Shown: positions 1 through 64,000 of the stretch, piece after piece
Numbering within the stretch: position 1 is the first letter of the stretch
How the letters are laid out: each line of letters begins with the position of its first letter
Assembly: GCA_030068145.1 (NCBI GenBank)
Contig: JAPJBO010000990.1
Location: forward strand, 16,518 to 80,517
Length of the DNA: 64,000 nt
Direction: 5' to 3'
Source: Diplonema papillatum
Taxonomy: Eukaryota > Euglenozoa > Diplonemea > Diplonemida > Diplonemidae
Notes under the pieces: generated by a model
Told to the model about the DNA's origin: nothing
Seen by the model: the letters and a program-made list of their open reading frames with translations, nothing else
Database searches by the model: none
Position numbers and translations under genes: made by a program

Positions 1-392
1 ACGAACAGCGGCCAGGCCGGAGAGTCGCCGAGGCTACGGCGGAGTAAGTCGGCGCTCATGGTACTGATGCAAAGGCCTACGGTGACGCCGGCGATGAGGG
101 TATTGGGCACCGATTTGAACTTGCCGATCCAAAAAGCGAGGAGGATGACCGACCCTGTGGTCAGCGCGAAAGGCAGGATCCGGTACAGCGTCGTGAGGTG
201 GCCCGGGTGGAAGACGTTGCGCACGTACATGAGCACTTCGACGATGCCGAAGAGCAGGAAAATGCACATGAACTTCTTCCTCCTCTTGTCCAGCGTCGTG
301 TCCGAAGCCCGCGCCACGAAGCGCAGCAAAGGGCCGAGAAACCACTCAACGCACCCGACCTTCTGCTCGACACTTTCCTCACCTTCCTCCAT
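1..392 (-). CDS. Multi-pass membrane protein, N-terminal part (cut by window edge)
   Basis: An open frame of about 130 codons starts at the ATG at 392-390 and runs off the left edge. The first 40 residues are charged (KRRKK just before the membrane part). Three hydrophobic segments follow, at about residues 41-60, 70-90 and 97-115. The stretch KSVPN...SPAWPLF near the end matches KSVPN...SPVWPMF in the membrane part of the cyclase-homology gene at 51443-53176, so the two are paralogues (seen directly). By analogy the missing C-terminal part may carry a cyclase-like domain, which is inference. The ATG was chosen because it opens the frame matching the paralogue; the shorter open frames in the other two minus frames are shadows. 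An imperfect palindrome sits 14 bp upstream. Confidence 0.6.
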   Translation of the reverse strand, partial: MEEGEESVEQKVGCVEWFLGPLLRFVARASDTTLDKRRKKFMCIFLLFGIVEVLMYVRNVFHPGHLTTLYRILPFALTTGSVILLAFWIGKFKSVPNTLIAGVTVGLCISTMSADLLRRSLGDSPAWPLF

Positions 393-405
393 TGCGCGCG
401 ATCAG

Positions 406-425
406 CCAACAGTATACACTGTTGG
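406..425. promoter_or_regulatory. Short palindrome upstream of the membrane-protein start
   Basis: CCAACAGT-ATAC-ACTGTTGG has 8-bp perfect arms and lies 14 bp upstream of the start codon at 392. It could be a binding site or initiator element. Position is the only support. Confidence 0.25.
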
Positions 426-1595
426 AATCTTCCACCCCCCCCCCCCCCAAGGTCGTTCTTTCAACAGTAGGGGGAGGGCGAGACCCTCCTTCGCCCGTGC
501 GTTTTTTTTTTTTTTTTTTTTTTTTTCTTCCTAATTCAGGGTATTAGTTTGAAGGCTTCCGGGGTTTGCAGATTTGAACTGTTACTGTGGGGTGGTTTTG
601 GGCGGTGTTTCGGTGCCGTTTTCGCCGATGTACGGCATCTTGGGGCGGAGCCGACATATCTCCACAACTTCGTTCGGCAAAAGAGGGGTCTTCTTGGGTC
701 CTTTATGGGTCACCCCGTCAGTTTGGCGACACATTTTGCGGGCGTTTTTCAACCAGTCTGGATCAAGCTTTCGGGTTTTTTTCCGAATGCTTCTGGGTTC
801 CCTGTGGGGTTGGGTGCCATAATATTATTGGGACGCGATGTATTATGGGGACGCGCTCCAAAAACAGTCAAAATCGTAAACAAACAGTCTCGTCAGGCAG
901 CTGAAGGGGTGGACCTGGGGACCTATTTTCCTATGATAATAGGTCCACGGTTTTGGTGTATCTGCTACTGCACCGCCGTGCTTACAACAACATTTTTAGC
1001 TTTGTTTTTAGCAACATCGCGCCGAAGGCGCGACGGAAAATTTGGGCAAAATAATTCCGCCCCCCCTTTATCATGTGTGAACCACTCTTTGCTCGTGTGG
1101 GTTACTCAACTGCCAAACAGGACCTTGGCCCGGTAATGAAGCACAGTGGTAGCTGCAACCTGCCGACCCGAAGCTGAATACAATTGAACGGCAGCGGCTG
1201 GGTCTCAGCAGCGGAGGCTCAGCAGCCTTCCAGCATCCTCAGCACTGCTACAAACACCACACCCCCCGCCTATATTTACTTCGAACACCATTTTTTGAAC
1301 ATTCTTTTTTTCCCCGGCCCAGGGGTTATTCTAATCCCCGAAATTCTGAAGAATCCCGGTTAAAAAATCTTTGATGTGGCCAGAAAATACTCGACGTAGC
1401 TGCTTCGACTCCTAATGGAAGGGGGGAAATATAGAGGTAAGGGGCAAATACAATTCAAACACAATCTGATTTGTTCTTCGCTTACACCACCGTGTTTTGT
1501 TTTCTCACTCAGGACTTTTGACCTGTTGTGTTTGTGTGATTTGTCGTGTAGGGGTAGACCCGCATGACCTCACCGTTCAACACGTGGTTCGGTAG
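426..1595. other. Non-coding stretch with homopolymers and one dispersed repeat
   Basis: It holds a C run (about 434-448), a T25 run (502-526) and no convincing gene. The 195-codon frame at 549-1136 shows no domain and unremarkable composition. At 1380-1436 about 57 bp match the reverse complement of 16252-16310. The stretch ends where the retroelement RT frame stops. Confidence 0.5.
1380..1436 (-). repeat. Dispersed repeat, inverted copy at 16252-16310
   Basis: The segment from AATACTCGACGTAGC to AAATATAGAGGTA matches the reverse complement of 16252-16310 with few mismatches. A related TAATTTTCGTRGATTTGCTG core occurs at 9550 and 16306. It is a small dispersed element or remnant of unknown class. 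Confidence 0.6.
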
Positions 1596-3383
1596 TTACA
1601 GCACTTTGGATCCCTTCTGTTCTTTGTCGGGCAGCATCGTCGAGCATTTCCTTTCAAGCTGGCGCTTATGTAAAATTTCCTCGTGTATGTCTCCGAGTAT
1701 GAAATTGTCGATCCACTCGATGTGAACCGAAGAAGGAGAACTCTTCGCCGCAAGTCCACCGATAGACTCGGCCACAGCTTGGCTCGCTTGAGGTGCTGGC
1801 GAGTAACCCATAGGTAGCCGGGTTAACCTGCGCTTCGAAGACCCGACTCTGAACGAGAAAAACCTTCTCACTGAGGCCGGCAGCACAAACTGATAGAAGA
1901 AACCCTTCGCGTCATTCTCGCAAACGAAGTTACATTGCATGAGTTTCAGCAGCATTGAGTTGTACGAGGGAAGGTGGCATGGCGGAACCGGGTGTCCCGA
2001 CATTCTCACCGCTTCATTCACACCCTTGCAGGAGAGAATGAACCTGAGTACCCCGGCCTTCTTTTTGGCAACTGTGAAGGCGCCGTGGAACCAGGATCTT
2101 TCCGCCTCCGACCGGGGAACCGCCTCACAGAGACCGATTTCCTCTAGTCTTTTAAGGTGCTGTTCCAACTTAGTGTTAGGGGGGCCTGGGGCGTTCTTGA
2201 ACTCGGTCGACAGGATATCCTCGAGGAAAGCGGGATTTTGAAACCACTTCAAATTGATCTCTAAGGCAGGGAAGTCTCGTAGCAACAGGTCAGTGTCCAC
2301 CCACGATTCAGTGATGCTGTCGACGAGGCCCTCAAAGCAGGCCTTTGTAGCACGGGAGCCTCGGGGCATCTCGTGGTCCACCCACCTCATGGCGTAATCG
2401 TATGTATGCAGTTTACTTAAGCTACGGGCCACATTAGGAGCCCAGAAGGGGCGGTCGAAACCTACTGCAGAATTCCGGCCCCCTGGATTGTTCCGCTCGT
2501 CGACTCCCAAGTCTCCATCGGGGTATAGAACCTCACGTTCTTCACGTCTACGTGTCTCCCCATTGCTTGTGCCGCTTGTTCGCCACCCACCCGGGCGATC
2601 TCGGTGAGTGCACTGTGGCGAATCATGTGACTGGTGATCCCAAGATGGTGTCTGAGCCACTTGTTGTAGGCTGCGATGCTTAGGCCCGGAAGTAGGAGAG
2701 TTGATCTTTGTCGTCTCCACCAGCTGATCACGGTCTGGAACACCCATCCCGTCTTCGGTATGAGGATCCCTTGACCTTGGTGCGTAGGGTCGGTCTTCCC
2801 CCCTACGAGAAGTACGAGGAAAAACTGTTGTTTCTCCTTTATGTGTCCGACCTGTAGACGTTCCAGGTCCACAAAACGAGACGCGAGGCTCCATTGGGTG
2901 GCCAACGCCACCTTGTATAACCCTGTGGATTTCGCCACCAGTCCAAGGACCTGGCTCTTGGAGACCAGTTTCGTCTCCAGGAGTTCCCTTCTCTCGAGCT
3001 CTCTCTCTTTCAAGTGCAGTGCTTTTCGAAAAGCCTTTAGAGGGGGGATATCGGCCATCATCCAGTATGTCACGTACTGGCTGGCTGAGCCTGGTTGGAT
3101 TTCCTTCGCATCGATCTTTCGTTGCAGCCACATGAGGAAACCCATCTCTCTTGAGATTTCCGGGTCCAACTGTCGTAGCTGCTGAATGAATAACTGAGCC
3201 CGAGTTACCACCGACGTCATAGCCGAGGAGGTGGTGTCTTTGTAACACTCGGCCAGCGTTCCCAACGTCTCTTGACGCAGCCCCTGGACAGCCTCGGGGC
3301 TGATCAGGTAGTCGGCCTTCTGGGGGCGGCCCCGACTCCGCTTCAGCGGTTGGAAAGGACTCGGCGCGGGGGGTGTCGTTCAT
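1596..3383 (-). CDS. Reverse transcriptase frame of a tyrosine-recombinase retroelement
   Basis: A 595-codon open frame. The last ~270 codons are a reverse transcriptase: motif A NDAKGFFYQF, the fingers block RSWFHGAFTVAKKK, motif B LPMGYSPAPQASQ, and motif C WIDNF in place of YxDD. The frame stops soon after motif C, so thumb and RNase H are absent and the copy is 3'-truncated or frame-broken. The first ~300 codons overlap the recombinase in another frame and encode Pro/Gly/Arg/Thr-rich sequence without a domain. The ATG overlaps the stop of the upstream gag-like ORF as ATGA, suggesting reinitiation. The gag-YR-RT order with a DIRS-type RT resembles kinetoplastid VIPER elements. RT identity is confident; subfamily less so. 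Confidence 0.75.
   Translation of the reverse strand: MNDTPRAESFPTAEAESGPPPEGRLPDQPRGCPGAASRDVGNAGRVLQRHHLLGYDVGGNSGSVIHSAATTVGPGNLKRDGFPHVAATKDRCEGNPTRLSQPVRDILDDGRYPPSKGFSKSTALERERAREKGTPGDETGLQEPGPWTGGEIHRVIQGGVGHPMEPRVSFCGPGTSTGRTHKGETTVFPRTSRRGEDRPYAPRSRDPHTEDGMGVPDRDQLVETTKINSPTSGPKHRSLQQVAQTPSWDHQSHDSPQCTHRDRPGGWRTSGTSNGETRRREEREVLYPDGDLGVDERNNPGGRNSAVGFDRPFWAPNVARSLSKLHTYDYAMRWVDHEMPRGSRATKACFEGLVDSITESWVDTDLLLRDFPALEINLKWFQNPAFLEDILSTEFKNAPGPPNTKLEQHLKRLEEIGLCEAVPRSEAERSWFHGAFTVAKKKAGVLRFILSCKGVNEAVRMSGHPVPPCHLPSYNSMLLKLMQCNFVCENDAKGFFYQFVLPASVRRFFSFRVGSSKRRLTRLPMGYSPAPQASQAVAESIGGLAAKSSPSSVHIEWIDNFILGDIHEEILHKRQLERKCSTMLPDKEQKGSKVL
2462..3379 (-). CDS. Tyrosine recombinase of the retroelement
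   Basis: The frame is open from the codon after the gag-like stop down to the stop at 2462. The first in-frame ATG is near 3217 (MTSVVTRAQLF). It shows the tyrosine-recombinase catalytic pattern: Arg in ASRFVDLERL, HxxR in SHMIRHSALTEIA, then GRHVDVKNVRFYTP with the second His and the nucleophilic Tyr. It lies in the same frame as the gag-like ORF, separated only by the single TGA at 3380-3382, so readthrough could give a gag-recombinase fusion. Such recombinases integrate DIRS, Ngaro and VIPER cDNA without an integrase. The whole recombinase is overlapped by the RT frame. Confidence 0.8.
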   Translation of the reverse strand, partial: TTPPAPSPFQPLKRSRGRPQKADYLISPEAVQGLRQETLGTLAECYKDTTSSAMTSVVTRAQLFIQQLRQLDPEISREMGFLMWLQRKIDAKEIQPGSASQYVTYWMMADIPPLKAFRKALHLKERELERRELLETKLVSKSQVLGLVAKSTGLYKVALATQWSLASRFVDLERLQVGHIKEKQQFFLVLLVGGKTDPTHQGQGILIPKTGWVFQTVISWWRRQRSTLLLPGLSIAAYNKWLRHHLGITSHMIRHSALTEIARVGGEQAAQAMGRHVDVKNVRFYTPMETWESTSGTIQGAGILQ

Positions 3384-4360
3384 ACGGACTTCCGCCCGTT
3401 TCCCGACTTCGAGAGGGTTTCGGTCCTTCTCCTCTTGGAGAATTCACCTTCGGACGAGGCTCTCTTGAGCCCGTCCGTGTTCCTCCTCCTCCTGTCCTCC
3501 TCGTTGGCCACCTCGACAGCTCGCAGGGCGTTTCTTAACACTGTGCGAGAGAACTCAGAGGCATCTACCAACTGCAGCTTGGACTCCCAAGCCAGTTGCT
3601 GAGGCATACCCTGCAGCTTGCGGATTCTTAGGGCCTCGAGGCGAACCAGCAGTTGATGGGCAACCTGTAGGACTTGTCTCGAGTCCTTCGGCACAGGGAA
3701 GAGTCTGTCCAAGACAGAAAACAGGACACGGGTCTCGTGCACGTACGCAGGTACACTGGCCTTGAAGTCTTCTTCAATGGGCCCGTATCGGTAGCGCACT
3801 TCGGTCATCATCTGACTCTTCTGGCTAGCGGTTGCAACCTTCGGTACCCACGAGTTTGCCATTCGTATGTCAAACTCTCCAATTCCCTCTTGGGTTTTGG
3901 TTTGGGCAAGAAGATGTTCTACGAGCGCCTTTAAGGGCCCTGGTGGTGTTTGTTCGAGCAATTCGTCGACGTCGACGCCGGCGATGTTCGAGCCCGGGTT
4001 CGGACGGCTCTCGAGTACTGCGTCCACGCCTTCCATCTCCCGATCGTCCTCCCACTTCTGACCCCGCTGCAGAAGCCACGTACAGACCGGGCAGACCCAT
4101 TCGTCTTCCCCCATTCGGTCCACGAAGCCCTGGGCAGTGCTCTTGCACCCCAGGTTTGCCTTCAGGCAATACGCGATCGCCGTGAGGCCGCATCTGAAGC
4201 AGTGGGTCAGCCCTTCCCCGGCATGGCTCTTTGAGCACATCGGGAAAATGCAAGCGCCGTCTTCCTCAGCTCGGATAATTCCCGGGGGCATTGTCACCTT
4301 TGTCTGGATCGAAGACCAGTCGAAGGAGCCCCCGTCGAAGTCGCTTCTCAGAACGGACAT
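3380..4360 (-). CDS. Gag-like ORF1 with PHD/RING-like zinc finger
   Basis: A 326-residue protein. Residues about 30-100 hold a dense Cys/His pattern (CIFPMCSKSHAGEG, HCFRCG, CLKANLGC, WVCPVCTW) compatible with a PHD- or RING-like zinc finger. The middle is helical and charged. The C-terminus is very basic (KRRRTE... GNGRKSV), suitable for nucleic-acid binding. It is the first ORF of the retroelement, upstream of the recombinase and RT, so a structural (gag-like) role is inferred from position. The stop TGA overlaps the next ATG. I see no other homology. Confidence 0.6.
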   Translation of the reverse strand: MSVLRSDFDGGSFDWSSIQTKVTMPPGIIRAEEDGACIFPMCSKSHAGEGLTHCFRCGLTAIAYCLKANLGCKSTAQGFVDRMGEDEWVCPVCTWLLQRGQKWEDDREMEGVDAVLESRPNPGSNIAGVDVDELLEQTPPGPLKALVEHLLAQTKTQEGIGEFDIRMANSWVPKVATASQKSQMMTEVRYRYGPIEEDFKASVPAYVHETRVLFSVLDRLFPVPKDSRQVLQVAHQLLVRLEALRIRKLQGMPQQLAWESKLQLVDASEFSRTVLRNALRAVEVANEEDRRRRNTDGLKRASSEGEFSKRRRTETLSKSGNGRKSV

Positions 4361-4380
4361 ATTTTTAGCACGTGTTTTTT

Positions 4381-4478
4381 GTGTGTGCGAAGGACCTGTT
4401 TTGTATCTTTACATGGCAGGTTCCAACGCTGCCAACTTTCTTTTTTGTACTGACATGTCCAGCGTGGTATGTTGTTCC
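4381..4478 (+). repeat. About 95-bp repeat, direct copy at 24399-24497
   Basis: The segment from GTGTGTGCGAAGGACCTG to ACATGTCCAGCGTGGT is almost identical in both places. Here it lies just outside the gag-like start at 4360, so it is probably the 5' leader or terminal repeat of that retroelement. The 24.4-kb copy would then be a solo remnant. Confidence 0.7.
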
Positions 4479-4479
4479 A

Positions 4480-5045
4480 AAAAAAAATCCCACGCTGCGC
4501 GTGGGAAAGCATGGATTGCTGAAGCAAGCAGTGTCCCACACAATAGCGTCATACGTTAGCACAGTGTCGACAGTGGCAGCACCACTAAAACCAAATGCGG
4601 TGAGCGACATCTCTTTTAGTTTCAAAATCCTTTCAGGCCGTGAACGTCAGGATAGCAAACGATCCTCCAGTGACTGATTACTGGGTGTGATGGAAAACAC
4701 AATCTGGCTGCTGCTTCTCCACTTTGTTGTAGCCTTCACTTGTCAGTCCCAGTGGGCACTACGGCATGATAGCCTCAACGCCTTTCAACGAATCGAGGCA
4801 GGGCGAAGCTGCTCACGACAGGCGCCCCCCAACACGCTAATCCCAACGCCCCTCATGCCCCATAGATATTTCTGGACCACATCGCTGGCAGGCTGTGTGT
4901 ACACACACAAAACAGCAACTACGACTCCAGGATCTGAGCCTGTAGCCTGGGTCCCTTGCCAAAAAGTTTCACCAGAAAGCCCCATGGTTAAAAAATCTTT
5001 TTTCACCGGCCTGTTTTCAGAATTTTTTTTTTTGTGAAAAAATAT
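4480..5045. other. No gene recognised
   Basis: Mixed sequence between the retroelement leader and a minisatellite. Open frames of up to 116 codons here have no domain, repeats or conserved partner elsewhere in the window. Confidence 0.4.
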
Positions 5046-5046
5046 T

Positions 5047-5155
5047 GGACAAAGTTCCTTATCCGGAGCCGAAGTTTTGGAATAAACCTTTGTATGGGCT
5101 CACTAGTTTCTAAAAGGGTCTTTGTATGGACAGCAGAGTTTTGCAAAATACCCTT
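5047..5155. repeat. Degenerate TTGTATGGAC minisatellite (first block)
   Basis: Three diverged units each containing CCTTTGTATGG or CCCTTGTA. They belong to the family in the larger array at 7036-7385 and, inverted, at 9255-9452. Confidence 0.6.
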
Positions 5156-5159
5156 GTAC

Positions 5160-5270
5160 CTACCCCCCCCCCCCGTGTTTAAGATCGCGTTTTTCCGTGT
5201 TTAAGATCGCCCCCCAAAAAAACCGATCTTATACACGGGGGGGGACGATCTTAAACACGGGGGGGGACAA
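5160..5270. repeat. Poly-C/poly-G bounded hairpin repeat, copy 1
   Basis: A C run, then GTGTTTAAGATCGC twice, then ACCGATCTTATACAC and ACGATCTTAAACAC, then a G run. The halves are inverted copies, so it folds back. A second copy is at 6943-7032, and a GATGGAT variant at 16008-16250. All are flanked by homopolymer C or G. Confidence 0.7.
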
Positions 5271-5344
5271 AAACACCCCAAAAATTTCTTTTCCGCTGCG
5301 CGGGGCCTTGAACCCCCCCCCCACCCCTCCATCCAAACCAGACT

Positions 5345-5505
5345 ACACCGCTGTCCTGTCTGCAGACACTCAGGTTCCGCGCTGATGATGGTCCGCCTTA
5401 TGTGTCCGTGGCTTAGAGGACCGAAACACGGCGCAGACGGGACCAGTGCGGTGTTGAGCACATACCCATTCCAAGCACGTTCTTGCAATCCCCCCACCCC
5501 CCAGT
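5345..5505 (-). repeat. Transposon-related repeat shared with 17270-17370 and 18395-18460
   Basis: Read on the minus strand, 5505-5420 matches 17270-17365 and 5410-5345 matches 18395-18460. The two blocks are adjacent here but about 1 kb apart in the plus-strand copy, which therefore holds an insertion, or this one a deletion. The repeat lies directly downstream of the broken DDE transposase, so it is probably that transposon's 3' part. Confidence 0.65.
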
Positions 5506-5639
5506 GCTGATGCTAAGGCCCCTAAACTCGGCATCGTTGTCAGCCGGACGGCAAGTGGGGCCCTTTTGAGGCTGTTTTTGGGGTGTTTCCCAGAGGAGTA
5601 AACGTTGCTTCCGTTTGTTTGGGCTTTCTTTTGTGAAAG

Positions 5640-6497
5640 TCAGGGTGCAAAGACGAGCCTGCCCACAGAGCACTTTTGAAGGCAGAATCTATGTCTGCAT
5701 GTGATTGCCAAGTATGAGTCCGCGAGCCACTTGCACACCTCGTCACGGGTTGGTGCAGGAAGCTTCGCACTGTTTTCTGCAACAAGCTGTTGCGAGGACC
5801 AGTCTATCCACTTGGAACGAAGAAGTCGTCGCACCTTCAGATTGCAGGCGCTCTGGTCGCCAACATTCAAGTGACCTGACGTGTTCGGAGGTACAATGAA
5901 CACCAGCCAGCCCCGCGATCTCGCCTCCTTCACGACAGGAATGCTGTAGTGCGACTTGTACCCATCCACCATAACGAGAAGCCCATACTTCCCTGAGGGG
6001 AAGCTGGGTAATGTACAGCTGTACTCGAGCATTACTTCGTAGTCGCACACCTTCTTTTTGGCACGTGAAGTGCACGTTGATGTCGTGCTTGTGCCTGTTC
6101 TGGTAAAACGTGGGGCGGCCCCGTCCTTCCGTGATAGTTTTTGGCCCCTGCCAAACAACAAGTGGGTCCATCCTCACCTTTTCCGACACAGAGATGTTTC
6201 TTTGGGTGTGCACCCCCCAGCTCAGGATAGCTGTCATGTTCCGCTTCTCGTTTCCAGCGGTGCATGCTCTGACCCGGGGCTCCACACTCTTTACTGAGCA
6301 CACCGTGGACTTCGCCAACGGGAGACAAATCTTCCATTGCGTGTATCACTTCGAATCTCTTCGAATAAACGACCGCATGGATCGCTTGGCGGGCAAGCGA
6401 AATAACCGAGTCTGTTCCTGAGAGCTGGAGAGTGGCATATGAGCCAATCCTCCTTGTTGTTACGGTCTTGTGTGTTCGCCGGAAACGCGACCACCAA
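5640..6497 (-). pseudogene. CENP-B/pogo-like DDE transposase, frame-broken
   Basis: Transposase segments lie in different minus frames. At 6318-6120 there is a GNEKRNMTAILSWG...DPLVVWQGP-like block typical of the first part of a DDE_1 endonuclease. At 6110-5640 there is LLVMVDGYKSHYS, then LVFIVPPNTSGHLNVGDQSACNLK, matching the D-G-x-x-S-H and P-P-x-T-x-x-x-x-x-x-D pattern of pogo/Tigger/jerky transposases. At least one frameshift, near 6110, separates them. The DNA-binding N-terminus was not found. It would move a cut-and-paste DNA transposon; this copy cannot. The family repeat at 5345-5505 lies just 3' of it. Confidence 0.7.
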
Positions 6498-6780
6498 GTT
6501 TCTAGATTCTTTGGCGGGTCCAGGTGATGCCCTTCGTTCCCCTCATATTCGTGCTGCGACGAGAGGCTCTTCTCCGTGAGACGGGTGTGTCAACTTCAAT
6601 GAACTCAATAGGACGGCCAGGATCAAATACCCCTTGATTCCCCTTTCTGCAGAGGTTTTGCATTCGGAAGACCAGCAGAAGGAAAAAAACCGCAACTTAC
6701 CACGGGCAACCAAGGATCTGTGTATCTCCCAACTTGGGGGGCCCAAGAGATATTTTCCCGCCAGAACCTCCCAGAGAAAA
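6498..6780. other. No gene recognised
   Basis: Unique-looking sequence between the transposase remnant and the poly-A repeats. Frames here are products of low complexity. Confidence 0.35.
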
Positions 6781-6936
6781 GTACCCCAAAAAAAAAAAAA
6801 ATTCCGCTGCGCGGGGCCAAAATCCCCCCCCACAGTAAAACACCCAAAAAAAAAAAAAATTCCGCTGCGCGGGGCCAAAATCCCCCCCCACAGTAAAACA
6901 CCCAAAAAAAAAAAAATCCCGCTGCGCGGGACCCCA
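6781..6936. repeat. Three tandem units of a ~57-bp poly-A/GC-clamp repeat
   Basis: Units begin at 6801, 6859 and 6916 with ATTCCGCTGCGCGGGGCC, followed by AAAATCCCCCCCCACAG and an A13 run. A single related unit is at 5285-5310 (TTTCTTTTCCGCTGCGCGGGGCC). CCGCTGCGCGG is itself palindromic. Confidence 0.75.
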
Positions 6937-6942
6937 CCCCAC

Positions 6943-7032
6943 TCCCCCCCCGTGTATAAGATCGCCCTCATTTCTCAAAAAAACCGATCTTATACACGGG
7001 GGGGGAGGGCGCGATCTTAAACACGGGGGGGG
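6943..7032. repeat. Poly-C/poly-G bounded hairpin repeat, copy 2
   Basis: CCCCCCCCGTGTATAAGATCG... and its inverted partner CGATCTTATACACGGGG, then CGATCTTAAACACGGGG. Nearly the same as 5160-5270. Together the two copies bracket the broken pogo-like transposase. Confidence 0.7.
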
Positions 7033-7035
7033 GGT

Positions 7036-7385
7036 AGGTATGGACACAATGTTTGCAAAATACCCTTGTATGGACAGAAGATTCTGAATAAATACCCTTG
7101 TATGGACACACACATTCTCAAAAGGGACCTTGTATGGACAGACTTTTTTGGTCCCTTATATGGACGGCAGATGTTCAAAAATACCCTTGTATGGAGAAAT
7201 TACCCTTATACGGACGCCGTACTTTCGAAAAGTCCCTTGTATGGACACCTGACTTTTGAAAAGTCCCTTGTATGGACGGCATACTTTTGAGAAGTCCCTT
7301 GTATGGACGGCATACTTTTGCACAGACCCTTGTATGGACACCTGCCTTCTGAAAAGATCCTTGTATGGACGACGTATTTTCGAAT
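7036..7385 (+). repeat. TTGTATGGAC minisatellite, about 11 units
   Basis: Units of about 30-36 bp share CCCTTGTATGGAC plus a variable spacer containing TTTTGAAAAGT. The array reappears inverted at 9255-9452, so the intervening 1.9 kb is bracketed by inverted arrays. Confidence 0.85.
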
Positions 7386-7499
7386 ACCCGGTGCACTATT
7401 GTGTCTGGAAGCCTGCTCTCCATTGCAAAAGTTTTGTGTGTGCGCCCCCCTCCCCTTTCCCTTTGCAAATCCAAAATATTTGCAGTGTTAGGGGTATGG

Positions 7500-8098
7500 T
7501 AAAGTCATAGCAAAGATGACCGAGGCGACAGTTTTTTTGATTCTGAAGGACCTCTCGCCTCTGCGGATGAAAATAGTGATGTTCTTAGCCTTGCGTTTCG
7601 CGAGGATTTGAATGACGGCGTTGAAGCCTCAAGGGTGAGCCAGATGTATTGTTAGCTGCATTGCGTAAACTCTTGAAGAGGAGCGAAACGGTTGGCAAAA
7701 CCGGGTCTTTGGCGTCTGAGACGAACGAGACGGACTCCGGGAATGCATCAGACAACGAAGACGAAGACGAAGACGAAGCTGTTGGGACTGCCCCTGTGTC
7801 ACCGGACACAACTTCTGTGTTGCCAGTGGTGGGTGCACTTTTTCCATCGGCCGACAGTTTTTTTGAACGGGTGCTAACGGTCTGTTACCTTCAGCGACGA
7901 AGCTCCGGCGTTCACAGAGAGCAACCCGTATTTTGCTGCCATCAGAGCAGTAGATCCGGACTCGCGTAGTCGGGTGTACACCAAGCGCGATGAAGAAGGC
8001 AGGCGGTTTACATTTTGTTTCCTGGCCTTCGGGGCCGCGATCCGTGCGACCGCCCACGTGGTCCCACTGATAAGCATTGACGCCGCGCACATGGAAAG
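7500..8098 (+). pseudogene. MULE-type transposase fragment
   Basis: The convincing part is 7890-8098 in one plus frame: an NPYFAAIRAVDPDSRS block, a RRFTFCFLAFGAAIRA block, then PLISIDAAHMERG, which fits the first catalytic Asp of Mutator-like (MULE) transposases. Upstream, 7649-7870 in other frames encodes an acidic serine-rich region (DNEDEDEDEAV) that may be its N-terminus, joined by a frameshift. The frame is cut at 8099 by a poly-G-bounded foldback repeat, and no further DDE residues were found beyond it. It is a dead remnant. Confidence 0.55.
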
Positions 8099-8475
8099 GG
8101 GGGGGGGGGGGGCAGCGCTCTTGTTAAGGATCAGCCACTTTGGCCGGATGGCCGGATAAACCAGACCCCCCCCCCCCCCCCCCTCTACAGTGCAGTTGCC
8201 TTGGAGGCTGGGTGGTCAAATTCTCTAAGGTGAAATGGTCAAAATTCCCTGCCAAAAGTGGGCCCACAAAAATTTTCCAAAGTGTGGTATTTGGGGTATT
8301 TGGGGCAAAAAAAAAATTTTTTTTTTCTGACCGCCCACCGTGGTGACCACCTTAGAGTGTGACAGGTAGCGTCTCCCCCCTCCACAGTGAAAATAGCCTG
8401 AGGGGGGGGGGGGGGGGGGGTCAGCCGGCTGATGGATGGATGGATGGTTCTTAACAAGATGCCTGGGGGGGGGGG
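8099..8475. repeat. Foldback element with G and C runs, inserted in the MULE remnant
   Basis: It starts with G13 then a CTCTTGTTAAGGAT block and ends with an ATGGTTCTTAACAAGAT block and G13; the terminal blocks are inverted copies. Inside are a C run (8166-8183), an A/T palindrome (AAAAAAAAATTTTTTTTT near 8310) and a G run (8402-8420). It interrupts the transposase right after its first catalytic motif. Confidence 0.55.
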
Positions 8476-8977
8476 GGCAGGGTGTTTATTAAGATTTGGC
8501 CTAACCCGTAACATGTAACAAGTGCGGGTGGTGGTGGGGGGGGGGGACCCCCCTGCATGGCTGGCAGGTCACCCGGTGTCAAGCGACCGACTCCGCAACT
8601 GCCGCTGGCCAGGTCAGGCTGGCACGAAGGAGTTACGGAGGGCGGCAGCTTGGGCAATGCCGACTTTGCGGAGGCATTCAACGGACGACGATCTGTCGCA
8701 GTGGACACAAGGAGCTGAGCCCTGCGCTCCTTCCCAAAAACGCCAAGCAGCTCCTTTCGCTTCGCTGCGAGGTTATCCTTACCCTAATCTTGGCATCCGC
8801 GGAGTGCCCGTCCCGCGAGCGCTGTTCCAGAAACGGGCTAAAAAAACAAGAGTCGAGGGCCGAGGAAACCTTTCGGTATTTAGTATGTACACTAAAACAA
8901 GGATTAATCATCTCTGCTCTCGGTAGCTATTTATTCCCGCAGGGAGCCTGAGATACAGTAAATACACAACAACAAAC
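8476..8977. other. Non-coding; carries a repeat shared with 9151-9190
   Basis: GGAGTTACGGAGG(G/A)CGGCAGCTTGGGCAATGCC occurs at 8630-8662 and 9152-9187. No gene was recognised. Confidence 0.4.
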
Positions 8978-9145
8978 ATGACGGATGCCGCCTTCTTCAT
9001 TGAAGCTGTTGCAGACGGCACGTTTGGAGAGTGCGTTGAATGGAGTGAGGAAAGGGTGCTTGCTCGTATCCGCGACTTGCGTGGTTCGCAAACACAGGAC
9101 GCGCAAGCCTTTCAGGCTGAGCTTGCTGCCGCAAGCAACCCAAAC
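8978..9145 (+). CDS. Short ORF fragment, unknown
   Basis: An ATG in an A-rich context (ACAACAAACATGACG) opens a frame of about 56 acidic residues (MTDAAFFIEAVADGTFG...) before it runs into the shared repeat and the inverted minisatellite. Composition is protein-like but there is no family match. It could be a first exon or the N-terminus of a decayed transposase. Confidence 0.3.
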
Positions 9146-9254
9146 TTGGGAATTAGGAGTTACGGAGGACGGCAGCTTGGGCAATGCCTCCGCAACGTCG
9201 GAATCAGATCATTCCACGGGTCGACGTGCAGCAAGCAGGTTTCACTACACCGTG

Positions 9255-9452
9255 CAAGGGACTTTTCCAAAATCAAGTGTCCATATAAGGGACCTGGAAA
9301 GTTTGTCCGTACAAGGGGGTATAAAAAAATATCTCGTCCATACAAGGGACTTTTCCAAAGTCAGGTGTCCATACAAGGGAATTTCGAAAGTTTGCTGTCC
9401 ATACAAGGGACTTTTTCAAAGTCAGGTATCCATACAAGGGACTTTACCCAAA
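9255..9452 (-). repeat. Inverted TTGTATGGAC minisatellite
   Basis: About six units of GTCCATACAAGGGACTTTTC, the reverse complement of the 7036-7385 units. Confidence 0.85.
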
Positions 9453-9500
9453 AAAAAATTATTAAATACAGGATAATCCCTGCCCCGGCCAAGTCCGGTT

Positions 9501-9531
9501 TGCAGATTTAGACCGACGGTCTAAATCTGCA
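9501..9531. repeat. Perfect palindrome, 14-bp arms
   Basis: TGCAGATTTAGACC, then GAC, then GGTCTAAATCTGCA. It lies between the inverted minisatellite and the LINE remnants and could form a hairpin or be a site for a dimeric protein. Confidence 0.7.
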
Positions 9532-9659
9532 ACGGAAACTAATCCCGTCCTAATTTTCGTAGATTTGCTGCATGGTATAAGCGAAGAACGTTGAAGTATG
9601 GCTAAAGATAAAGTGGTGTCACCTGAGGGGGTAATCTCAGGGCCGCCCACGTGATAAGC

Positions 9660-11270
9660 CGTTAAGCATTGAGTTCTTTTAAGTACATGAACCACATGGA
9701 TTAGCATGCACTGCCTTGAAAGTCAGGTTATCGGATGACGTCGTCACCTGCCATTGCGTCGTCAAGGTCGAGCATTTGTGGAGCTATGAGTCGGCGAATA
9801 CGAGGGCGGGCTCGTGTGCCCGTTTTTCACTTTCGAGGGCATTGGCGTGCCCGTGGTCCCCGGTCGTTTCTGAGAGCTGCTTGCCCTCGGAACCTTCTTC
9901 TTCCTTCGATGCACCCCTGAGTCGGGGGTGGTCGCCTTCGTCTTCTTCCGCTTGCGGCCGGCGATCGGGCCTTCCTTCGGGGTGCCTAGCACCCTTTTCT
10001 TCAGCGCTGGTCGTTCGCTGGTTCCTGGCGTTGGTGGCGGCCTTTTGGTCGCCCGTCCGGTCGTCGCCGTCTCCTTTTTCGTTGCCGCGGGCGGCGCTTG
10101 CGCCGCTCGCTTTCCAACTGGCGTTCCCCGTTGTACGCCCACCTGGGTGGGTGAGGAGGGCCTCTTCTTCTTGTTGCGTCCGGGGGTTGACGGGACGTTC
10201 GGTTCGTTGGACTGGTGGTGGCCGCGGCGGCAACATGCCGCCGGTCGCCTCTGCGTCAGCGTAGGGAGCCTCTTGCACTCTTGGCAGGTTCCTCTGCCAT
10301 GCGTGCGGCAGGCATGATGCCCGCTGCGGCAACACGCCGCCGCCGTCTTGCACTCGCCGCACTTCGTCGTGCTGTGCTCTGTGCACACCGCGATCGGCTG
10401 CCCATCGTTCGCGTGGTGATGGTGCCGGCAGCACATCTCTACCGTGGGCACGTCCCTTCGGACGAGTGCTCTGCACGCCTCACACTTCCCTTTGTGATGG
10501 GTCGCGCACGTGACGAGTGCCTTCTCTATTCGACACCCGGCATATGCACGGGGTCTGGGTGCAGTTGTGGTGGGGCAGGCAGGGCCCACCTCGCCGCTCT
10601 CCCGATCGTCCAGTCAGGGTACGTCGGGCACTGCGTCCCTACATCGCTTCCTTTCACTTGTTCCTCAAGTATCGTCCCCGTGTGTGCCTCGCGAAAGCGT
10701 GGCCTGGGCCGTATACCCGATATCCCCGTGATGCCCATGAACGACAGCGACGTCGTCGGGCACACCCTCTCTCCTCTCATGCAGCTTCCCAGCCCTTGCT
10801 GTGCCGCCAGCTTGTCCAACGCGCTCATCATGCAGCGCAGGACGTTTCCCCGTTCTCTCACCCCCTTCGGCGCATTCCCGTGCAGCGGCATGCTGAGGCC
10901 CGAGAAGAGTTCAAAGTCGATCGCAAGCTCCAGCATTGACACCTGCCCGTTCTCGGTCCATTGCATGTCCGACAGCCACGCTACCAACGCATAAAACGTC
11001 GGTAGTCCCCAGGTCTTGTTCCGCTCCCACGTCCATGCCGGGGCAATCCGCGCGAAGGGGTGGTCAAATTTCTCGGCAGGCATCGCATTCGCTCTCGACC
11101 AGGGGGTCGTGGGGTTCCTGGCCACCCAGCCACGTGCTTCAAGCCCAGCCCGTTCCGCAAGGATTTCAGCCAACATCTCCTGGAGCCGCCTCGAGAATTG
11201 GGCATTCTCGGGTACTACCACTCCGTGTTCCAGCGTGCATCTGGGCCAGTCGGCCCGGTTGGCTGCCATC
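9660..11270 (-). pseudogene. LINE-type retrotransposon, 5'-truncated copy 1 (C-terminal half)
   Basis: Reading minus, 11269-10526 encodes the region after the RT domain (FELFSGL..., RPRPRFREAHTG), about half identical to the same part of the RT ORF at 12120-15080. After a frameshift near 10560, 10589-9762 encodes the Cys/His array: CATHHKGKC, CCRHHHH, CCRSGHHACRTHGRGTCQEC, CCRRGHH, followed by a long Lys/Arg/Pro/Thr-rich tail. The copy lacks RT motifs. Its 5' truncation abuts CCGTTAAGCAG at 11271 and its 3' flank carries GCCGTTAAGCA at 9660. It is a diverged sister of the larger copy. Confidence 0.75.
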
Positions 11271-11340
11271 AGCCGTTAAGCAGTGTGAACTTGAAATGCA
11301 GGTACCACAGGGGTAAGCTTGCATTTGTCATAGGCTAGGG

Positions 11341-11568
11341 TTATTTGAATACGTCGTCCGAGGACGATCTCAAAGCGGACGAGGACGGTGATAATAGGCT
11401 GGTGATATCCAGCTCCATACTTCGTTTGTTGCGCTTTCGCGCCGGCTGTCCTGCCGAAGCAGTCGCTCGAGGGGGCGATCCTGACATGGATGAGGATGAA
11501 GTCGAGGTGGCAGGGCTGGTGATATCCAGCTCCATTCTCGAAATGTTGCGCTTTCGCGCCGCGTGATT
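11341..11568 (-). pseudogene. LINE C-terminal tail fragment
   Basis: The minus frame reaching the stop at 11341 encodes a repeated block (ARKRNISRMELDITS, later ARKRNKRSMELDITS) and ends in SSSALRSSSDDVFK. The LINE fragment at 43066-43246 ends in a clearly related tail (RKRAGIELDLETTS...TDDVIQ). This is therefore the true C-terminus of the LINE protein, missing from the main copy. Confidence 0.65.
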
Positions 11569-12146
11569 TTTTCCGGGTTTTCCCGCCGGGTCATTCGGTG
11601 GTGTCGGGAGTCGGGCTCTTTTCTGCCCCTTCCTTGGTGGTGTCGCTCGGGCCGGCTCGGTCGGAGCGTGCTTTTTCGCCATCTTGGCCGCCTTTGGGGA
11701 CGCTTGACGCGTCCTCTTCATGCGCGGTGGTGTCGTCGGCTTCTGTCGGCCCTTCTTCCGCGCCGTTAAGCATTGAGTTCTTTTAAGTACATGAACCACA
11801 TGGATTAGCATGCACTTAAGCCCTAAGCCGTTAAGCAGTGTGAACTTGCGCGTGCTTTTTTCCGGGTTTTCCCGCCGGGTCATTCGGTGGTGTCGGGAGT
11901 CGGGCTCTTTTCTGCCCCTTCCTTGGTGGTGTCGCTCGGGCCGGCTCGGTCGGAGCGTGCTTTTTCGCCATCTTGGCCGCCTTTGGGGACGCTTGACGCG
12001 TCCTCTTCATGCGCGGTGGTGTCGTCGGCTTCTGTCGGCCCTTCTTCCGCGCCGTTAAGCATTGAGTTCTTTTAAGTACATGAACCACATGGATTAGCAT
12101 GCACTTAAGCCCTAAGCCGTTAAGCAGTGTGAACTTGCGCGTGCTT
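11569..12146 (-). repeat. 289-bp tandem repeats made of LINE 3' ends
   Basis: TTTTTCCGGGTTTTCCCGCC recurs at 11569, 11858 and 12147, giving a 289-bp period; the first two units look identical. Each unit holds the end of the LINE coding region (minus), a GCCGTTAAGCA junction, a ~60-bp piece (TTGAGTTCTTTTAAGTACAT...) and a second GCCGTTAAGCA. Repeated insertion at one site, or unequal exchange afterwards, would explain it. Confidence 0.85.
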
Positions 12147-15080
12147 TTTTCCGGGTTTTCCCGCCGGGTCATTCGGTGGTGTCGGGAGTCGGGCTCTTTT
12201 CTGCCCCTTCCTTGGTGGTGTCGCTCGGGCCGGCTCGGTCGGAGCGTGCTTTTTCGCCATCTTGGCCGCCTTTGGGGACGCTTGACGCGTCCTCTTCATG
12301 CGCGGTGGTGTCGTCGGCTTCTGTCGGCCCTTCTTCCGCGGCGTTGTTGGCTTCGGCTTAGCGGGGGCTGGCTTCGGGGGCGCTGGCACGTGGTGGCCCT
12401 CTTTGCAGCAGGTTGACGGCCGCCGTTCCGCTAGCGTCGGTAAGCCGCGGCAGTCGTCACACGGACCGCGGGCGTGTTCGCGGCAGTCATGGTGGCCGGC
12501 CTTGCAGCACGCTGTTGGCGTGTTGCACTCCACGCATCTCGTCATGCGGTGCCGGTCGCAGACGGCCGGAGGTAAGCCGTCGTTGTCGGCGTGGTGGTGT
12601 CGGCAACATGCCTCCACCGTAGGGCCGTGGTGGTGTCCGAGTGCGCGACAGACTGCGCACTTCCCTTTGTGATGGGTAGCGCACTTGGGGGCATTCTTCG
12701 TCGCCTCCGGCACTGCGTGTGGGAGGTGCAGGGGATCCGGGTTGGCCAGTGGCGCTCTGGGGATTACCCATCGCCGCGCTCTGTCCGTCCGCTCGGGCGG
12801 GTACGCCGGCGCTGTGCCGTAGCCGGTTTTCACCTGCTGCATGATGGTCGGCCCGGTTTCGGGCATGCGGTGGCGGGGCCGGGGCTGGAAGCCGGGTACG
12901 CTGCTCAGGCCTATGAACGACAAGGCTGTAGTTTTCGACTTGAAGTCGCCAGGGAGGCACTTGCCGAGTTGTTGTTGCACGGCCAGCTTGTTGATTGCGC
13001 TCAACATGCAGCGCATCCCGTTGGCCTTCTCCCGATGCGTCTTGGCCGCCTTGCTAGGTGCCTTGATGTCGAGGCCCGAGAACAGCTCGAAGTCGATAGC
13101 TGCCTCTACCGCTGCCATGTCGCCATCCGATGACCATTCGAGGCCCGAGAGCCAGTCGATCGCTGCCAGGAATGTCCCTTCGTCCCAGTAGCGTAGCCAC
13201 GCCCAGGCCGGGGCGATGCGCCGGAACGGGAACTCGCGTTTCGCCGTTGGCATCTGCGCGCAGCGCTCCCAGGGGGTCGCCGCCTTACGTTCTAGCCATC
13301 TAACGCTGATCCGGCGCGCCCGCTCCGCCAGGATCTCTGCCATCAGCGCTTGTACCGGCCCGGCAAATTCCCGTGTCGCCGGCGTCACGATTCCGTGCTC
13401 CCGCAGGCAGCTCGGCCAGAGCCTCCTGTCGGACTGTGCGATCCCCGCGTACTCGGGCTTCGTGCGTATGTTCTCGAAGGCCGTGCAATCCCAGTAGACG
13501 TGGTGCTCGTCTTCCAATGCTCCCGAGTCACACAACGTACAGGCGGGGCTTCCGCCTTGGCGAAATCTCGACGTGTATTCGGCGGTGTTCACGCCACCTG
13601 CGAGGGCAACCCTGATCAGCAGCGCGTTCTGGGGCGGACAGTGGCGCGTTGTCCATAGAGCGTTGGTGGACTCGATCGCGATGTTGGTGATGCCGGAGAA
13701 GCTTGGCCGTCGTGTTTCCAACCGCTTCCACAGTCGGTTCCGCAGGTTGTCGCGGATGATGTGATTTCGCGAGGAGGCGGACATTGCCAGGGGTCGGAGT
13801 GCAGCTCCGTCCAGGTTGACGGACGACGGCGGGCCGCCGTTCCACGTGTGGCCGCAGGGTTGCAGGCCGTGCCTTACCGCGGTTCCCACCGGGCCAAGGG
13901 CTGCGGTCACTCGTTCGCCGTATAGGCGCCGGACTTCCGTCATCAGCGGCATCAGGTGCGGCAGTCTCCCACAGGCGCTGTAGAAATCCGCGGTTATTCG
14001 GTACGCCGTCGCCGTCGCAGGGTGCGTCAAGTGGGCTTTTTCGAGGACTCCCAAGACTACTTCCGAGGAGCGCTTCGGATTCTTCGGCCCCCAGATCGCT
14101 AACGTTAACGCTGTCGCCAGCTTCTCCACGGCTTCAGTCGTAGGGGGCGCGAACGATATTCTCGCGAGAGCGGCGGGCAGGATGGCTGATTGAACGATGA
14201 GGGTTTTCTGCTGCCTCGGAATTGGGACGTGCCGTAGGTTCCGAGCTGTGGTTGCTGCTGCTTCAAACCGGGAAGAGTCAAAGTGGTCGCGGCCGCTGCG
14301 TGAGGTGCTCACCTTAGCCCCCAGGCACTTCAGCGATTCCTTCTGTGCGAACTGCTCGCCCGTGCTGCTGCGGAAGATCTTCGTCCTACGGCCCAGCCCC
14401 GTCGCGAACGTTACCGTCTTCTCCATGTTCAGCGACATGCCGGTCAGCGCGCAGAACTCATCGACTAAGTCCGCGCCCCGTTGCAGATCTGCCTCGGAGT
14501 GCTTCGCCAACAAATTCGCATCGTCTGCGTACGACTGCGTCGACACGCCTGGTGCCTCGACTTTTACCGCCTTCATCAACACTGACAGCAGCGCGTTGAT
14601 CAGGATGACCGAGATAGGGCACCCTTGCAGAATGCCGTTCGTCACCTGAAACTCCTTTCCGACCCCGAGGGGGAGCTTGAACCGCCTGACGAGGGTGTCG
14701 TAGATGGACTTCAGCGGTTTCAGAATCCGGGAGTGGAGCCCGAGGTCCTGCATGAGGCGGAGTGCGATTTCCCGCGGGACGCGGTCAAAGCACTTCGAGA
14801 AATCCACAGATAGCCCGCACAGTGGCTCGCCGCTCAGCAAGGCGCGTTCGATCTCGAGCGTCATTGTAAACAACGGGTCCTCTCCCCGGTGGCCAGGTCG
14901 GAAACCGTGTTGACCCTCCTCGACCCAACTCTCCTGCCACACCGCAACATCCTTCAGGCCCAGAGGCAGTACACGCAGGATGTCACCGTTATCGGTCGCA
15001 TGTTGAGCGGTTGCCCGTCGTCGCCCTTCGGAATCATACTCAGTAGAGCTGTTCGCATTGCCTGCGGCCAGATCCCCCAC
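12120..15080 (-). pseudogene. LINE reverse transcriptase ORF with C-terminal Cys/His array
   Basis: A 986-codon open frame. RT motifs: QHGFRPGHRGEDPLF, SVDFSKCFDRVPR (catalytic Asp), GILQGCPISVILIN, SYADDANLL. Then a CCHC-type knuckle (CTLCDSGALEDEHHVYWDC) usual for LINEs. Instead of a recognisable RNase H, the C-terminus carries repeated CC-x-x-GHH-x-C-x-x-H-x-x-x-x-C-x-x-C units and a basic Pro-rich tail. RT motif 1 (MIPKGDDGQPLN) lies just upstream in another frame, so a frameshift sits near 14950, and the copy is 5'-truncated at 15080 beside CCGTTAAGCAG. No endonuclease remains. The last codons read into the repeat junction rather than the native tail. Confidence 0.85.
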
Positions 15081-15214
15081 CGTTAAGCAGCGGCTGCCGG
15101 CTTATCCCGTGACACCTTTTATATGTACGTTATTGAAAGAGTAGCGTTAGCACTCTTACAGGTTCGTTCCCTCGTAGCTCGCCGGGAACGGGCACTCCAG
15201 TGAAACTGGGTATG
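15081..15214. other. Spacer between LINE truncation point and OTU ORF
   Basis: Short stretch starting with the CCGTTAAGCAG junction. It may be the 3' untranslated part of the element encoding the OTU protease. Confidence 0.3.
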
Positions 15215-15976
15215 TTACCGTTTCAGGTTTGGATTTTGGGAGCATTGCCTCATGTGAATTCTGAGACCAATTTCTCCCACGAATGGTGAACCAGCTTTGG
15301 TGACCGCTGTTCCGCAGTGGATACATCGATATGTTTCCCGACTTGCGGATCGTGCTCGGTCATTGGAAGGGGCGCGGACAGTCGACGAGTGGTCTGGTTG
15401 AGATGAGGAAGCTCCTCGTTCGGCTGTGGATGTGGTATGACTGGACGTGGTTGTGGTTGCGGATGCGGTTGAAGACGAGTCGGTGAGGTCGCTGCGCTGG
15501 CGCTGAGGTTCCGGTGAGGCTCGTACCTCCAGGCGGTCACCTTCGTCTCGCGCTGGGCTATCAGCCGGGTTACCGAGCCCTTGGCACCACTGCTCCGCGT
15601 AGCTTGCTCGAAAAACCCCAGGGACGTAGTCGTAATGCGTCTCGCCGTAGTGAGCGAGCATAATTGCTGATTCGTCTTGTTGATCACTTCCGATCCGCAA
15701 GTACGTAGGGCTGCCGGTCCGGGTGAGGATAAAGAGAGCTATCGGCCGCTGGTAGACTACGTTAGCGACCTGGAGTGACGTAAGGTCACCCCACCCTTCG
15801 GAAGTTCCGACCGAACTCAAACTCCTCTTCCATTGGGTCCAGGTGCGGTGGGGGAGGACTTCGTTGGTGAAGAAAGCAGGGTTGCGTTCGGCGAATTCAA
15901 GGACGTCTGCCCGAACAACGCGGTCGTTCTTCCCTACTGCCTTGCCAATTGCTGCAAATTGGCAATTGCCAACAAA
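15215..15976 (-). pseudogene. OTU-type cysteine protease with C-terminal zinc finger (5' end lost)
   Basis: The open frame runs from 15976 without an ATG. It begins with GNCQFAAIGKA, the Cys box of OTU deubiquitinases, continues through RADVLEFAERNPAFF and WGDLTSLQVANVVYQRPIAL, and reaches the His box HYDYV: a complete OTU core except for the residues before the Cys. A Ser/Thr-rich linker follows, then CIHCGTAVTKAG...IGLRIHMRQC, the same finger type as at the end of the USP ORF at 43534-44895. Upstream the frame is cut at about 15977 next to a poly-C-bounded hairpin, so the N-terminus was lost to that insertion. It is probably from a retroelement related to the one at 43-51 kb, though no RT is attached here. 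Confidence 0.65.
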
Positions 15977-16007
15977 TCAGATTGTGCTTGTATTGTTTTT
16001 GCCCCTT

Positions 16008-16250
16008 CCCTACCCCCCCCCCCCCCCCCCCCCCCGTGCATAAGATGGATGAATAATTCGGGTTTTGGCGGTATCCATCTTAAACAAGGGAGGTATCCAT
16101 CTTAAACACGGGGGCACTGTAGACTACAGTGTAGTCGCCTTACACGGGGTACCTCACCCCCGTGTTTAAGATGGATTGGCATTCTCGCCCGTTATCCATC
16201 TTAATCAAGGGGGTTTGGCTATCCATCTTATGCACGGGGGGGGGGGGGGG
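16008..16250. repeat. Poly-C/poly-G bounded palindromic element (GATGGAT type)
   Basis: It begins with a C run and GTGCATAAGATGGAT and ends with ATCCATCTTATGCAC and a G run. Inside, AAGATGGAT / ATCCATCTT recurs in both orientations (about six times). Same architecture as the hairpins at 5160 and 6943 but with GATGGAT replacing GATCG. It sits at the break of the OTU ORF. Confidence 0.8.
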
Positions 16251-16251
16251 T

Positions 16252-16330
16252 AGGTACCTCTATATTTCCTCCCTTCCATTCAGAGTCGAAGCAACGTCGA
16301 GTATTTCCTAATTTTCGTGGATTTGCTGAC
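16252..16330 (+). repeat. Dispersed repeat, inverted copy at 1380-1436
   Basis: TACCTCTATATTTCC... through TAATTTTCGTGGATTTGCTG, partner of the repeat near 1.4 kb. The last 20 bp also match 9549-9568. Confidence 0.6.
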
Positions 16331-16448
16331 GACCTTTCTTCTATCTTTCGGACACACCTTACAGCATATGCGATACTTTTGGCGACCATCACTGTACTTT
16401 CAGGGGCAAAAATATGCCTATCCTTATAAAAAACTGTTGCGTTGATGC

Positions 16449-16560
16449 ATCTCCATGTGAAGCACGGACATGTAAACTGTGACAGTGACATGATCTTCAG
16501 TTTGGTTTCGGGTTCGCTCATTGCTCAGGCTTCCATTTTTGGAAAATTGCAATGTCTCGT
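16449..16560 (+). repeat. About 105-bp repeat, direct copy at 24022-24130
   Basis: CATGTGAAGCACGGACATG, then AACTGTGACAGTGACATGAT, then GTTCGCTCATTG and GGAA...GCAATGTCT are shared. The element class is unknown. Confidence 0.7.
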
Positions 16561-17265
16561 AGTAGTAGTAGTAGTAGCGGTAGTAGTAATATGTGTCGTC
16601 CTAATCCAGGAACAAGTCAGGGAGAAGAACGGAGCAGTATTTACACACAAACGAGTGACTTAAGGTGGCCGCTTGAGCGTAGGGGGGGTCAAAAGGTCTT
16701 TTTTTGCGTCAAAATGGTGACATTTTCAGCCTGTAGACTTAACGGCAGTTTAAGGCTAAAAAAACATGCAACCCGCCTCAGAAATGCAGCAGTGACGCGT
16801 CGCAGTATTTGCACGTCAGGATGGGGCTGCCGTCATGAGCCGTCGACGGCTAGCGAGTGTCGGCAGAGGGTGCAGTGGTCGGGGCAAGCTTGAACGTGGC
16901 AGGTCGGCGCTGAACAAATGAGTTGGTCGGATGTACTTCTTGCAATGTCTAAAAAAAAAAGTAACCGCCTGTGCCCTGGTTGCTCTAATTGAAGGTGGGC
17001 TAGCCGGGACTGAAACTTATGGTCAACTCCTTTGCCGAGTCTCCGACGAGGTGAGGCGTCGTGAAGCAGCTAGCCAAGGAAAGGGAGAACACAAACCTCA
17101 ACAGCGCAACTACAGTCAAAAGAAGGAAGAAGAAAGAAGGAAAGACAAAAGGCGAGAAAGACTAAGAAGCCAAAACGAAAATGCAAACAAGCGGATAATC
17201 TCGCGGTGGGGTGAAAGGGTGGCGGGGGACGGGGACATTTGTTTAATGTTTAGGCGGAACTTTGC
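16561..17265. other. No gene recognised; AGT-repeat serine-like frame
   Basis: At 16552 an ATG opens a frame with an (AGT)n run (MSRSSSSSSGSSN...), and a similar AGT/GGCGGCCGC-bearing stretch occurs near 23715-23820. A frame at 16931-17260 is Lys/Arg/Glu-rich without homology. Neither is convincing as a gene. Confidence 0.35.
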
Positions 17266-17269
17266 CTCT

Positions 17270-17370
17270 GGGGGGGGTTGGGGCGGGAGGGTTGTAAGAA
17301 CGTGCTGTGCTTGGAATGGATATGTGCTCAACGCCGCGCTGGTCCCGTTTGCGCCGTGTTGGGGATGCTG
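17270..17370 (+). repeat. Transposon-related repeat (partner of 5420-5505)
   Basis: AGAACGTGCTGTGCTTGGAATGG... through GCGCCGTGTTGG matches the reverse complement of 5420-5505. Its continuation is displaced to 18395-18460. Confidence 0.65.
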
Positions 17371-18394
17371 AATACCAGCCACAAGGTAGAGTGAAAGATT
17401 GTGTGGAAAAAGTGAAGAAAGGCGGCCGCTTTTCGCATGCGAAACTCCTCCGCCGCCGCTCCCGAAAAAAGCCGGTGTATTTTGCGCCATCTCGTTTTGC
17501 CGAAGATAAGCTCATCTGAGACTGGAATACACCGTTGCTTAAGTCTAAGCTTCGGACTTTTTCTACTAGCGCCGGCGCGCGTACTTGGTAGGCTGTGCGG
17601 TTGTAATCCAGATATCCGCAGCAATGGCACATCGAGACAAAGACTGCTAGGCTTCTTTCAAGCCTAGCAGTCTGGCGCTATTAGTAATAGTACTGCACCA
17701 CTTGGTAGTTAGCGGCGCCTGCACAGGAAGCTGGTACAGCAAGGTGCGTAGTATCAATCACCAATGCATATCTAGACAAAACAGGTAGAACGAGTGATGT
17801 GGTATTGCGATGCGGATACGACGCACATGCTACACTCCGTGCCCTACTCACGGTCATATGGGTGTGCACATAAGCCGACACTCTCTCAACTGGCAGGAAC
17901 AGATCGCGCTATACCGCCACTCGAAACTCGAACGCCGTAGAACACGCCAGTATCAGGCAGCCGTTCGATGCTTTGTGGCAGCCTACCAATGTGCGCAAAA
18001 TACCAGCCTATCTCCTGCGTTGGTTGGAAGGGTCTAACGGGGGTTTTGTTGAAAAATGTTTGAGGTAGGTACGTGCGCCTGTCTGCTCCGGGCTTGTCGC
18101 AGTGTCGCAACGCAAAGGTAAGGCGAATCGTTTTCTACAGTGCTTTGGAGCACAGAGTGGGCTAGGATGGTCGCGGGAGGTATTCGTCGTGCCCCGGCTA
18201 CTCGGTAGCTGCGGTGTTTGCGATCATACCGAGACGGGACCAGAGGAATCCGCCTTACTTACGCTACTCCGACGTGCACTTGCAAACTCCTGGGGTTGGA
18301 TTAAGGTTGGAACGGACTATAAGAGAGAGGGGTACAAGAACTGTGCTTGGAATCGTTCAAGACTGTGTCATATCTATGCCGTGTCAGTCAGTTG
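17371..18394. other. About 1-kb segment splitting the two repeat blocks; contains a hairpin
   Basis: This stretch separates two blocks that are contiguous at 5345-5505, so it may be an inserted element. On the minus strand 17681-17881 encodes RYALVIDTTHLAVPA..., vaguely like a DDE transposase D-G-T-H block, too short to call. A perfect hairpin is at 17641-17673. Confidence 0.4.
17641..17673. repeat. Perfect hairpin, 14-bp arms, 5-nt loop
   Basis: AGACTGCTAGGCTT, CTTTC, AAGCCTAGCAGTCT. It could be an RNA hairpin or transposon end. No U-run follows to suggest a terminator. Confidence 0.7.
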
Positions 18395-18460
18395 AGCCAC
18401 GGATACATTCGGCGGATCATCAGCGCGGAACCTGAGAGTCTGCAGACAGGACAGCGATGT
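18395..18460 (+). repeat. Transposon-related repeat (partner of 5345-5410)
   Basis: GAGCCACGGATACATTCGGC... to GTCTGCAGACAGGACAGCG matches the reverse complement of 5345-5410. CTGTCCTGTCTGCAGAC contains a local palindrome. Confidence 0.65.
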
Positions 18461-19295
18461 GAGCAGGCGGCTGTTCGTAGCTCATCGCGCCACGGCCACC
18501 GGGGAGAAGTCTCAGGTTAACGCTTCGGCCTTGGTTGGCAGGCCCCAGAATATCTGGCTTACAGTAGCAGGATTGGACAATGGCCAACTACTATACCTAT
18601 GTCGGCCACGAAGCTGTTGAACCAAAACAAAACCTCAGCTTCTTAGAACTCGAAACAGTGGAAAAGGGAAGCTGCCACGCTCCGAGGTCGACTGTGTCCA
18701 ACTCTTGTGTGTTCTAGCATATTCTTGGTCCAACCCCCCTTCCCAATTCGGAATAAATATGGTGAGCCCGCAGCTTTCCTCGCATTTCACCTCTAAAATG
18801 TGGAAGTGTCGGGCTTTCCTTGTATGGTACATGTGAAATGCGGGAGTGCTCACTCGCTCTATGCGGAATGTCACCCTCCGAATACTGGAGTGAAGCCGAC
18901 CGCACACATAATTCAATCCCACTCCCGCAATCCTGTGTGGGAGTTCGGACTGGGGGTCGAATCCAGTCGAAGTCTGCTGTGTGAGCGACGAGAATACACG
19001 GGAGAGAACCTCAAACACCACAAGTGCATGTAGTTGACCACAAGCTCGTGTGTGATTGAACCCCACGTCAAAAATATAGTCCTCACCGGTTTTTGGCATT
19101 CTGCACGAGAGCGCCAGCCTGCACGGTGGAGTCCAGTCACAGAAGCTGGAGTTGTCGGGTGCATATGCACGTGTTTTTGGGTGCATCGTGTTTTGGGTGT
19201 AGTTAAAGTTAACTTTCTTGAACTACAGCTTCCGAGGCTGAACGCGCGTAGATAGCCACCGATGTAATGAGCCGTCTGCGGACCCACTGTTAATC
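18461..19295. other. No gene recognised
   Basis: Frames up to 183 codons (minus, 18635-19186) have no domain, and composition is mixed. Nothing else is supported. Confidence 0.35.
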
Positions 19296-19301
19296 CATTT
19301 A

Positions 19302-19350
19302 CTAGCGTTTATTGTGATTTAGAGGTTCGGTGTTTTAGGGTCTCCGGTTA
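19302..19350 (+). repeat. 48-bp repeat shared with 42867-42914
   Basis: TAGCGTTTATTGTG(A/G)TTTAGAGG... through TTTTAGGGTCTCCGGTT. At 42.9 kb this lies at the 3' end of the Penelope-like element, and GGGGTTTTAGGGTCTCTGTG recurs at 58660 beside the second copy's 3' end. This is therefore probably a 3'-terminal remnant of that element. Confidence 0.6.
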
Positions 19351-19951
19351 CTCTGAGACTTGCACGGCTTAATCCTTGAAACAAGCGTATGACTACTGGC
19401 AGGATCAACCAGGTTTCTTGTAACTCAAACCAGACTGGAGGCACGGTTTTAAGGCCACGGAGTTGAATCGAGTTGGAGTATTCGGACGTGTTTTAGCAAT
19501 GGAGTTACCATAGGTATCTAACTGGGCCGGCACCGTGCCGCCATGTGTCCGTCGCCGGGATAGGGGAAGCAACGATGACGTGAAGGGTAAGCGCATGGCT
19601 TGGGAGCAGACGCATTTTGTCGACGCCCTGGAACATGAAATGGCACTGGTGAACACCAGCGTGTCCAGCGCCGTCTTCGGCATACGCGAAGCAGCGTCCG
19701 CGTCTTTGGACGTTTAAAAAAGGGTCGGCTGAGCTTAGATTTGCCGCGCCGCCCTGTGTCCGTCAGAAATGTAAAGGGGTCTCCCAGGTTTCGGCAAGTG
19801 CCAACGTCCCCCTGCCTGACTTCTGTTCGTTCATCGGTCCACGTCTAACTTACTACTACTTGCCTGTGTCACACTTTAGTCAGTGTGACTTGGTCGGGCG
19901 GCTGTCTATCGACTGGGCTCTGGTGTGACTTCAGCTTGGCGTGACGCTGGT
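19351..19951. other. Downstream region of the E1-like gene
   Basis: It contains a 60-codon plus frame (19535-19717) of unknown meaning and presumably the 3' untranslated region of the E1-like gene that stops at 19952. Confidence 0.35.
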
Positions 19952-22882
19952 TCAAGCCACCACCTCCTGCGTGAGACAGAGAGCCAGCTTGCACACATCG
20001 GCGACGACGGGTTCCAGTTCGGGGATGTACGGGTTCGGAGCTGTTCCCACGAGGGCGGCATCGTAGGCGTGGACCATTGTGTCGTAGAAAGCGAGGGGAA
20101 CGACATGCTTGCACTCCGGGGGCAGCGCGTCCTGCACCGTGTTCTTCACCCCTGTCGACGCGAAGGAGGATCCGGCCAGCACCTGCCGCATGCCGGCCGC
20201 CTGCTCGAACTGCAGGACCTCCTCGAGGGGCCCGATGCCCTTCCTGGCGTCGTACGACGCCTCGTCGAACGCCATGTCGAAGTCCAGCGCCGACAGCAGC
20301 CGCTCCCCCAGGGCGGGGTCCACCACCAAATTGTTGGCGTGCGCGTTGCAGTGCGTCCCCAACGCGTCCTTGTAACTCCCCCACGACACCCGAGCCGCTG
20401 CCAGCCGCCGCAACACGTCCCCGCACTCCCACCCTATCCGCTTCGCCACGTGCAGCAGGATGGACCCGCTGAACTCGGCTTCGTCCTTCAGACGAAGCAA
20501 GTTCTGGTTCAAACGCTCGCTGCACACGTTCCAGAGGACGTCATCCGGCTTCGACTTCGGCGCGGCCTCGTACAGCGGGATCCGCGACGCATCGCACACC
20601 GGCATCCCGCAGGCCGCGGCCATGTCGGTTGGCAGCAGCTCCTCGGCCGGCTCCGCCGGCGCGGGCTGCGTCTTCGCGCCTTCGCCGCCGTCGCCGCGGC
20701 GCAGGGCTGCGATTTTTTCGGCGAGGTCCGGCATCAAGCAGACCGGGACCATCAGCGGGAACAGCTGAATGAGCCCGGAGGTTAGATGGTCCCCGGCGCG
20801 CCGGTCGCCGATGGTTTCGAAGACGCCGCACCACTTTTCGACCGCCGGCGACGCGTCGCCCGCGAGCGCGTACCGCCAGAAGCAGACGGGCACGTTCGCC
20901 ACGGGGATACCCGCGTTCGCGATCACCCGGCACATCCGCGCCTCGCACAGCGCCGACTCCCGGAACCCGCTGCCGCGGGGCGTGAGCTCGCCGTGGTCGC
21001 CGAGCGGCTCCAAAGGAAACGCGCCGTCGTCCCTGTTCCCGCAGCCCTTCAGCCGGTACCACGTTTTGACCCGCCCCGTCTTCTTGTACCGGTTCGAGAT
21101 CAGCGCGGATCGCACCCCGCTGCGGTACCCCTCGATCACGCCCGGGCCCTGCTGGCCCGCGGGCTTCGGCACCTTCAGCAGCGGGGCTCCCGACAAAAAC
21201 GCCGGCACCGCCGCGGGTGCACACGCCGCGTCGCCTTCGGCGCCGGCGCCGAGCGGCCGCAACACGTGCGATTTGCTGGGGATTTCGGGCACGACGATCT
21301 TCTCGCCTGCCGGGGTGCGCAGAGCTTCGCTCGGGGTGGAGGCGTCGTCGGTGACGGCGACTTCCGCCGCGCAGAGGCTTTCGGTGGTGCCGGGGACCGA
21401 CTGGAGGTACACGGGGCCGGAGCCGAAGAAGAGCTTTTCTTCGAGGATTTCGAGGCGCCGGCGCAGCGCGGGGGTGTAAACGGTGTCCTCGGACGGGGAG
21501 GAGGAGAACTGCCGGGTCGGAACGAGGGTCTCCGCGAGCTCGTCGGCGGGCATGCCGGCGGCCCATAGGGACGCGGTCTGCTTCATGTTGTGCGCGGTGG
21601 TCTCGATGAGGGAGCCACCGGCGGCGATGTCGTACTGGACGAAGGTGGGGGGGTCGCGTTTCATCGTCGCCGGGCCCGTGAGGTAGTTGACCCACTGGCC
21701 GAGCATCGACACGGCGCAGCCCATGCACGGGACGACCCAGGACCCGACGAAGCGGGTGGGGATGGGGTGCGGCTTCGGGAGGAACTTCAGGTCGCCGATG
21801 CGCACGATGTTCCCCGGCGAGAGCAGCACCACCGCGGCCGCCCGGTAGCCGTCGATCGCTTCGGCCAGGGTTCCCGGCTTCGCCTCGACCGCCGCGTCGA
21901 AGCAGTACTCGGCGAGGTCTCCGGCGACGCCCCACCGCTCCATCACCTTCCGCAGCTCTTTTTTCACGCATTTCTCCGATCCTTCCCCGCCCGCCGGGGC
22001 GGCGCCCTTCTCCTGCGAGAATAGCCGGTCGACGGCCCCCTGGTCCCAGGCCCCGACGGTGCCGGGTTGCCCGGAGTAGAACTCGGACGTGTACGTCCAC
22101 CCGTAGCTCTGGCCGACGACGAGCGGCTTGCCCAGGTCTTTGGCCAGGGAGGCGACCGCAGTGTCGAAGGTGGCGCCGACGTCGATCGCGTTGAAGATGA
22201 CGTCAGCCTTGCGCGCCAGGTGGACGACTTGGTCCCAGCGCGCGACTGCGTCGAGCTCGGCCTCGGTGACCTGCGACCGCAGGGCGTGGTGCTTGCGCAG
22301 CGTTTTCGCGGCGCTGGCGACCTTTTTGTTGCCGACGTCGTGCTTGAAGCCGAGGCACTGCCGGTTGAGGTTGCTCGCCTCGACGCTGTCCTTGTCGACC
22401 AGGATGATCTCCTTGACCCCGAGCCTGCCCAGCAGGAGGGCCACATCCTGCCCGACCCCCCCCGTCCCCAGCACGAGGACGACACTCCTCTCCACCAGCG
22501 CCTGGTCAAAGTCCGGAATGGCCCTCTGCCTGTCGAACGCGTCGCCGTCCACCAACGGCGCGGGGCCCCGCTTCCGGGTGTCCATCCGTGCCTCGGCTGC
22601 CCATCCTTCTTCCCCTTCTTCCAGGTACTCGTCTCTGCGCAAGTATGCCCTTCTTTCCTTGTCGGTCACATCCGTGCGGACGTGGGTCGGTAGCATTGTA
22701 CTTTCACCGCCCAACCCCCCCCACACGGTAGTGTTGCCTGGGATGTCCGGACTGGTTCGAGACCGTGGTTTCTTTTTCATTTTTTGTGACCAGAATAAGA
22801 AGTTGGCATTTCTAATAGTCGCTCGACCGTACTGCAACCACAAGCCAACTTCGCAACTTGTAGCTCGGTTTTGTTTAGCCAA
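19952..22882 (-). CDS. E1/ThiF-like adenylation domain fused to a phosphotransferase-like domain
   Basis: 976 codons, GC-rich, uninterrupted. At about residues 130-200 there is a classic ThiF/E1 nucleotide site: VLVLGTGGVGQDVA (GxGGxG), then DKDSVEASNLNRQ, which in E1 enzymes activates the C-terminus of ubiquitin-like or sulfur-carrier proteins. PCMGC in the mid-region is a possible metal site. The second half (about 600-940) has RLKGCGN, RGSGFRESALCEARMC, HCNAHANNLVV and LSALDFDMAF, resembling the N-lobe and the HxDxHxxN...DFD catalytic pattern of SelO/HipA/aminoglycoside-kinase folds, with Asn for the usual Asp. The fusion is seen; the kinase-fold reading is inference. Translation may start at the first Met or at internal Met35 or Met63 (MKKKPR, MLPTHV). 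No neighbour suggests a pathway. Confidence 0.75.
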   Translation of the reverse strand: MAKQNRATSCEVGLWLQYGRATIRNANFLFWSQKMKKKPRSRTSPDIPGNTTVWGGLGGESTMLPTHVRTDVTDKERRAYLRRDEYLEEGEEGWAAEARMDTRKRGPAPLVDGDAFDRQRAIPDFDQALVERSVVLVLGTGGVGQDVALLLGRLGVKEIILVDKDSVEASNLNRQCLGFKHDVGNKKVASAAKTLRKHHALRSQVTEAELDAVARWDQVVHLARKADVIFNAIDVGATFDTAVASLAKDLGKPLVVGQSYGWTYTSEFYSGQPGTVGAWDQGAVDRLFSQEKGAAPAGGEGSEKCVKKELRKVMERWGVAGDLAEYCFDAAVEAKPGTLAEAIDGYRAAAVVLLSPGNIVRIGDLKFLPKPHPIPTRFVGSWVVPCMGCAVSMLGQWVNYLTGPATMKRDPPTFVQYDIAAGGSLIETTAHNMKQTASLWAAGMPADELAETLVPTRQFSSSPSEDTVYTPALRRRLEILEEKLFFGSGPVYLQSVPGTTESLCAAEVAVTDDASTPSEALRTPAGEKIVVPEIPSKSHVLRPLGAGAEGDAACAPAAVPAFLSGAPLLKVPKPAGQQGPGVIEGYRSGVRSALISNRYKKTGRVKTWYRLKGCGNRDDGAFPLEPLGDHGELTPRGSGFRESALCEARMCRVIANAGIPVANVPVCFWRYALAGDASPAVEKWCGVFETIGDRRAGDHLTSGLIQLFPLMVPVCLMPDLAEKIAALRRGDGGEGAKTQPAPAEPAEELLPTDMAAACGMPVCDASRIPLYEAAPKSKPDDVLWNVCSERLNQNLLRLKDEAEFSGSILLHVAKRIGWECGDVLRRLAAARVSWGSYKDALGTHCNAHANNLVVDPALGERLLSALDFDMAFDEASYDARKGIGPLEEVLQFEQAAGMRQVLAGSSFASTGVKNTVQDALPPECKHVVPLAFYDTMVHAYDAALVGTAPNPYIPELEPVVADVCKLALCLTQEVVA

Positions 22883-24021
22883 CGATGTGCCTTCCTGAAT
22901 TCTAAACTTCTGCTCTTCTGAGTGCTACTACCTTGTCTGATGACTGCTGCTGAAGCAACATGCTACCCTATCTTGCTGCCGATACTGGAGCCCGTACTAC
23001 ATGCTGAAGGCTCCTTCACAAAATACTTCACGCAACTCAGATGGAGAGTGACCTAGCTCAAGCGTTTCCCGGGATAGCATTCGAGTGATGTCAGTTACCA
23101 AGACGTCGTCTTACTACTTCAATTCTCGTCAGACAATGCGGAGAGCAAAAACTCTCCCCGGCACCTGCTTCGCGAAACAGTAAGTGCTGCTGCCTTAAGC
23201 CCCGTTGGGACACGCACGCCCTTGTTGGAGCAAGGGCACTGTGTGTGGGGACCTTGTCTGATGACTGCTCCGGAATCGACACGGTCGTAAGATCGCCGGA
23301 ATCCCGGCGCAGAAAGAAGAGGCCCAGAAAGAACGGAAAAAGTGTGCCCGCATTCGTGTGCGCGAGAAACAAGATTGTAGCCGAGGACAGCGGGGTAGGT
23401 CTTGCTTCGATTTTGATTATCGTTCTTTCTCACGGGGAACCGCCCCGGCAAACCCCGACAATCGAATCCCGGTCGGAAAGCCGCTGTCGGCACCACACGG
23501 TGCCATTACATCGTGCGGATGCGGCCTTGCACTTTTTTCAGAGTGAAAGCTCGCTTGAAAATGCCAATTTTTAAAGTCTTCGGGTGACTCTGGGCCTTTG
23601 GATCGTTTATGCACAACTGTGCTCGGCCACCAGGGCTCGGAACTCGCGATGCACTGCAGTAGAAGTGGTAGGATTGGTTTGAACTTGTTACGCAGCAACA
23701 CTGTGACGATAGGCTGCCCTAGTAGTAGTATGGGTCATTCTAGTTTGGGAGCGAGCAAGAGAAACAGTGCAACTTACACTGAATCTTACAGATATTTTGA
23801 GTGACGCAAGGCGGCCGCCTGTGCGGCGTTGATCCGAGCGCAAACAGCAGCAGTACCGTCGGCAGTGATGAACAGCAGTGCTCGCGCTAATGAAAAAGGC
23901 GGTCTTTCATGTCAAGAACAGAACCCCCAAAAATTGCCTAGCCAGAAAAGCTCGGCCGAGTTTGGGCCCTCTCTTCAGGTCGTTGTTTTTCCTTTTTCAC
24001 CTGGTATGTCTTGGGTTAGAG
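22883..24021. other. Upstream region of the E1-like gene; no other gene recognised
   Basis: Probably contains the promoter of the minus-strand E1-like gene. Frames at 23091-23701 show no domain. An AGT-rich piece at 23715-23830 resembles 16552-16690. Confidence 0.35.
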
Positions 24022-24130
24022 ATCGTCATGTGAAGCACGGACATGTGAACTGTGACAGTGACATGATCTTCAGTATGGTGTTGGTTCGCTCATTGCCCAG
24101 GCTTGCATGTTTGGAACGAGGCAATGTCTT
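24022..24130 (+). repeat. About 105-bp repeat, partner of 16449-16560
   Basis: Same order of blocks as the 16.4-kb copy, with a few substitutions and a short indel. Confidence 0.7.
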
Positions 24131-24398
24131 GAAATGATGTTCTTGCCCACCCATCGCTTCAAGCGGAGTACCGAGCCCTTATCGCCATCAAGCCAACTAG
24201 CACGCAGAGTGAGCGAGAGTTCAGTAACTGGCTCGGAGATGCGCCGTGAAAGACGATTTCGGCGCTTCTCCGCTTAGCAGACGAGCCTGCTCCCGAACTC
24301 TCCCCCCCAGCGACTACAGAGAATAGTCGAGTGCGCCCGGCAAGTTCGGCCGTGCACGAGGTTTTCCGAGCTTGGAAACCGAGGATTTAAACACGGTT

Positions 24399-24497
24399 GT
24401 GTGTGCGAAGGACCTGTTTTGTATCTTTACATGGCAGGTTCCAACGCTGCCAACTTTCATTTTTGTACTGACATGTCCAGCGTGGTTTGTTGAACGC
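24399..24497 (+). repeat. Solo copy of the retroelement leader repeat (partner of 4381-4478)
   Basis: Nearly identical to the segment outside the gag-like ORF at 4360; no retroelement ORFs accompany it. Confidence 0.7.
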
Positions 24498-25027
24498 TTA
24501 CGCCCGCCAGTAAACCCAGATTTACCTGTGTTTCGTGTGGGCTACAGCACATTTACCTCCTTTTGATCTATCGCAACTGGCAGTCTCCTCAAGCATTTCC
24601 TACAAAGCAGGTGCTTATACAAAAAAAAAACGGAAATCCAGAGCCCCTAGGAGCCGGCGAGTCCGGTAGTCCTGGGAGCAAATCGCCGTTCCATATTTGG
24701 CGGGTCATTCCAGTGTTTCCCGCTGAAAAGACATCGGTCGAGTTATTTTGTTTCCCGCGAGCAGCAGTGAGAGCGTACATCGTATATCGCACGGGTTCCC
24801 CAGAACGTTGACGGCCGCCCCAGGCAATGAACGAGTTTCACAACCTGGTAGCCTTGGGCTTTCAGAGCATGAGGTGGCTCGAAACTCCAGGGTTTCAAAG
24901 CCTCTGAGTGATGTACGTTGGGCAGCGCCTGTCGTTCTTTAGTGTTTTCGGCCCGGTAGCACGGACTCTACGTAAGGTTGCAGTAGAATAGATGGTGTGA
25001 TCAGATTCAGGTTTTGCCAGGTTTGTG
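24498..25027. other. Repeat remnants, no gene
   Basis: TCCTCAAGCATTTCC...GCAGGTGCTTATAC followed by an A run resembles 31294-31340 (TCCTCAAGTACTCTC...GCAGGTGCTTGTTC then A run), so a short element is shared. Confidence 0.4.
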
Positions 25028-25165
25028 CTAGATCCTTGCCGGCTTCGTGCTTTGTACCTGGTTCGTGCCTGGTTCGTGCCTGGTTCGTACCGGGTTATCG
25101 CCGGCTTTGTGCTTTGTACCTGGTTCGTGCCTGGTTCGTACCGGGTTATCGCCGGGTTTGTGCCG
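25028..25165 (+). repeat. GGTTCGTRCC minisatellite
   Basis: A ~63-bp higher-order unit (GCCGGCTT(C/T)GTGCTTTGTACC... GGGTTATCGCCGG) is repeated twice, built of ACCTGGTTCGTGCC sub-units. The repeats encode meaningless AWFVPG-type frames. Confidence 0.75.
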
Positions 25166-26160
25166 ATGATTGCCGGGTGCTATGCAAGGGTGCGAAACGC
25201 ACCAAGAGAGCACCTATCTTTTAGTTTCGGAAAGCAGGTGCGAGATCAGGCAAACCTGGTAATAATCAGCATTACAGTATTCTCGCATTCATTGTCATCA
25301 GCGCGGCGCAGCCAGCCGATCTTCCTGGTACTGGAGATCTCCGGCCGCATGGTGGATTTCATGTTCTCTGCCAGCCCTCCGCCGCTCCAGCTGCGGATGC
25401 AGAGTAAAGCATAACATTTCCTTTGTGTTGATCCTTGTCATCTGACACGGAGATTCCGGGAGAAAAAGAGGTGGGGCATTCCAGAGCGGGAAACCTTGGG
25501 AGGAGGGGAAAACTTGATCTAACGGGTAGGCAGAGCACTTCCTTTCAGACGTGCTGCATACCGTCAAGTCTTCTTCGTAGAAGAGAGAGGAAGTGCAAGA
25601 CGTCCCAAAGCTAGGTACAATGACCCGATGCGGGACTTGAACCCTTCCGGGCTATCCTCTTTCACTGCAGGGGATATCATATTGTCGATCGTGAGAGACG
25701 ATCAGTTGGGTATCTTGCGAACTTTGTTTGATTAAAAAGAAGTTTGCTATTATGCCAGCAGCAAGCTCACTCTCTCTGTGCAGGGCGTTCACTTCTCAGC
25801 CAGCTTGCACTCGGCAGCCTTGTCCTCCGTCCCTTGCATTCGCATCCGCCGCGCACTTCACCACCGCTTTGTTGCACCGCGAGAATTCAATCAGCACGTC
25901 TTGCAGTTGTGTTCTCTTGTTTTAGGCTGTTTCGTTTCTGAGGGAAAGTGCGCTCGGGGAAGCTTGTGTGAAATACGCGGTTCCCTGGAGAATCGCTGCC
26001 GAGCCTAGTGGCAGAATACGGCAGGTTTTATCTGGGTTTAGTCGAGTTGGCCATCTGGAGCCTGTGTTTTTTGGGAGTTTGCAACTTCTAAAGTGAGAGG
26101 TCGCTTGAAACACCGGGGGTTGAAACCCGTTTGACCCCATCTCGGGGATCTCTCTCTTGA
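25166..26160. other. No gene recognised
   Basis: Mixed sequence. AAGTCTTCTTCG(T/A)AGAAGA at 25566 recurs at 39868, and CGCTTGAAACACCGGGG at 26100 resembles 58647. A B-box-like GGTTCAAGTCC on the minus strand near 25637 lacks an A box. Confidence 0.35.
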
Positions 26161-26164
26161 CGTG

Positions 26165-26520
26165 AGCACTGCACCTGGTTGTCCTTCTGGGGAGGGAAAA
26201 TGTGCAAGATACGGGGACCTAACATCCTGCGGCACGCAGGATGAGTGGATTGCGAGCGCAACACTCCCTTTGTTGACTGGGGCGAGGGGCGGGGGGGTTT
26301 TCGTGCTCGGAAGGACGCTGCGCCCTGTTGGAGGAAGAAGGGACGGGAAGGACCGGTTGTAGTGTGTGCACCTGGTCGTCCCTCTTGGCGATCGAGCGCA
26401 AGGTACGGGGCCCAGACAATCCTGCAGCTCACAGGATGAGCGGACTTCGGTACGGCACGTAACGCTCCTCCCCAGACTGGGTTTCGAGTGCCAGCAAGGA
26501 TGCTGCGATCGGTCGGCCGA
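26165..26520 (+). repeat. Diverged tandem duplication with conserved hairpins (~201-bp period)
   Basis: GCACCTGGTTGTCC / GCACCTGGTCGTCC open the two units. Both keep an AATCCTGC..CAGGATGAG hairpin and end in GTTTTCGTGCTCGGAAGGA / GTTTCGAGTGCCAGCAAGGA. The hairpin is kept while the rest diverges, which could indicate a structured RNA or an element end. Confidence 0.5.
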
Positions 26521-27138
26521 CGAAGATATGCGTAGTTTTGTTTTACCTTTCTACTTGTTAGCTGTCGACAACTTGTTTTGTGCGAAAGAAGAAGGGGTAA
26601 AAAGCAGGTGCCGGCAGAGGGGCATCCTACGGGCGAGTGCCGCACAGCGGGCCGATCAACTTGTTTGCCGTCAAACGTGCAGTGCAGGGGATAACTTACC
26701 CGAAAGGAGAGAAATGTGACACGGTTTTTTGCCACTAGGCTTTTCGTGTTCTGCAGATGCTTTGAGCTATAGTAGTGTCTAAGTTTTACTCGCTCCGGGG
26801 CAAGAGCCAAGAACGTCATGGTCAACCACAGCACGCAAAGCGTGAGTCGAAGTTCACAGAGCGACAACTCCGTCTGTTCTGCCCTGTAGTTGGCCACCCC
26901 TACGGGCTCGTGTTCAGCGCAAGAACCAAGGCCAAAGATACTGTTCGATGTTTTGGTTCGGGTGGCCGCCTTCCCACGGAAGAAATGATCTGAAAGGGTG
27001 GGAGATCTTTTCCTGTCGCCCCCTGCTGTTTTTTTTTTTTTTTTTTCCCGACGACAACTCGTGTCAGACTAGCCTACCCGAAGGCAGTTGATTTCTTTAG
27101 GCAAGGTTTCTCTGCCGGCGGAAGTTGTTTGGGTTAGC

Positions 27139-27171
<33 letters not shown>

Positions 27172-27250
27172 CACAAGCTGCACCAGGACCTTATGCAGCC
27201 CATTTTCTCCTTCAGACTAGACACCAAGCCCATTTTCTCTGGTGAGTCTT
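26521..27250. other. No gene; T18 and T31 runs
   Basis: Poly-T tracts at about 27029-27046 and 27139-27170. The piece 26850-26935 (GTCGAAGTTCACAG... GGGCTCGTGTTCAGCGCAAG) is shared with 31915-31985, so a dispersed repeat is present. Confidence 0.4.
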
Positions 27251-27253
27251 AAT

Positions 27254-27438
27254 GCAGGGGGGGTCCGGGGGGCACCGCCCCCCGGGAGACGGTACGGTAC
27301 ATGGCACTTCAGATTCTGTCTTGTTCGGAACCTGTAACAGAAACTGATGCCTGGTAACAGGCGAAAATTCGAAATCTTGTAGATGGTTTATGGGGGGTCC
27401 AGGGGGCACCGCCCCCTGGGAGACGGTATGGTACATGG
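27254..27438. repeat. GC-rich hairpin repeat, two copies
   Basis: GGGTCCGGGGGGCACCGCCCC then GGGAGACGGTACGGTACATGG at 27254-27306, repeated with GGGTCCAGGGGGCACCGCCCC at 27394-27440. A third copy is at 46926-46977. The G-run/C-run stem with a CNCC loop plus the ACGGTAYGGTACA tail defines a small mobile hairpin family. Confidence 0.75.
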
Positions 27439-27944
27439 TCAGAATCTGATGTCCTGGCTGAGGCAGGACCTTCTGCCGTGTCCTCCAGAAGACCCCTAGC
27501 CTACTGATGATTGTTCTGATGAAAGGTCTCGCCCCTCTTCAGTAGCACAGCCAGAATATAGGAGAAATAATTCCCACTACAGACACCCAAAACCTCTGCC
27601 CAACCCAAGATTACAGACACCAAACTCCTGCCCAACCCAATCCGAGGTAGTGTAAATCAACCCAACCTCCTACCTGATTTTCGATTTTTTTTTGGGTGAG
27701 TTACGGCTCAGTTACCTCACCCAACCGCTGCAGTGCATAACCCCCTGAGCTGCACTCAGGGAAGTAGCTCGAGCTCTGAGCCTCACGTAAAATCCTACCC
27801 AATGTTGTACAGTGCACTTTTCAGGGTCCTTGGTGCGTGTGGAGCTCAGACCGACACTGTGTTGACGGTGTGGGGTGTTCGGACGAAATGCGGCATGTGC
27901 AAGTGGGTTTTGCTCATCGATGGTGGTTATCTGCGACAGCAGGG
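27439..27944. other. No gene recognised
   Basis: A/C-rich stretch with a minor tandem piece (CCCAACCC...TACAGACACC near 27578 and 27611). Confidence 0.35.
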
Positions 27945-28465
27945 CAGACAGCTGTGGTCTTCTTGGCAACACGACATATAACACTACATGAGCTAATACC
28001 AGCGCCGCAGGCGCGAAAACTTTTTCAAGCTAATGGGTCAGCGCTGCAGGTATCCAAACAGCAAGAATCGCTATAGCCGCGTTGTAGTCCACAGGGACTG
28101 CGGCAAAGTTGAGTCAAGTGCACTTTCAGCTCCTCTTTGTGGTTGTCACTACTGCCCACCACAGAGAGCAGGGCGGACAACTGCGGTCTTCTTGGCAACA
28201 AGACATGAAACAATACACAAGCCAAAAATGCCAGCGCCGCAGGCGCGGAAATTTTTTCAAGCTATTGGGTCAGCGCTGCAGGTATCCAAACAGCAAGAAT
28301 CGCAATAGCCGCTTTGTAGTCCACAGGGACTGCGGCAAAGTTGATGCGAGTCAAGTGCACTTTCATGTCCCCGACAGGGTGCTCCTGAAACAATACAAAA
28401 ATGCCAGCGCCGCAGGCGCGGAAACTTTTGCCAAGCTAATGGGCCAGTGCAGCAGGTTCCAAAGT
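27945..28465 (+). repeat. About 228-bp tandem repeat, 2.3 units
   Basis: GTCTTCTTGGCAACA, CCAGCGCCGCAGGCGCG, GGTATCCAAACAGCAAGAAT and GTAGTCCACAGGGACTGCGG occur in the same order twice, with a third partial unit at 28390-28460. GCGCCGCAGGCGC is a local palindrome. Confidence 0.8.
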
Positions 28466-29450
28466 TGAGGATGTACGTTGCTAGAACGATGATCTAAAGG
28501 TGCAGTAACCGTACTGTAGCATCATCCACCCACTCACTGCCCACTACCACCACTGCCCACCGCACCACCCACCCACTGCACAACCTCTACGACCTCCCAC
28601 CACATGACCACCCACTACCGCTGCCCACCCACAACACCCGGCCGCTGGCTATAACTTTAGTTCTTTTTTTTTTTTGGATGTTGTATGGGGTCAACATAGG
28701 GTATATGAAGCTACTTCTCTGGCTGCACTGCGGTTTGCTTGCGGCCTGCATTGTTGTGCACTCGCCGAGGAATACGCTCGCGATACCTTCTACGGAACGA
28801 AAGCAGATGTGCGTGAGGTGGGAATGAAAGGAGACTTCCTTTTCTTCTAGTTGTGTGAATGTGTGTGACGAAGGGGAGAACGGGAGGACGCCTACAACTC
28901 AAATCGATTGCAGGACGAAGTGGGGTTAGCGATGCAATATATTCTGTAAGAGCGCTGGGGTAATCAGCCTGCGGTTGGCACCACAACTACTTCAAACAAA
29001 TTCAGCTTGTGTTGAGACGTCGTTGGCGGGGAAGTTCTTTCTTTTTTGCGAGCTGCATGCAGCCTCACGTGCACACAAACTGGATGACCCCTGGGATATC
29101 ACGATGCAGGGTCAAGACCACGTTGTACAGAGTTCTCGGGGTTCGGACCATTCTGGGCCCAGTCCAACCCTGAAAGGACGTTAATACTCCTGGGCTTTGC
29201 AGAAGTCCGCATCCTCCGCGGAGTATGGAAGGTAGCCGTAAGCGCAGAGCGGATCACCCACGAGTGTCATTTGTTTGATGCCTGGTTTTGGACCTGCTCT
29301 CTCAGTCGCAGTGCGGCTTCGTGAGATTAGCACCCTCGTAAGCCACACTGCGGATAGAGAAGATTCGAGAGGAAGACTACGAGAACAAGCGGGGGTGGAG
29401 CGGGAGGGGAGATAGGATGTTGGATGCAAGGATCCTCGAGCGGAAGGTAA
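28466..29450. other. CCAC-rich low complexity and unique sequence, no gene
   Basis: 28520-28640 is rich in CCCACCCAC. ATGCAGGGTCAAGACC at 29103-29118 matches the end of the MITE family at 57 kb but stands alone. Confidence 0.4.
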
Positions 29451-29643
<193 letters not shown>

Positions 29644-29789
29644 ATGGCAGCCAGCCATTTGGCCGGCCGTTTTCTGACTGGACAGTCGAAAATGGCCGGC
29701 CATGCGATGTGGTGAAACCAGACTAATAGTGAAGTCAAACTAAAGTCGGAGGAGAGAGACAGAGAGAGAGAGAGAGCGCGAGAGAAGAC

Positions 29790-30370
29790 TTAGAGTGCAG
29801 GGACCATCTCTCCAGGGAGCTTCTGGTCTCCCGTACTACTATGGCGGACGTGAGATATGGCGGGCGCGAGCTGTTTGATCGGAGGCGCCCGTTCTACATA
29901 CTGCGGGCTTGTGCCGTGGGTAGCGCTCTGGCAGGCGGGTGAGTTCGGCTTGCCGGGATCGCCGTCTCGAAGCGCTGCCGAGCCTGACCAAAGCCAGCAC
30001 TAAAGTCAAAAGCCACGCACAGAGTCTCTTCAGCGACGGCCAGATTTGAAACAAGCCTACGAGACGGGTCCCCTAGCTACCTACCGGTTGCAGCAAGTTC
30101 GTGGTGGATGCTTGCTGAGCAGCACACGGCGTGATCACAGAAGGACGGACGCATCACTGCTACGAAAGAAGGATGCATTTTGAACGAGAGCGGGGGGGGT
30201 TCCGCTCGTTGGTTTCCGAAGATTCCGCTCTTTTCGAAGTTCCAGCAGAAGATACGGGTATGCTCAAGGTGGGTCGGCTTCGCTGTATTAGAATATTTTA
30301 CATTCGTTGACAGTGGTTTCGGTCATTGTCCGTGTCGAAACGGTGGGGTACAGCCAGGCCTTGTGTTCCG
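29790..30370. other. No gene recognised
   Basis: Unique-looking sequence, no domain in any frame. Confidence 0.35.
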
Positions 30371-30378
30371 CATGCGGA

Positions 30379-30439
30379 ACGTACGGAATTCCGCACGTGA
30401 ATAAAAATTGTGATTTCGTACGTGCGGAATTCCGTACGT
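30379..30439. repeat. Perfect inverted repeat, 20-bp arms
   Basis: Arms ACGTACGGAATTCCGCACGT (30379-30398) and ACGTGCGGAATTCCGTACGT (30420-30439) around a 21-nt AT-rich loop. Each arm holds GGAATTCC, and related TTTCCGCAYGT pieces follow to 30478. Confidence 0.85.
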
Positions 30440-30479
30440 GTTTCCGCACGTGTTTTCCGCATGTGTTTCCGCATGTACT

Positions 30480-32460
30480 AAAATTGGCACTCACATGTGT
30501 GTAAGGTCAACCACCTACTGTCAGTGGTTAGTCACAGTCAGGATTTCTGTCCAAACCTTGGACGGGAGGTCCGAAAGGTGCGTCCTACATCCGAGTCGGG
30601 CAACAAACCGTCGACTGATTGCGTGGACCATTTGCCAAGACAAAAGGAACACACACAAGCAAAAGTGGACGTTCTTGAGGTTCTTGTACGAAATCTTGCT
30701 CTCATTTCGCCTTGTAGACAACCCGCCGAGCCAACATGTCCCGGTTTGCGATCATGGACTGCGAGCAGGGCTTATGTAAGTGTCAACCTGCCCCGATTAT
30801 TTTCTCCCGGGATGTGTCTTTTGGCCTGGCTAATCAACCTGTGGGGCAATACAATATGCCTGGCCGCGGACGCCTTCAATGCAGCAAAGAGCAGAGGCCT
30901 CAGCTGACAGCCGATGTGCAGCAGTGTGAAGCGACCATCTATATTAACTTACTTACGAACTTTCCCTCTGATCAAGAACGTCCCACCTACTATTTGCAAG
31001 AAGACGAGGTAGTTCTGTTTTAGAAGCAAAGCATACTTGTTTTCCGGTAAGGAGTGGGCAGGACGTTTCAAAGGGGGATGCTGATGTGGACTTGGCGACA
31101 CAAATATGGCAAGTTGGGGGCAGCCTCTCCCTACCAGACTACACCCTCCTCCTGCATGAAACTCGGAAAAGTTTTTTTTTTCCACCTTTTTGGATCTTTT
31201 CCGTTCTGCATGTGAACTAAATTTGAGCCGAAAAGCATCGGAAGCCATGGGTACAGCCCATGTTCTTCCTTCATTCCTGTCGAAGATGGCGGCTCCTCAA
31301 GTACTCTCTTCAGAGCAGGTGCTTGTTCAAAAAAACGTGCCTTTTGGTTCGGAAACCCCCCGCCCCCCGTAACAGGTCGGGCTGTATCAGGGGTTCAGGT
31401 TTACCCAGCCAATAGTGCACTGGGCGCATATGCGTGCTTTGTTTGTTTTTCTCTTCAGCACCAGGTTGCTGGGTGCTGCGAAGTTGTTCTGGGCCGGAAT
31501 GCGTAGTTTTGGTTGGGAAAAGCTAGAACCAGTCCAAGATTGTTCTGCTCGGTCCGGTATGCTATTATGCTGTGTTCGTGACAACTCGGTTTCTGTGTTG
31601 CCGGAACGGGTGGTGGGTACTCGTTCGTTCACAAATCTGCCATGAATCCAGTGGTTTCGTCCTCAGCAGGACATCATTCCTATCGTCCTTGAGGCTTGAG
31701 ACCACTGGTGTCGTTTTTTGCAGGGACAAGGTGCCGAGGTGCGGGCCTTGTTTTTGAAGAAAAAAAGAGCACTCACATGTTCTGCTTCAGTCTTCACGTC
31801 GCTGTATAAAGAGAGCTGCAGAAATGGCGACTAGAGTGAACCAATTGCCGATGGCTTCTGTTGTGTCCGCTACGATTCAGTCCGCAGAAAAGCGCTGGTA
31901 CGCTTTGACCATAGTCGAAGTGAGCACAGTGCCACAACATGCCGCATGGCTGGCCGTTTCTGTGGGCTCGTGTTCAGCGCAAGCCTCAGGGTTCCTTGAT
32001 GCTTGGTTTGGGAAACGGTAGCCATGTGACCCGGCCCACGTGGCCCTGCGGTACCGCCGAACGCGTGAAGATATGCTCCCGTGCGGCTGGCTTTCCCCGG
32101 TGCGCCTTTGCCGGATCCGTCCGGCAGGATCGGGGCTTCTGCCTCAAGGCTTAGGCTATGCTGGAAAAAGAAAACACATATGAAATTGCAGAGTCAAACG
32201 GGATGGCGACCGGGTGCGATGGGCCCCGGATTCCTTCCCCGCTGTGAGGAAAACACTGCACGAAGCTGCATAGGGAGGGGAAAATGAACGAACAACATGA
32301 AATGACTTCGTACGGAGTTGGCCGTTCGGCGTCTTGGCCAACATGCCACTTTTGAGATGTTTTCCATGTTGACTAAATAAGTTGACAGTCTACCCACGCG
32401 AGGGGCAGAGAGTTTTGTCCGGTTGCAAACGAACAAAAGGGGATAGCAAACGCGCTGTCA
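30480..32460. other. Dispersed repeats, no gene recognised
   Basis: Contains the repeat pieces near 31294 and 31915 noted above. Open frames up to 136 codons show no domain. Confidence 0.35.
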
Positions 32461-32548
32461 AGGGCGTAGAACCTGGGATAGAGCGGCTTGGAGTTGATTG
32501 GGGTGGGAAGGGGGCAAAGCCAGGCTTCTATTCGACATAGTTGCTTGT

Positions 32549-32758
32549 ATGAAGGTTGCTGCTATAGTGCTGGCTCTATTGATTTCTGCACAAGCTTGTG
32601 CGGAAAACAGCGTTGGGTCTAAATCCATGATTTGGCAGACAAGCCGCAGAGCACGCAGCATGAAACCGCCTTTAGTCAGAGACAGGGGCAAGCTAATTTT
32701 CCTGAGCATGCATGAAAGAAAAACGATAACTAAAAGTTTCGTATGGAACTTTTTGTGA
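32549..32758 (+). CDS. Candidate small secreted protein
   Basis: From the ATG at 32549, 69 codons encode a short basic start, a hydrophobic core and an Ala-x-Ala end (MKVAAIVLALLISAQACAEN), a good signal-peptide shape, then a basic tail (KPPLVRDRGK). No homologue is recognised. A signal-like start can arise by chance in 60 codons, so this is tentative. Confidence 0.3.
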   Translation: MKVAAIVLALLISAQACAENSVGSKSMIWQTSRRARSMKPPLVRDRGKLIFLSMHERKTITKSFVWNFL

Positions 32759-32759
32759 C

Positions 32760-33473
32760 GCTGCCAACTACTAACTGTTTTTAGTACCAACAATGCGTAG
32801 CACAAGAAAATACGGAGTTTGCTGCGGTGGAACATTCCCTTCCTTGTTTTCCGTTTTGACTGGAGGCTGTTGCTGCTTTAATGCATGAAAAAACGCCGCG
32901 ATTCTATCGGGCCGAACGAGGAGGGGAGGGCCGGGACTTTGTTGAGAGACTCCGAAAATCGCGGACGGGCGGATGATCCTTTACAAAGTCCCTGGGAAGG
33001 CTTAGTTGGAGGGAGGGCTCAGCGAAATTGGACGCCGGAGGAATATTAAAGCGGGGGTGGGGCAAACGTGTGGTAGCGGGTCGAACAGGCGCTTGACCAG
33101 CTTCATGGCCAGCGGGGTCGAAAGTAGAAACGAAGTCGTAAGATAGTCGCTGGGCCTATCAGAACAAAATTGCAGAATCAATGATAAGCCTGCAGTGCCT
33201 GGAACAGGAGGGAAGCTCCGTCCTGTTGGGCAATACTCACCTCCTGCGAGACCCACGACTGTACGAGGTTCAGCCTAATCCTGATATTCGCAGATGACGG
33301 TGTCTTTGAGTATTCCTCCAAAGCAGGTGAGATCCGTGATCGCAACGGGTGTCATCAGTGCCATCGGTCCGGTGGACCAACGATGGTGGGTTCCGACAGA
33401 ATTCAGAAAAATGTATGTGTGTGTGTTGCGGTCCCGTTTTAACGTGGTGCCTCCCTTTACGAAAGTACGACCA
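32760..33473. other. No gene recognised
   Basis: Unique-looking sequence leading into the giant GT tract. Confidence 0.35.
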
Positions 33474-34224
<751 letters not shown>

Positions 34225-34595
34225 CGTATTGTTGTTATCCAAACGGAATTCCGGTGCGGAACCCGTCCGAGGGGGACTGCCTCTTCAAGCGAATTGTCTC
34301 CGGAATAATCCAAAGTGCAGTTGGTGGGACTTACTTGGGGCGGTTCGCACCCGCTACTTAGTTCGCTTCGAGCCGGTCCTGTGCTCGACCCACAGGGTTC
34401 TCGCGCTTCTTGATGTCGACATATCCAAGAACATACATATTAAGACGTTCATGGATTAATCCCAGTACGACCCCAAGTCTCACACGTGCGAGACTTGCTT
34501 CATGACGCTACCACGAGTCCGGCGATACCACTGCACGAAGAACGGCAGATGCAGGCGTGTACCCTTTTTCCGGAAAAGAAGGGGTTCTGCACATC

Positions 34596-37500
34596 TTACT
34601 CGGCTGCGTCGTGGACGTAAAGGTTCCACCTCGTTTTGTCCGAGGTTCTGGACAGGAAGCTGACGGGCGTGTTCGATCGTGACCCCGGCTGCACGCCGAG
34701 TTCCGTGGAAGGGATGGAACGAAGAAGCGGTTCTTCGTTTGGTGTAGCACGGTGTCCGGTGGTGAACGGGTGCTTGAAGGACGGTCGCCTATGCGAAGAC
34801 GGAGGGGCAGAGGGAGGAAGCAGGTCGGTGTCATCAGGGGTGGGCGTGGGGTGTCTGAAGGAGGGCCTGCGGGATCCGCTGGGGCGGGATAGGATGGCTG
34901 ATGCGAAACGGAGCCCGGGCGACGGAACCAACGAAGCGGGGCTTGCAGAAGACGACGCTGTTCTCCGCATCGCGATGCTGTTGCTCCCAATCGTGTTGCT
35001 ATTGTTGTTGTTGCTGATGTTGTTGTTGTCGCTGTTGTTGCTGTTGGTGTCATCGCGCTGGCGATTTGTCTGCTGCAGCTCTTCCGCTGACACGCCCAAG
35101 GGTACGGACGTGGCTCTCCTCAGTCGCCTTCTCACGCGTGGTGGTACGACGGTTGGCACGAGTGGCTCCCCTTGGACCGCAGCAGGAAGCCGAAAAGACG
35201 GCCTCCGCGACGAAGCGCGAGCCGGTACCGGCGAGGCGGTCCGACTCGCGCCCGTTGTGCCGCCACTGGCGTTGCTGCTCCTGTGGTGCGGTGCGTCCCA
35301 TTGCAACAGCACCTCTGCGGGAGGCATTGCAGCCGGCGCGGTTTCACGGGACCGCTCCCTGTCGAGCTGCAGCTCGGCAGCCGATGCTGCCATGGGCACA
35401 GACGTCGCCCGCTTCATTTGCTTTCGGCGCTCCGTCATCGGGGATGCGTGCTCTACCGCGCCATTTCTTCGATTCCGACTGCCCCTCACCACGACAGGAG
35501 GGGGCGTGGTTGCCCCTGCTGCGGCCTTCCCTTTGTCGAGGCGGTCCTCTTCCCCTGTACTCGGCCTGCCTCCACTGCTGCTGCTGTTGCTGCCGGTGCT
35601 CCGTCGCCCGGGGTTGCTGCTTCCGGCCGGAGGCGAGTTCGGCTCGAAAGCCAGCCCGCCCACAAATTCCACGCCTGACCCTTCTTCGTCAGCGGATTCG
35701 TACACCTCGATGGATGAGAGGTCATCTTCCATATTTACTGATTTCGATGCGTCGTTTGTGCAGACGCGCTGTGGATCCGTTTTGGTGACAGGTAGTCCGA
35801 TGCCGGTGCTGTGGGGGCTGGTTTGTTGGTGCGGTGGCGTACGGCTGAGAGGATGTTGTAGCTTTGCATTGGGGACGGTTTGAGACGAAAGGTGGTGGAG
35901 CGCGATGCTACCGTGTGAAGGGGTTGGAGAAGCGTCTCTATGAGATTGCGGGTTTGAGGATCGGGTGGTGTAGAGAAGAGAGGACGCACTTGATTTACGG
36001 GGGTGAGCGCCTGGCTGGAGGATGGGTGTGTCCTGTCCGGCATTGGGTGGCGTCAAGGATGCAAGGCTGAGGCCGATAGACCGCCTGCGTTCTATGAAGG
36101 GATTAGAGCTTCCTGTACGATTTCCCATGACTCGCGCAGAGTGCGTTCGCAATACGCCCTTCTCAGGTGGGTATCCCCCATCGTCTGATTCGTCCACGAA
36201 TAACTCTCTGCGCTCCGTCATTTCCTCCACTTCGACGCTGGATCCCCACGTACCCCGCTTCCTCATGCCAGCCACCCTTCTCTCCCTCTCCAACAGATAC
36301 GCCATCACATTCCTTGCCCGCTTTTCCCTTTTTCCAGCCGCGAAGTCAGCCCAAAACAACCACCAGTACCCCGCCAGGTCGTACACGGCCTGCACGAAAG
36401 AAAGGGCAATTCCGACCGTGAAAAACCAGATCGCAATGTGTACCGCCCGCACGCTCAAATCCTCCTCTGTATACGCGTAGGCGAAAAGCAGGAGACCCAC
36501 AATCGCGCAGGTGTCGATGCTCGCAGCAATGTGCTTGCGGAACTTCGCGAGGAAAGCGCCGAACCCGACAACGAAGATCAAGTGGGCCAAAAATAACGCG
36601 GCGAGGCCCAGGGCCTTGTTGGTGCACGATTGCCAGTTCGCGGTGTGCAAGGCGGCGGCGAACGAGACCGGGAACAGGTACAGCAGGTCGGGCAAGTAGT
36701 ACTTGTTACGGAGCCACAGGAGCTGCCGATGTCTGTGCAGGAAGAAGGACTGCCGCTCGGCGTGCAAAGTCCGCATGTCAGTCGACACCCAGCGCGACGA
36801 CCCGAACAGGTACTGGTGGAGAGGAAGCCTGGTGTCGATGATCGGATCAAGAAAATGAGGCAAATCACCGTCCGGTGCGACGGCGGCGGACAGCCGGGTC
36901 GGGCTTGACATGAAAGCAGTGATGGGGACCGATGCGCAAACGAACATGCCGATAACGCCGAAAATCGTAGAAGTGGCTGTGCTGTCGTTTCCGTCAGCAA
37001 CGTCTTGCAAGAGGGAGACAGTACAGAGGATCGTCCCGGGCAAGAGGAACAAGACAGCGACGAAAGCGGAACTTGGCCAGCGGGTGACGGAGCAAGCAAA
37101 TACCCAAGGCGACGGGGTTTCGTCGTGTGTGCAGTTCGAAAACGGAACACCCGCGTGCATCGAGGCCACGCAAGCGGCGAATAGAGTGACGACAAAAACG
37201 AAGAGTGCAACCCCCAGGCAAAGCAGCGTGTTACCCACAATCGCCCCGGCCCGAGAGTTCCCGGCAATGGTGAACCCGAGGGGGTGAACGGCGAACGACA
37301 GATCGCCCTGTGTACTCCCCCCGTCGCAGTTCAACTGGGACAAGACGACCCACAGCAAACTCGCAGACGAAGATGCAGTCACCGCTGATGACCCACCTAA
37401 CCGGCCTGCGAACTGGTGAAGGTCCATGGCACCTGACGTCAGAGAGTTGGAAGGGGTAAGGTTCAATGCAGGAGGGGTGGACATGGGTGTGCTGGTTGTT

Positions 37501-38630
37501 GGCGGTGATGGGTTTGTGGGTGAGGTCGTGTGAGGGGAGTTGGTGGCAGGTGCAGCAGTTGTGACAGGCGCATCGCTAGGTGGTACCGCAAGAGTCATTG
37601 GTGCATTGGTTTGTGGGGCGTTGGTGGTAGGTGAGTTGGTGGGGAGAAATGTGTACGGGGGGATGGTGTGCAGTGTGTTCGTCGCGGGTGGGTTGGTAGC
37701 TGGCCAAAGAGTGTCAGGGGGGTCTGTCAACGGCGAATTTGTGGAGGGCGAGTTGGTGGCTGGTCCCGGGGTTTCGGACGGGTTGGCCACTGGGGAATTC
37801 GTGGTTGTGTCAGGCGGGCTTGTCGGTGGGGAAATGGTGCGTGGGGCAAGTGTCGATGGAATGTTGGTGACAGGTGACGTTGTCATTGGTGCGACCGTTG
37901 ACGGTGCATTTGTGGCCGGTGGTAGCGTAGGGGTTAGAGTAGGGGGGAATGGTGTCAAAGGCGCATAGGTACCAGGAGCTCGAGTTGGCACATATGTAGG
38001 GGGTGCCTCTGTATTAACAGGGTTGGACAGCGAGCAAGAATAAGACATTGCATAACCCGCTCCACTATCGCAGGATACCGTCCGGAACCCGGTCAGGATC
38101 CTGTGAACGGGGCAGCTTGCATCAAAATTGGATAAGGCTTCCATCGTGGAGCTAGCGGTCAAAGTGTGGTTGCATGGGGTTGTGTGGAACGTTTGGGTGG
38201 GTCCGATGACACCCAGCGCGGAATATGCGTCGCAGCACTGGAACGTCATCGCCATTTTGTTGTCCTGGCCCCCGTTGCACTGAGCAAACTCTATGAGGCG
38301 GATGCCTTTACCTGCGCCGCATTCTGAGTGGAAGTCCGGCATGTTGCCCAGATTCTGGGCCACGCGGCAGCTGGTCTTGTATGAGGAACAGTTTTCGAGC
38401 ACGACGTTACTCAAGCACTCTGACTCGAACTCCATCTGTCCGGCGGTGCAGTTGCCTTGTATCATTTGGAACCCGCGCAGAACACCACCTTTGGGACAGT
38501 CCACATTGTGGCCGGAGTCCCAAAACTCTTCCCCGACCGTGTCTCGGCACCCAGACGACGCGATCTGGTTCGTGACATCCGCCTGAACCCATCCTGCCCA
38601 CGCCAAAACTGCAATGACGATACGTGCCAT
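34596..38630 (-). CDS. Large secreted/membrane glycoprotein with Thr-Pro stalk and RRxS tail
   Basis: 1344 codons, no intron. Residues 1-18 form a signal peptide (MARIVIAVLAWAGWVQA). Residues 20-205 are Cys-rich, with a repeated G-x-x-x-G-F...C...M-x-x-x-C pattern. Residues ~210-395 are a Pro/Thr/Ser/Asn mucin-like stalk. Several hydrophobic segments follow (about 420-780), including IVGNTLLCLGVALFVFVVTL. The remaining ~560 residues are a hydrophilic, presumably cytosolic tail. RRATSVP(M/L)xxSAxELQ occurs twice and SRRPSF(R/K) three times; these R-R-x-S sites suit PKA- or AGC-type kinases. An Asn-rich run (CAA/GTT repeat) lies near residue 1205. The architecture suggests an adhesion or sensory surface protein; no family name is supported. 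ATG context and signal peptide fix the start. Confidence 0.8.
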   Translation of the reverse strand: MARIVIAVLAWAGWVQADVTNQIASSGCRDTVGEEFWDSGHNVDCPKGGVLRGFQMIQGNCTAGQMEFESECLSNVVLENCSSYKTSCRVAQNLGNMPDFHSECGAGKGIRLIEFAQCNGGQDNKMAMTFQCCDAYSALGVIGPTQTFHTTPCNHTLTASSTMEALSNFDASCPVHRILTGFRTVSCDSGAGYAMSYSCSLSNPVNTEAPPTYVPTRAPGTYAPLTPFPPTLTPTLPPATNAPSTVAPMTTSPVTNIPSTLAPRTISPPTSPPDTTTNSPVANPSETPGPATNSPSTNSPLTDPPDTLWPATNPPATNTLHTIPPYTFLPTNSPTTNAPQTNAPMTLAVPPSDAPVTTAAPATNSPHTTSPTNPSPPTTSTPMSTPPALNLTPSNSLTSGAMDLHQFAGRLGGSSAVTASSSASLLWVVLSQLNCDGGSTQGDLSFAVHPLGFTIAGNSRAGAIVGNTLLCLGVALFVFVVTLFAACVASMHAGVPFSNCTHDETPSPWVFACSVTRWPSSAFVAVLFLLPGTILCTVSLLQDVADGNDSTATSTIFGVIGMFVCASVPITAFMSSPTRLSAAVAPDGDLPHFLDPIIDTRLPLHQYLFGSSRWVSTDMRTLHAERQSFFLHRHRQLLWLRNKYYLPDLLYLFPVSFAAALHTANWQSCTNKALGLAALFLAHLIFVVGFGAFLAKFRKHIAASIDTCAIVGLLLFAYAYTEEDLSVRAVHIAIWFFTVGIALSFVQAVYDLAGYWWLFWADFAAGKREKRARNVMAYLLERERRVAGMRKRGTWGSSVEVEEMTERRELFVDESDDGGYPPEKGVLRTHSARVMGNRTGSSNPFIERRRSIGLSLASLTPPNAGQDTPILQPGAHPRKSSASSLLYTTRSSNPQSHRDASPTPSHGSIALHHLSSQTVPNAKLQHPLSRTPPHQQTSPHSTGIGLPVTKTDPQRVCTNDASKSVNMEDDLSSIEVYESADEEGSGVEFVGGLAFEPNSPPAGSSNPGRRSTGSNSSSSGGRPSTGEEDRLDKGKAAAGATTPPPVVVRGSRNRRNGAVEHASPMTERRKQMKRATSVPMAASAAELQLDRERSRETAPAAMPPAEVLLQWDAPHHRSSNASGGTTGASRTASPVPARASSRRPSFRLPAAVQGEPLVPTVVPPRVRRRLRRATSVPLGVSAEELQQTNRQRDDTNSNNSDNNNISNNNNSNTIGSNSIAMRRTASSSASPASLVPSPGLRFASAILSRPSGSRRPSFRHPTPTPDDTDLLPPSAPPSSHRRPSFKHPFTTGHRATPNEEPLLRSIPSTELGVQPGSRSNTPVSFLSRTSDKTRWNLYVHDAAE

Positions 38631-39144
38631 ATTTTAGCACCTTCCCCCCAGCCCTGCGATTATTTCGGTTAACAAAAAAATCGGCTCAGGTAAAAGCACT
38701 GGATCCGACTTGCCCACTCTGTGCACGGGCTTGGTTTCCGCACGGTGTCCTGCTGTCGCCGGCCCGGCGGGGAACGAGAGCAATGGCAAAACCCGGCACA
38801 AAAGACTGGGACCAAGAGACAGCGCTTGTTACTTTTTCTTAAGAACGGGAAGAGGTCCCATTGGAAGGAAGGGACTGGAACGGAAGGAGATGACGGAGAT
38901 CATGAAAATGACTCCGAGAGTTACGAGCAATGAGAACGAGACTCGTGAACGAAAAGCTCCACAGTACGGTAGTTTCGGCAGAAAGTTTTTGCTTGTCCGC
39001 TGATTTTTTTTACACTGCCCTTGGCGGACTGATCTAACGTGCAGGCGGACTTTCTACTTCGTGTAGACACTTTGAGTTTAATACAAACCTAGAATCCACG
39101 ACCAAGAAGGGTAACTGCCAAAAACGAAGAAAGATGGCGCTTCC
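38631..39144. other. Upstream region of the glycoprotein gene; no gene recognised
   Basis: Presumed promoter for the minus-strand gene. Frames here are under 100 codons without domains. Confidence 0.35.
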
Positions 39145-39606
39145 ATGGCTGTCAAAACGCTTGAGGACGAGCTTCTGAGCACGGCAAGCCAGGCCAAATA
39201 TGCGCAAGATACCAACAGCTGGAAGAAACACTGCAAATTTGACAATATCGAGATACACACTGGCCGCGTACTGAGAAGATCGGCTGCCTTTTCGGTGAAG
39301 GGGGTCGGTCCTGCCGGAGTTGCATGCCTTTTTTGGGCGGACCAGCACAAAGACAGCCCAGAAATACATCGAGCACACGTCGAAGGCCCCCAGGTTGCAG
39401 GAACATTGCTTGGAACAGGGCCGTCAGACTTCTCTGCCAGCGCCAGGCGCTTCAATGCCAGCCATGGCAAGCATCACCCTCTGCGGTTTACAACATTACG
39501 TACGCCATTCGCAATGCATCAAAGTCAGCTGACAGACAGTAAAGTATCTTCTGCCTCGAGAAGGTGCTTTCTTGCAATTGAGTTTTCCAGATTGCCACTC
39601 GAGTAG
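39145..39606 (+). CDS. ORF of unknown function, possibly a recombinase-like remnant
   Basis: 153 codons from an ATG. The N-terminus (LEDELLSTASQAKYAQDTNSWKKHC) has the look of the helical core-binding start of tyrosine recombinases, but no catalytic block follows in any frame. It could be a degraded Crypton-like ORF or chance. Confidence 0.25.
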   Translation: MAVKTLEDELLSTASQAKYAQDTNSWKKHCKFDNIEIHTGRVLRRSAAFSVKGVGPAGVACLFWADQHKDSPEIHRAHVEGPQVAGTLLGTGPSDFSASARRFNASHGKHHPLRFTTLRTPFAMHQSQLTDSKVSSASRRCFLAIEFSRLPLE

Positions 39607-40189
39607 TAGCAAACTGGACAACTAAAACAATTCTTCTCTCGGCGAATAAATAGCTATTGTGCACGTTGGTAAAGCTCCTCGGAGAGGTTCGGGTTACTTC
39701 TTGGAAAAGAAGTTTAACCTTCCGACGAGCGAGATAGGGACTCGCGGGCCGGTGCTCGATCCTGAAGTCGGGTGGCGTTCGGCAAACTGGTCCCCGCACA
39801 AGGGTACGCTGGTGGGACATCCTAGTTATGAAAAGGCAGAACTTCACATAGGTTGCTGCTAGCATCAAGTCTTCTTCGAAGAAGATCCGGAGTGCATGAC
39901 TTCGTAAGAACAGAAAGGGCCGATGAGGGAACAGGGGACATTGTGCCAGCTATTATTATGGAGGAATAAGAACTCGCCACTCTCTCAACCGCGGCTGGTA
40001 CAAAGCCAACGACGATGACGATGATGGCGATGGGAAGAGCATTGTTGTCGTTGAACGCGGTGCCTGATCACGAACATCTCCCTATTTTACAGTTGGTAAA
40101 AGAAGAAGGGGCATTTCCGTTGTATAGCTAGCTATACAATTCATTCAGATTACAGTTTAATTCCCTTAGCTAGCAACCCTCATTCATTT
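39607..40189. other. No gene; 3' flank of the cyclase-homology gene
   Basis: AGTCTTCTTCGAAGAAGA palindrome at 39870 is shared with 25566. TTGTATAGCTAGCTATACAA at 40119-40138 is a perfect palindrome just downstream of the cyclase stop. Confidence 0.4.
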
Positions 40190-41306
40190 CTACTTTTCCA
40201 ACAGTGGGTGGTGGTACGCATAAGCAGGCGGGGAGCGCTGGCCCAATGCAATGCGAGCAACCAGCTCTTGGTGTCGGGTGCGGAGGTAGTCGGTGATGCT
40301 TCCTCCCGCTAGCAGCCGCTGCAAGTGCTGCAGGGCCGAGTCCATATCATCACGCCGGTAGGCCTCGACGGCCTCATTGTATACGTCCCACGCAGCCGTT
40401 CTTTGCAACTCGTACATCCACTCCCCGCCACTCTCTGCCTTCCGCTCGGAGACCAAGATTTCGAAGATAGATACAGGCCCCCCCAGCTGCGCGTGCCCGA
40501 GCTTCTGCAACAGCAGCCTCACTTCAAAAAAGTGCTTCACCTCACGGTAAACTGCCTCATTGCACACAATTGGCAGATTGGATCCACCAGCCACCCAAGC
40601 CAGAGCTGCTCCCAGCGTCGCGGGGGCACCGACGGCGGCAAATCGCTGCATGGTAGAGCACCCGAAATCTCCACAAAAGGCACGACCAGACGTGACAGAG
40701 ACATGCACCCGTAAGTACCGCAACCCTGTTGATGCGACTAGTGGCGGGCCGTCATAGAGGATGGGCTGGATCATCTCCCTTCGATGGGAGCGATCCGTCA
40801 ACGTTGATGTTTCAATACTTCGTCCTCGAGACGCATCGTCTCGGTCTACAGAGCCTCCGGGGCGTTGCCTGAGGGACCAAGGCTTCTGAAGCGTCAACGT
40901 GCCCTGCTGTGATATCGGAGCTTCTGTCCCTCCTCCGAGACTTCCGCTGTTGCTGGGGGACAGTTGTGTCACCGACGACGCTTCCATGGGGTAGCTCGCC
41001 TGTGGCTTGTCGAGTACGAAGGTTTGCCCTTCTTTCTCGCTCAGCAGTCCGCGGGATCCGGAAAGCGGGGACACCATCTGCAATCTGTCGCACAGCTTCA
41101 TCATGGATGTGGTTGAGCCCGGATTGCTCACAGCCCAAGCAGTTCCTTCGCAGCTCGACCGGGGTTTCCATGCTTTGTTATCGACCGGAGGTGACACGTC
41201 TGCTTCGTCAAGCCCTCGCCGTCCCTGCCCCCCTCTGGACTCAACCGACTGCACACGCAACGCTTCGACCCGCAATCCCGGCGCGTATTCGTCGCTTGTC
41301 GCGTAC
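40190..41306 (-). CDS. 3' exon of cyclase-homology membrane protein
   Basis: A minus open frame to the stop at 40190. A good acceptor (TTTTTTATGCAG then G) places the exon start at 41306. The first ~190 residues are a disordered Ser/Pro/Gly-rich linker. Then RYLRVHVSVTSGRAFCGDFGCSTMQRFAAVGAPATLGAALAW and the following LPIVCNEAVYREVKHFFEVRLL match the second half of a class III nucleotide-cyclase domain (G-x-x-x-G...GxxG...R...G..V..AA.L), then a TPR-like helix (YNEAVEAYRRDDMDSALQHLQRLL). The substrate and transition-state residues seem replaced, so it may be catalytically dead. The matching first half is the exon at 51443-53176; together they would make one domain. Confidence 0.65.
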
Positions 41307-41374
41307 CTGCATAAAAAAGTGTTGGAAAGCGTAGTGGAAAGTAGGCAGGACGCAGTGTGCGGACGAAACGTCAC

Positions 41375-42860
41375 GTTTGAATGTTCTCAGACGCACACAC
41401 ATACACTCCAGTCCGTAATTAATCAATTTCTAATTCGTGAAGACCGCCAAATCCTTGAAAAAATAATTCATTCCTTCACGAAACAGAAATTCTCAAAACA
41501 CATGTTCACGATTTACAGGACCCCCAAAAGCCCCCCGACCCGCTCTTTGCGCTGGCAGCTGTCCGGCAGCAGGACCAAGAGATCGTCGAAAGTACAGCCC
41601 CCGCAGTGGCTGATATCAAGGTCATCACCGATCGCGCCGAACCGCTTGGTGTTGTTCAAGCGGACATCATGCATTCGTGGAATGCGGAGCCAAACAAAAC
41701 CGTGGGAATGGCTGTGGTGTCCAGGTGCGTGAACTACAAGCGCAAGCACAACGAGTACTTTTTCCCAGGCAGCGCAGCCCGAAGCCGCTGCTGATTCCCC
41801 GCCGTCTCGGGTGGCCGGAAACGGCCAATAGATTTGCCGCGCTCGCGCGCGGCAAATCCGCTAACGGCTTTTTGTGTTTCCACTGTTTTTCAGCGTTTTC
41901 TGCACTTAGGGGGCTTACCTGCCAGTGTTGCACGTCTCCTCCTCTCCGGCCTCAACCCAGTGTCGCGGTGGTAAGCAACAGCAGGACTGCCGGCCGGAAT
42001 CCCCGGTACCGCGGCACCTTATCTTTCAGTAAAGTATAACACACTAGTATTACACACTGCACTCTAATTAATGGGTGTATCATGTGTGGCCCTCCTAATT
42101 TAGTGGTCATCTCCCACTCCACCCAGTGTTCTTCAAATACAAATAAGCAATTTTCCTGGCTCGCGTAGCGAGCCGGGAAAAACAACGGTATGGTACACCA
42201 ATCTCCCGGGTCGCGTGTCCGTCATGCGCAGACATGCAAACTAGTTTGCCCCCTCCTCACCACCTGTCGCGAAGGCACGGTGCGAACAGAAGCTGCCTCA
42301 CACCCCCGACCCATTCGATACATTGTGTTCGCTGAATTCTTTGAAAAGACCTGCAGCCCACGAAAGGACTCAATACAGCGCGACGCGACGTATCTTCACG
42401 ACAAGGCTGATCCCTGAGAGGCCCTCGAATTGCACATTGGCTACCTCTGCCGGGGCCTGGGTGGTGGTGTAGTGCCATTTTTTTCTTCTTTTTTTCTCGG
42501 CGGCCTTTCCAAATTTGGCCTGACAGTCCAAATGTGGATACAATAGCTAATCCCCTGCCCATTTTTTTTCAGAAAAAATGGGTGGCCATTTTTTTTGGGT
42601 CTAGACCCTGTTACCAAAAAGACACAAGGTTTTGACCCTGCATGGTATATGCGATTGGTGCGTGGTTGTTCTGCCCCTCTCACCTGGCTTTTACACCCGC
42701 GACCGCACTGTGGCCTGCCGGACCGGGGGCCCACCAGCAAAAAAAAGATTAAACCCCAGCAGAAGCGCCCGTCAGAAAAATAATTAATTCCTTCACGAAA
42801 TAGCTCTTCACAAAATACAATTTCACAAGATATTAAACCCCCCCGTCGCTTAATATTTAC
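41375..42860. other. Presumed intron flank: unassigned frames and repeat pieces
   Basis: 41513-41749 (minus) and 41530-41794 (plus) give protein-like frames without recognised domain; one could be a further exon. AATTCATTCCTTCACGAAA at 41467 and AATTAATTCCTTCACGAAA at 42782 are near-duplicates bracketing 1.3 kb. A MITE arm (AAAAAGACACAAGG...CCCTGCATG) lies at 42615-42643. Confidence 0.4.
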
Positions 42861-43533
42861 ATTTTTAGCGTTTATTGTGGTTTAGAGGTTCGGTGTTTTA
42901 GGGTCTCCGGTTGACCATTGAGGCTGTGAGGCGGGTGGTATGAGGGTAGTAGGTATGCTTATACACTTTAACTACGGCTAGCCATGTTTGTAAGTGTTGC
43001 GACCGACACCAAGAAGAAATTCGCTTTGAATTTAGCCTTGGGCCCCCCACGCGCATGCATGTTGAGCATTGAGTTCTTTAAGGTGCAAGTGCCATCAAGG
43101 CAGGCGAGCACTGTTCACGGGCTAGTGTTACTGTATGACGTCGTCCGTCGGGAGAGTCAACGATGATGAGGATGTGGTCAAACTAGTCGTTTCCAAGTCA
43201 AGTTCAATTCCCGCTCGCTTTCGCGGTGCGGACTTTCCGGGCCTGTTGAGCAGGGGTTGCCATGCAGCTCGTATCGGTCTGTAATATGCGTTCTTACTTT
43301 CTTTTAGGTTGAGGAGGACGTGCGGTGGGGAGGGTCGGGTAGTAGAAAGAGAAGGTTTGGCAACAGCAGGTGTAGTAGTAGTGGTGAAAACTCAGCTACT
43401 GGTTGTAGACCTAGCTGTAGTTTATGTGTGAGCTGTTTGCTGCTAAAAAAAATATTCTTTCTTGCGTAAGTGGCGACTGCTTGTTGTCCTCCGCAGTTAA
43501 GGTACTCTGAATGCACTCTGGCATCGTGGCTGG
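42860..43533 (-). repeat. 3' untranslated region of the Penelope-like element
   Basis: It shares ordered blocks with 58654-59082: TTTTAGGGTCTC, GGCTAGCCAT, GACCGACACCAAG, CTTGGGCCCCCCACG, GTTGAGCAGGGGTTGCC and GTA(T/C)CGGTCTGT. This defines the element's 3' end near 42867 (minus orientation). A LINE fragment interrupts it at 43066-43246. Confidence 0.7.
43066..43246 (-). mobile_element. Short LINE insertion with GTTGAGCA duplication
   Basis: Relative to the second copy at 58850, about 180 bp are inserted at GTTGAGCA, and GTTGAGCA is present on both sides, a target-site duplication. On the minus strand the insert encodes the LINE C-terminal tail (RKRAGIELDLETTS... TDDVIQ then stop) followed by a 3' end (TTGAGTTCTTTAAGG in plus) like that at 9664 and 11767. 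Confidence 0.7.
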
Positions 43534-44895
43534 TTATCTGGTCGTAGCTCCTGGTTTGCGGTGTTTAGTTTTGCACCACGGTTTGTGGTGTCGTAGGCTT
43601 GTGAATTGTGGTTTGTTCGGTGTCTGTCCGTCGCTGTGACAGTACGGGCAAATCTCCCTTTTGCCTGCTGAGCTTGCAGGCGTGGTGCTGTGGCGTGGTG
43701 GTGTGCGTCGTAGTTTCTTCTTGCAAAAACGCAGGTGGATGCTCAGGCCGTGGATGCCTTTTATTGCAGTGCCAGTTTTCGTCGTTCGTGTGTGGCAGTT
43801 CGGACATTGGAGTGCCTCCGTGTCGGGCGTGTGGCCCGGAGTAGGCTCTAGGCCACGCATTTCTTCGAGAATTTGTTGGGTTGGCGTGGCAGTGCCGCTG
43901 CTCTTGTCGGATGATGGGACGTCGGTGGTGGATTGAGAGCTGCGTTGTGCGGTTTCGTTCCCCGTGCGCGTTGGGGTCTGAAGTGCGGTGTGCGGTGTTG
44001 AGTTTGTCATTGCGTCGTCGTCGAGGTGGCAGGGAACCGGTTCGTGTACAGGTTCTGTTGGGTCAAACGTATAGAAGAGTACATTCGTACTCTGGTCGGT
44101 GTAGCCGCGATTGGCTGAATGCGTGACGTTGGCGTTGTCGAAGTGTGTCCATCTTGCGTCATTGTATGGGGTATCGTTTAACACGTGTACAGTGTAGTGT
44201 CCCGCGTTGTCTCGTCCTGCGTGGGCAACAACTGCTCTGAGCCTCAGCGGTTGTGCCTGGTTAGGCACCTGCAGCGTTTGGTCAGCTGCAACCGCTTGGC
44301 GATTCTCCCTTGTGTGCTGGTTACGTGTTATGCGTAGAACGAGGCTTCCTTGTATCCTGCTGATGCTGTGTTGCATGGTCGTCTTATTGGAGGTTCCGCA
44401 CTCGCATCTGTACGTGTCCGGTTTGTGTGGGGCACAGTGGAAGTCCAGGCATCCTTGTACCGTGCTTGCAACAGGGGCGATGACAGCCACGTCGTTCCAG
44501 TGACCGTTCGTGTTGTTGTGCTTACATTTGGCACAACGTGTTGTCGTCGAGTACCAGTGTCGTATGGCGTCGAAGTTGTCAGACTCGCCTGGTTGACAGC
44601 ACGTGTGTGCTGCGTTTTCGTCTACGATTGACGCGATTACCACCCTCATTGCTTCCTCAAAGTCGTGTTGTTGGCCCGCTTCGAAGGGATGTTTTAGGTT
44701 CTGGTGCAGTCTAACGACGGTGTCCGGTGTTCTTATCCGCTGTGTCCAGTCGTACGCAGCCAAAGTGCATTCCCCTGTTCCGTGTGCTGCACATGTGACG
44801 TATTTCGATATCTGTTCGGCGAGGTTGGTGGCCGAGATCACGTTAAGTACCGCTTGTAAATAGCATGTATTTACAGCTGACAGGGTTTGCCGCAT
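43534..44895 (-). CDS. USP-type deubiquitinase with two zinc fingers, last ORF of the Penelope-like element
   Basis: 453 codons from an ATG. The USP (C19) Cys box is VNTCYLQAVLNVI (Cys11, Asn9 before it). The internal zinc ribbon is present (C121-x2-C124 and C164-x-C166). The His box is AHAGRDNAGHYTVHV (His233), with WTHFDNANV and VLFYTF closing the fold as in ubiquitin-specific proteases. A Thr/Ser/Pro linker leads to two fingers: CPNCHTRTTKTG...GLSIHLRFC and CPYCHSDGQ...FTSLRHHKPWC. It overlaps the end of the RT frame (stop 44843), is in the same orientation, and is followed by the element's 3' end. Role inferred: removing ubiquitin from element proteins or host factors. The frame is intact. 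Confidence 0.75.
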   Translation of the reverse strand: MRQTLSAVNTCYLQAVLNVISATNLAEQISKYVTCAAHGTGECTLAAYDWTQRIRTPDTVVRLHQNLKHPFEAGQQHDFEEAMRVVIASIVDENAAHTCCQPGESDNFDAIRHWYSTTTRCAKCKHNNTNGHWNDVAVIAPVASTVQGCLDFHCAPHKPDTYRCECGTSNKTTMQHSISRIQGSLVLRITRNQHTRENRQAVAADQTLQVPNQAQPLRLRAVVAHAGRDNAGHYTVHVLNDTPYNDARWTHFDNANVTHSANRGYTDQSTNVLFYTFDPTEPVHEPVPCHLDDDAMTNSTPHTALQTPTRTGNETAQRSSQSTTDVPSSDKSSGTATPTQQILEEMRGLEPTPGHTPDTEALQCPNCHTRTTKTGTAIKGIHGLSIHLRFCKKKLRRTPPRHSTTPASSAGKREICPYCHSDGQTPNKPQFTSLRHHKPWCKTKHRKPGATTR

Positions 44896-45970
44896 CGTGG
44901 TCTTGGGGTTCCTTGGTAGTTATTCTTTTGGCGGCGAAGGCGGCGATTGCTGCGGCGACGGTGATTGGAGCGACGATACTTGTAACTCGTTCGGCGACTG
45001 TAAGCGGTCTAGGCGGTTGCAAGGGCTGCGAGTTGCGGGAAGACGGTTCGCTGGCTAGGTCTAACGGGATGAAGTTCGCCGGTTTGTGTTTTCCTGCGTA
45101 CTCGGGTTCGTCGATACGCTGTTTTCCGGCTTTGCGTCTGGCAATCGAGAACCCGAGGAACGGCTTGAGTTGATTCAGAAGTCGTGGCAGGTTCGCGAAC
45201 TCTTCAGTCAGCCATGCGTTCCAAGGTGCGTACAGGACACGCGGGTTGTGTCCTCTCTCGATCATGGAGTACACGCTCCTTTGAATCTCCACGCGCAAGT
45301 CTTGCCAGTGGTTGGTCTGTCGTATCGCTCTGATGAGAGCTCTGATGAGAGCGCCTTTGAAAATTCCACTGGCTTGCGACTTGGGGGCTGTGGAGAGCTC
45401 GTGGGTGTAGCGTGTTCCGTAGTTCTTTGGCTGGATGGAAAGGCGTATGTGGGGTGCATGGGGGGTCGGGTCGTTCTACTCGTATGCGTACTCCGAGAAA
45501 AACGACGTCGTCGTGTGCGGTTGTGGTGTTCTTGTAGCGCATATGGTAAAGGTGTTGATGTGGAGGTGTCGTTCCCCAGTTGAGGAAGTCATCGATGAAG
45601 CGGAGCGTATGCGCGTGTGCTTTCGCCTCTTCGATCTTGCCTTCTTCTACGAGCCTGTCAATGTAGGCTTTTTCAATCCGGTAACAGAACAGATTCGCGA
45701 TGTCAGAGCTCGCGTTACCTCCCATGGGAATGCCGTCAACCTGCCTGTAAACGTTGTCACCCTGAGCTATGAAACTGTTGTTGATGATCATAGTTAGCAG
45801 TTCTTTGATCTGCTCTTTCGTGTAACCTCTTGTCTTGTCACTTGTTTGGCGGGTGAAGGCGAACGTCTTTTTGCCTTTTTGTTTAGCTCCTCGTGTGAGA
45901 TTAGGATTCCCTTCTGCTTCTTCGAACTCAAATGCTTCCTCGATCGCTGCGCAGACTTCTTCTATGATTT
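44843..45970 (-). pseudogene. Penelope-like reverse transcriptase, C-terminal half
   Basis: From about 45965 to 45460 the minus frame encodes EEVCAAIEEAFEFEE, then VYRQVDGIPMGGNASSDIANLF (motif B) and TLRFIDDFLNWG (motif C, xDD). Near 45455 the reading shifts; the next frame, ending at 44843, encodes YTHELSTAPKSQASGIFKGALIRA and RVLYAPWNAWLTEEFANLPRLL, the usual region after motif C. It ends in a hydrophobic helix (VAPITVAAAIAAFAA). The Y-x-Q-x-x-G-x-x-M-G pattern is typical of Penelope-like RTs. The first half of the RT is at 47517-49085, beyond an insertion. Confidence 0.75.
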
Positions 45971-46111
45971 TTCGAGACTGGAGGTCCTATGAACATGCAA
46001 TGTGAATAGCCTCTATTCGAGCCAACCCCACTTTTCTCTACACTCAAAAGTGTATTATTTTTTTGGAGCTGGGGGATGTGCAACGCTGGCTTTTTTCCCC
46101 CCTGCCAAAAG

Positions 46112-46165
46112 GCAAACGGGTGGCAGAGTGAGCGGGCGTCGGCCTTCAGGCCGGTAGGCCCGGGT
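46112..46165 (+). ncRNA. tRNA-like segment with A and B boxes (pseudo-tRNA or SINE head)
   Basis: TGGCAGAGTGAGC fits the pol III A box, GGTTCGAATTC the B box, at tRNA-like spacing. The middle (TCGGCCTTCAGGCCGG) forms an anticodon-like stem whose loop would read TCA. The acceptor stem does not pair well and the T stem needs a G-T pair, so it is unlikely to be a working tRNA. Confidence 0.45.
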
Positions 46166-46329
46166 TCGAATTCCGCCCTTGACATTTTTCCGGTCGAAGA
46201 TTGTTTTCGAGGTTTGTTGCGTTTCGGGGTCAAATGTGCCCGAAATTTGCGTTTTGGGCGGAGTTTCTCAGTATCTCGCGGTATTTGGGTCACCCCGGGA
46301 AACGGAGTCGGGCGGGCGAGACAGGCCAA

Positions 46330-46735
46330 ACTTGCTACGAACCGAACTTTGCTTCACCAGAGCTCAGCTTCGCGCGAACTTTGCTTCGTCCGAACTCAGC
46401 TGCGCCCGTACCAGAATTTAGCATCGCCCGAACTTTGCAGCGCCCGAACTTTGCTTCGCCAGAACTTAGCTTCGCCCGAGCGTTGCTTCGTCCGAACTCA
46501 GCTGCGCCCGAACTTTGCTTCACCAGAACTTAGCTCCGCCCGAACTTAGCATCACTCGAACTTATTATCGTCCGAACTGAGCTTCACCAGAACTTAGCTG
46601 CGCCCGAACTTTGCTTCGCCGGGGGGCGGGGGGGGCGCCCACCCGGGGTGTCCCCCCCCGGGCACGAGCACCGACCTTGGCTTCACCCGGACTTTACCAC
46701 CCTGGCCGAACTTCGCTTCGTGCCCGAACTTTTTT
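46330..46735 (+). repeat. GAACTTNGCTTCGCCC minisatellite
   Basis: About 20 degenerate units of 16-24 bp (CCGAACTTTGCTTCGCC, CAGAACTTAGCTTCGCC), interrupted near 46620-46665 by a G/C-rich hairpin. More units lie at 47415-47515. Confidence 0.85.
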
Positions 46736-47516
46736 TTTTACCAGCGCCAGTGCTCCCGCTAACCTCACTTTTGGTGAGGAATCCAAAAACCTGTTCGGGG
46801 CTTGTTTTTTTTTTTGTGCCACCCAAAAAAATTTCCCCCCGTGTTGTGCAGGTTATTAGCTTCGTTTTTGCCTTGGTTTCCCGACCAACTTTCTTTTGCC
46901 GCTGTGAGACCGAGAAAGCTTTTCTCCAGGGGGGGGGTCCGGGGGGCTCCGCCCCCCGGCAAACGGTACGGTACAGGTGGAGAACGTTTGCACTTCTCAG
47001 TCTGTTTGTCACAGTAAACACTGCAAATTCCTGGAGGCAACAGCCCATTTCAAATTCAACCACCACTTGATACTGCGTGCTGGTTAATCATTGGCACGAG
47101 TAGACGCAGACCAGAGATCACATGGAACAAGGCAATTGTTTCGACTCGGAGAATCTGTCAAGAAATCCGGGGTTGCTTCTGATCCTCGGCTCTCTTTCTC
47201 GGCTCCAGCCCCCGTGGCAGCCCCTGACTTCTGCCCGCCAGCCCACGAGTAGACTGTGATGCAGTGCTTTGGCTACACGATACCACCAACGGGAAAAAGG
47301 TGAGGAATTCCTCGTGAGGAATTCCTCACCCTCTTTTTCGAGCCTCTTTTTTTTTGAGGAATTCCTCGCACTTTTTCGTTAGCGGGAGCACTGACCAGCG
47401 CAGCCTGAGCGCTTAGCACCAGAACTTAGCAACGCCCGAACTTAGCATCACTCGAACTTAGCTTCACCAGCATTGCCCGAACTTAGCTTCGCCCAAACTT
47501 TACTGTTCCCCGAACT

Positions 47517-49085
47517 TTAACTGCTGCCTCCAGTCTCGCCACGCGCCGGCCTTAGCCGAGCGCACGTACTCTCTTGCGAGAGTTTCGTGTACATGTCTAC
47601 GAAGTCGTGTGTGGTGGGTATTTTGTAACGTAGGCGGGTGAGGTTCTGCTTTATGTGCAACGTAACATCGTCTGGTCCTTCTGTGAACCAAACCCGCTTT
47701 ATTCCCGTCCGGCGAAAGTTGATGCCGTCTTTCTTTTTTAGGGCTCGCATGACACCCTTGAGGATTCCCGAGAGCTCGAGATGGGCATTCGTAAGGGTCG
47801 CTTTAGGGGACTCTCTTCTGGTTTGCTTGACTTTTTTATCGGCGGCTACGCCGGCTATCCATCGGAAAGACGGTTCTGCTTTGTGTAGCTTTATCGTCCC
47901 GTATAGATGGGGTAGCCCTTTGTGAAACGGGAGGTCTATGTCTGCCATCATTCGGCGGTGTTCGCTCTCGACTTGGCTCTTCGTAAGGTTTTGTTGTTCG
48001 TACGTTTCGCTTGCTTCGAGCTGCTGCCGTAGTGCATGGACGTATTGCGTTTTGCAGCAGTATCCGAAGTCGTGAGTTGTTTTGTCGATGGGGAGGATCA
48101 CCAGCTGTTCCTTGATGGCTGTGAGCTCTGCTGTAGCTTTCGCGTCGAGTTTCTCGTCGTCTGAAGGTGGTAGTACTGCCATTCTGCGTGAGACTTCGTC
48201 TTTTAACTCGTTTTCGAAGGCTTGTGTGTCGCTGTCTTCAGGGTAGTTGTTGTGGACATATTCTTCGATCGCTTCGTGCAGGCTTTTCTCGAGTGCATGG
48301 TGACTTTGGTAGCATCGATATTTCCTGCCTCTTTTCGCGATTTCCGTCAGTCCTTTTTCCCTCGTGATATCCGTGAGGAAGCCGATGGCGTGCCCATCGA
48401 TGGTTTTTCCTGTATTATATTTTTGACACGGGCATTGCTCTGGTTTGTTGGGGTGCAAGTCAGGGAGTTCCTTGCTGATCTGCGTGACGTTTTGTAGTCG
48501 TAGGTAGAGCGGGGGATTAAGCCGGTAGGTAATCTTGGTACGCTGTAGGATCTCATCTTTCGGGCAGGCACGCTTGACTGCTGGCAGCTGGAGGATGTCG
48601 TGTAGATGTAGTTGGGCGATGTGTTCACTGCCGTGTGTGACGATGAATCTTGCCGGGGCCCCACCATCTTTGACCACCTTATGTAAGGTTATCTCTCCGA
48701 GTCGGTTTTTGAGACGCTCTTCGAGTGTTAGGACATTTTGTGGAAGCCCGGTGCGGGGTGCGTGTGCTACGAGCCAGTTTAAAAGGCGACGTATCCGTTG
48801 ACGTCCCACTAGGTCAAAATTGTACTGTTGAAGGTCTTCGTCGTTGAGGTTGAGGAGGTGGTGAAGTTGGCTTCGTACTCGTGCTTCGTTGGTAAGGCTG
48901 ATTTGCAACTTCCCGTTCTCTATCCATGCCCAGGTAGTCGTCTTCGGACTCTTCTTACTACGTGAGTGCGGTTGGTTCGTACGTTTTCTACTGTTCCGCG
49001 GGCGCGTCAAAGTTGCTGTTGTCTTGGCGTGTCGTTGGACATTGAACGTAGGATTGAAGTGAGAGATCCACGTTGCTGTTTCCAT
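47517..49085 (-). pseudogene. Penelope-like reverse transcriptase, N-terminal half
   Basis: Reads METATWISHFNP..., a long basic leader, then CPCQKYNTG...DGHAIGFLTDI...RGRKYRCYQ, the C-x-C ... G-H ... G-x-K-Y-R block seen upstream of RT in many Penelope-like proteins, then LPHLYGTIKLHKAEPSFRWIAG (motif 1) and THDFVDMYTKL (motif A, catalytic Asp). The frame then runs into an insertion and stops at 47517. The RT resumes at 45965. No GIY-YIG endonuclease was seen before or after the RT. Its start overlaps the end of ORF1 (49007). Confidence 0.75.
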
Positions 49086-50843
49086 CCTACGTGCAGTTGT
49101 TTGTGTTGCTTTATGTGGAAAACAGTTTGCGCGTCACGCCGCTTTGCCTCGTAGGTTGCCCAGAATTGCTTTTCGTAGTTATACTTTGCTTTGGTACGAA
49201 AGCAAGTAAGAAACGGATTCTCCTTGAATTCCGGGCGGTTGGCTTCTTGCGTGTCGATAGCATTTTGTTTCAGTTTATACTTCAGATGCTCGTCGGGTGA
49301 GGTGTATAGGCGGACGGTGATATTCTTGGTTGGTTGGTGGTTGGCTGTGGTTGTGTTGTAGGTAACGGTAGTTCGAGATTGTTCGAAGTTCCGTTTGCTG
49401 GAAGTGGGTGAGGAGCTGACGCCTGCGGGAGGTTCGAAGGTGTGAAAGTATTTGTCCATATACTTGCGAGAGTAGTGAGGCTCGGTGGAAGAATGGACGT
49501 GTGAGTGCGTCTGTCTATTCCGTTTATCGCGGTCGGCCAAGGGAAGTGCGTTGCTGAAGTCTTGGAGAACGTGAGAGCGCGCGAAAGGTATCGCGGTGGT
49601 TTCGTTGCTAAAAGCTTGCTTCTGCAGTGTTTGGTTCGTACTATGACAGACGTAGGAGGAGTGGGCAGCAGTGGTGTTGGAATGCGGGCTGCCGAAACTG
49701 TCAGTGTGGGTTGTGCGTTGAGGCGTTCTGTTGGAGGTCGTAGAATAGGGATATCTAAGGGGTTGAGGCGTGTATCCGGTGTCTTTGCGGCCCACATCGA
49801 CGGTACTAAGAGAGCATGGTGGTGGGACATATGACTGGCCGGAGGTTACGACGCGGTGCGGCTGCGGTATATAGCTATCGTCGTGGGGGGTGAAAGTTTG
49901 ATCCGTGTACGACAGAGTGTTGGAGGTGGTGCGGTGAGACAAAGTGCCCGTCATGCAAAGTGTGGTGGTGTATGTTTGGGGGTGTGGGATCGATAGCGTT
50001 GTACGGTGTAGGTCCGTAGGTATTGTCGTCAATGGTGGTGTCATGATATTTGTTGTCGGCTCGGCTGGTGGTGATTGGAATGTATGGTTGTGGGATGTAG
50101 GCTTCGTCTTTGTAGGGTGTGTGGTGATGTGAGTTTTGCGTAGGTGTGGATGATCGTGTGTTGGACGGTTGAAGTATGCGAGTGTCGTCGTTGCGAGAAG
50201 TAACTTGGTCCGAGTTAGGTGAGAAGCTGATGGAGGGGGGGAGGTGCGGCTGTGGGACGTATGTGTCGTGAGAGGGATGGTGGTGTGCGTCTGAACGTTG
50301 AAGTATGCGGCGGCTGTCGTTATGAGCAGCGTTTCGGTCCCTGCCAGAGGATACACTGGTCGTGCTGCACGGCTGTGGGATGTAAAACTCCTCGTTGAGA
50401 GGTGTGTGGCGTGTGTAGGGAGAAGGTGCGCCAGAATGCTTGGTGTACGGTTGAGGTACATAGGTGTCGTCGCTAATGTAAGAAACATTCGTCATGTAAG
50501 GTGAAACGTTGACGGTGGGATTGTAGTACGGCTGTGGGATATAGAACTCATCGGAGTGAGGCTTGCCGTGGCGTGTGTTTGGAGAGGATGTGTCGGAGCG
50601 TAAGTCGTACAGTTGAGGTACATAGCTGACGTCGCTGAGGGAGGTGATTTGGCACACTGGAAAACTACGAGTGCAGAAAACTAGCTTTTTCGAGTGAATG
50701 AGATAGGTTTTCCACCGCACCACCAGACTTTTCTGCACTCGAGTTGCACTGACACCAGGTAGAGCGGAGGCCAAAATCGAAGAAAGGTGTTCAAGCGGGG
50801 CAGCAGATGTCCTTGCATCTGCAATAAGCCGGGCAAGTACCAA
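49007..50843 (-). pseudogene. ORF1 of the Penelope-like element, YIPQPY repeats, one frameshift
   Basis: From 50843 the protein shows a motif every ~25-35 residues: VSYVPQLY, EFYIPQPY, DTYVPQPY, EFYIPQPC, DTYVPQPH, EAYIPQPY. At about 49880 the repeats jump to the next frame (DDSYIPQPH, QSYVPPPC, TGYTPQPL), so a single indel breaks an otherwise continuous ORF down to 49007. The C-terminal ~120 residues are Lys/Arg/Gln-rich (KYNYEKQFWATYEAKRRDAQ). No known domain. By position it is the nucleic-acid-binding or structural ORF of the retroelement; the repeats may be protein-docking sites. Confidence 0.65.
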
Positions 50844-51442
50844 GGAAGATACGAAGACTTCCTAGCTTTCGTCAGGTCCTGTCGGCGTGCTCGAGGCACA
50901 GCCCAAGAGAAGAAGTGCGTACAATAATGAGAACGGTTACCCCGGAGAAATGAAGGGCACAACTGCAAGATGACACGTAAAAGGAAGACAGTACGCAAAT
51001 GACACACGTTCTTACTCTTAATGGCACACCTTCTTACCTTTACTTGTCATTTGGAGCTGTGGTCCTCACTTCTCAAGCTGAAAACGTCTTCAGGACCACC
51101 TTTTCCCCGGCATTGCCTTGACAAATGGTCAACAACTTACTAGAACCCCCAAAAGGTCAGCAGTGCGGAAAAGTAGGTCACCAGTACGGAAAAGTAGCAA
51201 ACGAGAGTGCAGAAAAGTCGGGTGGCAGGTGGTAAAAACAGTTTCTGGTGTCATAAAAGGCCAGTTCTTTCGTTAGCCTTCCGTAGGCGGGGGTTTGGTG
51301 GGAATAAAGTCGTCGGGGGGAAGACTCCCCTGTCCCTGACCCAATATTTTACGCGGGCTTAAACAAAATCGGGTCAAGCTGGCCCTATTTTTAAGCTCCA
51401 CCCCTGCTGCAAAGTAAACTGCGCAGAGAGGAAGGTTGGCAT
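50844..51442. other. 5' region of the Penelope-like element and intron flank
   Basis: Carries repeated AGTGCGGAAAAGTAGGTCACC / AGTACGGAAAAGTAG pieces (51150-51220). GTGCAGAAAAGTCGGGTGG at 51210 is the inverse of CCACCAGACTTTTCTGCAC at 50723, so the element's start may lie in one of these. The rest is unassigned. Confidence 0.45.
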
Positions 51443-53176
51443 TCATACAAATACCGTATGATATCGCATGAGAAAAGAAGCAGCATACGACTGAAAGTCG
51501 GAGACGCTTTCCGAATGTTCGCCGATTGTGCGAATGTCTTTTGCAGTGTCACTGGGTCTCAGAAACGGAACGAGAGGGTTGTGGGAGCTGCTATGTGCGG
51601 ATTGTACGCCAAACTGTTTTGAGGTAATGCTGGTAGGAGACGCGTAGTTGGTCGGTCGCGACGAAAGGTCATTGTGCGGGCGTCGATACTTTGGAAGGCG
51701 AGAGGCCTGCTTGCGGAACTTGGTGGAGTGGTCGGTCTCGGATGCGAGGGCGACAACGCTGCCTGTGGGTGAGTTATCTTGCGTGGGGTGCGCAAACTTC
51801 GGTGAATCACGCCTGTTGGTCTGTTCACTAGTAGTGGTCCAGGCGGACGGCTGACGTAGGATGACAGGCGTGTTTGGGCTTTCCATGTCGTCGTTTGCTG
51901 TGACGTCCTTGTAGCACTCCACTGCGGCCTCAGCCGCGCAAACGCAGTGTCGCGAGCAGTGTTTGACGGCGTTGTACGATGCGAGTATCGTGTCGCCTTC
52001 GAAGAATTCGACGATTCCCTTTCGTGCACCCAGCACTTCCAGCGCACGGGCGGCAACCCGTGAGAAGTCGATGGAAAGCCCACGGGCAGCTTCCAGCGGG
52101 ATCTTGGGCGTGTTGCAGAGAGCGATCCGGACCAGAGTAACGGGCAGCAATCGCAGAGGCCCTCCGAAGCTGGTGTGGTTGTTGGAGAGGGTCAGAAAAG
52201 AGCGGGTCCTTTTGTTCGTTGACCCAGTATCTTCGGTCGCAGGGTGCAGGCTACTGCTGTTCGGGGAGGTCATGTCAGCAGTAAGATCCTCGACGGAAGA
52301 ACTTGAATGGTCAGAGAACTGATCGACGTTCGGAAGGCAGCTTTGCGGGAGGAACCGCTTGTACCCTTCCAGATTCTCGAGGATGCTGCGAAGGGATGTC
52401 ACGAGATCACCGTGCAACTCTTCTTCGGATGCTGCCAGGCGCTCCTTGGCGGGGTCTAAGTCGAAGCGGGATATATGGTGCGCTATTTCCCGCACAGCGT
52501 CTGTTGCTGCAGCGCTGGCATCTTTATCGTGCTGCAGGGTAGATGCGAACTCGCGCATGAACATGTAGTTCAAGAACAAGAGTGCAAGGCGAATCCCCTG
52601 GCTGGTCAAAGCAGCCGACAGGCTTTGCACGCACGGCAACTCGCTGCAACTGGTGGAGAGAGCTTGTTGGCGGGCTTCTTGGTCAGGAATACCCGGCAAG
52701 TCATACAAGCCGAAACGAGTACAGTCTTCGACGGTGATCAACGTCGTCCACAGTACAGCGACCACGAATGTTCCCGACGCGTAGTAGCTGGGCATTTTGA
52801 TCGCCGTGAACAAGTCCATAAATGTCATGAACATTGGCCACACGGGGCTGCCGTGAAGAACACGCCTTTCGAGATCGGAAACAACGAGCGCAGTCAAACC
52901 TGCCGCTGTACCCAAGCCGATGAGAAGATTGGGTACAGACTTCCGCACAACCATCCACGAGCCAATGCCCACCGAGCACACGAACAGGAGGGCTGAAGGG
53001 AAAAAACTGGAAAGCAGAAAGGCGCTCTCGTTGTCGAGCATCAACTCGACCATCCACGGGACCAAGATGAGGGGACACAAAAAGACGACAAGGCTGAGTA
53101 GTTTCTTTCGTTGAATGGTTATGGCGCTGTCGTCTGCATGGGCCACAGCCGCGTACACAAAACCAAAGCATCTCAT
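51443..53176 (-). CDS. 5' exon of cyclase-homology membrane protein
   Basis: 577 codons from ATG 53176. About six hydrophobic segments lie in the first 230 residues (LLSLVVFLCPLILVPWMVEL, FFPSALLFVCSVGIGSWMVV and others). A linker ENLEGYKRFLPQSCLP follows, a block often preceding cyclase domains in protist proteins. Then GIVEFFEGDTILASYNAVKHCSRHCVCAAEAAVE is the central beta-alpha part of a class III cyclase domain. The first metal-binding Asp position reads ALCNTP, so catalysis is doubtful. A disordered tail runs to a stop, probably read into the intron. The second half of the domain is at 40190-41306. The N-terminus is paralogous to 1-392. Confidence 0.7.
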   Translation of the reverse strand: MRCFGFVYAAVAHADDSAITIQRKKLLSLVVFLCPLILVPWMVELMLDNESAFLLSSFFPSALLFVCSVGIGSWMVVRKSVPNLLIGLGTAAGLTALVVSDLERRVLHGSPVWPMFMTFMDLFTAIKMPSYYASGTFVVAVLWTTLITVEDCTRFGLYDLPGIPDQEARQQALSTSCSELPCVQSLSAALTSQGIRLALLFLNYMFMREFASTLQHDKDASAAATDAVREIAHHISRFDLDPAKERLAASEEELHGDLVTSLRSILENLEGYKRFLPQSCLPNVDQFSDHSSSSVEDLTADMTSPNSSSLHPATEDTGSTNKRTRSFLTLSNNHTSFGGPLRLLPVTLVRIALCNTPKIPLEAARGLSIDFSRVAARALEVLGARKGIVEFFEGDTILASYNAVKHCSRHCVCAAEAAVECYKDVTANDDMESPNTPVILRQPSAWTTTSEQTNRRDSPKFAHPTQDNSPTGSVVALASETDHSTKFRKQASRLPKYRRPHNDLSSRPTNYASPTSITSKQFGVQSAHSSSHNPLVPFLRPSDTAKDIRTIGEHSESVSDFQSYAASFLMRYHTVFV

Positions 53177-53690
53177 TGTGCGCTCCCCCGCACACGCAAT
53201 AAGAAATAGGCAATGGACAGCGACTCGAAGATCGGAGCCACTCGTACCTGCTATTCGCTCTGTTTTCCTCTGATTAATCCTTGTTTTCCTGTGTTGGGAA
53301 GAGTGCTTGAAAGATGTTGCGCTTCACCGATGATCGGCATTTTGGGTGCGTGGGAGCAAGCATTGGGTTTCGTTGACTAAACTGAACCTTCTCCTCAATG
53401 ACCGTGAGGAACGTTCTGAGACATTCCTTGTTCGAACACCACTCCTCTCATCTTCTTCATACTTTGCTCACAGTATGAACTTTGCGATACACGGAAGATG
53501 TAGAGGTAAATCCTTCAGACTCAGACGTTCTCATGAATCTCCTGGAATCGTAACTGTTTCTGATGGCTTGCAAGTGAGGGGCAAAAGACTGCCGTGTTTT
53601 AACGGGATCAGGCTTGCAGAATCCCATATGCTACATCACGTATTGGTCACACGTGTGCACTACTACCACTAAAGGGGGGGTAGACAAGGA
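53177..53690. other. Upstream region of the cyclase-homology gene
   Basis: Presumed promoter. One 108-codon plus frame (53346-53672) has no domain. Confidence 0.35.
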
Positions 53691-53694
53691 TGGC

Positions 53695-53790
53695 CGGGAT
53701 TTTTGAATTGGATTTTAAGGTTGGATTTTTTGATGGACCTTTTGGATTTTTTGGATTTTTTGCCGATGGATTTCTTGGATTTTTCATAAA
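53695..53790 (+). repeat. GGATTTTTTG minisatellite
   Basis: Short degenerate units (TTGGATTTTTTGGATTTTTTG); the minus frame reads Asn-Pro-Lys repeats. Confidence 0.7.
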
Positions 53791-54109
53791 ATCCACAAAA
53801 GAACCCAACACTCGATAGAGGAACCACCAAAGAGTTTCAAGATGCCGGGTAGAGAAGCGTGCTGGAGCGGGGCCCACTTTACATCTGGGAAATGCACATA
53901 CTGCGAAGCGACGTTAGGAAACACGTCAGAAAACACACTTGAGGGCCCATCTCCGTGACTGCACCAAGGCCCCAGATGGCGTGCGAGAAGAGTCTTTTGC
54001 AGATATAGCGAAGTATAAGACGCGACTTAGTAAATATGCTGATGTCCCGTGGATAGCAACCGCGTGCGTGCAGCACCCCTTCCTCAATGTCTGATTTTTT
54101 CCAAAACTC
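53791..54109. other. No gene recognised
   Basis: Unique-looking sequence between the minisatellite and the foldback element. Confidence 0.35.
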
Positions 54110-54114
54110 CTACC

Positions 54115-54740
54115 TCCTACCCAATCCGACTTTGCACATGCAATTGCGACTGTTCTAAGGCAAACGGCTGTTTAGTGTTGCAAACGAAACATGAACACGC
54201 TGAAACGGGTCTTCCATACACTGGAATCAAGTGCTCGTAAGCAGACGAACTGTGAGTGTTGCAAACGAAACGCAAATGAACTGAAATAGAGACCTCATAC
54301 ACTGAAATCGACTGTGCACAATCTGATCGATCTCTCTTAATAAAAGATTAAAGCGCCGAAGGCGCAACCACCCAATCCGACTTTGCACACGCAATAGCGA
54401 CTGTTCTAAGGCAAACGGCTGTTTAGTGTTGCAAACGAAATTGCGTGTGCAAAGTCGGATTGGGTGGTTGCGCCTTCGGCGCTTTAATCTTTTATTAAGA
54501 GAGATCGATCAGATTGTTCACAGTCGATTTCAGTGTGTGAGGTCCCTATTTCAGTTCATTTGTGGTTCGTTTGTAACACTCACAGTTCGTCTGCTTAGGA
54601 GCACTTGATTCCAGTGTATGGAAGACCCATTTCAGCGTGTTCATGTTTCGTTTGCAACACTAAACAGCCGTCTGCCAACAGTCGCAATTGCGTGTGCAAA
54701 GTCGGATTGGGTGGTTGCGCCTTCGGCGCTTTAACCCCTT
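54115..54740. mobile_element. Large foldback element, ~230-bp arms
   Basis: The left arm (about 54115-54345) starts AATCCGACTTTGCACATGCAA and carries GGCTGTTTAGTGTTGCAAACG; the right arm (54475-54712) is its near reverse complement. The centre repeats the outer end (54372-54470) in both orientations and carries GCGCCGAAGGCGC hairpins. One diverged arm recurs at 61475-61650. It has no coding capacity, so it would be non-autonomous. Confidence 0.85.
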
Positions 54741-54750
54741 ACGGACGGGA

Positions 54751-54791
<41 letters not shown>
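54751..54791. repeat. (AT)n microsatellite
   Basis: GACATATAT...ATATGTC, about 18 AT units flanked by GAC/GTC, fully self-complementary. Confidence 0.95.
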
Positions 54792-54794
<3 letters not shown>

Positions 54795-54847
54795 GAAAAA
54801 TCAAAAAAGGTTGCGGAGATCATCTCGCCTATGAAGACACAACGAAA

Positions 54848-55200
54848 GTGATCCATGTTTGCTTCTTTGGAAAGATATGTCACAAATCTTTCAAATGCAC
54901 CCTTCATCGGACAAAACTGCTGCCCGAGCTGCCAAGCGGATGCCACTGCAAAACTTGGGGGCTGGCCAGAAATTGGGGGTTTTCGAGTTCTTGCCTGTGC
55001 CCATTACAGAACCCAAGCTCTGGCACGTGCCAGGGACCCAAGCCACACCCAGCCAGTGCATGTTGGTCAAAGTGGTCGATGTTTGCTTCTTTGGAAAGAT
55101 ACGTCACAGATCTTTCAAATGCGCCCTTCATCTGACAAAACTGTTGCCCGAGTGACGAACAGATGCCACCGCGAAACCTGGGACCCAGCCAGCATGGGAC
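54848..55200 (+). repeat. Direct duplication, ~226-bp period
   Basis: ATGTTTGCTTCTTTGGAAAG, then GTCACA(A/G)ATCTTTCAAATGC, then CCCTTCATC(G/T)GACAAAACTG occurs at 54855 and 55078. It lies downstream of the piggyBac ORF and may be sub-terminal repeat sequence of that element. Confidence 0.7.
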
Positions 55201-55311
55201 AGTAGCAAAAGACGGGGGTGAAAGCTCAAAGGCGGACAAGGAAAAACGGGCATGCGAAGAGATGATCATTTGATTTGGTGCAGCGACGGGAAGAAAGGGT
55301 CTCTGATTCCA

Positions 55312-56503
55312 CTACTTCTTTGCAACTTTGCTGATTCTGTGGCCAGCCGACAGTGTACGATCCCTCCCTCTCTTGAAGTGCCGGCCGTTGGGGTCCTTCA
55401 AACGGTCAACGGTGCCTTGCATGGTTGGGTCATCGAAGAGATGTTGCGCCATGGTGTGGTACCTTCCGAAACACGGCACAGGGCAAAGAGGGACATCACA
55501 CTGCTCGCATTTGTAAAGCGCACCTTTGCGCTGCACGTGGCATATGCACCGTCGCTGCTGATCCAGCTTGACGAGGTTGTGAAATAGCCCGTTCAACCTG
55601 TGATCAACGCCGTGCTTCTGCTTTTCTGTCTTGCGAGCAGATTGGGGCGAAGGTGAGGGTGGCGGTATCGTTTTTTTGGAAGGGGGTCCCGTCTCTGTAG
55701 AGCACTCTGTTGGGCAGTCCTTTTCGGCGGAAAGGAGCTCCATCACCAGCTTGCGCTTGAAATCGGGAAGTGAAGGTGTTCTTCCTTTCTTGTCAGTGCT
55801 CAGCATTTTCCACACGATGTAGGCATTCACAGTGGAGACCTCGACTAAGTAGAAAAAAAGTTTGAGGTACCAACGCCGGCCCTTCATGAGTCGCCCGCAA
55901 CTCGCCATGAGCTGATCGCCCAGGTCGACGCCGCCCATGTACGTGTTGTACGAGCTGACGATATCCGGCTTCTCCACCTTGCGTGTCTCCTTGTTGGAGA
56001 TTTTGCGCTCCACTGTGGTAGTGGTTTCCCCAACAGGAAGCGTGGACAGCATTTTCACAGGGCGCTTGTCGTGCCACTCGACGTAGGTCACGTTCCCTGC
56101 CTGACGAAAAAAGACGTCCCCTGGCTGAGGCTCTTTCGCCTTTTGTTCTTTGCTCTTGCGTCCTCTTTTCTTCTCTACTTGGTGCAAGACTGGAAGCCCC
56201 TTCCGGTTGGATCTGACCGTTCCGCATGCGTGAAATCCCAACGAAAAAAGACGGTTCATCAAGGGGACACTGGTGTAGTAGTTATCGAAATAGAGCCAAT
56301 GTCCGCGTTGTGCGTACCAGCGGACAAGGGAATATATTTCCCGCTCACAAACGCTGATCCCTGGTTCTGATGCCTGTCCTTGTTCTTTGCCGGTGTAAAT
56401 TGAAACCCGCAGCACGTAGCCACTTGAAGCCTCGGCTAAGACGAAGGCTTTGATGCCAAAGCGGTGGCGCTTTGCTGGCAGGTACTGCTTGAAGGACACA
56501 TAT
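55312..56503 (-). pseudogene. piggyBac transposase, broken near the N-terminus
   Basis: The minus frame starting YVSFKQYLPAKRHRFGIK reads LAEASSGYVLRVSIYTGK, FDNYYTSVPLMNRLFSLG, CGTVRSNRKGLP, VSSYNTYMGGVDLGDQL and RWYLKLFFYLVEVSTVNAY, the ordered blocks of DDE_Tnp_1_7 (Asp of DNYYTS and the two Asp of GGVDLGDQ). It ends in a cysteine-rich domain (CICHVQRKG...CEQCDVPLCPVPC) as in piggyBac. Just upstream, two 11-bp copies of GGGGTCATRTA (56504-56525) interrupt the frame with a stop; without them it joins the frame running up to 56725. A related 5' piece is at 63905-64000. piggyBac moves by TTAA-specific cut and paste. Confidence 0.85.
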
Positions 56504-56725
56504 GACCCCTACATGACCCCTATATGACTCGTAGTTTAACTGAGGGAATTCTGTATCGCAAGGCACTCTCCCACAGGTTACCTTACCCCTCCCGTACACT
56601 TCGATCCCCGTTCTTTTCCGCCCACCCTCCAAAGATTGTGGCCACCGTATCGCTTTTGACCGCGAAGAGCAATCGGCACCTGGGCGCAGTTCTTGTAACG
56701 GGATCCCCATCGTTGTTAGAGGCAA

Positions 56726-56975
56726 CCTGCATCTTGCAGCCGGAAGAGCGAAGCAGGAGAAGGCAGATATTGGCCGAGGCTCTTGAAACGGGACGTCGGG
56801 GCGGCTTAAAGGACGACTTGTTGATCCTCACGGTATCGTGCCTCGTCTTCGTTTTCTAGACGTCTGCCGCGACACTCTCGAACTAGCTGTTCGTTGCTGC
56901 TTCCGAAGGCGAAGAGACTGTTTGATCCTTGCTGACTCTGAACCTCTATTTCCTTTTCTCTTCTTTTAGTGCATC
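56726..56975. other. Spacer; ends in a pyrimidine tract and AG
   Basis: CTCTATTTCCTTTTCTCTTCTTTTAG (56946-56969) resembles a splice acceptor six bases before an ATG. Confidence 0.4.
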
Positions 56976-57194
56976 ATGTCGAGCCCCGAACCCAACCTTG
57001 CCCCGTTTACACTGAGTGAAGTGCGCACTGCACGTGCAAGGGCAACATCCCCCTCTGCAACAGCAGGACAGGGGTTCCCAGCGCCAGTCGAGATGTCATG
57101 CTCCTGGATCAGGCAGAGTCCCTTCTTGGAAAGTTAGTTGTGTACTCCTGCAGACGGAAAAATGACACGAGCGGGTGGCTCATGCATGCTTTAA

Positions 57195-57406
57195 CATGCA
57201 GGGTCAAGACCTTGTGTCTTTTTCAAAATGGCAAAAAAAAAATTCCGGAAAAAAATTGGGTTTTTTGAATTTTAAAAGTTTGGAACAAACTCTGCAGTAA
57301 TTTTTGAGGAAGTTGAGCAAAAAAAAAAAAAAATCCAAACAAAATTTTAGGGCTCTATCGGCCCCGTGGGAGCGTTTGAAAAGACACAAGGTTTTGACCC
57401 TGCATG
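57195..57406. mobile_element. MITE 1, TTAA target duplication
   Basis: 212 bp with terminal inverted repeats CATGCAGGGTCAAGACCTTG and its inverse, flanked by TTAA at 57191-57194 and 57407-57410. The interior is A/T-rich plus GGCCCCGTGGGAGCGTTT. The TTAA duplication is the piggyBac hallmark, and a piggyBac transposase lies 0.7 kb away. Confidence 0.85.
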
Positions 57407-57643
57407 TTAAACGCTTTACGTTTCACCCACCACAACCACTACCCCTGGATCATGGTGTATGCTTGGAAAGTCACACCAGTGCGGCCATATTGGTGCAGAG
57501 CCGGATCCAGATTGGGTTTACAACCGGTTAATTGAGGCTTCTGTTCATCAAACTGAGGCAGCTCAGCGCGAGATGAATCTTTTGAGGGGTACGATGGAAG
57601 CACGACTGATGGGGTTGGAACAGCAATTGCAGTTCCAACATAA

Positions 57644-57853
57644 CATGCAGGGTCAAAACCTTGTGTCTTTTTAAAACGCTCCCGTGGGGCCGATGGACCC
57701 CGAAAAAAAAAGTTGGAAAAAAAAAATTTGCTCAACTTCCTCAAAAATTACTGCAGAGTTTGTTCCAAACTTTTAAAATTCAAAAAACCCAATTTTTTTC
57801 CGGAACTTTTTTTTTGCCATTTTCAAAAAGACACAAGGTTTTGACCCTGGATG
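57644..57853. mobile_element. MITE 2, inverted relative to MITE 1, ATAA duplication
   Basis: Same terminal repeats and interior as MITE 1 in opposite orientation, flanked by ATAA at 57640-57643 and 57854-57857. Half-copies occur at 42615-42643, 61137-61157 and 63775-63890. Confidence 0.85.
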
Positions 57854-58248
57854 ATAAACCAGAAAACATGAAAGAGTTTGATGTAGACCAAGAGTCCCAG
57901 ACGAAGATGAGAGCCACTGAACAGAAATGGTCTCACCCAGCGGCGGTGAAGAGTGTGCATGAGTGGAAGGAAATTTTTGAATCGAGCAGCCCCGATGGGT
58001 TGATTTTTGCATTGCAAGCACAGTATGTGAGCGGCTTGACTGGATTGCAAGGCGGGAAAGATTTGGAAGCAGCTTTTGACCAGCTTCGTCTGTGGGTGAT
58101 TGGTTGCGCCATGACAGCGGGATGGGAGTCGACTCCCCTGTTAGACTTGGGCAATGTGCTGCTCCGCAATTTGCGGGTGCATCACTACCATGTGCGAGAC
58201 CGAGTGCCCCGAGGTGCACTGTTGGACAAGTTGAAGGCGGGAGTCGAA

Positions 58249-58360
58249 AGTCCCCAAAGTCTAAAGTAGGACTTTAGACTTTGGCCCAAGCAATCTTGAG
58301 TTCAAAATCTCAAAGTCTAAAGTCCCAAAGTCTAAAGTCCTACTTTAGACTTTGGGGACT
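58249..58360. repeat. Nested inverted repeat, 36-bp arms
   Basis: Arms 58249-58284 and 58325-58360 are perfect inverses. Each arm itself contains CCAAAGTCTAAAGT and ACTTTAGACTTTGG, so it can fold at two scales. Confidence 0.85.
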
Positions 58361-58393
58361 TTGGACCCTGGCTACTTTGAACCTTGGGTGCTT

Positions 58394-58632
58394 GGTCAAA
58401 ATTTTGGGTCAAAATTTTTGGGTCAAATTTTTGGGTCAAATTTTTGGGTCAAAAATTTTGGGTAGAAAATTTTGGGTCAAAAATTTTGGGTCAAAATTTT
58501 GGGTCGAAAATTTTGGGTCGAAAATTTTGGTCAAATTTTTGGGTCGAAAATTTTGGGTCAAATTTTTGGGTCGAAAATTTTGGGTCGAAAATTTGGGTCA
58601 AAATTTTGGGTCAAAAATTTTGGGTCAAATTT
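58394..58632 (+). repeat. TTTTGGGTCAAAA satellite, block 1
   Basis: About 19 units of 11-14 bp (AATTTTGGGTCAAA / GTCGAAAATTTTGG). The frames read Lys-Phe-Trp-Val-Lys-type repeats and are artefacts. Further blocks: 59390-59475, 62398-62692, 62890-63188 and, inverted, 63470-63590. Confidence 0.9.
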
Positions 58633-58653
58633 TTTAGAGTTAAAGTTCGCTTG

Positions 58654-59082
58654 AAATACCGGGGTTTTAGGGTCTCTGTGTGACCGTTCATGAATGGGTT
58701 CTCTTAGAGCAAGAAAGGGCTTTATGGTTACGGATTGTATATTTAGTGCATGCTTTCGTTATGGGTTATGGCTAGCCATATCCGGGACTGTTTGTGACCG
58801 ACACCAAGTACATTCCTTCGTGGAGTGTAATCTTGGGCCCCCCACGTTCTACAAGTTGAGCAGGGGTTGCCTTGTAGCCCGTACCGGTCTGTTGTCCGCG
58901 TTTTAATGTATTTTCTCGTAGAGTGGTGCTTGGGTTTCGCGACACTTGCGGTGCTTCACGTGGTGCGGGTTGCTTCCGCCCTAATATAAGGTTTTTTTTG
59001 GGTAGGTTTGCTGGGTAAAACTGTTCGTTGCTCGCCACAGTTAAGGCACTCTGGGCACACTGGGTACCCGTGGTTAGTGAGG
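58654..59082 (-). repeat. 3' untranslated region of a second Penelope-like copy
   Basis: Blocks in the same order as at 42860-43533, without the LINE insertion, so it gives the empty site for it. Confidence 0.7.
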
Positions 59083-59388
59083 TTATTCGTCTGATGTAGT
59101 CGTCGTTGCTGTGTGTCGTTTACAGTGCTTCTTTTTACACCAGGGCTTATGGTGGTGTAGACTTTTGAAGCGTGGTTTCCCCACGGTTCGTCCGTCGCTG
59201 TGGCAGTAGGGACATCTATCTCGTTTCTGGGTGGTGCTTCGCAGCGTTGTTTCTGTTTGTGACTTAGTTCTGGGTGGTTTCTTCTTGCAGTAACGTAGGT
59301 GCGTCCGTAATCCTTGTTTTCCCTTCAGTTTGTGGCCGGTTGTTGTTGTGCGTGTGTGGCAGTGGGGACATCGTAAGTCGTCAGTGGT
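59083..59388 (-). pseudogene. Zinc-finger end of a second deubiquitinase ORF
   Basis: On the minus strand: RCPHCHTRTTTTGHKLKG...GLRTHLRYC and RCPYCHSDGRTVGKP...SLHHHKPWC, then a basic tail to the stop at 59083. Both fingers match the last ~100 residues of the USP ORF at 43534-44895. The 5' side is cut by satellite sequence at 59390, so protease and RT are missing. Confidence 0.75.
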
Positions 59389-59389
59389 C

Positions 59390-59475
59390 GAAAATTTTGG
59401 GTCAAATTTTTGGGTCAAAAATTTTGGGTCAAAATTTTGGGTCAAAAATTTTTGGTCAAAATTTTTGGGTCAATT
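59390..59475 (+). repeat. TTTTGGGTCAAAA satellite, block 2
   Basis: Same units as block 1. The two blocks bracket the truncated Penelope-like fragment. Confidence 0.9.
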
Positions 59476-59905
59476 TTGGTTGCCATTTCCTCACCACCAG
59501 AGCCTCAGTGAGGGTGGTAGACAACAAGGTGCGTTTTTTTTTTTTAGGTGGAGTGTCGAGGACTTGTGGCATTGCCTGCCCCCCTAATCTCCACCCCTCT
59601 CAGTACTGTTGGGGGGAGGACCCCTTTTTCCAAAGTTGGTGTTCAGCTGAACAAGTTTCAGCAACAGGGAATTCGTCTCGCTGTTGTGCAGAAAACGTGA
59701 GTGGAGGAATAAACTGGAGCCGATGCCAGGAACACAAGAGGAAACAAAGAAATGTGGGAGCTAAACTAACGCGGTGCATGTTGTGCAGCTAGTCACCAGG
59801 GGAAGGGCACGCAAAAAGAAGTTGCCCAACCCTACCGCCAACACCACCCAACCTGGGCTTGTGGTGAGATAGGGATCCGGGGGCAGAATTCCCCGCAGCA
59901 AACTT
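59476..59905. other. No gene recognised
   Basis: Unique-looking sequence between satellite block 2 and the 107-bp duplication. Confidence 0.35.
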
Positions 59906-59909
59906 AGAG

Positions 59910-60130
59910 ACTTCAGAATGACAGAGAAAGTAGTGAAAGGAAGTGGAAGAGAGGGAGAGAGAGAGAGATACTTTGAAACTTGGTGTTCAGCAACACCTCC
60001 CATTCTGGACTTCAGAATGACATCCAACAGAGAATGTAGTGAAAGCAAAGTGGAAAAGAGAGAGAGAGAGAGAGATTTTGAAACTTGGTGTTCAGCAACA
60101 CCTCCCATTCTGGACTTCAGAATGACACCT
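59910..60130 (+). repeat. 107-bp tandem duplication with AG runs
   Basis: GACTTCAGAATGACA... GAGAGAGAGAGA... TTTGAAACTTGGTGTTCAGCAACACC occurs twice, plus a third start at 60112. Confidence 0.85.
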
Positions 60131-60163
60131 AACAGGGGGGAAGGAAACAATGAAAGAGGAGTT

Positions 60164-61136
60164 TTAGTTTCGTAGTCTGAGCCTGCGTCTTTTGGATGGT
60201 GTATCCTGCTCTTCTAGGTCAAACACAGGGGGGGTTAGTTCTGGGGTCTCTTCTCGAGCTCTCTTCCCAAAAGTCAGGGTGAGTGGAGACTTTGGTGAGT
60301 CAGGGGCAACAACTTTGGTGTCCACTTTGGCATTTGCCTTGAGTTTCCGGTCTAGCTCTGGCTTCTTTGCATCAAAGGTGTGGCAAGCCACCTTTTCAGC
60401 AGCCTGAGATGCTGAGGCTGGTGCTGGAAGCCTTGTGAGGATCAAGCTCTCCAACAATTTCATGTGGTCAGAAAGCTGACTTCCAGGGTTCTACAGGTGG
60501 GGCTTCCTTTTCTTTGGCAGCAGCAACTTCTTCCTTCTCTTCAACTTCCTCAAAAGCTTCTTCCTCAACCTCAGGAACCTCAGGAAGAGGCTGGTATTCC
60601 CACAGGGGCTCAATTTCAACTTCTTCTTGTTTCACAACTGCCTCAGCTTCAACAAGGGTGTCACCAGCAGCATCTGCAGCTTCCTGTGCTTCAGCAACAG
60701 CCTTGATGCAGGCAGCTGCAGCCCTTGCACTCCTTTTTTAGATGGTTGGGCAAGAGGGATTTCTTCTTCTTCATCTTCTTCTTGCTTAATAGCAAACTCT
60801 AGAACCTGCAGTGGTGATGGCATGAAACGGTAGAAGTGCAAACCAGTTAACCAGATTGTACTTGTTGGTGCAGTGCATCTCCCTGCAAGTTTCCTTTTTT
60901 GATGGCTTCCAAGACACTTGTTTCTTGGGCGAATGTGGCACCAACACCAAACTTCTTTTCTAACTTGGTGGATTTTTGCACCCATGAAGTCACCAATTTG
61001 GTGAACTCATCCTTCCCATGGTTCACCCATGCGTACTTCACCTTTCCTCTTGACTCTTTTTCTTCACGCCAAAAGAACTGGTCAGACATGGGGTTGAGGA
61101 GTGAGCGGTAGGTGGCTGCTCCGTCGGATGTGATAA
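60164..61136 (-). pseudogene. Acidic protein with C-terminal nuclear-localisation-like tail, 5'-truncated
   Basis: Minus strand from 61136: ITSDGAATYRSLLNPMSDQFFW... WVNHGKDEFTKLVTSWVQ to ALHQQ. A short GT...AG segment (about 60807-60862) can be spliced out in phase to VLEFAIKQEEDEEEE. Near 60738 (A6 run) the frame shifts to an Ala/Glu-rich acidic part (AEAQEAADAAG... EVEEEAFEEVEEKEEV). Near 60485 it shifts again to SQLSDHMKLLESL and ends TPSKRRRLRLRN. A MITE half-copy cuts the 5' end at 61137. Two single-base shifts at homopolymers could be decay or assembly error. The family is unknown; a chromatin or nuclear role is guessed from composition. Confidence 0.45.
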
Positions 61137-61159
61137 CATGCAGGGTCAAAACCTTGGCG

Positions 61160-61405
61160 GGTGTCAGATTTTGCAAACGCGAAATCTCAGATTTTGCAAA
61201 ATCTGAGATTGGCGAACCCAGAATTTTTTTTTGCTGGGCCAAATCTCAGATTTTGCAAACCTGAAAATCTCAGATTTTGCAAATCTCAGATTTTGCAAAT
61301 CTCAGATTTTGCAAAATGGGCCAATCTCAGATTTTGCGTATTTCACCAAAATCTCAGATTTTGCAAAATCTGAGATTTTGGTGTGAGTGCAAAATCTGAG
61401 ATTTT
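61160..61405. repeat. AATCTCAGATTTTGCAAA satellite
   Basis: About a dozen units, many self-complementary (TCAGATTTTGCAAAATCTGA). It begins directly after the MITE half-copy. Confidence 0.9.
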
Positions 61406-61474
61406 CAGAACTACAACAACAAAAATTTTGGGTCAAGTTTTTTTGGGCTCAGCTTTAGGACAGTTCCACGCAGT

Positions 61475-61650
61475 GTGTTCTGTCGGATTGGGAGGGTTGC
61501 GCCTTCGGCGCTTAAAATTTTTATTATAAGAGATGGCAGGAGGTTGCCACCAGTTGATTTCAGTGTGTGGGGTCCCTATTTCAGGTGTTAAAATTTCGTT
61601 TGCAACACTCAAATTTCGTCTGCTTAGGAGCACTTGATTTCAGTGTGTGG
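61475..61650. repeat. One arm of the 54-kb foldback element
   Basis: TTGCGCCTTCGGCGCTT, GATTTCAGTGTGTGGGGTCC and GTCTGCTTAGGAGCACTTGA match 54470-54615 in order. Confidence 0.75.
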
Positions 61651-61654
61651 GGTC

Positions 61655-62105
61655 CCAAGGTTCTTGATCCAGTTTTTTTTGATCCAGTTTTTTTTGATCC
61701 AGTTTTTTTTGATCCAGGTGTACCCACCTGAAAAAAACTGTTTTCAGGCGGGTCTGGATCAACCAATCTGGATCAATAAAAACTGGATCAATATGGCCAA
61801 AAAAAACTGGATCAACTTTTTGATCCAGTTTTTATTGATCCAGTTTTTTGACCAGGAAAGTTGATCCAGTTTTTTTCAGGTGGGTAGACCTGGATCAAAC
61901 TTTGATCCAGTTTTTTCCTGGTGGGTATACCTGGATCAAAAAAAACTGGATCAATAAAAACTGGATCAAAAAAAACTGGATCAATATGGCCAAAAAAACT
62001 GGATCAAAAAAAAAATGGATCAATGTCATCAAAAAAACTGGATCAAAAAAAGCTGGATCATTATGGTCAAAAAAAAAAACTGGATCAATTTTTTGATCCA
62101 GTTGT
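61655..62105. repeat. GATCCAGTTTTTT satellite in both orientations
   Basis: Runs of TTGATCCAGTTTTTTT switch to AAAAACTGGATCAA several times, with spacers ATATGGCC and CAGGTGGGTA(G/T)ACCTG. The block is rich in inverted repeats. Confidence 0.9.
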
Positions 62106-62264
62106 GGTGTTGTGTGGGTGTATTGTGAGGTGGAGTGAGTGATGTGGGTGGGTTGAGTGAGGTGGGGTGTGGGTGTGAGTGAGGTGATGTGAAAGGTGAT
62201 GATGTGGGTGGCATATGGTGTTGAATGGTGGTGTGGGGTGTGAGTGGCTGTGGGCAGCGTCTCT
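62106..62264. repeat. GTGGGTG-rich low complexity
   Basis: Purine/GT-skewed, GTGAGGTGGNGTG-like units. Confidence 0.7.
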
Positions 62265-63240
62265 ACGCCCGCGAATCTTTACTCCCCGGTAGAAGATCGG
62301 TGAAGATCGGCGGAGCAAGGTCGGCGCGAGTCAAGGTCGGCGGAGTAAAGGTCCGCGGAGTAAAGGTCGACAGAGTAAAGGATCCACTCAAGGCAAATTG
62401 ATTTTTGACCCAAAAATTGGGTTCAAAATTTGGGTTCAAAATTTTGGGTCAAAATTTTGGGTCAAAATTTGGGTCAAAAATTTGGGTCAAAAATTTGGGT
62501 TCAAAAATTTGGGTCAAAATTTTTGGGTCAAAATTTTGGGTCAAAATTTGGGTCAAAATTTTGGGTCAAAAATTTTTGGGTCAAAAATTTTGGGTCAAAA
62601 TTTGGGTCAAAAAATTTGGGTCAAAATTTGGGTCAAAAAATTTGGGTTCAAAATTTGGGTCAAAAGTTTGGGTCAAAAAATTTTGGGTAGGTTTGAACAC
62701 GAGATTGGGGACCCAGTATTCTCAAGTTATCTTTTGCCTCAAGGCAGGTCTCTACCCCGGCGAATCTTTACCCCGCCGGGGTAGAGATCGGTGAAGATCG
62801 GCGGCAGTCAAGGTCGGCGGAGTCAAGGTCGAGGCGAGTAAAGGTGCCGGCGGAGTAAAGGTCGACAAGAGTAAAGGTCCACTCAAGCAAATTGATTTTT
62901 GACCCAAAAATTGGGTTCAAAAATTTGGGTTCAAAAATTTTGTGGGTCAAAAATTTTTTGGGTCAAAATTTGGGTCAAAATTTTGGGTCAAAAATTTGGG
63001 TTCAAAATTTGGGTCAAAATTTTTGGGTCAAAATTTTGGGTCAAAATTTGGGTCAAAATTTTGGGTCAAAAATTTTTGGGTCAAAAATTTTGGGTCAAAA
63101 TTTGGGTCAAAATTTGGGTCAAAAATTTGGGTCAAAAATTTGGGGTCAAAATTTGGGTCAAAAGTTTGGGTCAAAAAATTTTGGGTAGGTTTTGAACACG
63201 AGATTGGGACCCAGATTTCAGTATCTTTGCCTCAAATGAT
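62265..63240 (+). repeat. About 485-bp segmental duplication, two units
   Basis: Each unit is CTCTACCCC..GCGAATCTTTAC, then an AAGGTCGGCGGAGTC array, then GTCCACTCAAG..CAAATTGATTTTTGACC, then a TTTTGGGTCAAAA array, then GGGTAGGTTT(T)GAACACGAGATTGG. Units start near 62265 and 62748. This shows the satellite and the CGGCGGAG array are parts of one larger repeat. Confidence 0.8.
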
Positions 63241-63440
63241 CCCAATCCAAACTTTTGCCCAAATCTTGAGTCCAATACCCAAGACTGAACATTTTTTGCA
63301 CCATTTTCGGGTCTGTGACCCAAGATTTGGACCAAATTTTTGAACACCAGATTCGGGGACCCAAATTTCGGTATCTTTGCCTCAAATGATCCCAATCCAA
63401 ACTTTTGCCCAAATCTTGAGTCCAAACCCAATTTGAACCA
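63190..63440 (+). repeat. 150-bp tandem duplication
   Basis: TTTGCCTCAAATGATCCCAA and the following ACTTTTGCCCAAATCTTGAG occur at 63226 and 63376 with the same flanks. Confidence 0.8.
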
Positions 63441-63469
63441 AAGTTTTTGATCCAGATGCTTCAGCTGAA

Positions 63470-63775
63470 AATTTTTGACCAAAAATTTTCGACCCAAAAA
63501 TCTGACCCAAAATTTTCAACCCAAAATTGTGACCAAAATTTTCAACCCAAAATTTTCGACCCAAAATTTTGACCCAAAATTTTGGTGACCTTTACCCTGC
63601 GGAGTAAAGGTTGGCGGAGTCAAGGTCGCGGATCAAGATCGGCGGAGTCAAGGTCGGCGGATCAAGGTCGGCGGAGTCAAGGTCCGACGGAGTAAAGGTC
63701 GACGGAGTAAAGATCCACCTAAGGCAAAACACTAAAAATGCCGGAGTAATGATTCGCCGGGTAGAGACCTGCCAA
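63470..63775 (-). repeat. Inverted satellite and CGGCGGAG array
   Basis: TTTGACCCAAAATTTTC units (inverse of block 1), then GGAGTCAAGGTCGGCGG units, then a fragment of the CGAATC...GGTAGAGACC block inverted. It closes the duplicated region. Confidence 0.75.
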
Positions 63776-63890
63776 ACTCTGCAGTAATTTTTGAGGAAGT
63801 TGAGCAAATTTTTTTTTTCCAAAAAAATTTTCAGGGCTCCATCGGCCCCGCGGGAGCGTTTTAAAAAGACACAAGGTTCTACCCTGCATG
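63776..63890. mobile_element. Half of a CATGCAGGG MITE
   Basis: AACTCTGCAGTAATTTTTGAGG... GGCCCCGCGGGAGCGTTTT... CCCTGCATG equals the right two-thirds of MITE 1. The left end is missing at the junction with the inverted satellite. Confidence 0.75.
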
Positions 63891-63904
63891 ATACCGGAGT
63901 GTCA

Positions 63905-64000
63905 TGTAAAAGAACGGGGATCGAAGTGTACGGGAGGGGTAAGGTAACCTGGAAGTGCCTTGCGATACAGAATTCCCTCAGTTAAACTACGAGAACATGC
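63905..64000 (+). pseudogene. 5' part of a second piggyBac copy (runs off the window)
   Basis: AAAAGAACGGGGATCGAAGT through GTTAAACTACGAG matches the reverse complement of 56529-56606 with a few changes. It lacks the duplicated GGGGTCATRTA insertion up to the edge. Confidence 0.65.

Follow-up and report, generated by a model that had tools for sequence, protein, structure and literature searches.

The window analysed here, a stretch of 64,000 nucleotides from the single-celled marine flagellate Diplonema papillatum, contains a dead, decayed copy of a Penelope-like element (PLE) of family A on its minus strand (42862-50645, nested insert included). The 3′ end is common to 14 fetched copies, and the 5′ limit was set by a repeat match. 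An earlier note had described three separate ORFs, overlapping slightly at their junctions and reaching about 50843. The ORF list gives six main open stretches, collinear on the minus strand, and comparison with relatives, in which there is one frame, indicates that the overlaps are frameshifts peculiar to the window copy; the open stretches are remnants of a single polyprotein. The first 72 codons of the 5′ frame (49875-50861), at about 50646-50861, match another dispersed repeat. Therefore, the element starts near 50645 rather than 50843, while the shared 3′ end near 42862 holds. The rest of this frame (49875-50645) is an open, disordered N-terminal region with six YxPQPx repeats, the YIPQPY-type repeats recognized previously, and its weak matches, at 42% and 38%, lie ahead of the GIY-YIG domain in a family-B copy on contig C1040.

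The CxC linker and the N-terminal part of the reverse transcriptase (RT) occupy 47570-49133, as judged from an open frame, motifs, and a match to the related copy L039. The CPC of the linker lies inside 48423-48437 and is also found in L039, and the RT motifs LYGTIKLHK (47880-47906) and DFVDMY (47589-47606) are present in the window copy. The RT is interrupted by a 1598-bp insert foreign to the element (45972-47569, no strand assigned), which is rich in 16-bp AACTTAGCTTCGCCCG-like repeats; the site is uninterrupted in all six fetched family-A copies that span it (L039, L042, L043, L044, L048, and L050). The catalytic part of the RT (45204-45971, minus strand) contains the GIPMGG (45717-45734) and FIDDF (45585-45599) motifs, which uphold the RT assignment made earlier, whereas the RVT_1 match of the open frame (45204-45986) is weak (E=0.0041, 17.3 bits) and lies under the Pfam cut-off of 29.6. 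The C-terminal part of the RT and the following linker (44843-45475) are frame-shifted in the window copy; in L042 and L050 they are in frame with both neighbors, and RT and USP share a single 1027-aa frame. An endonuclease had been thought to be absent. Relatives possess a GIY-YIG domain N-terminal to the RT, and the window copy lost it by a deletion at 49071/49072: the 268 bp missing relative to L039 cover the whole GIY-YIG-matching stretch of that copy.

The last open frame (43534-44919, 461 aa) encodes a ubiquitin-specific protease (USP) domain followed by two zinc-finger-like motifs (43723-43806 and 43573-43650). Its match to PF00443 (UCH/USP) spans profile positions 7-254 of 254 (E=7.8e-17, 62.2 bits, cut-off 23.9), and this profile result, together with the relatives, supports the original reading of a Penelope-like coding region that ends in a USP. 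On the minus strand, the Cys box (44854-44871), QQHD (44662-44673), the zinc-ribbon cysteines (44524-44535 and 44395-44406), the His box with GHY (44185-44202), and WTHFD (44137-44151) were located. An AlphaFold model from the single sequence had a pLDDT of 34.6 and was set aside. Comparison of copies defines a 3′ untranslated region (42862-43533) with the terminal sequence ...AATAAACGCTAAAAA.

The 14 fetched family-A copies all have the common 3′ end (about 42862 in the window) and show 13 distinct 5′ starts; family A thus displays staggered 5′ truncation with one 3′ end. A 12-nt target-site match clearly above the control was found for L045, matches slightly above it for L044 (9 nt) and for L046 and L047 (8 nt each), and none above it for the remaining 10 of 14 copies. 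The 5′ junction of L044 adjoins 3′-tail-like sequence, a trace of tandem arrangement that was seen in no other copy of this family. In window positions 42000-52000, where the truncated window copy was the one copy scanned, Rfam yielded no hammerhead ribozyme up to E=1; the three matches obtained were all far under their gathering scores. Copies L048 and L050 have a common 5′ flank, and one insertion may underlie both.

Of 150 RT-core places in the genome, at least 136 are followed on their own strand by a USP place no more than 3 kb downstream, and none has one upstream or on the opposite strand among the matches listed. For this pairing, 108 of 151, 78 of 152, and 65 of 93 USP places of three match lists were used; weak, partial, and repeated rows were omitted. 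RT copies without the USP had been named in the earlier note as evidence against its claim, and the regular presence of a USP after the RT core favors that claim; 14 of the 150 places are without a USP place among the matches listed. One of these (C304:1006, minus strand) is near the end of its contig, at a distance of about 1 kb.

Families B-F have GIY-YIG, RT, and USP collinearly within a single open frame. Single frames containing RT and USP are 2210 (B), 2663 (D), and 2762 (C) codons long, and equal frame lengths were recorded for the three domains on C168 (2210), C187 (2762), C167 (2663), C868 (1448), and C24 (1513). The GIY-YIG match reaches 30-32 bits in family B, above the curated cut-off of 22.6, and is below it in family A. 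Of the GIY-YIG domains of the G/H type (37 match rows, from C349 to the end), at least 28 are followed downstream by a UCH match with an equal frame length and at least 32 by one within 2-5 kb, among the matches listed; an RT is presumed in families G-J. Domain places also reveal tandem head-to-tail copies in families E, F, and H, with spacings of 5726 and 5726 bp on C510 (E), 5850 bp for the pairs on C2819 and C61 (F), and 7901 bp for a pair on C230 (H). The polyprotein order in the relatives is GIY-YIG, CxC, RT, USP, and zinc fingers, and the region ahead of GIY-YIG is long in families A-D. Family B (about 80% RT identity) was considered as a USP-free sister and rejected: L054 carries a USP, and family-B USPs were found genome-wide.

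The USP of family B (L054) matches the UCH profile with E=2.8e-14 and 53.8 bits, above the cut-off of 23.9, and that of family E (L055) gives E=2.2e-4 and 21.4 bits on a 600-bp piece, below the same cut-off. Between two family-A subfamilies, the dN/dS comparison proposed earlier gave 0.30 for the USP (p=0.017, based on 16 fixed differences), which shows purifying selection between the subfamilies; the variants within subfamily A2 (one synonymous, five nonsynonymous) reveal no constraint. The RT is likewise under purifying selection and is intact in truncated relatives. Therefore, the argument that the intact USP among broken frames, to which the earlier note had drawn attention, is special finds no support.

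Two families carry a different deubiquitinase (DUB). In family I, an OTU domain with a DGNC box stands at the USP position (L056; PF02338, E=6.6e-4, 20.6 bits on a 350-bp piece, below the cut-off of 23.3). In family J, an OTU domain is found downstream of GIY-YIG at all eight places (41.1 bits, cut-off 23.3), and at seven of them the two domains have equal frame lengths. The C-terminal DUB is thus a USP in families A-H and an OTU domain in I and J. The OTU fold is unrelated to that of USP, yet it occupies the same position in related families, which suggests selection for the removal of ubiquitin as such and a need of these PLE families to interfere with the host ubiquitin system. With the OTU-bearing relatives, a role in ubiquitin removal becomes more likely, whatever its target may be.

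We consider it probable that the PLE polyprotein carries a working DUB, a judgment that concerns the activity and leaves its target aside. As in other PLEs, the GIY-YIG endonuclease would nick DNA, and the RT would copy the element RNA at the nick. The fused DUB would travel with the RT protein and could strip ubiquitin from the element protein or its ribonucleoprotein (RNP), or from proteins of the host where the element inserts, and deubiquitination may thereby block ubiquitin-dependent turnover or restriction. Protection of the element's own RNP is the role that we place first, tentatively.

An action chiefly on chromatin or DNA-repair proteins of the host, for example on the ubiquitin of histones or repair factors, which would ease integration, is ranked second and is rather unlikely. 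In the PDB, the USP comes closest to USP36 (8bs3, E=4.8e-11), a nucleolar and nuclear enzyme, and zinc-finger-like motifs follow the USP in families A and B, both of which would suit such a target. The authors of the Ginger study also proposed that the OTU and Ulp1 domains of transposons are linked to DNA repair (PMC2836005). However, the USP36 match is remote and tells little about the substrate.

The DUB is part of a long polyprotein, which could invite the view that it is a viral-type protease for processing this polyprotein. Proteases perform this task in other retroelements. However, USP and OTU enzymes cleave after ubiquitin, and no ubiquitin-like segment was seen in the stretches read or, by Pfam, in the pieces scanned, which lay outside the N-terminal regions of families B-D; processing is therefore improbable. 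It is just as doubtful that the USP is catalytically dead and was retained to bind ubiquitin or nucleic acid. C19, H241, and D261 of family A, which we take to be the catalytic triad, have the same Cys and His in family B, where Asn replaces Asp at the third position. This replacement would fit a dead enzyme, but some active USPs carry Asn there, the Cys and His boxes are invariant between families A and B, and the Cys box is also present in family E. Moreover, the USP was swapped for an OTU domain, which has mainly the activity in common with it.

The weak Pfam match of the RT might point to a non-PLE class that acquired a GIY-YIG domain, and a PDB search with the RT and GIY-CxC parts returned nothing up to E=1. 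Such a class is very unlikely, given the tandem copies and the CxC motif with an N-terminal endonuclease. N-terminal-endonuclease PLEs are recognized by CxC between endonuclease and RT, an insertion-in-fingers domain in the RT, and the lack of a canonical hammerhead ribozyme. Furthermore, according to one report, PLEs are the only retroelements with GIY-YIG and RT in a single frame (PMC12910113). Finally, the existence of host USPs in the genome and a first reading of one copy might have suggested that a host gene or fragment happens to adjoin the element, or that the window copy captured a USP in a single event. Both are rejected on the RT-core pairing and the shared frames, repeated on the same strand and collinearly across many families, and on the element USPs, which resemble one another (A-B: 36%, E=5e-79) more than any of the eight D. 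papillatum host USPs compared (L001-L008; best match for A, E=2e-6).

Returning to a working DUB in these PLEs, we lean slightly toward a broader reading, taken as a whole: a diplonemid radiation of N-terminal-endonuclease PLEs fixed a C-terminal DUB, with USP and OTU swapped, and ubiquitin removal became obligatory in the face of ubiquitin-based restriction. If true, an obligatory ubiquitin removal in the PLE life cycle would suggest that retroelements are restricted through ubiquitin in Euglenozoa. Among the retroelements of eukaryotes, PLEs are poorly understood, and little appears to be known about their restriction by the host. A PLE lineage with a DUB and sister families with an unrelated DUB at the same position constitute a natural experiment, which indicates that ubiquitin matters in retrotransposition and can be followed up on a defined enzyme with a defined catalytic residue. 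The literature covered, which included few subscription papers, yielded no example of a PLE that bears a USP or OTU domain, and one may have been published. The D. papillatum genome paper of 2023 mentions neither "Penelope" nor "ubiquitin" in its main text (PMC10161547). No relative came up when contigs of IMG/VR and GTDB were scanned with the RT-USP protein of family A, a scan that reaches close relatives only.

Compared with cellular USPs, the element USP retains the Cys box, QQ box, zinc ribbon, His box, and WxxFD box, but it is fused to a PLE RT and is distant from the eight host USPs compared. The nearest elements are the N-terminal-endonuclease PLEs Naiad and Chlamys, reportedly described by Craig et al. 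in 2021. They share with the diplonemid PLEs the GIY-YIG domain before the RT, the CxC linker, tandem copies, and the lack of a detected hammerhead ribozyme. The diplonemid PLEs differ by a C-terminal USP or OTU domain with zinc-finger-like motifs, by the long N-terminal region in some families, and by their host, which now places N-terminal-endonuclease PLEs in Euglenozoa; Chlamys-type PLEs are present in Ectocarpus, according to another study (PMC12477816). Canonical Penelope/Poseidon elements likewise combine RT and GIY-YIG in one ORF and form pseudo-LTR tandem copies, but their endonuclease is C-terminal and they are without a deubiquitinase (PMC11167929). Some families of NeSL/Utopia non-LTR retrotransposons have a fused Ulp1-like cysteine protease; however, it is N-terminal and of the Ulp1 type, and it is combined with a restriction-like endonuclease and another RT class (PMC4640811). 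The closest parallel to the swapped DUB is found in Ginger1 DNA transposons, where related transposases bear a C-terminal OTU or Ulp1 domain, never both in one, and the C19 domain of a Trichomonas transposase offers a precedent of the USP type; these are DNA transposons in which an RT is absent (PMC2836005).

The window copy is a decayed family-A Penelope-like element (PLE) on the minus strand (~42862-50645). Its collinear minus-strand coding, which the earlier note had read as a YIPQPY-repeat ORF1, a reverse transcriptase (RT) and a ubiquitin-specific protease (USP), was confirmed by stop-to-stop frames. The USP (43534-44919, minus strand) matches PF00443 (E=7.8e-17), as had been assigned. 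The RT motifs are present in 45204-45986 (minus strand), but its RVT_1 match is weak (E=0.0041). A PDB search with a profile of the family-A and family-B USPs gave 68 distinct sequences at E<=0.01 (best USP36, 4.8e-11), and the best 60 are all named as ubiquitin or Ubl carboxyl-terminal hydrolases.

The frames are not three separate ORFs, as had been proposed, but decay products of one polyprotein. RT and then USP form a single 1027-aa frame in two related copies (L042 and L050), 3' of their truncation point. Another copy, L039, reaches further 5' and has a GIY-YIG endonuclease (VIYALI...YVGQT...RENWWI) ahead of the RT, and then the cysteine linker motif CxC (here CPC); the PF01541 match (E=2.3e-4, 21.9 bits) is below the cut-off of 22.6, and the RT frame is likewise broken. 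In the window copy, 268 bp that include the GIY-YIG match of L039 are missing at 49071/49072 (minus strand), the RT is interrupted by a 1598-bp insert (45972-47569) that is absent in all six copies spanning the site, and frameshifts occur near the RT-USP junction. Both ends of the insert carry arrays of 16-bp AACTTAGCTTCGCCCG-like repeats, and similar repeats adjoin family-A copies in L041 and L043.

At 43069-43240, in its 3' region, the window copy has ~170 bp that the majority of the 14 fetched copies lack there; L048 and L050 match part of this segment at another position (87%), so it may be a small dispersed insert. The 5' side is bordered by a dispersed repeat (50646-50861, many short matches across the genome), and a 26-nt inverted repeat lies beside it (50720-50745/51200-51225, 88% complementary, 454 nt apart). 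A 626-aa open frame (51443-53323, minus strand), which gave no match in a Pfam scan up to E=1, is probably a host gene.

The 271-Mb assembly (2910 contigs) was searched for relatives. The Diplonema spliced-leader exon (at most 2 mismatches) occurs in it at 600 places (315 forward, 285 reverse; backwards control, 0), and the host is taken to be D. papillatum or a very close relative (Discoba, Euglenozoa). The main text of the D. papillatum genome paper gives ~2500 retroelement gene models, and the words "Penelope" and "ubiquitin" are absent from that text (PMC10161547). The family-A USP was found at at least 93 places, at least 43 of them at >=90% identity. Fourteen of the 93 were fetched with flanks; they were picked for a near-complete USP and are therefore uninformative on the frequency of USP loss by truncation. 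All 14 share a 3' end (query 8434-8439, window ~42862) and have 13 different start positions, which is the pattern of 5'-truncated reverse transcripts. At no fewer than 136 of the 150 RT-core places listed, a USP follows downstream at up to 3 kb and in the same orientation (spacing 879-2021 bp, median 1386); among the USP matches listed, none lies upstream over that distance, or on the opposite strand, at any of the 150. The other 14 places have no USP among the matches listed, which cover part of the genomic USPs and do not imply absence. The USP is thus part of the element.

Families, lettered A-J in this analysis, were grouped by identity and frame length of the places listed (RT, at least 77; RT core, at least 150; GIY-CxC, at least 118; GIY-YIG, best 150 of 225; OTU, best 150 of 656; and USP). 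Besides family A, that of the window copy, they are B (RT ~80%, 2210 codons), C (60-61%, up to 2762), D (60%, 2663), E (RT core 57-58%, 1448), F (RT core 56%, 1513), G (1562), H (1585), I (1457) and J (1544). Long stop-free frames are common; 2210 codons, for example, recur at 13 of the 77 RT places listed. GIY-YIG, RT and USP have identical frame lengths at collinear coordinates in B, C, D, E and F (contigs C168, C187, C167, C868 and C24, respectively), and the USP is present in sequences read from B (L054) and E (L055). In G and H, among the matches listed, a UCH place lies 2-5 kb downstream (3042-3714 bp) at 32 of 37 GIY-YIG places, in a frame of equal length at 28. Judging from spacing, families G-J presumably contain an RT. 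Eight GIY-YIG places share a 609-codon frame (C150, C667, C1582, C1646, C2153, C2233, C2318 and C2436), perhaps a derived family without RT or deubiquitinase (DUB) in frame.

Families I and J carry a second DUB fold, OTU. A 350-bp stretch of family I (L056; GIY-YIG place at 284358 of C145), read at the expected USP position for one of seven GIY-YIG places, contains the OTU active-site box (PGDGNCLFHSLAYGK); its PF02338 match (E=6.6e-4, 20.6 bits) is below the cut-off of 23.3. In family J, all eight GIY-YIG places listed are followed by an OTU (41.1 bits); the distance is 3069 bp for seven of them and 4424 bp for the eighth, and frame lengths are equal in seven. Two unrelated DUB folds therefore hold one and the same position downstream of the RT region. 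Many of the best 150 of 656 OTU places belong to long recurring frames of other kinds (1876, 1938, 1966, 1972 and 2130 codons; e.g. C1898:405-656, C1524:347-655, C957:32967 and 40515, C2450:2026 and 9574). Here the OTU is close to the frame start where a contig end limits its position, and some places are tandem, with spacings of 7548, 7550 or 6111 bp; such frames may represent additional retroelements whose OTU is N-terminal.

No stops occur across the 459 USP codons of the 14 full-span family-A copies. Subfamilies A1 (4 copies) and A2 (10) are separated by few fixed USP differences, eight synonymous and eight nonsynonymous (dN/dS 0.30, binomial p=0.017). Within A1 there are 4 synonymous and 4 nonsynonymous variants (0.30) and within A2 1 and 5 (1.5), counts that are likewise small; the A2 ratio resembles that of inserted copies decaying neutrally. 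In another copy set, the similarly small counts are 14 and 9 for RT (0.19) and 8 and 7 for USP (0.26). On these small numbers, both RT and USP were maintained during the active period of the lineage. Because USP is exchanged for OTU, and the two have little in common beyond ubiquitin hydrolysis, the arrangement suggests that this activity is the property under selection. The endonuclease-RT part would act as in other PLEs, and the location of that protein would determine the substrate of the fused DUB, be it the protein itself, its RNP or host proteins at the target. Of the two putative roles, shielding the element's protein or RNP is favored over action in chromatin or repair.

Several features fit a PLE: GIY-YIG and RT share one frame, the 5' ends are staggered, and copies are arranged head to tail at exact spacings (5726 bp for three E copies, 5850 for F pairs and 7901 for an H pair). 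No hammerhead ribozyme was found in the stretch scanned. Craig and colleagues reportedly described in 2021 an N-terminal endonuclease, CxC and no hammerhead among the criteria for Naiad/Chlamys elements. By these criteria the element fits that kind. No PLE with USP or OTU was found in the literature searched, which leaves out most subscription papers. Ulp1-like proteases are found in NeSL/Utopia retroelements (PMC4640811). Ginger1 and other DNA transposons have OTU or Ulp1, and in Trichomonas a C19 domain occurs together with a transposase (PMC2836005).
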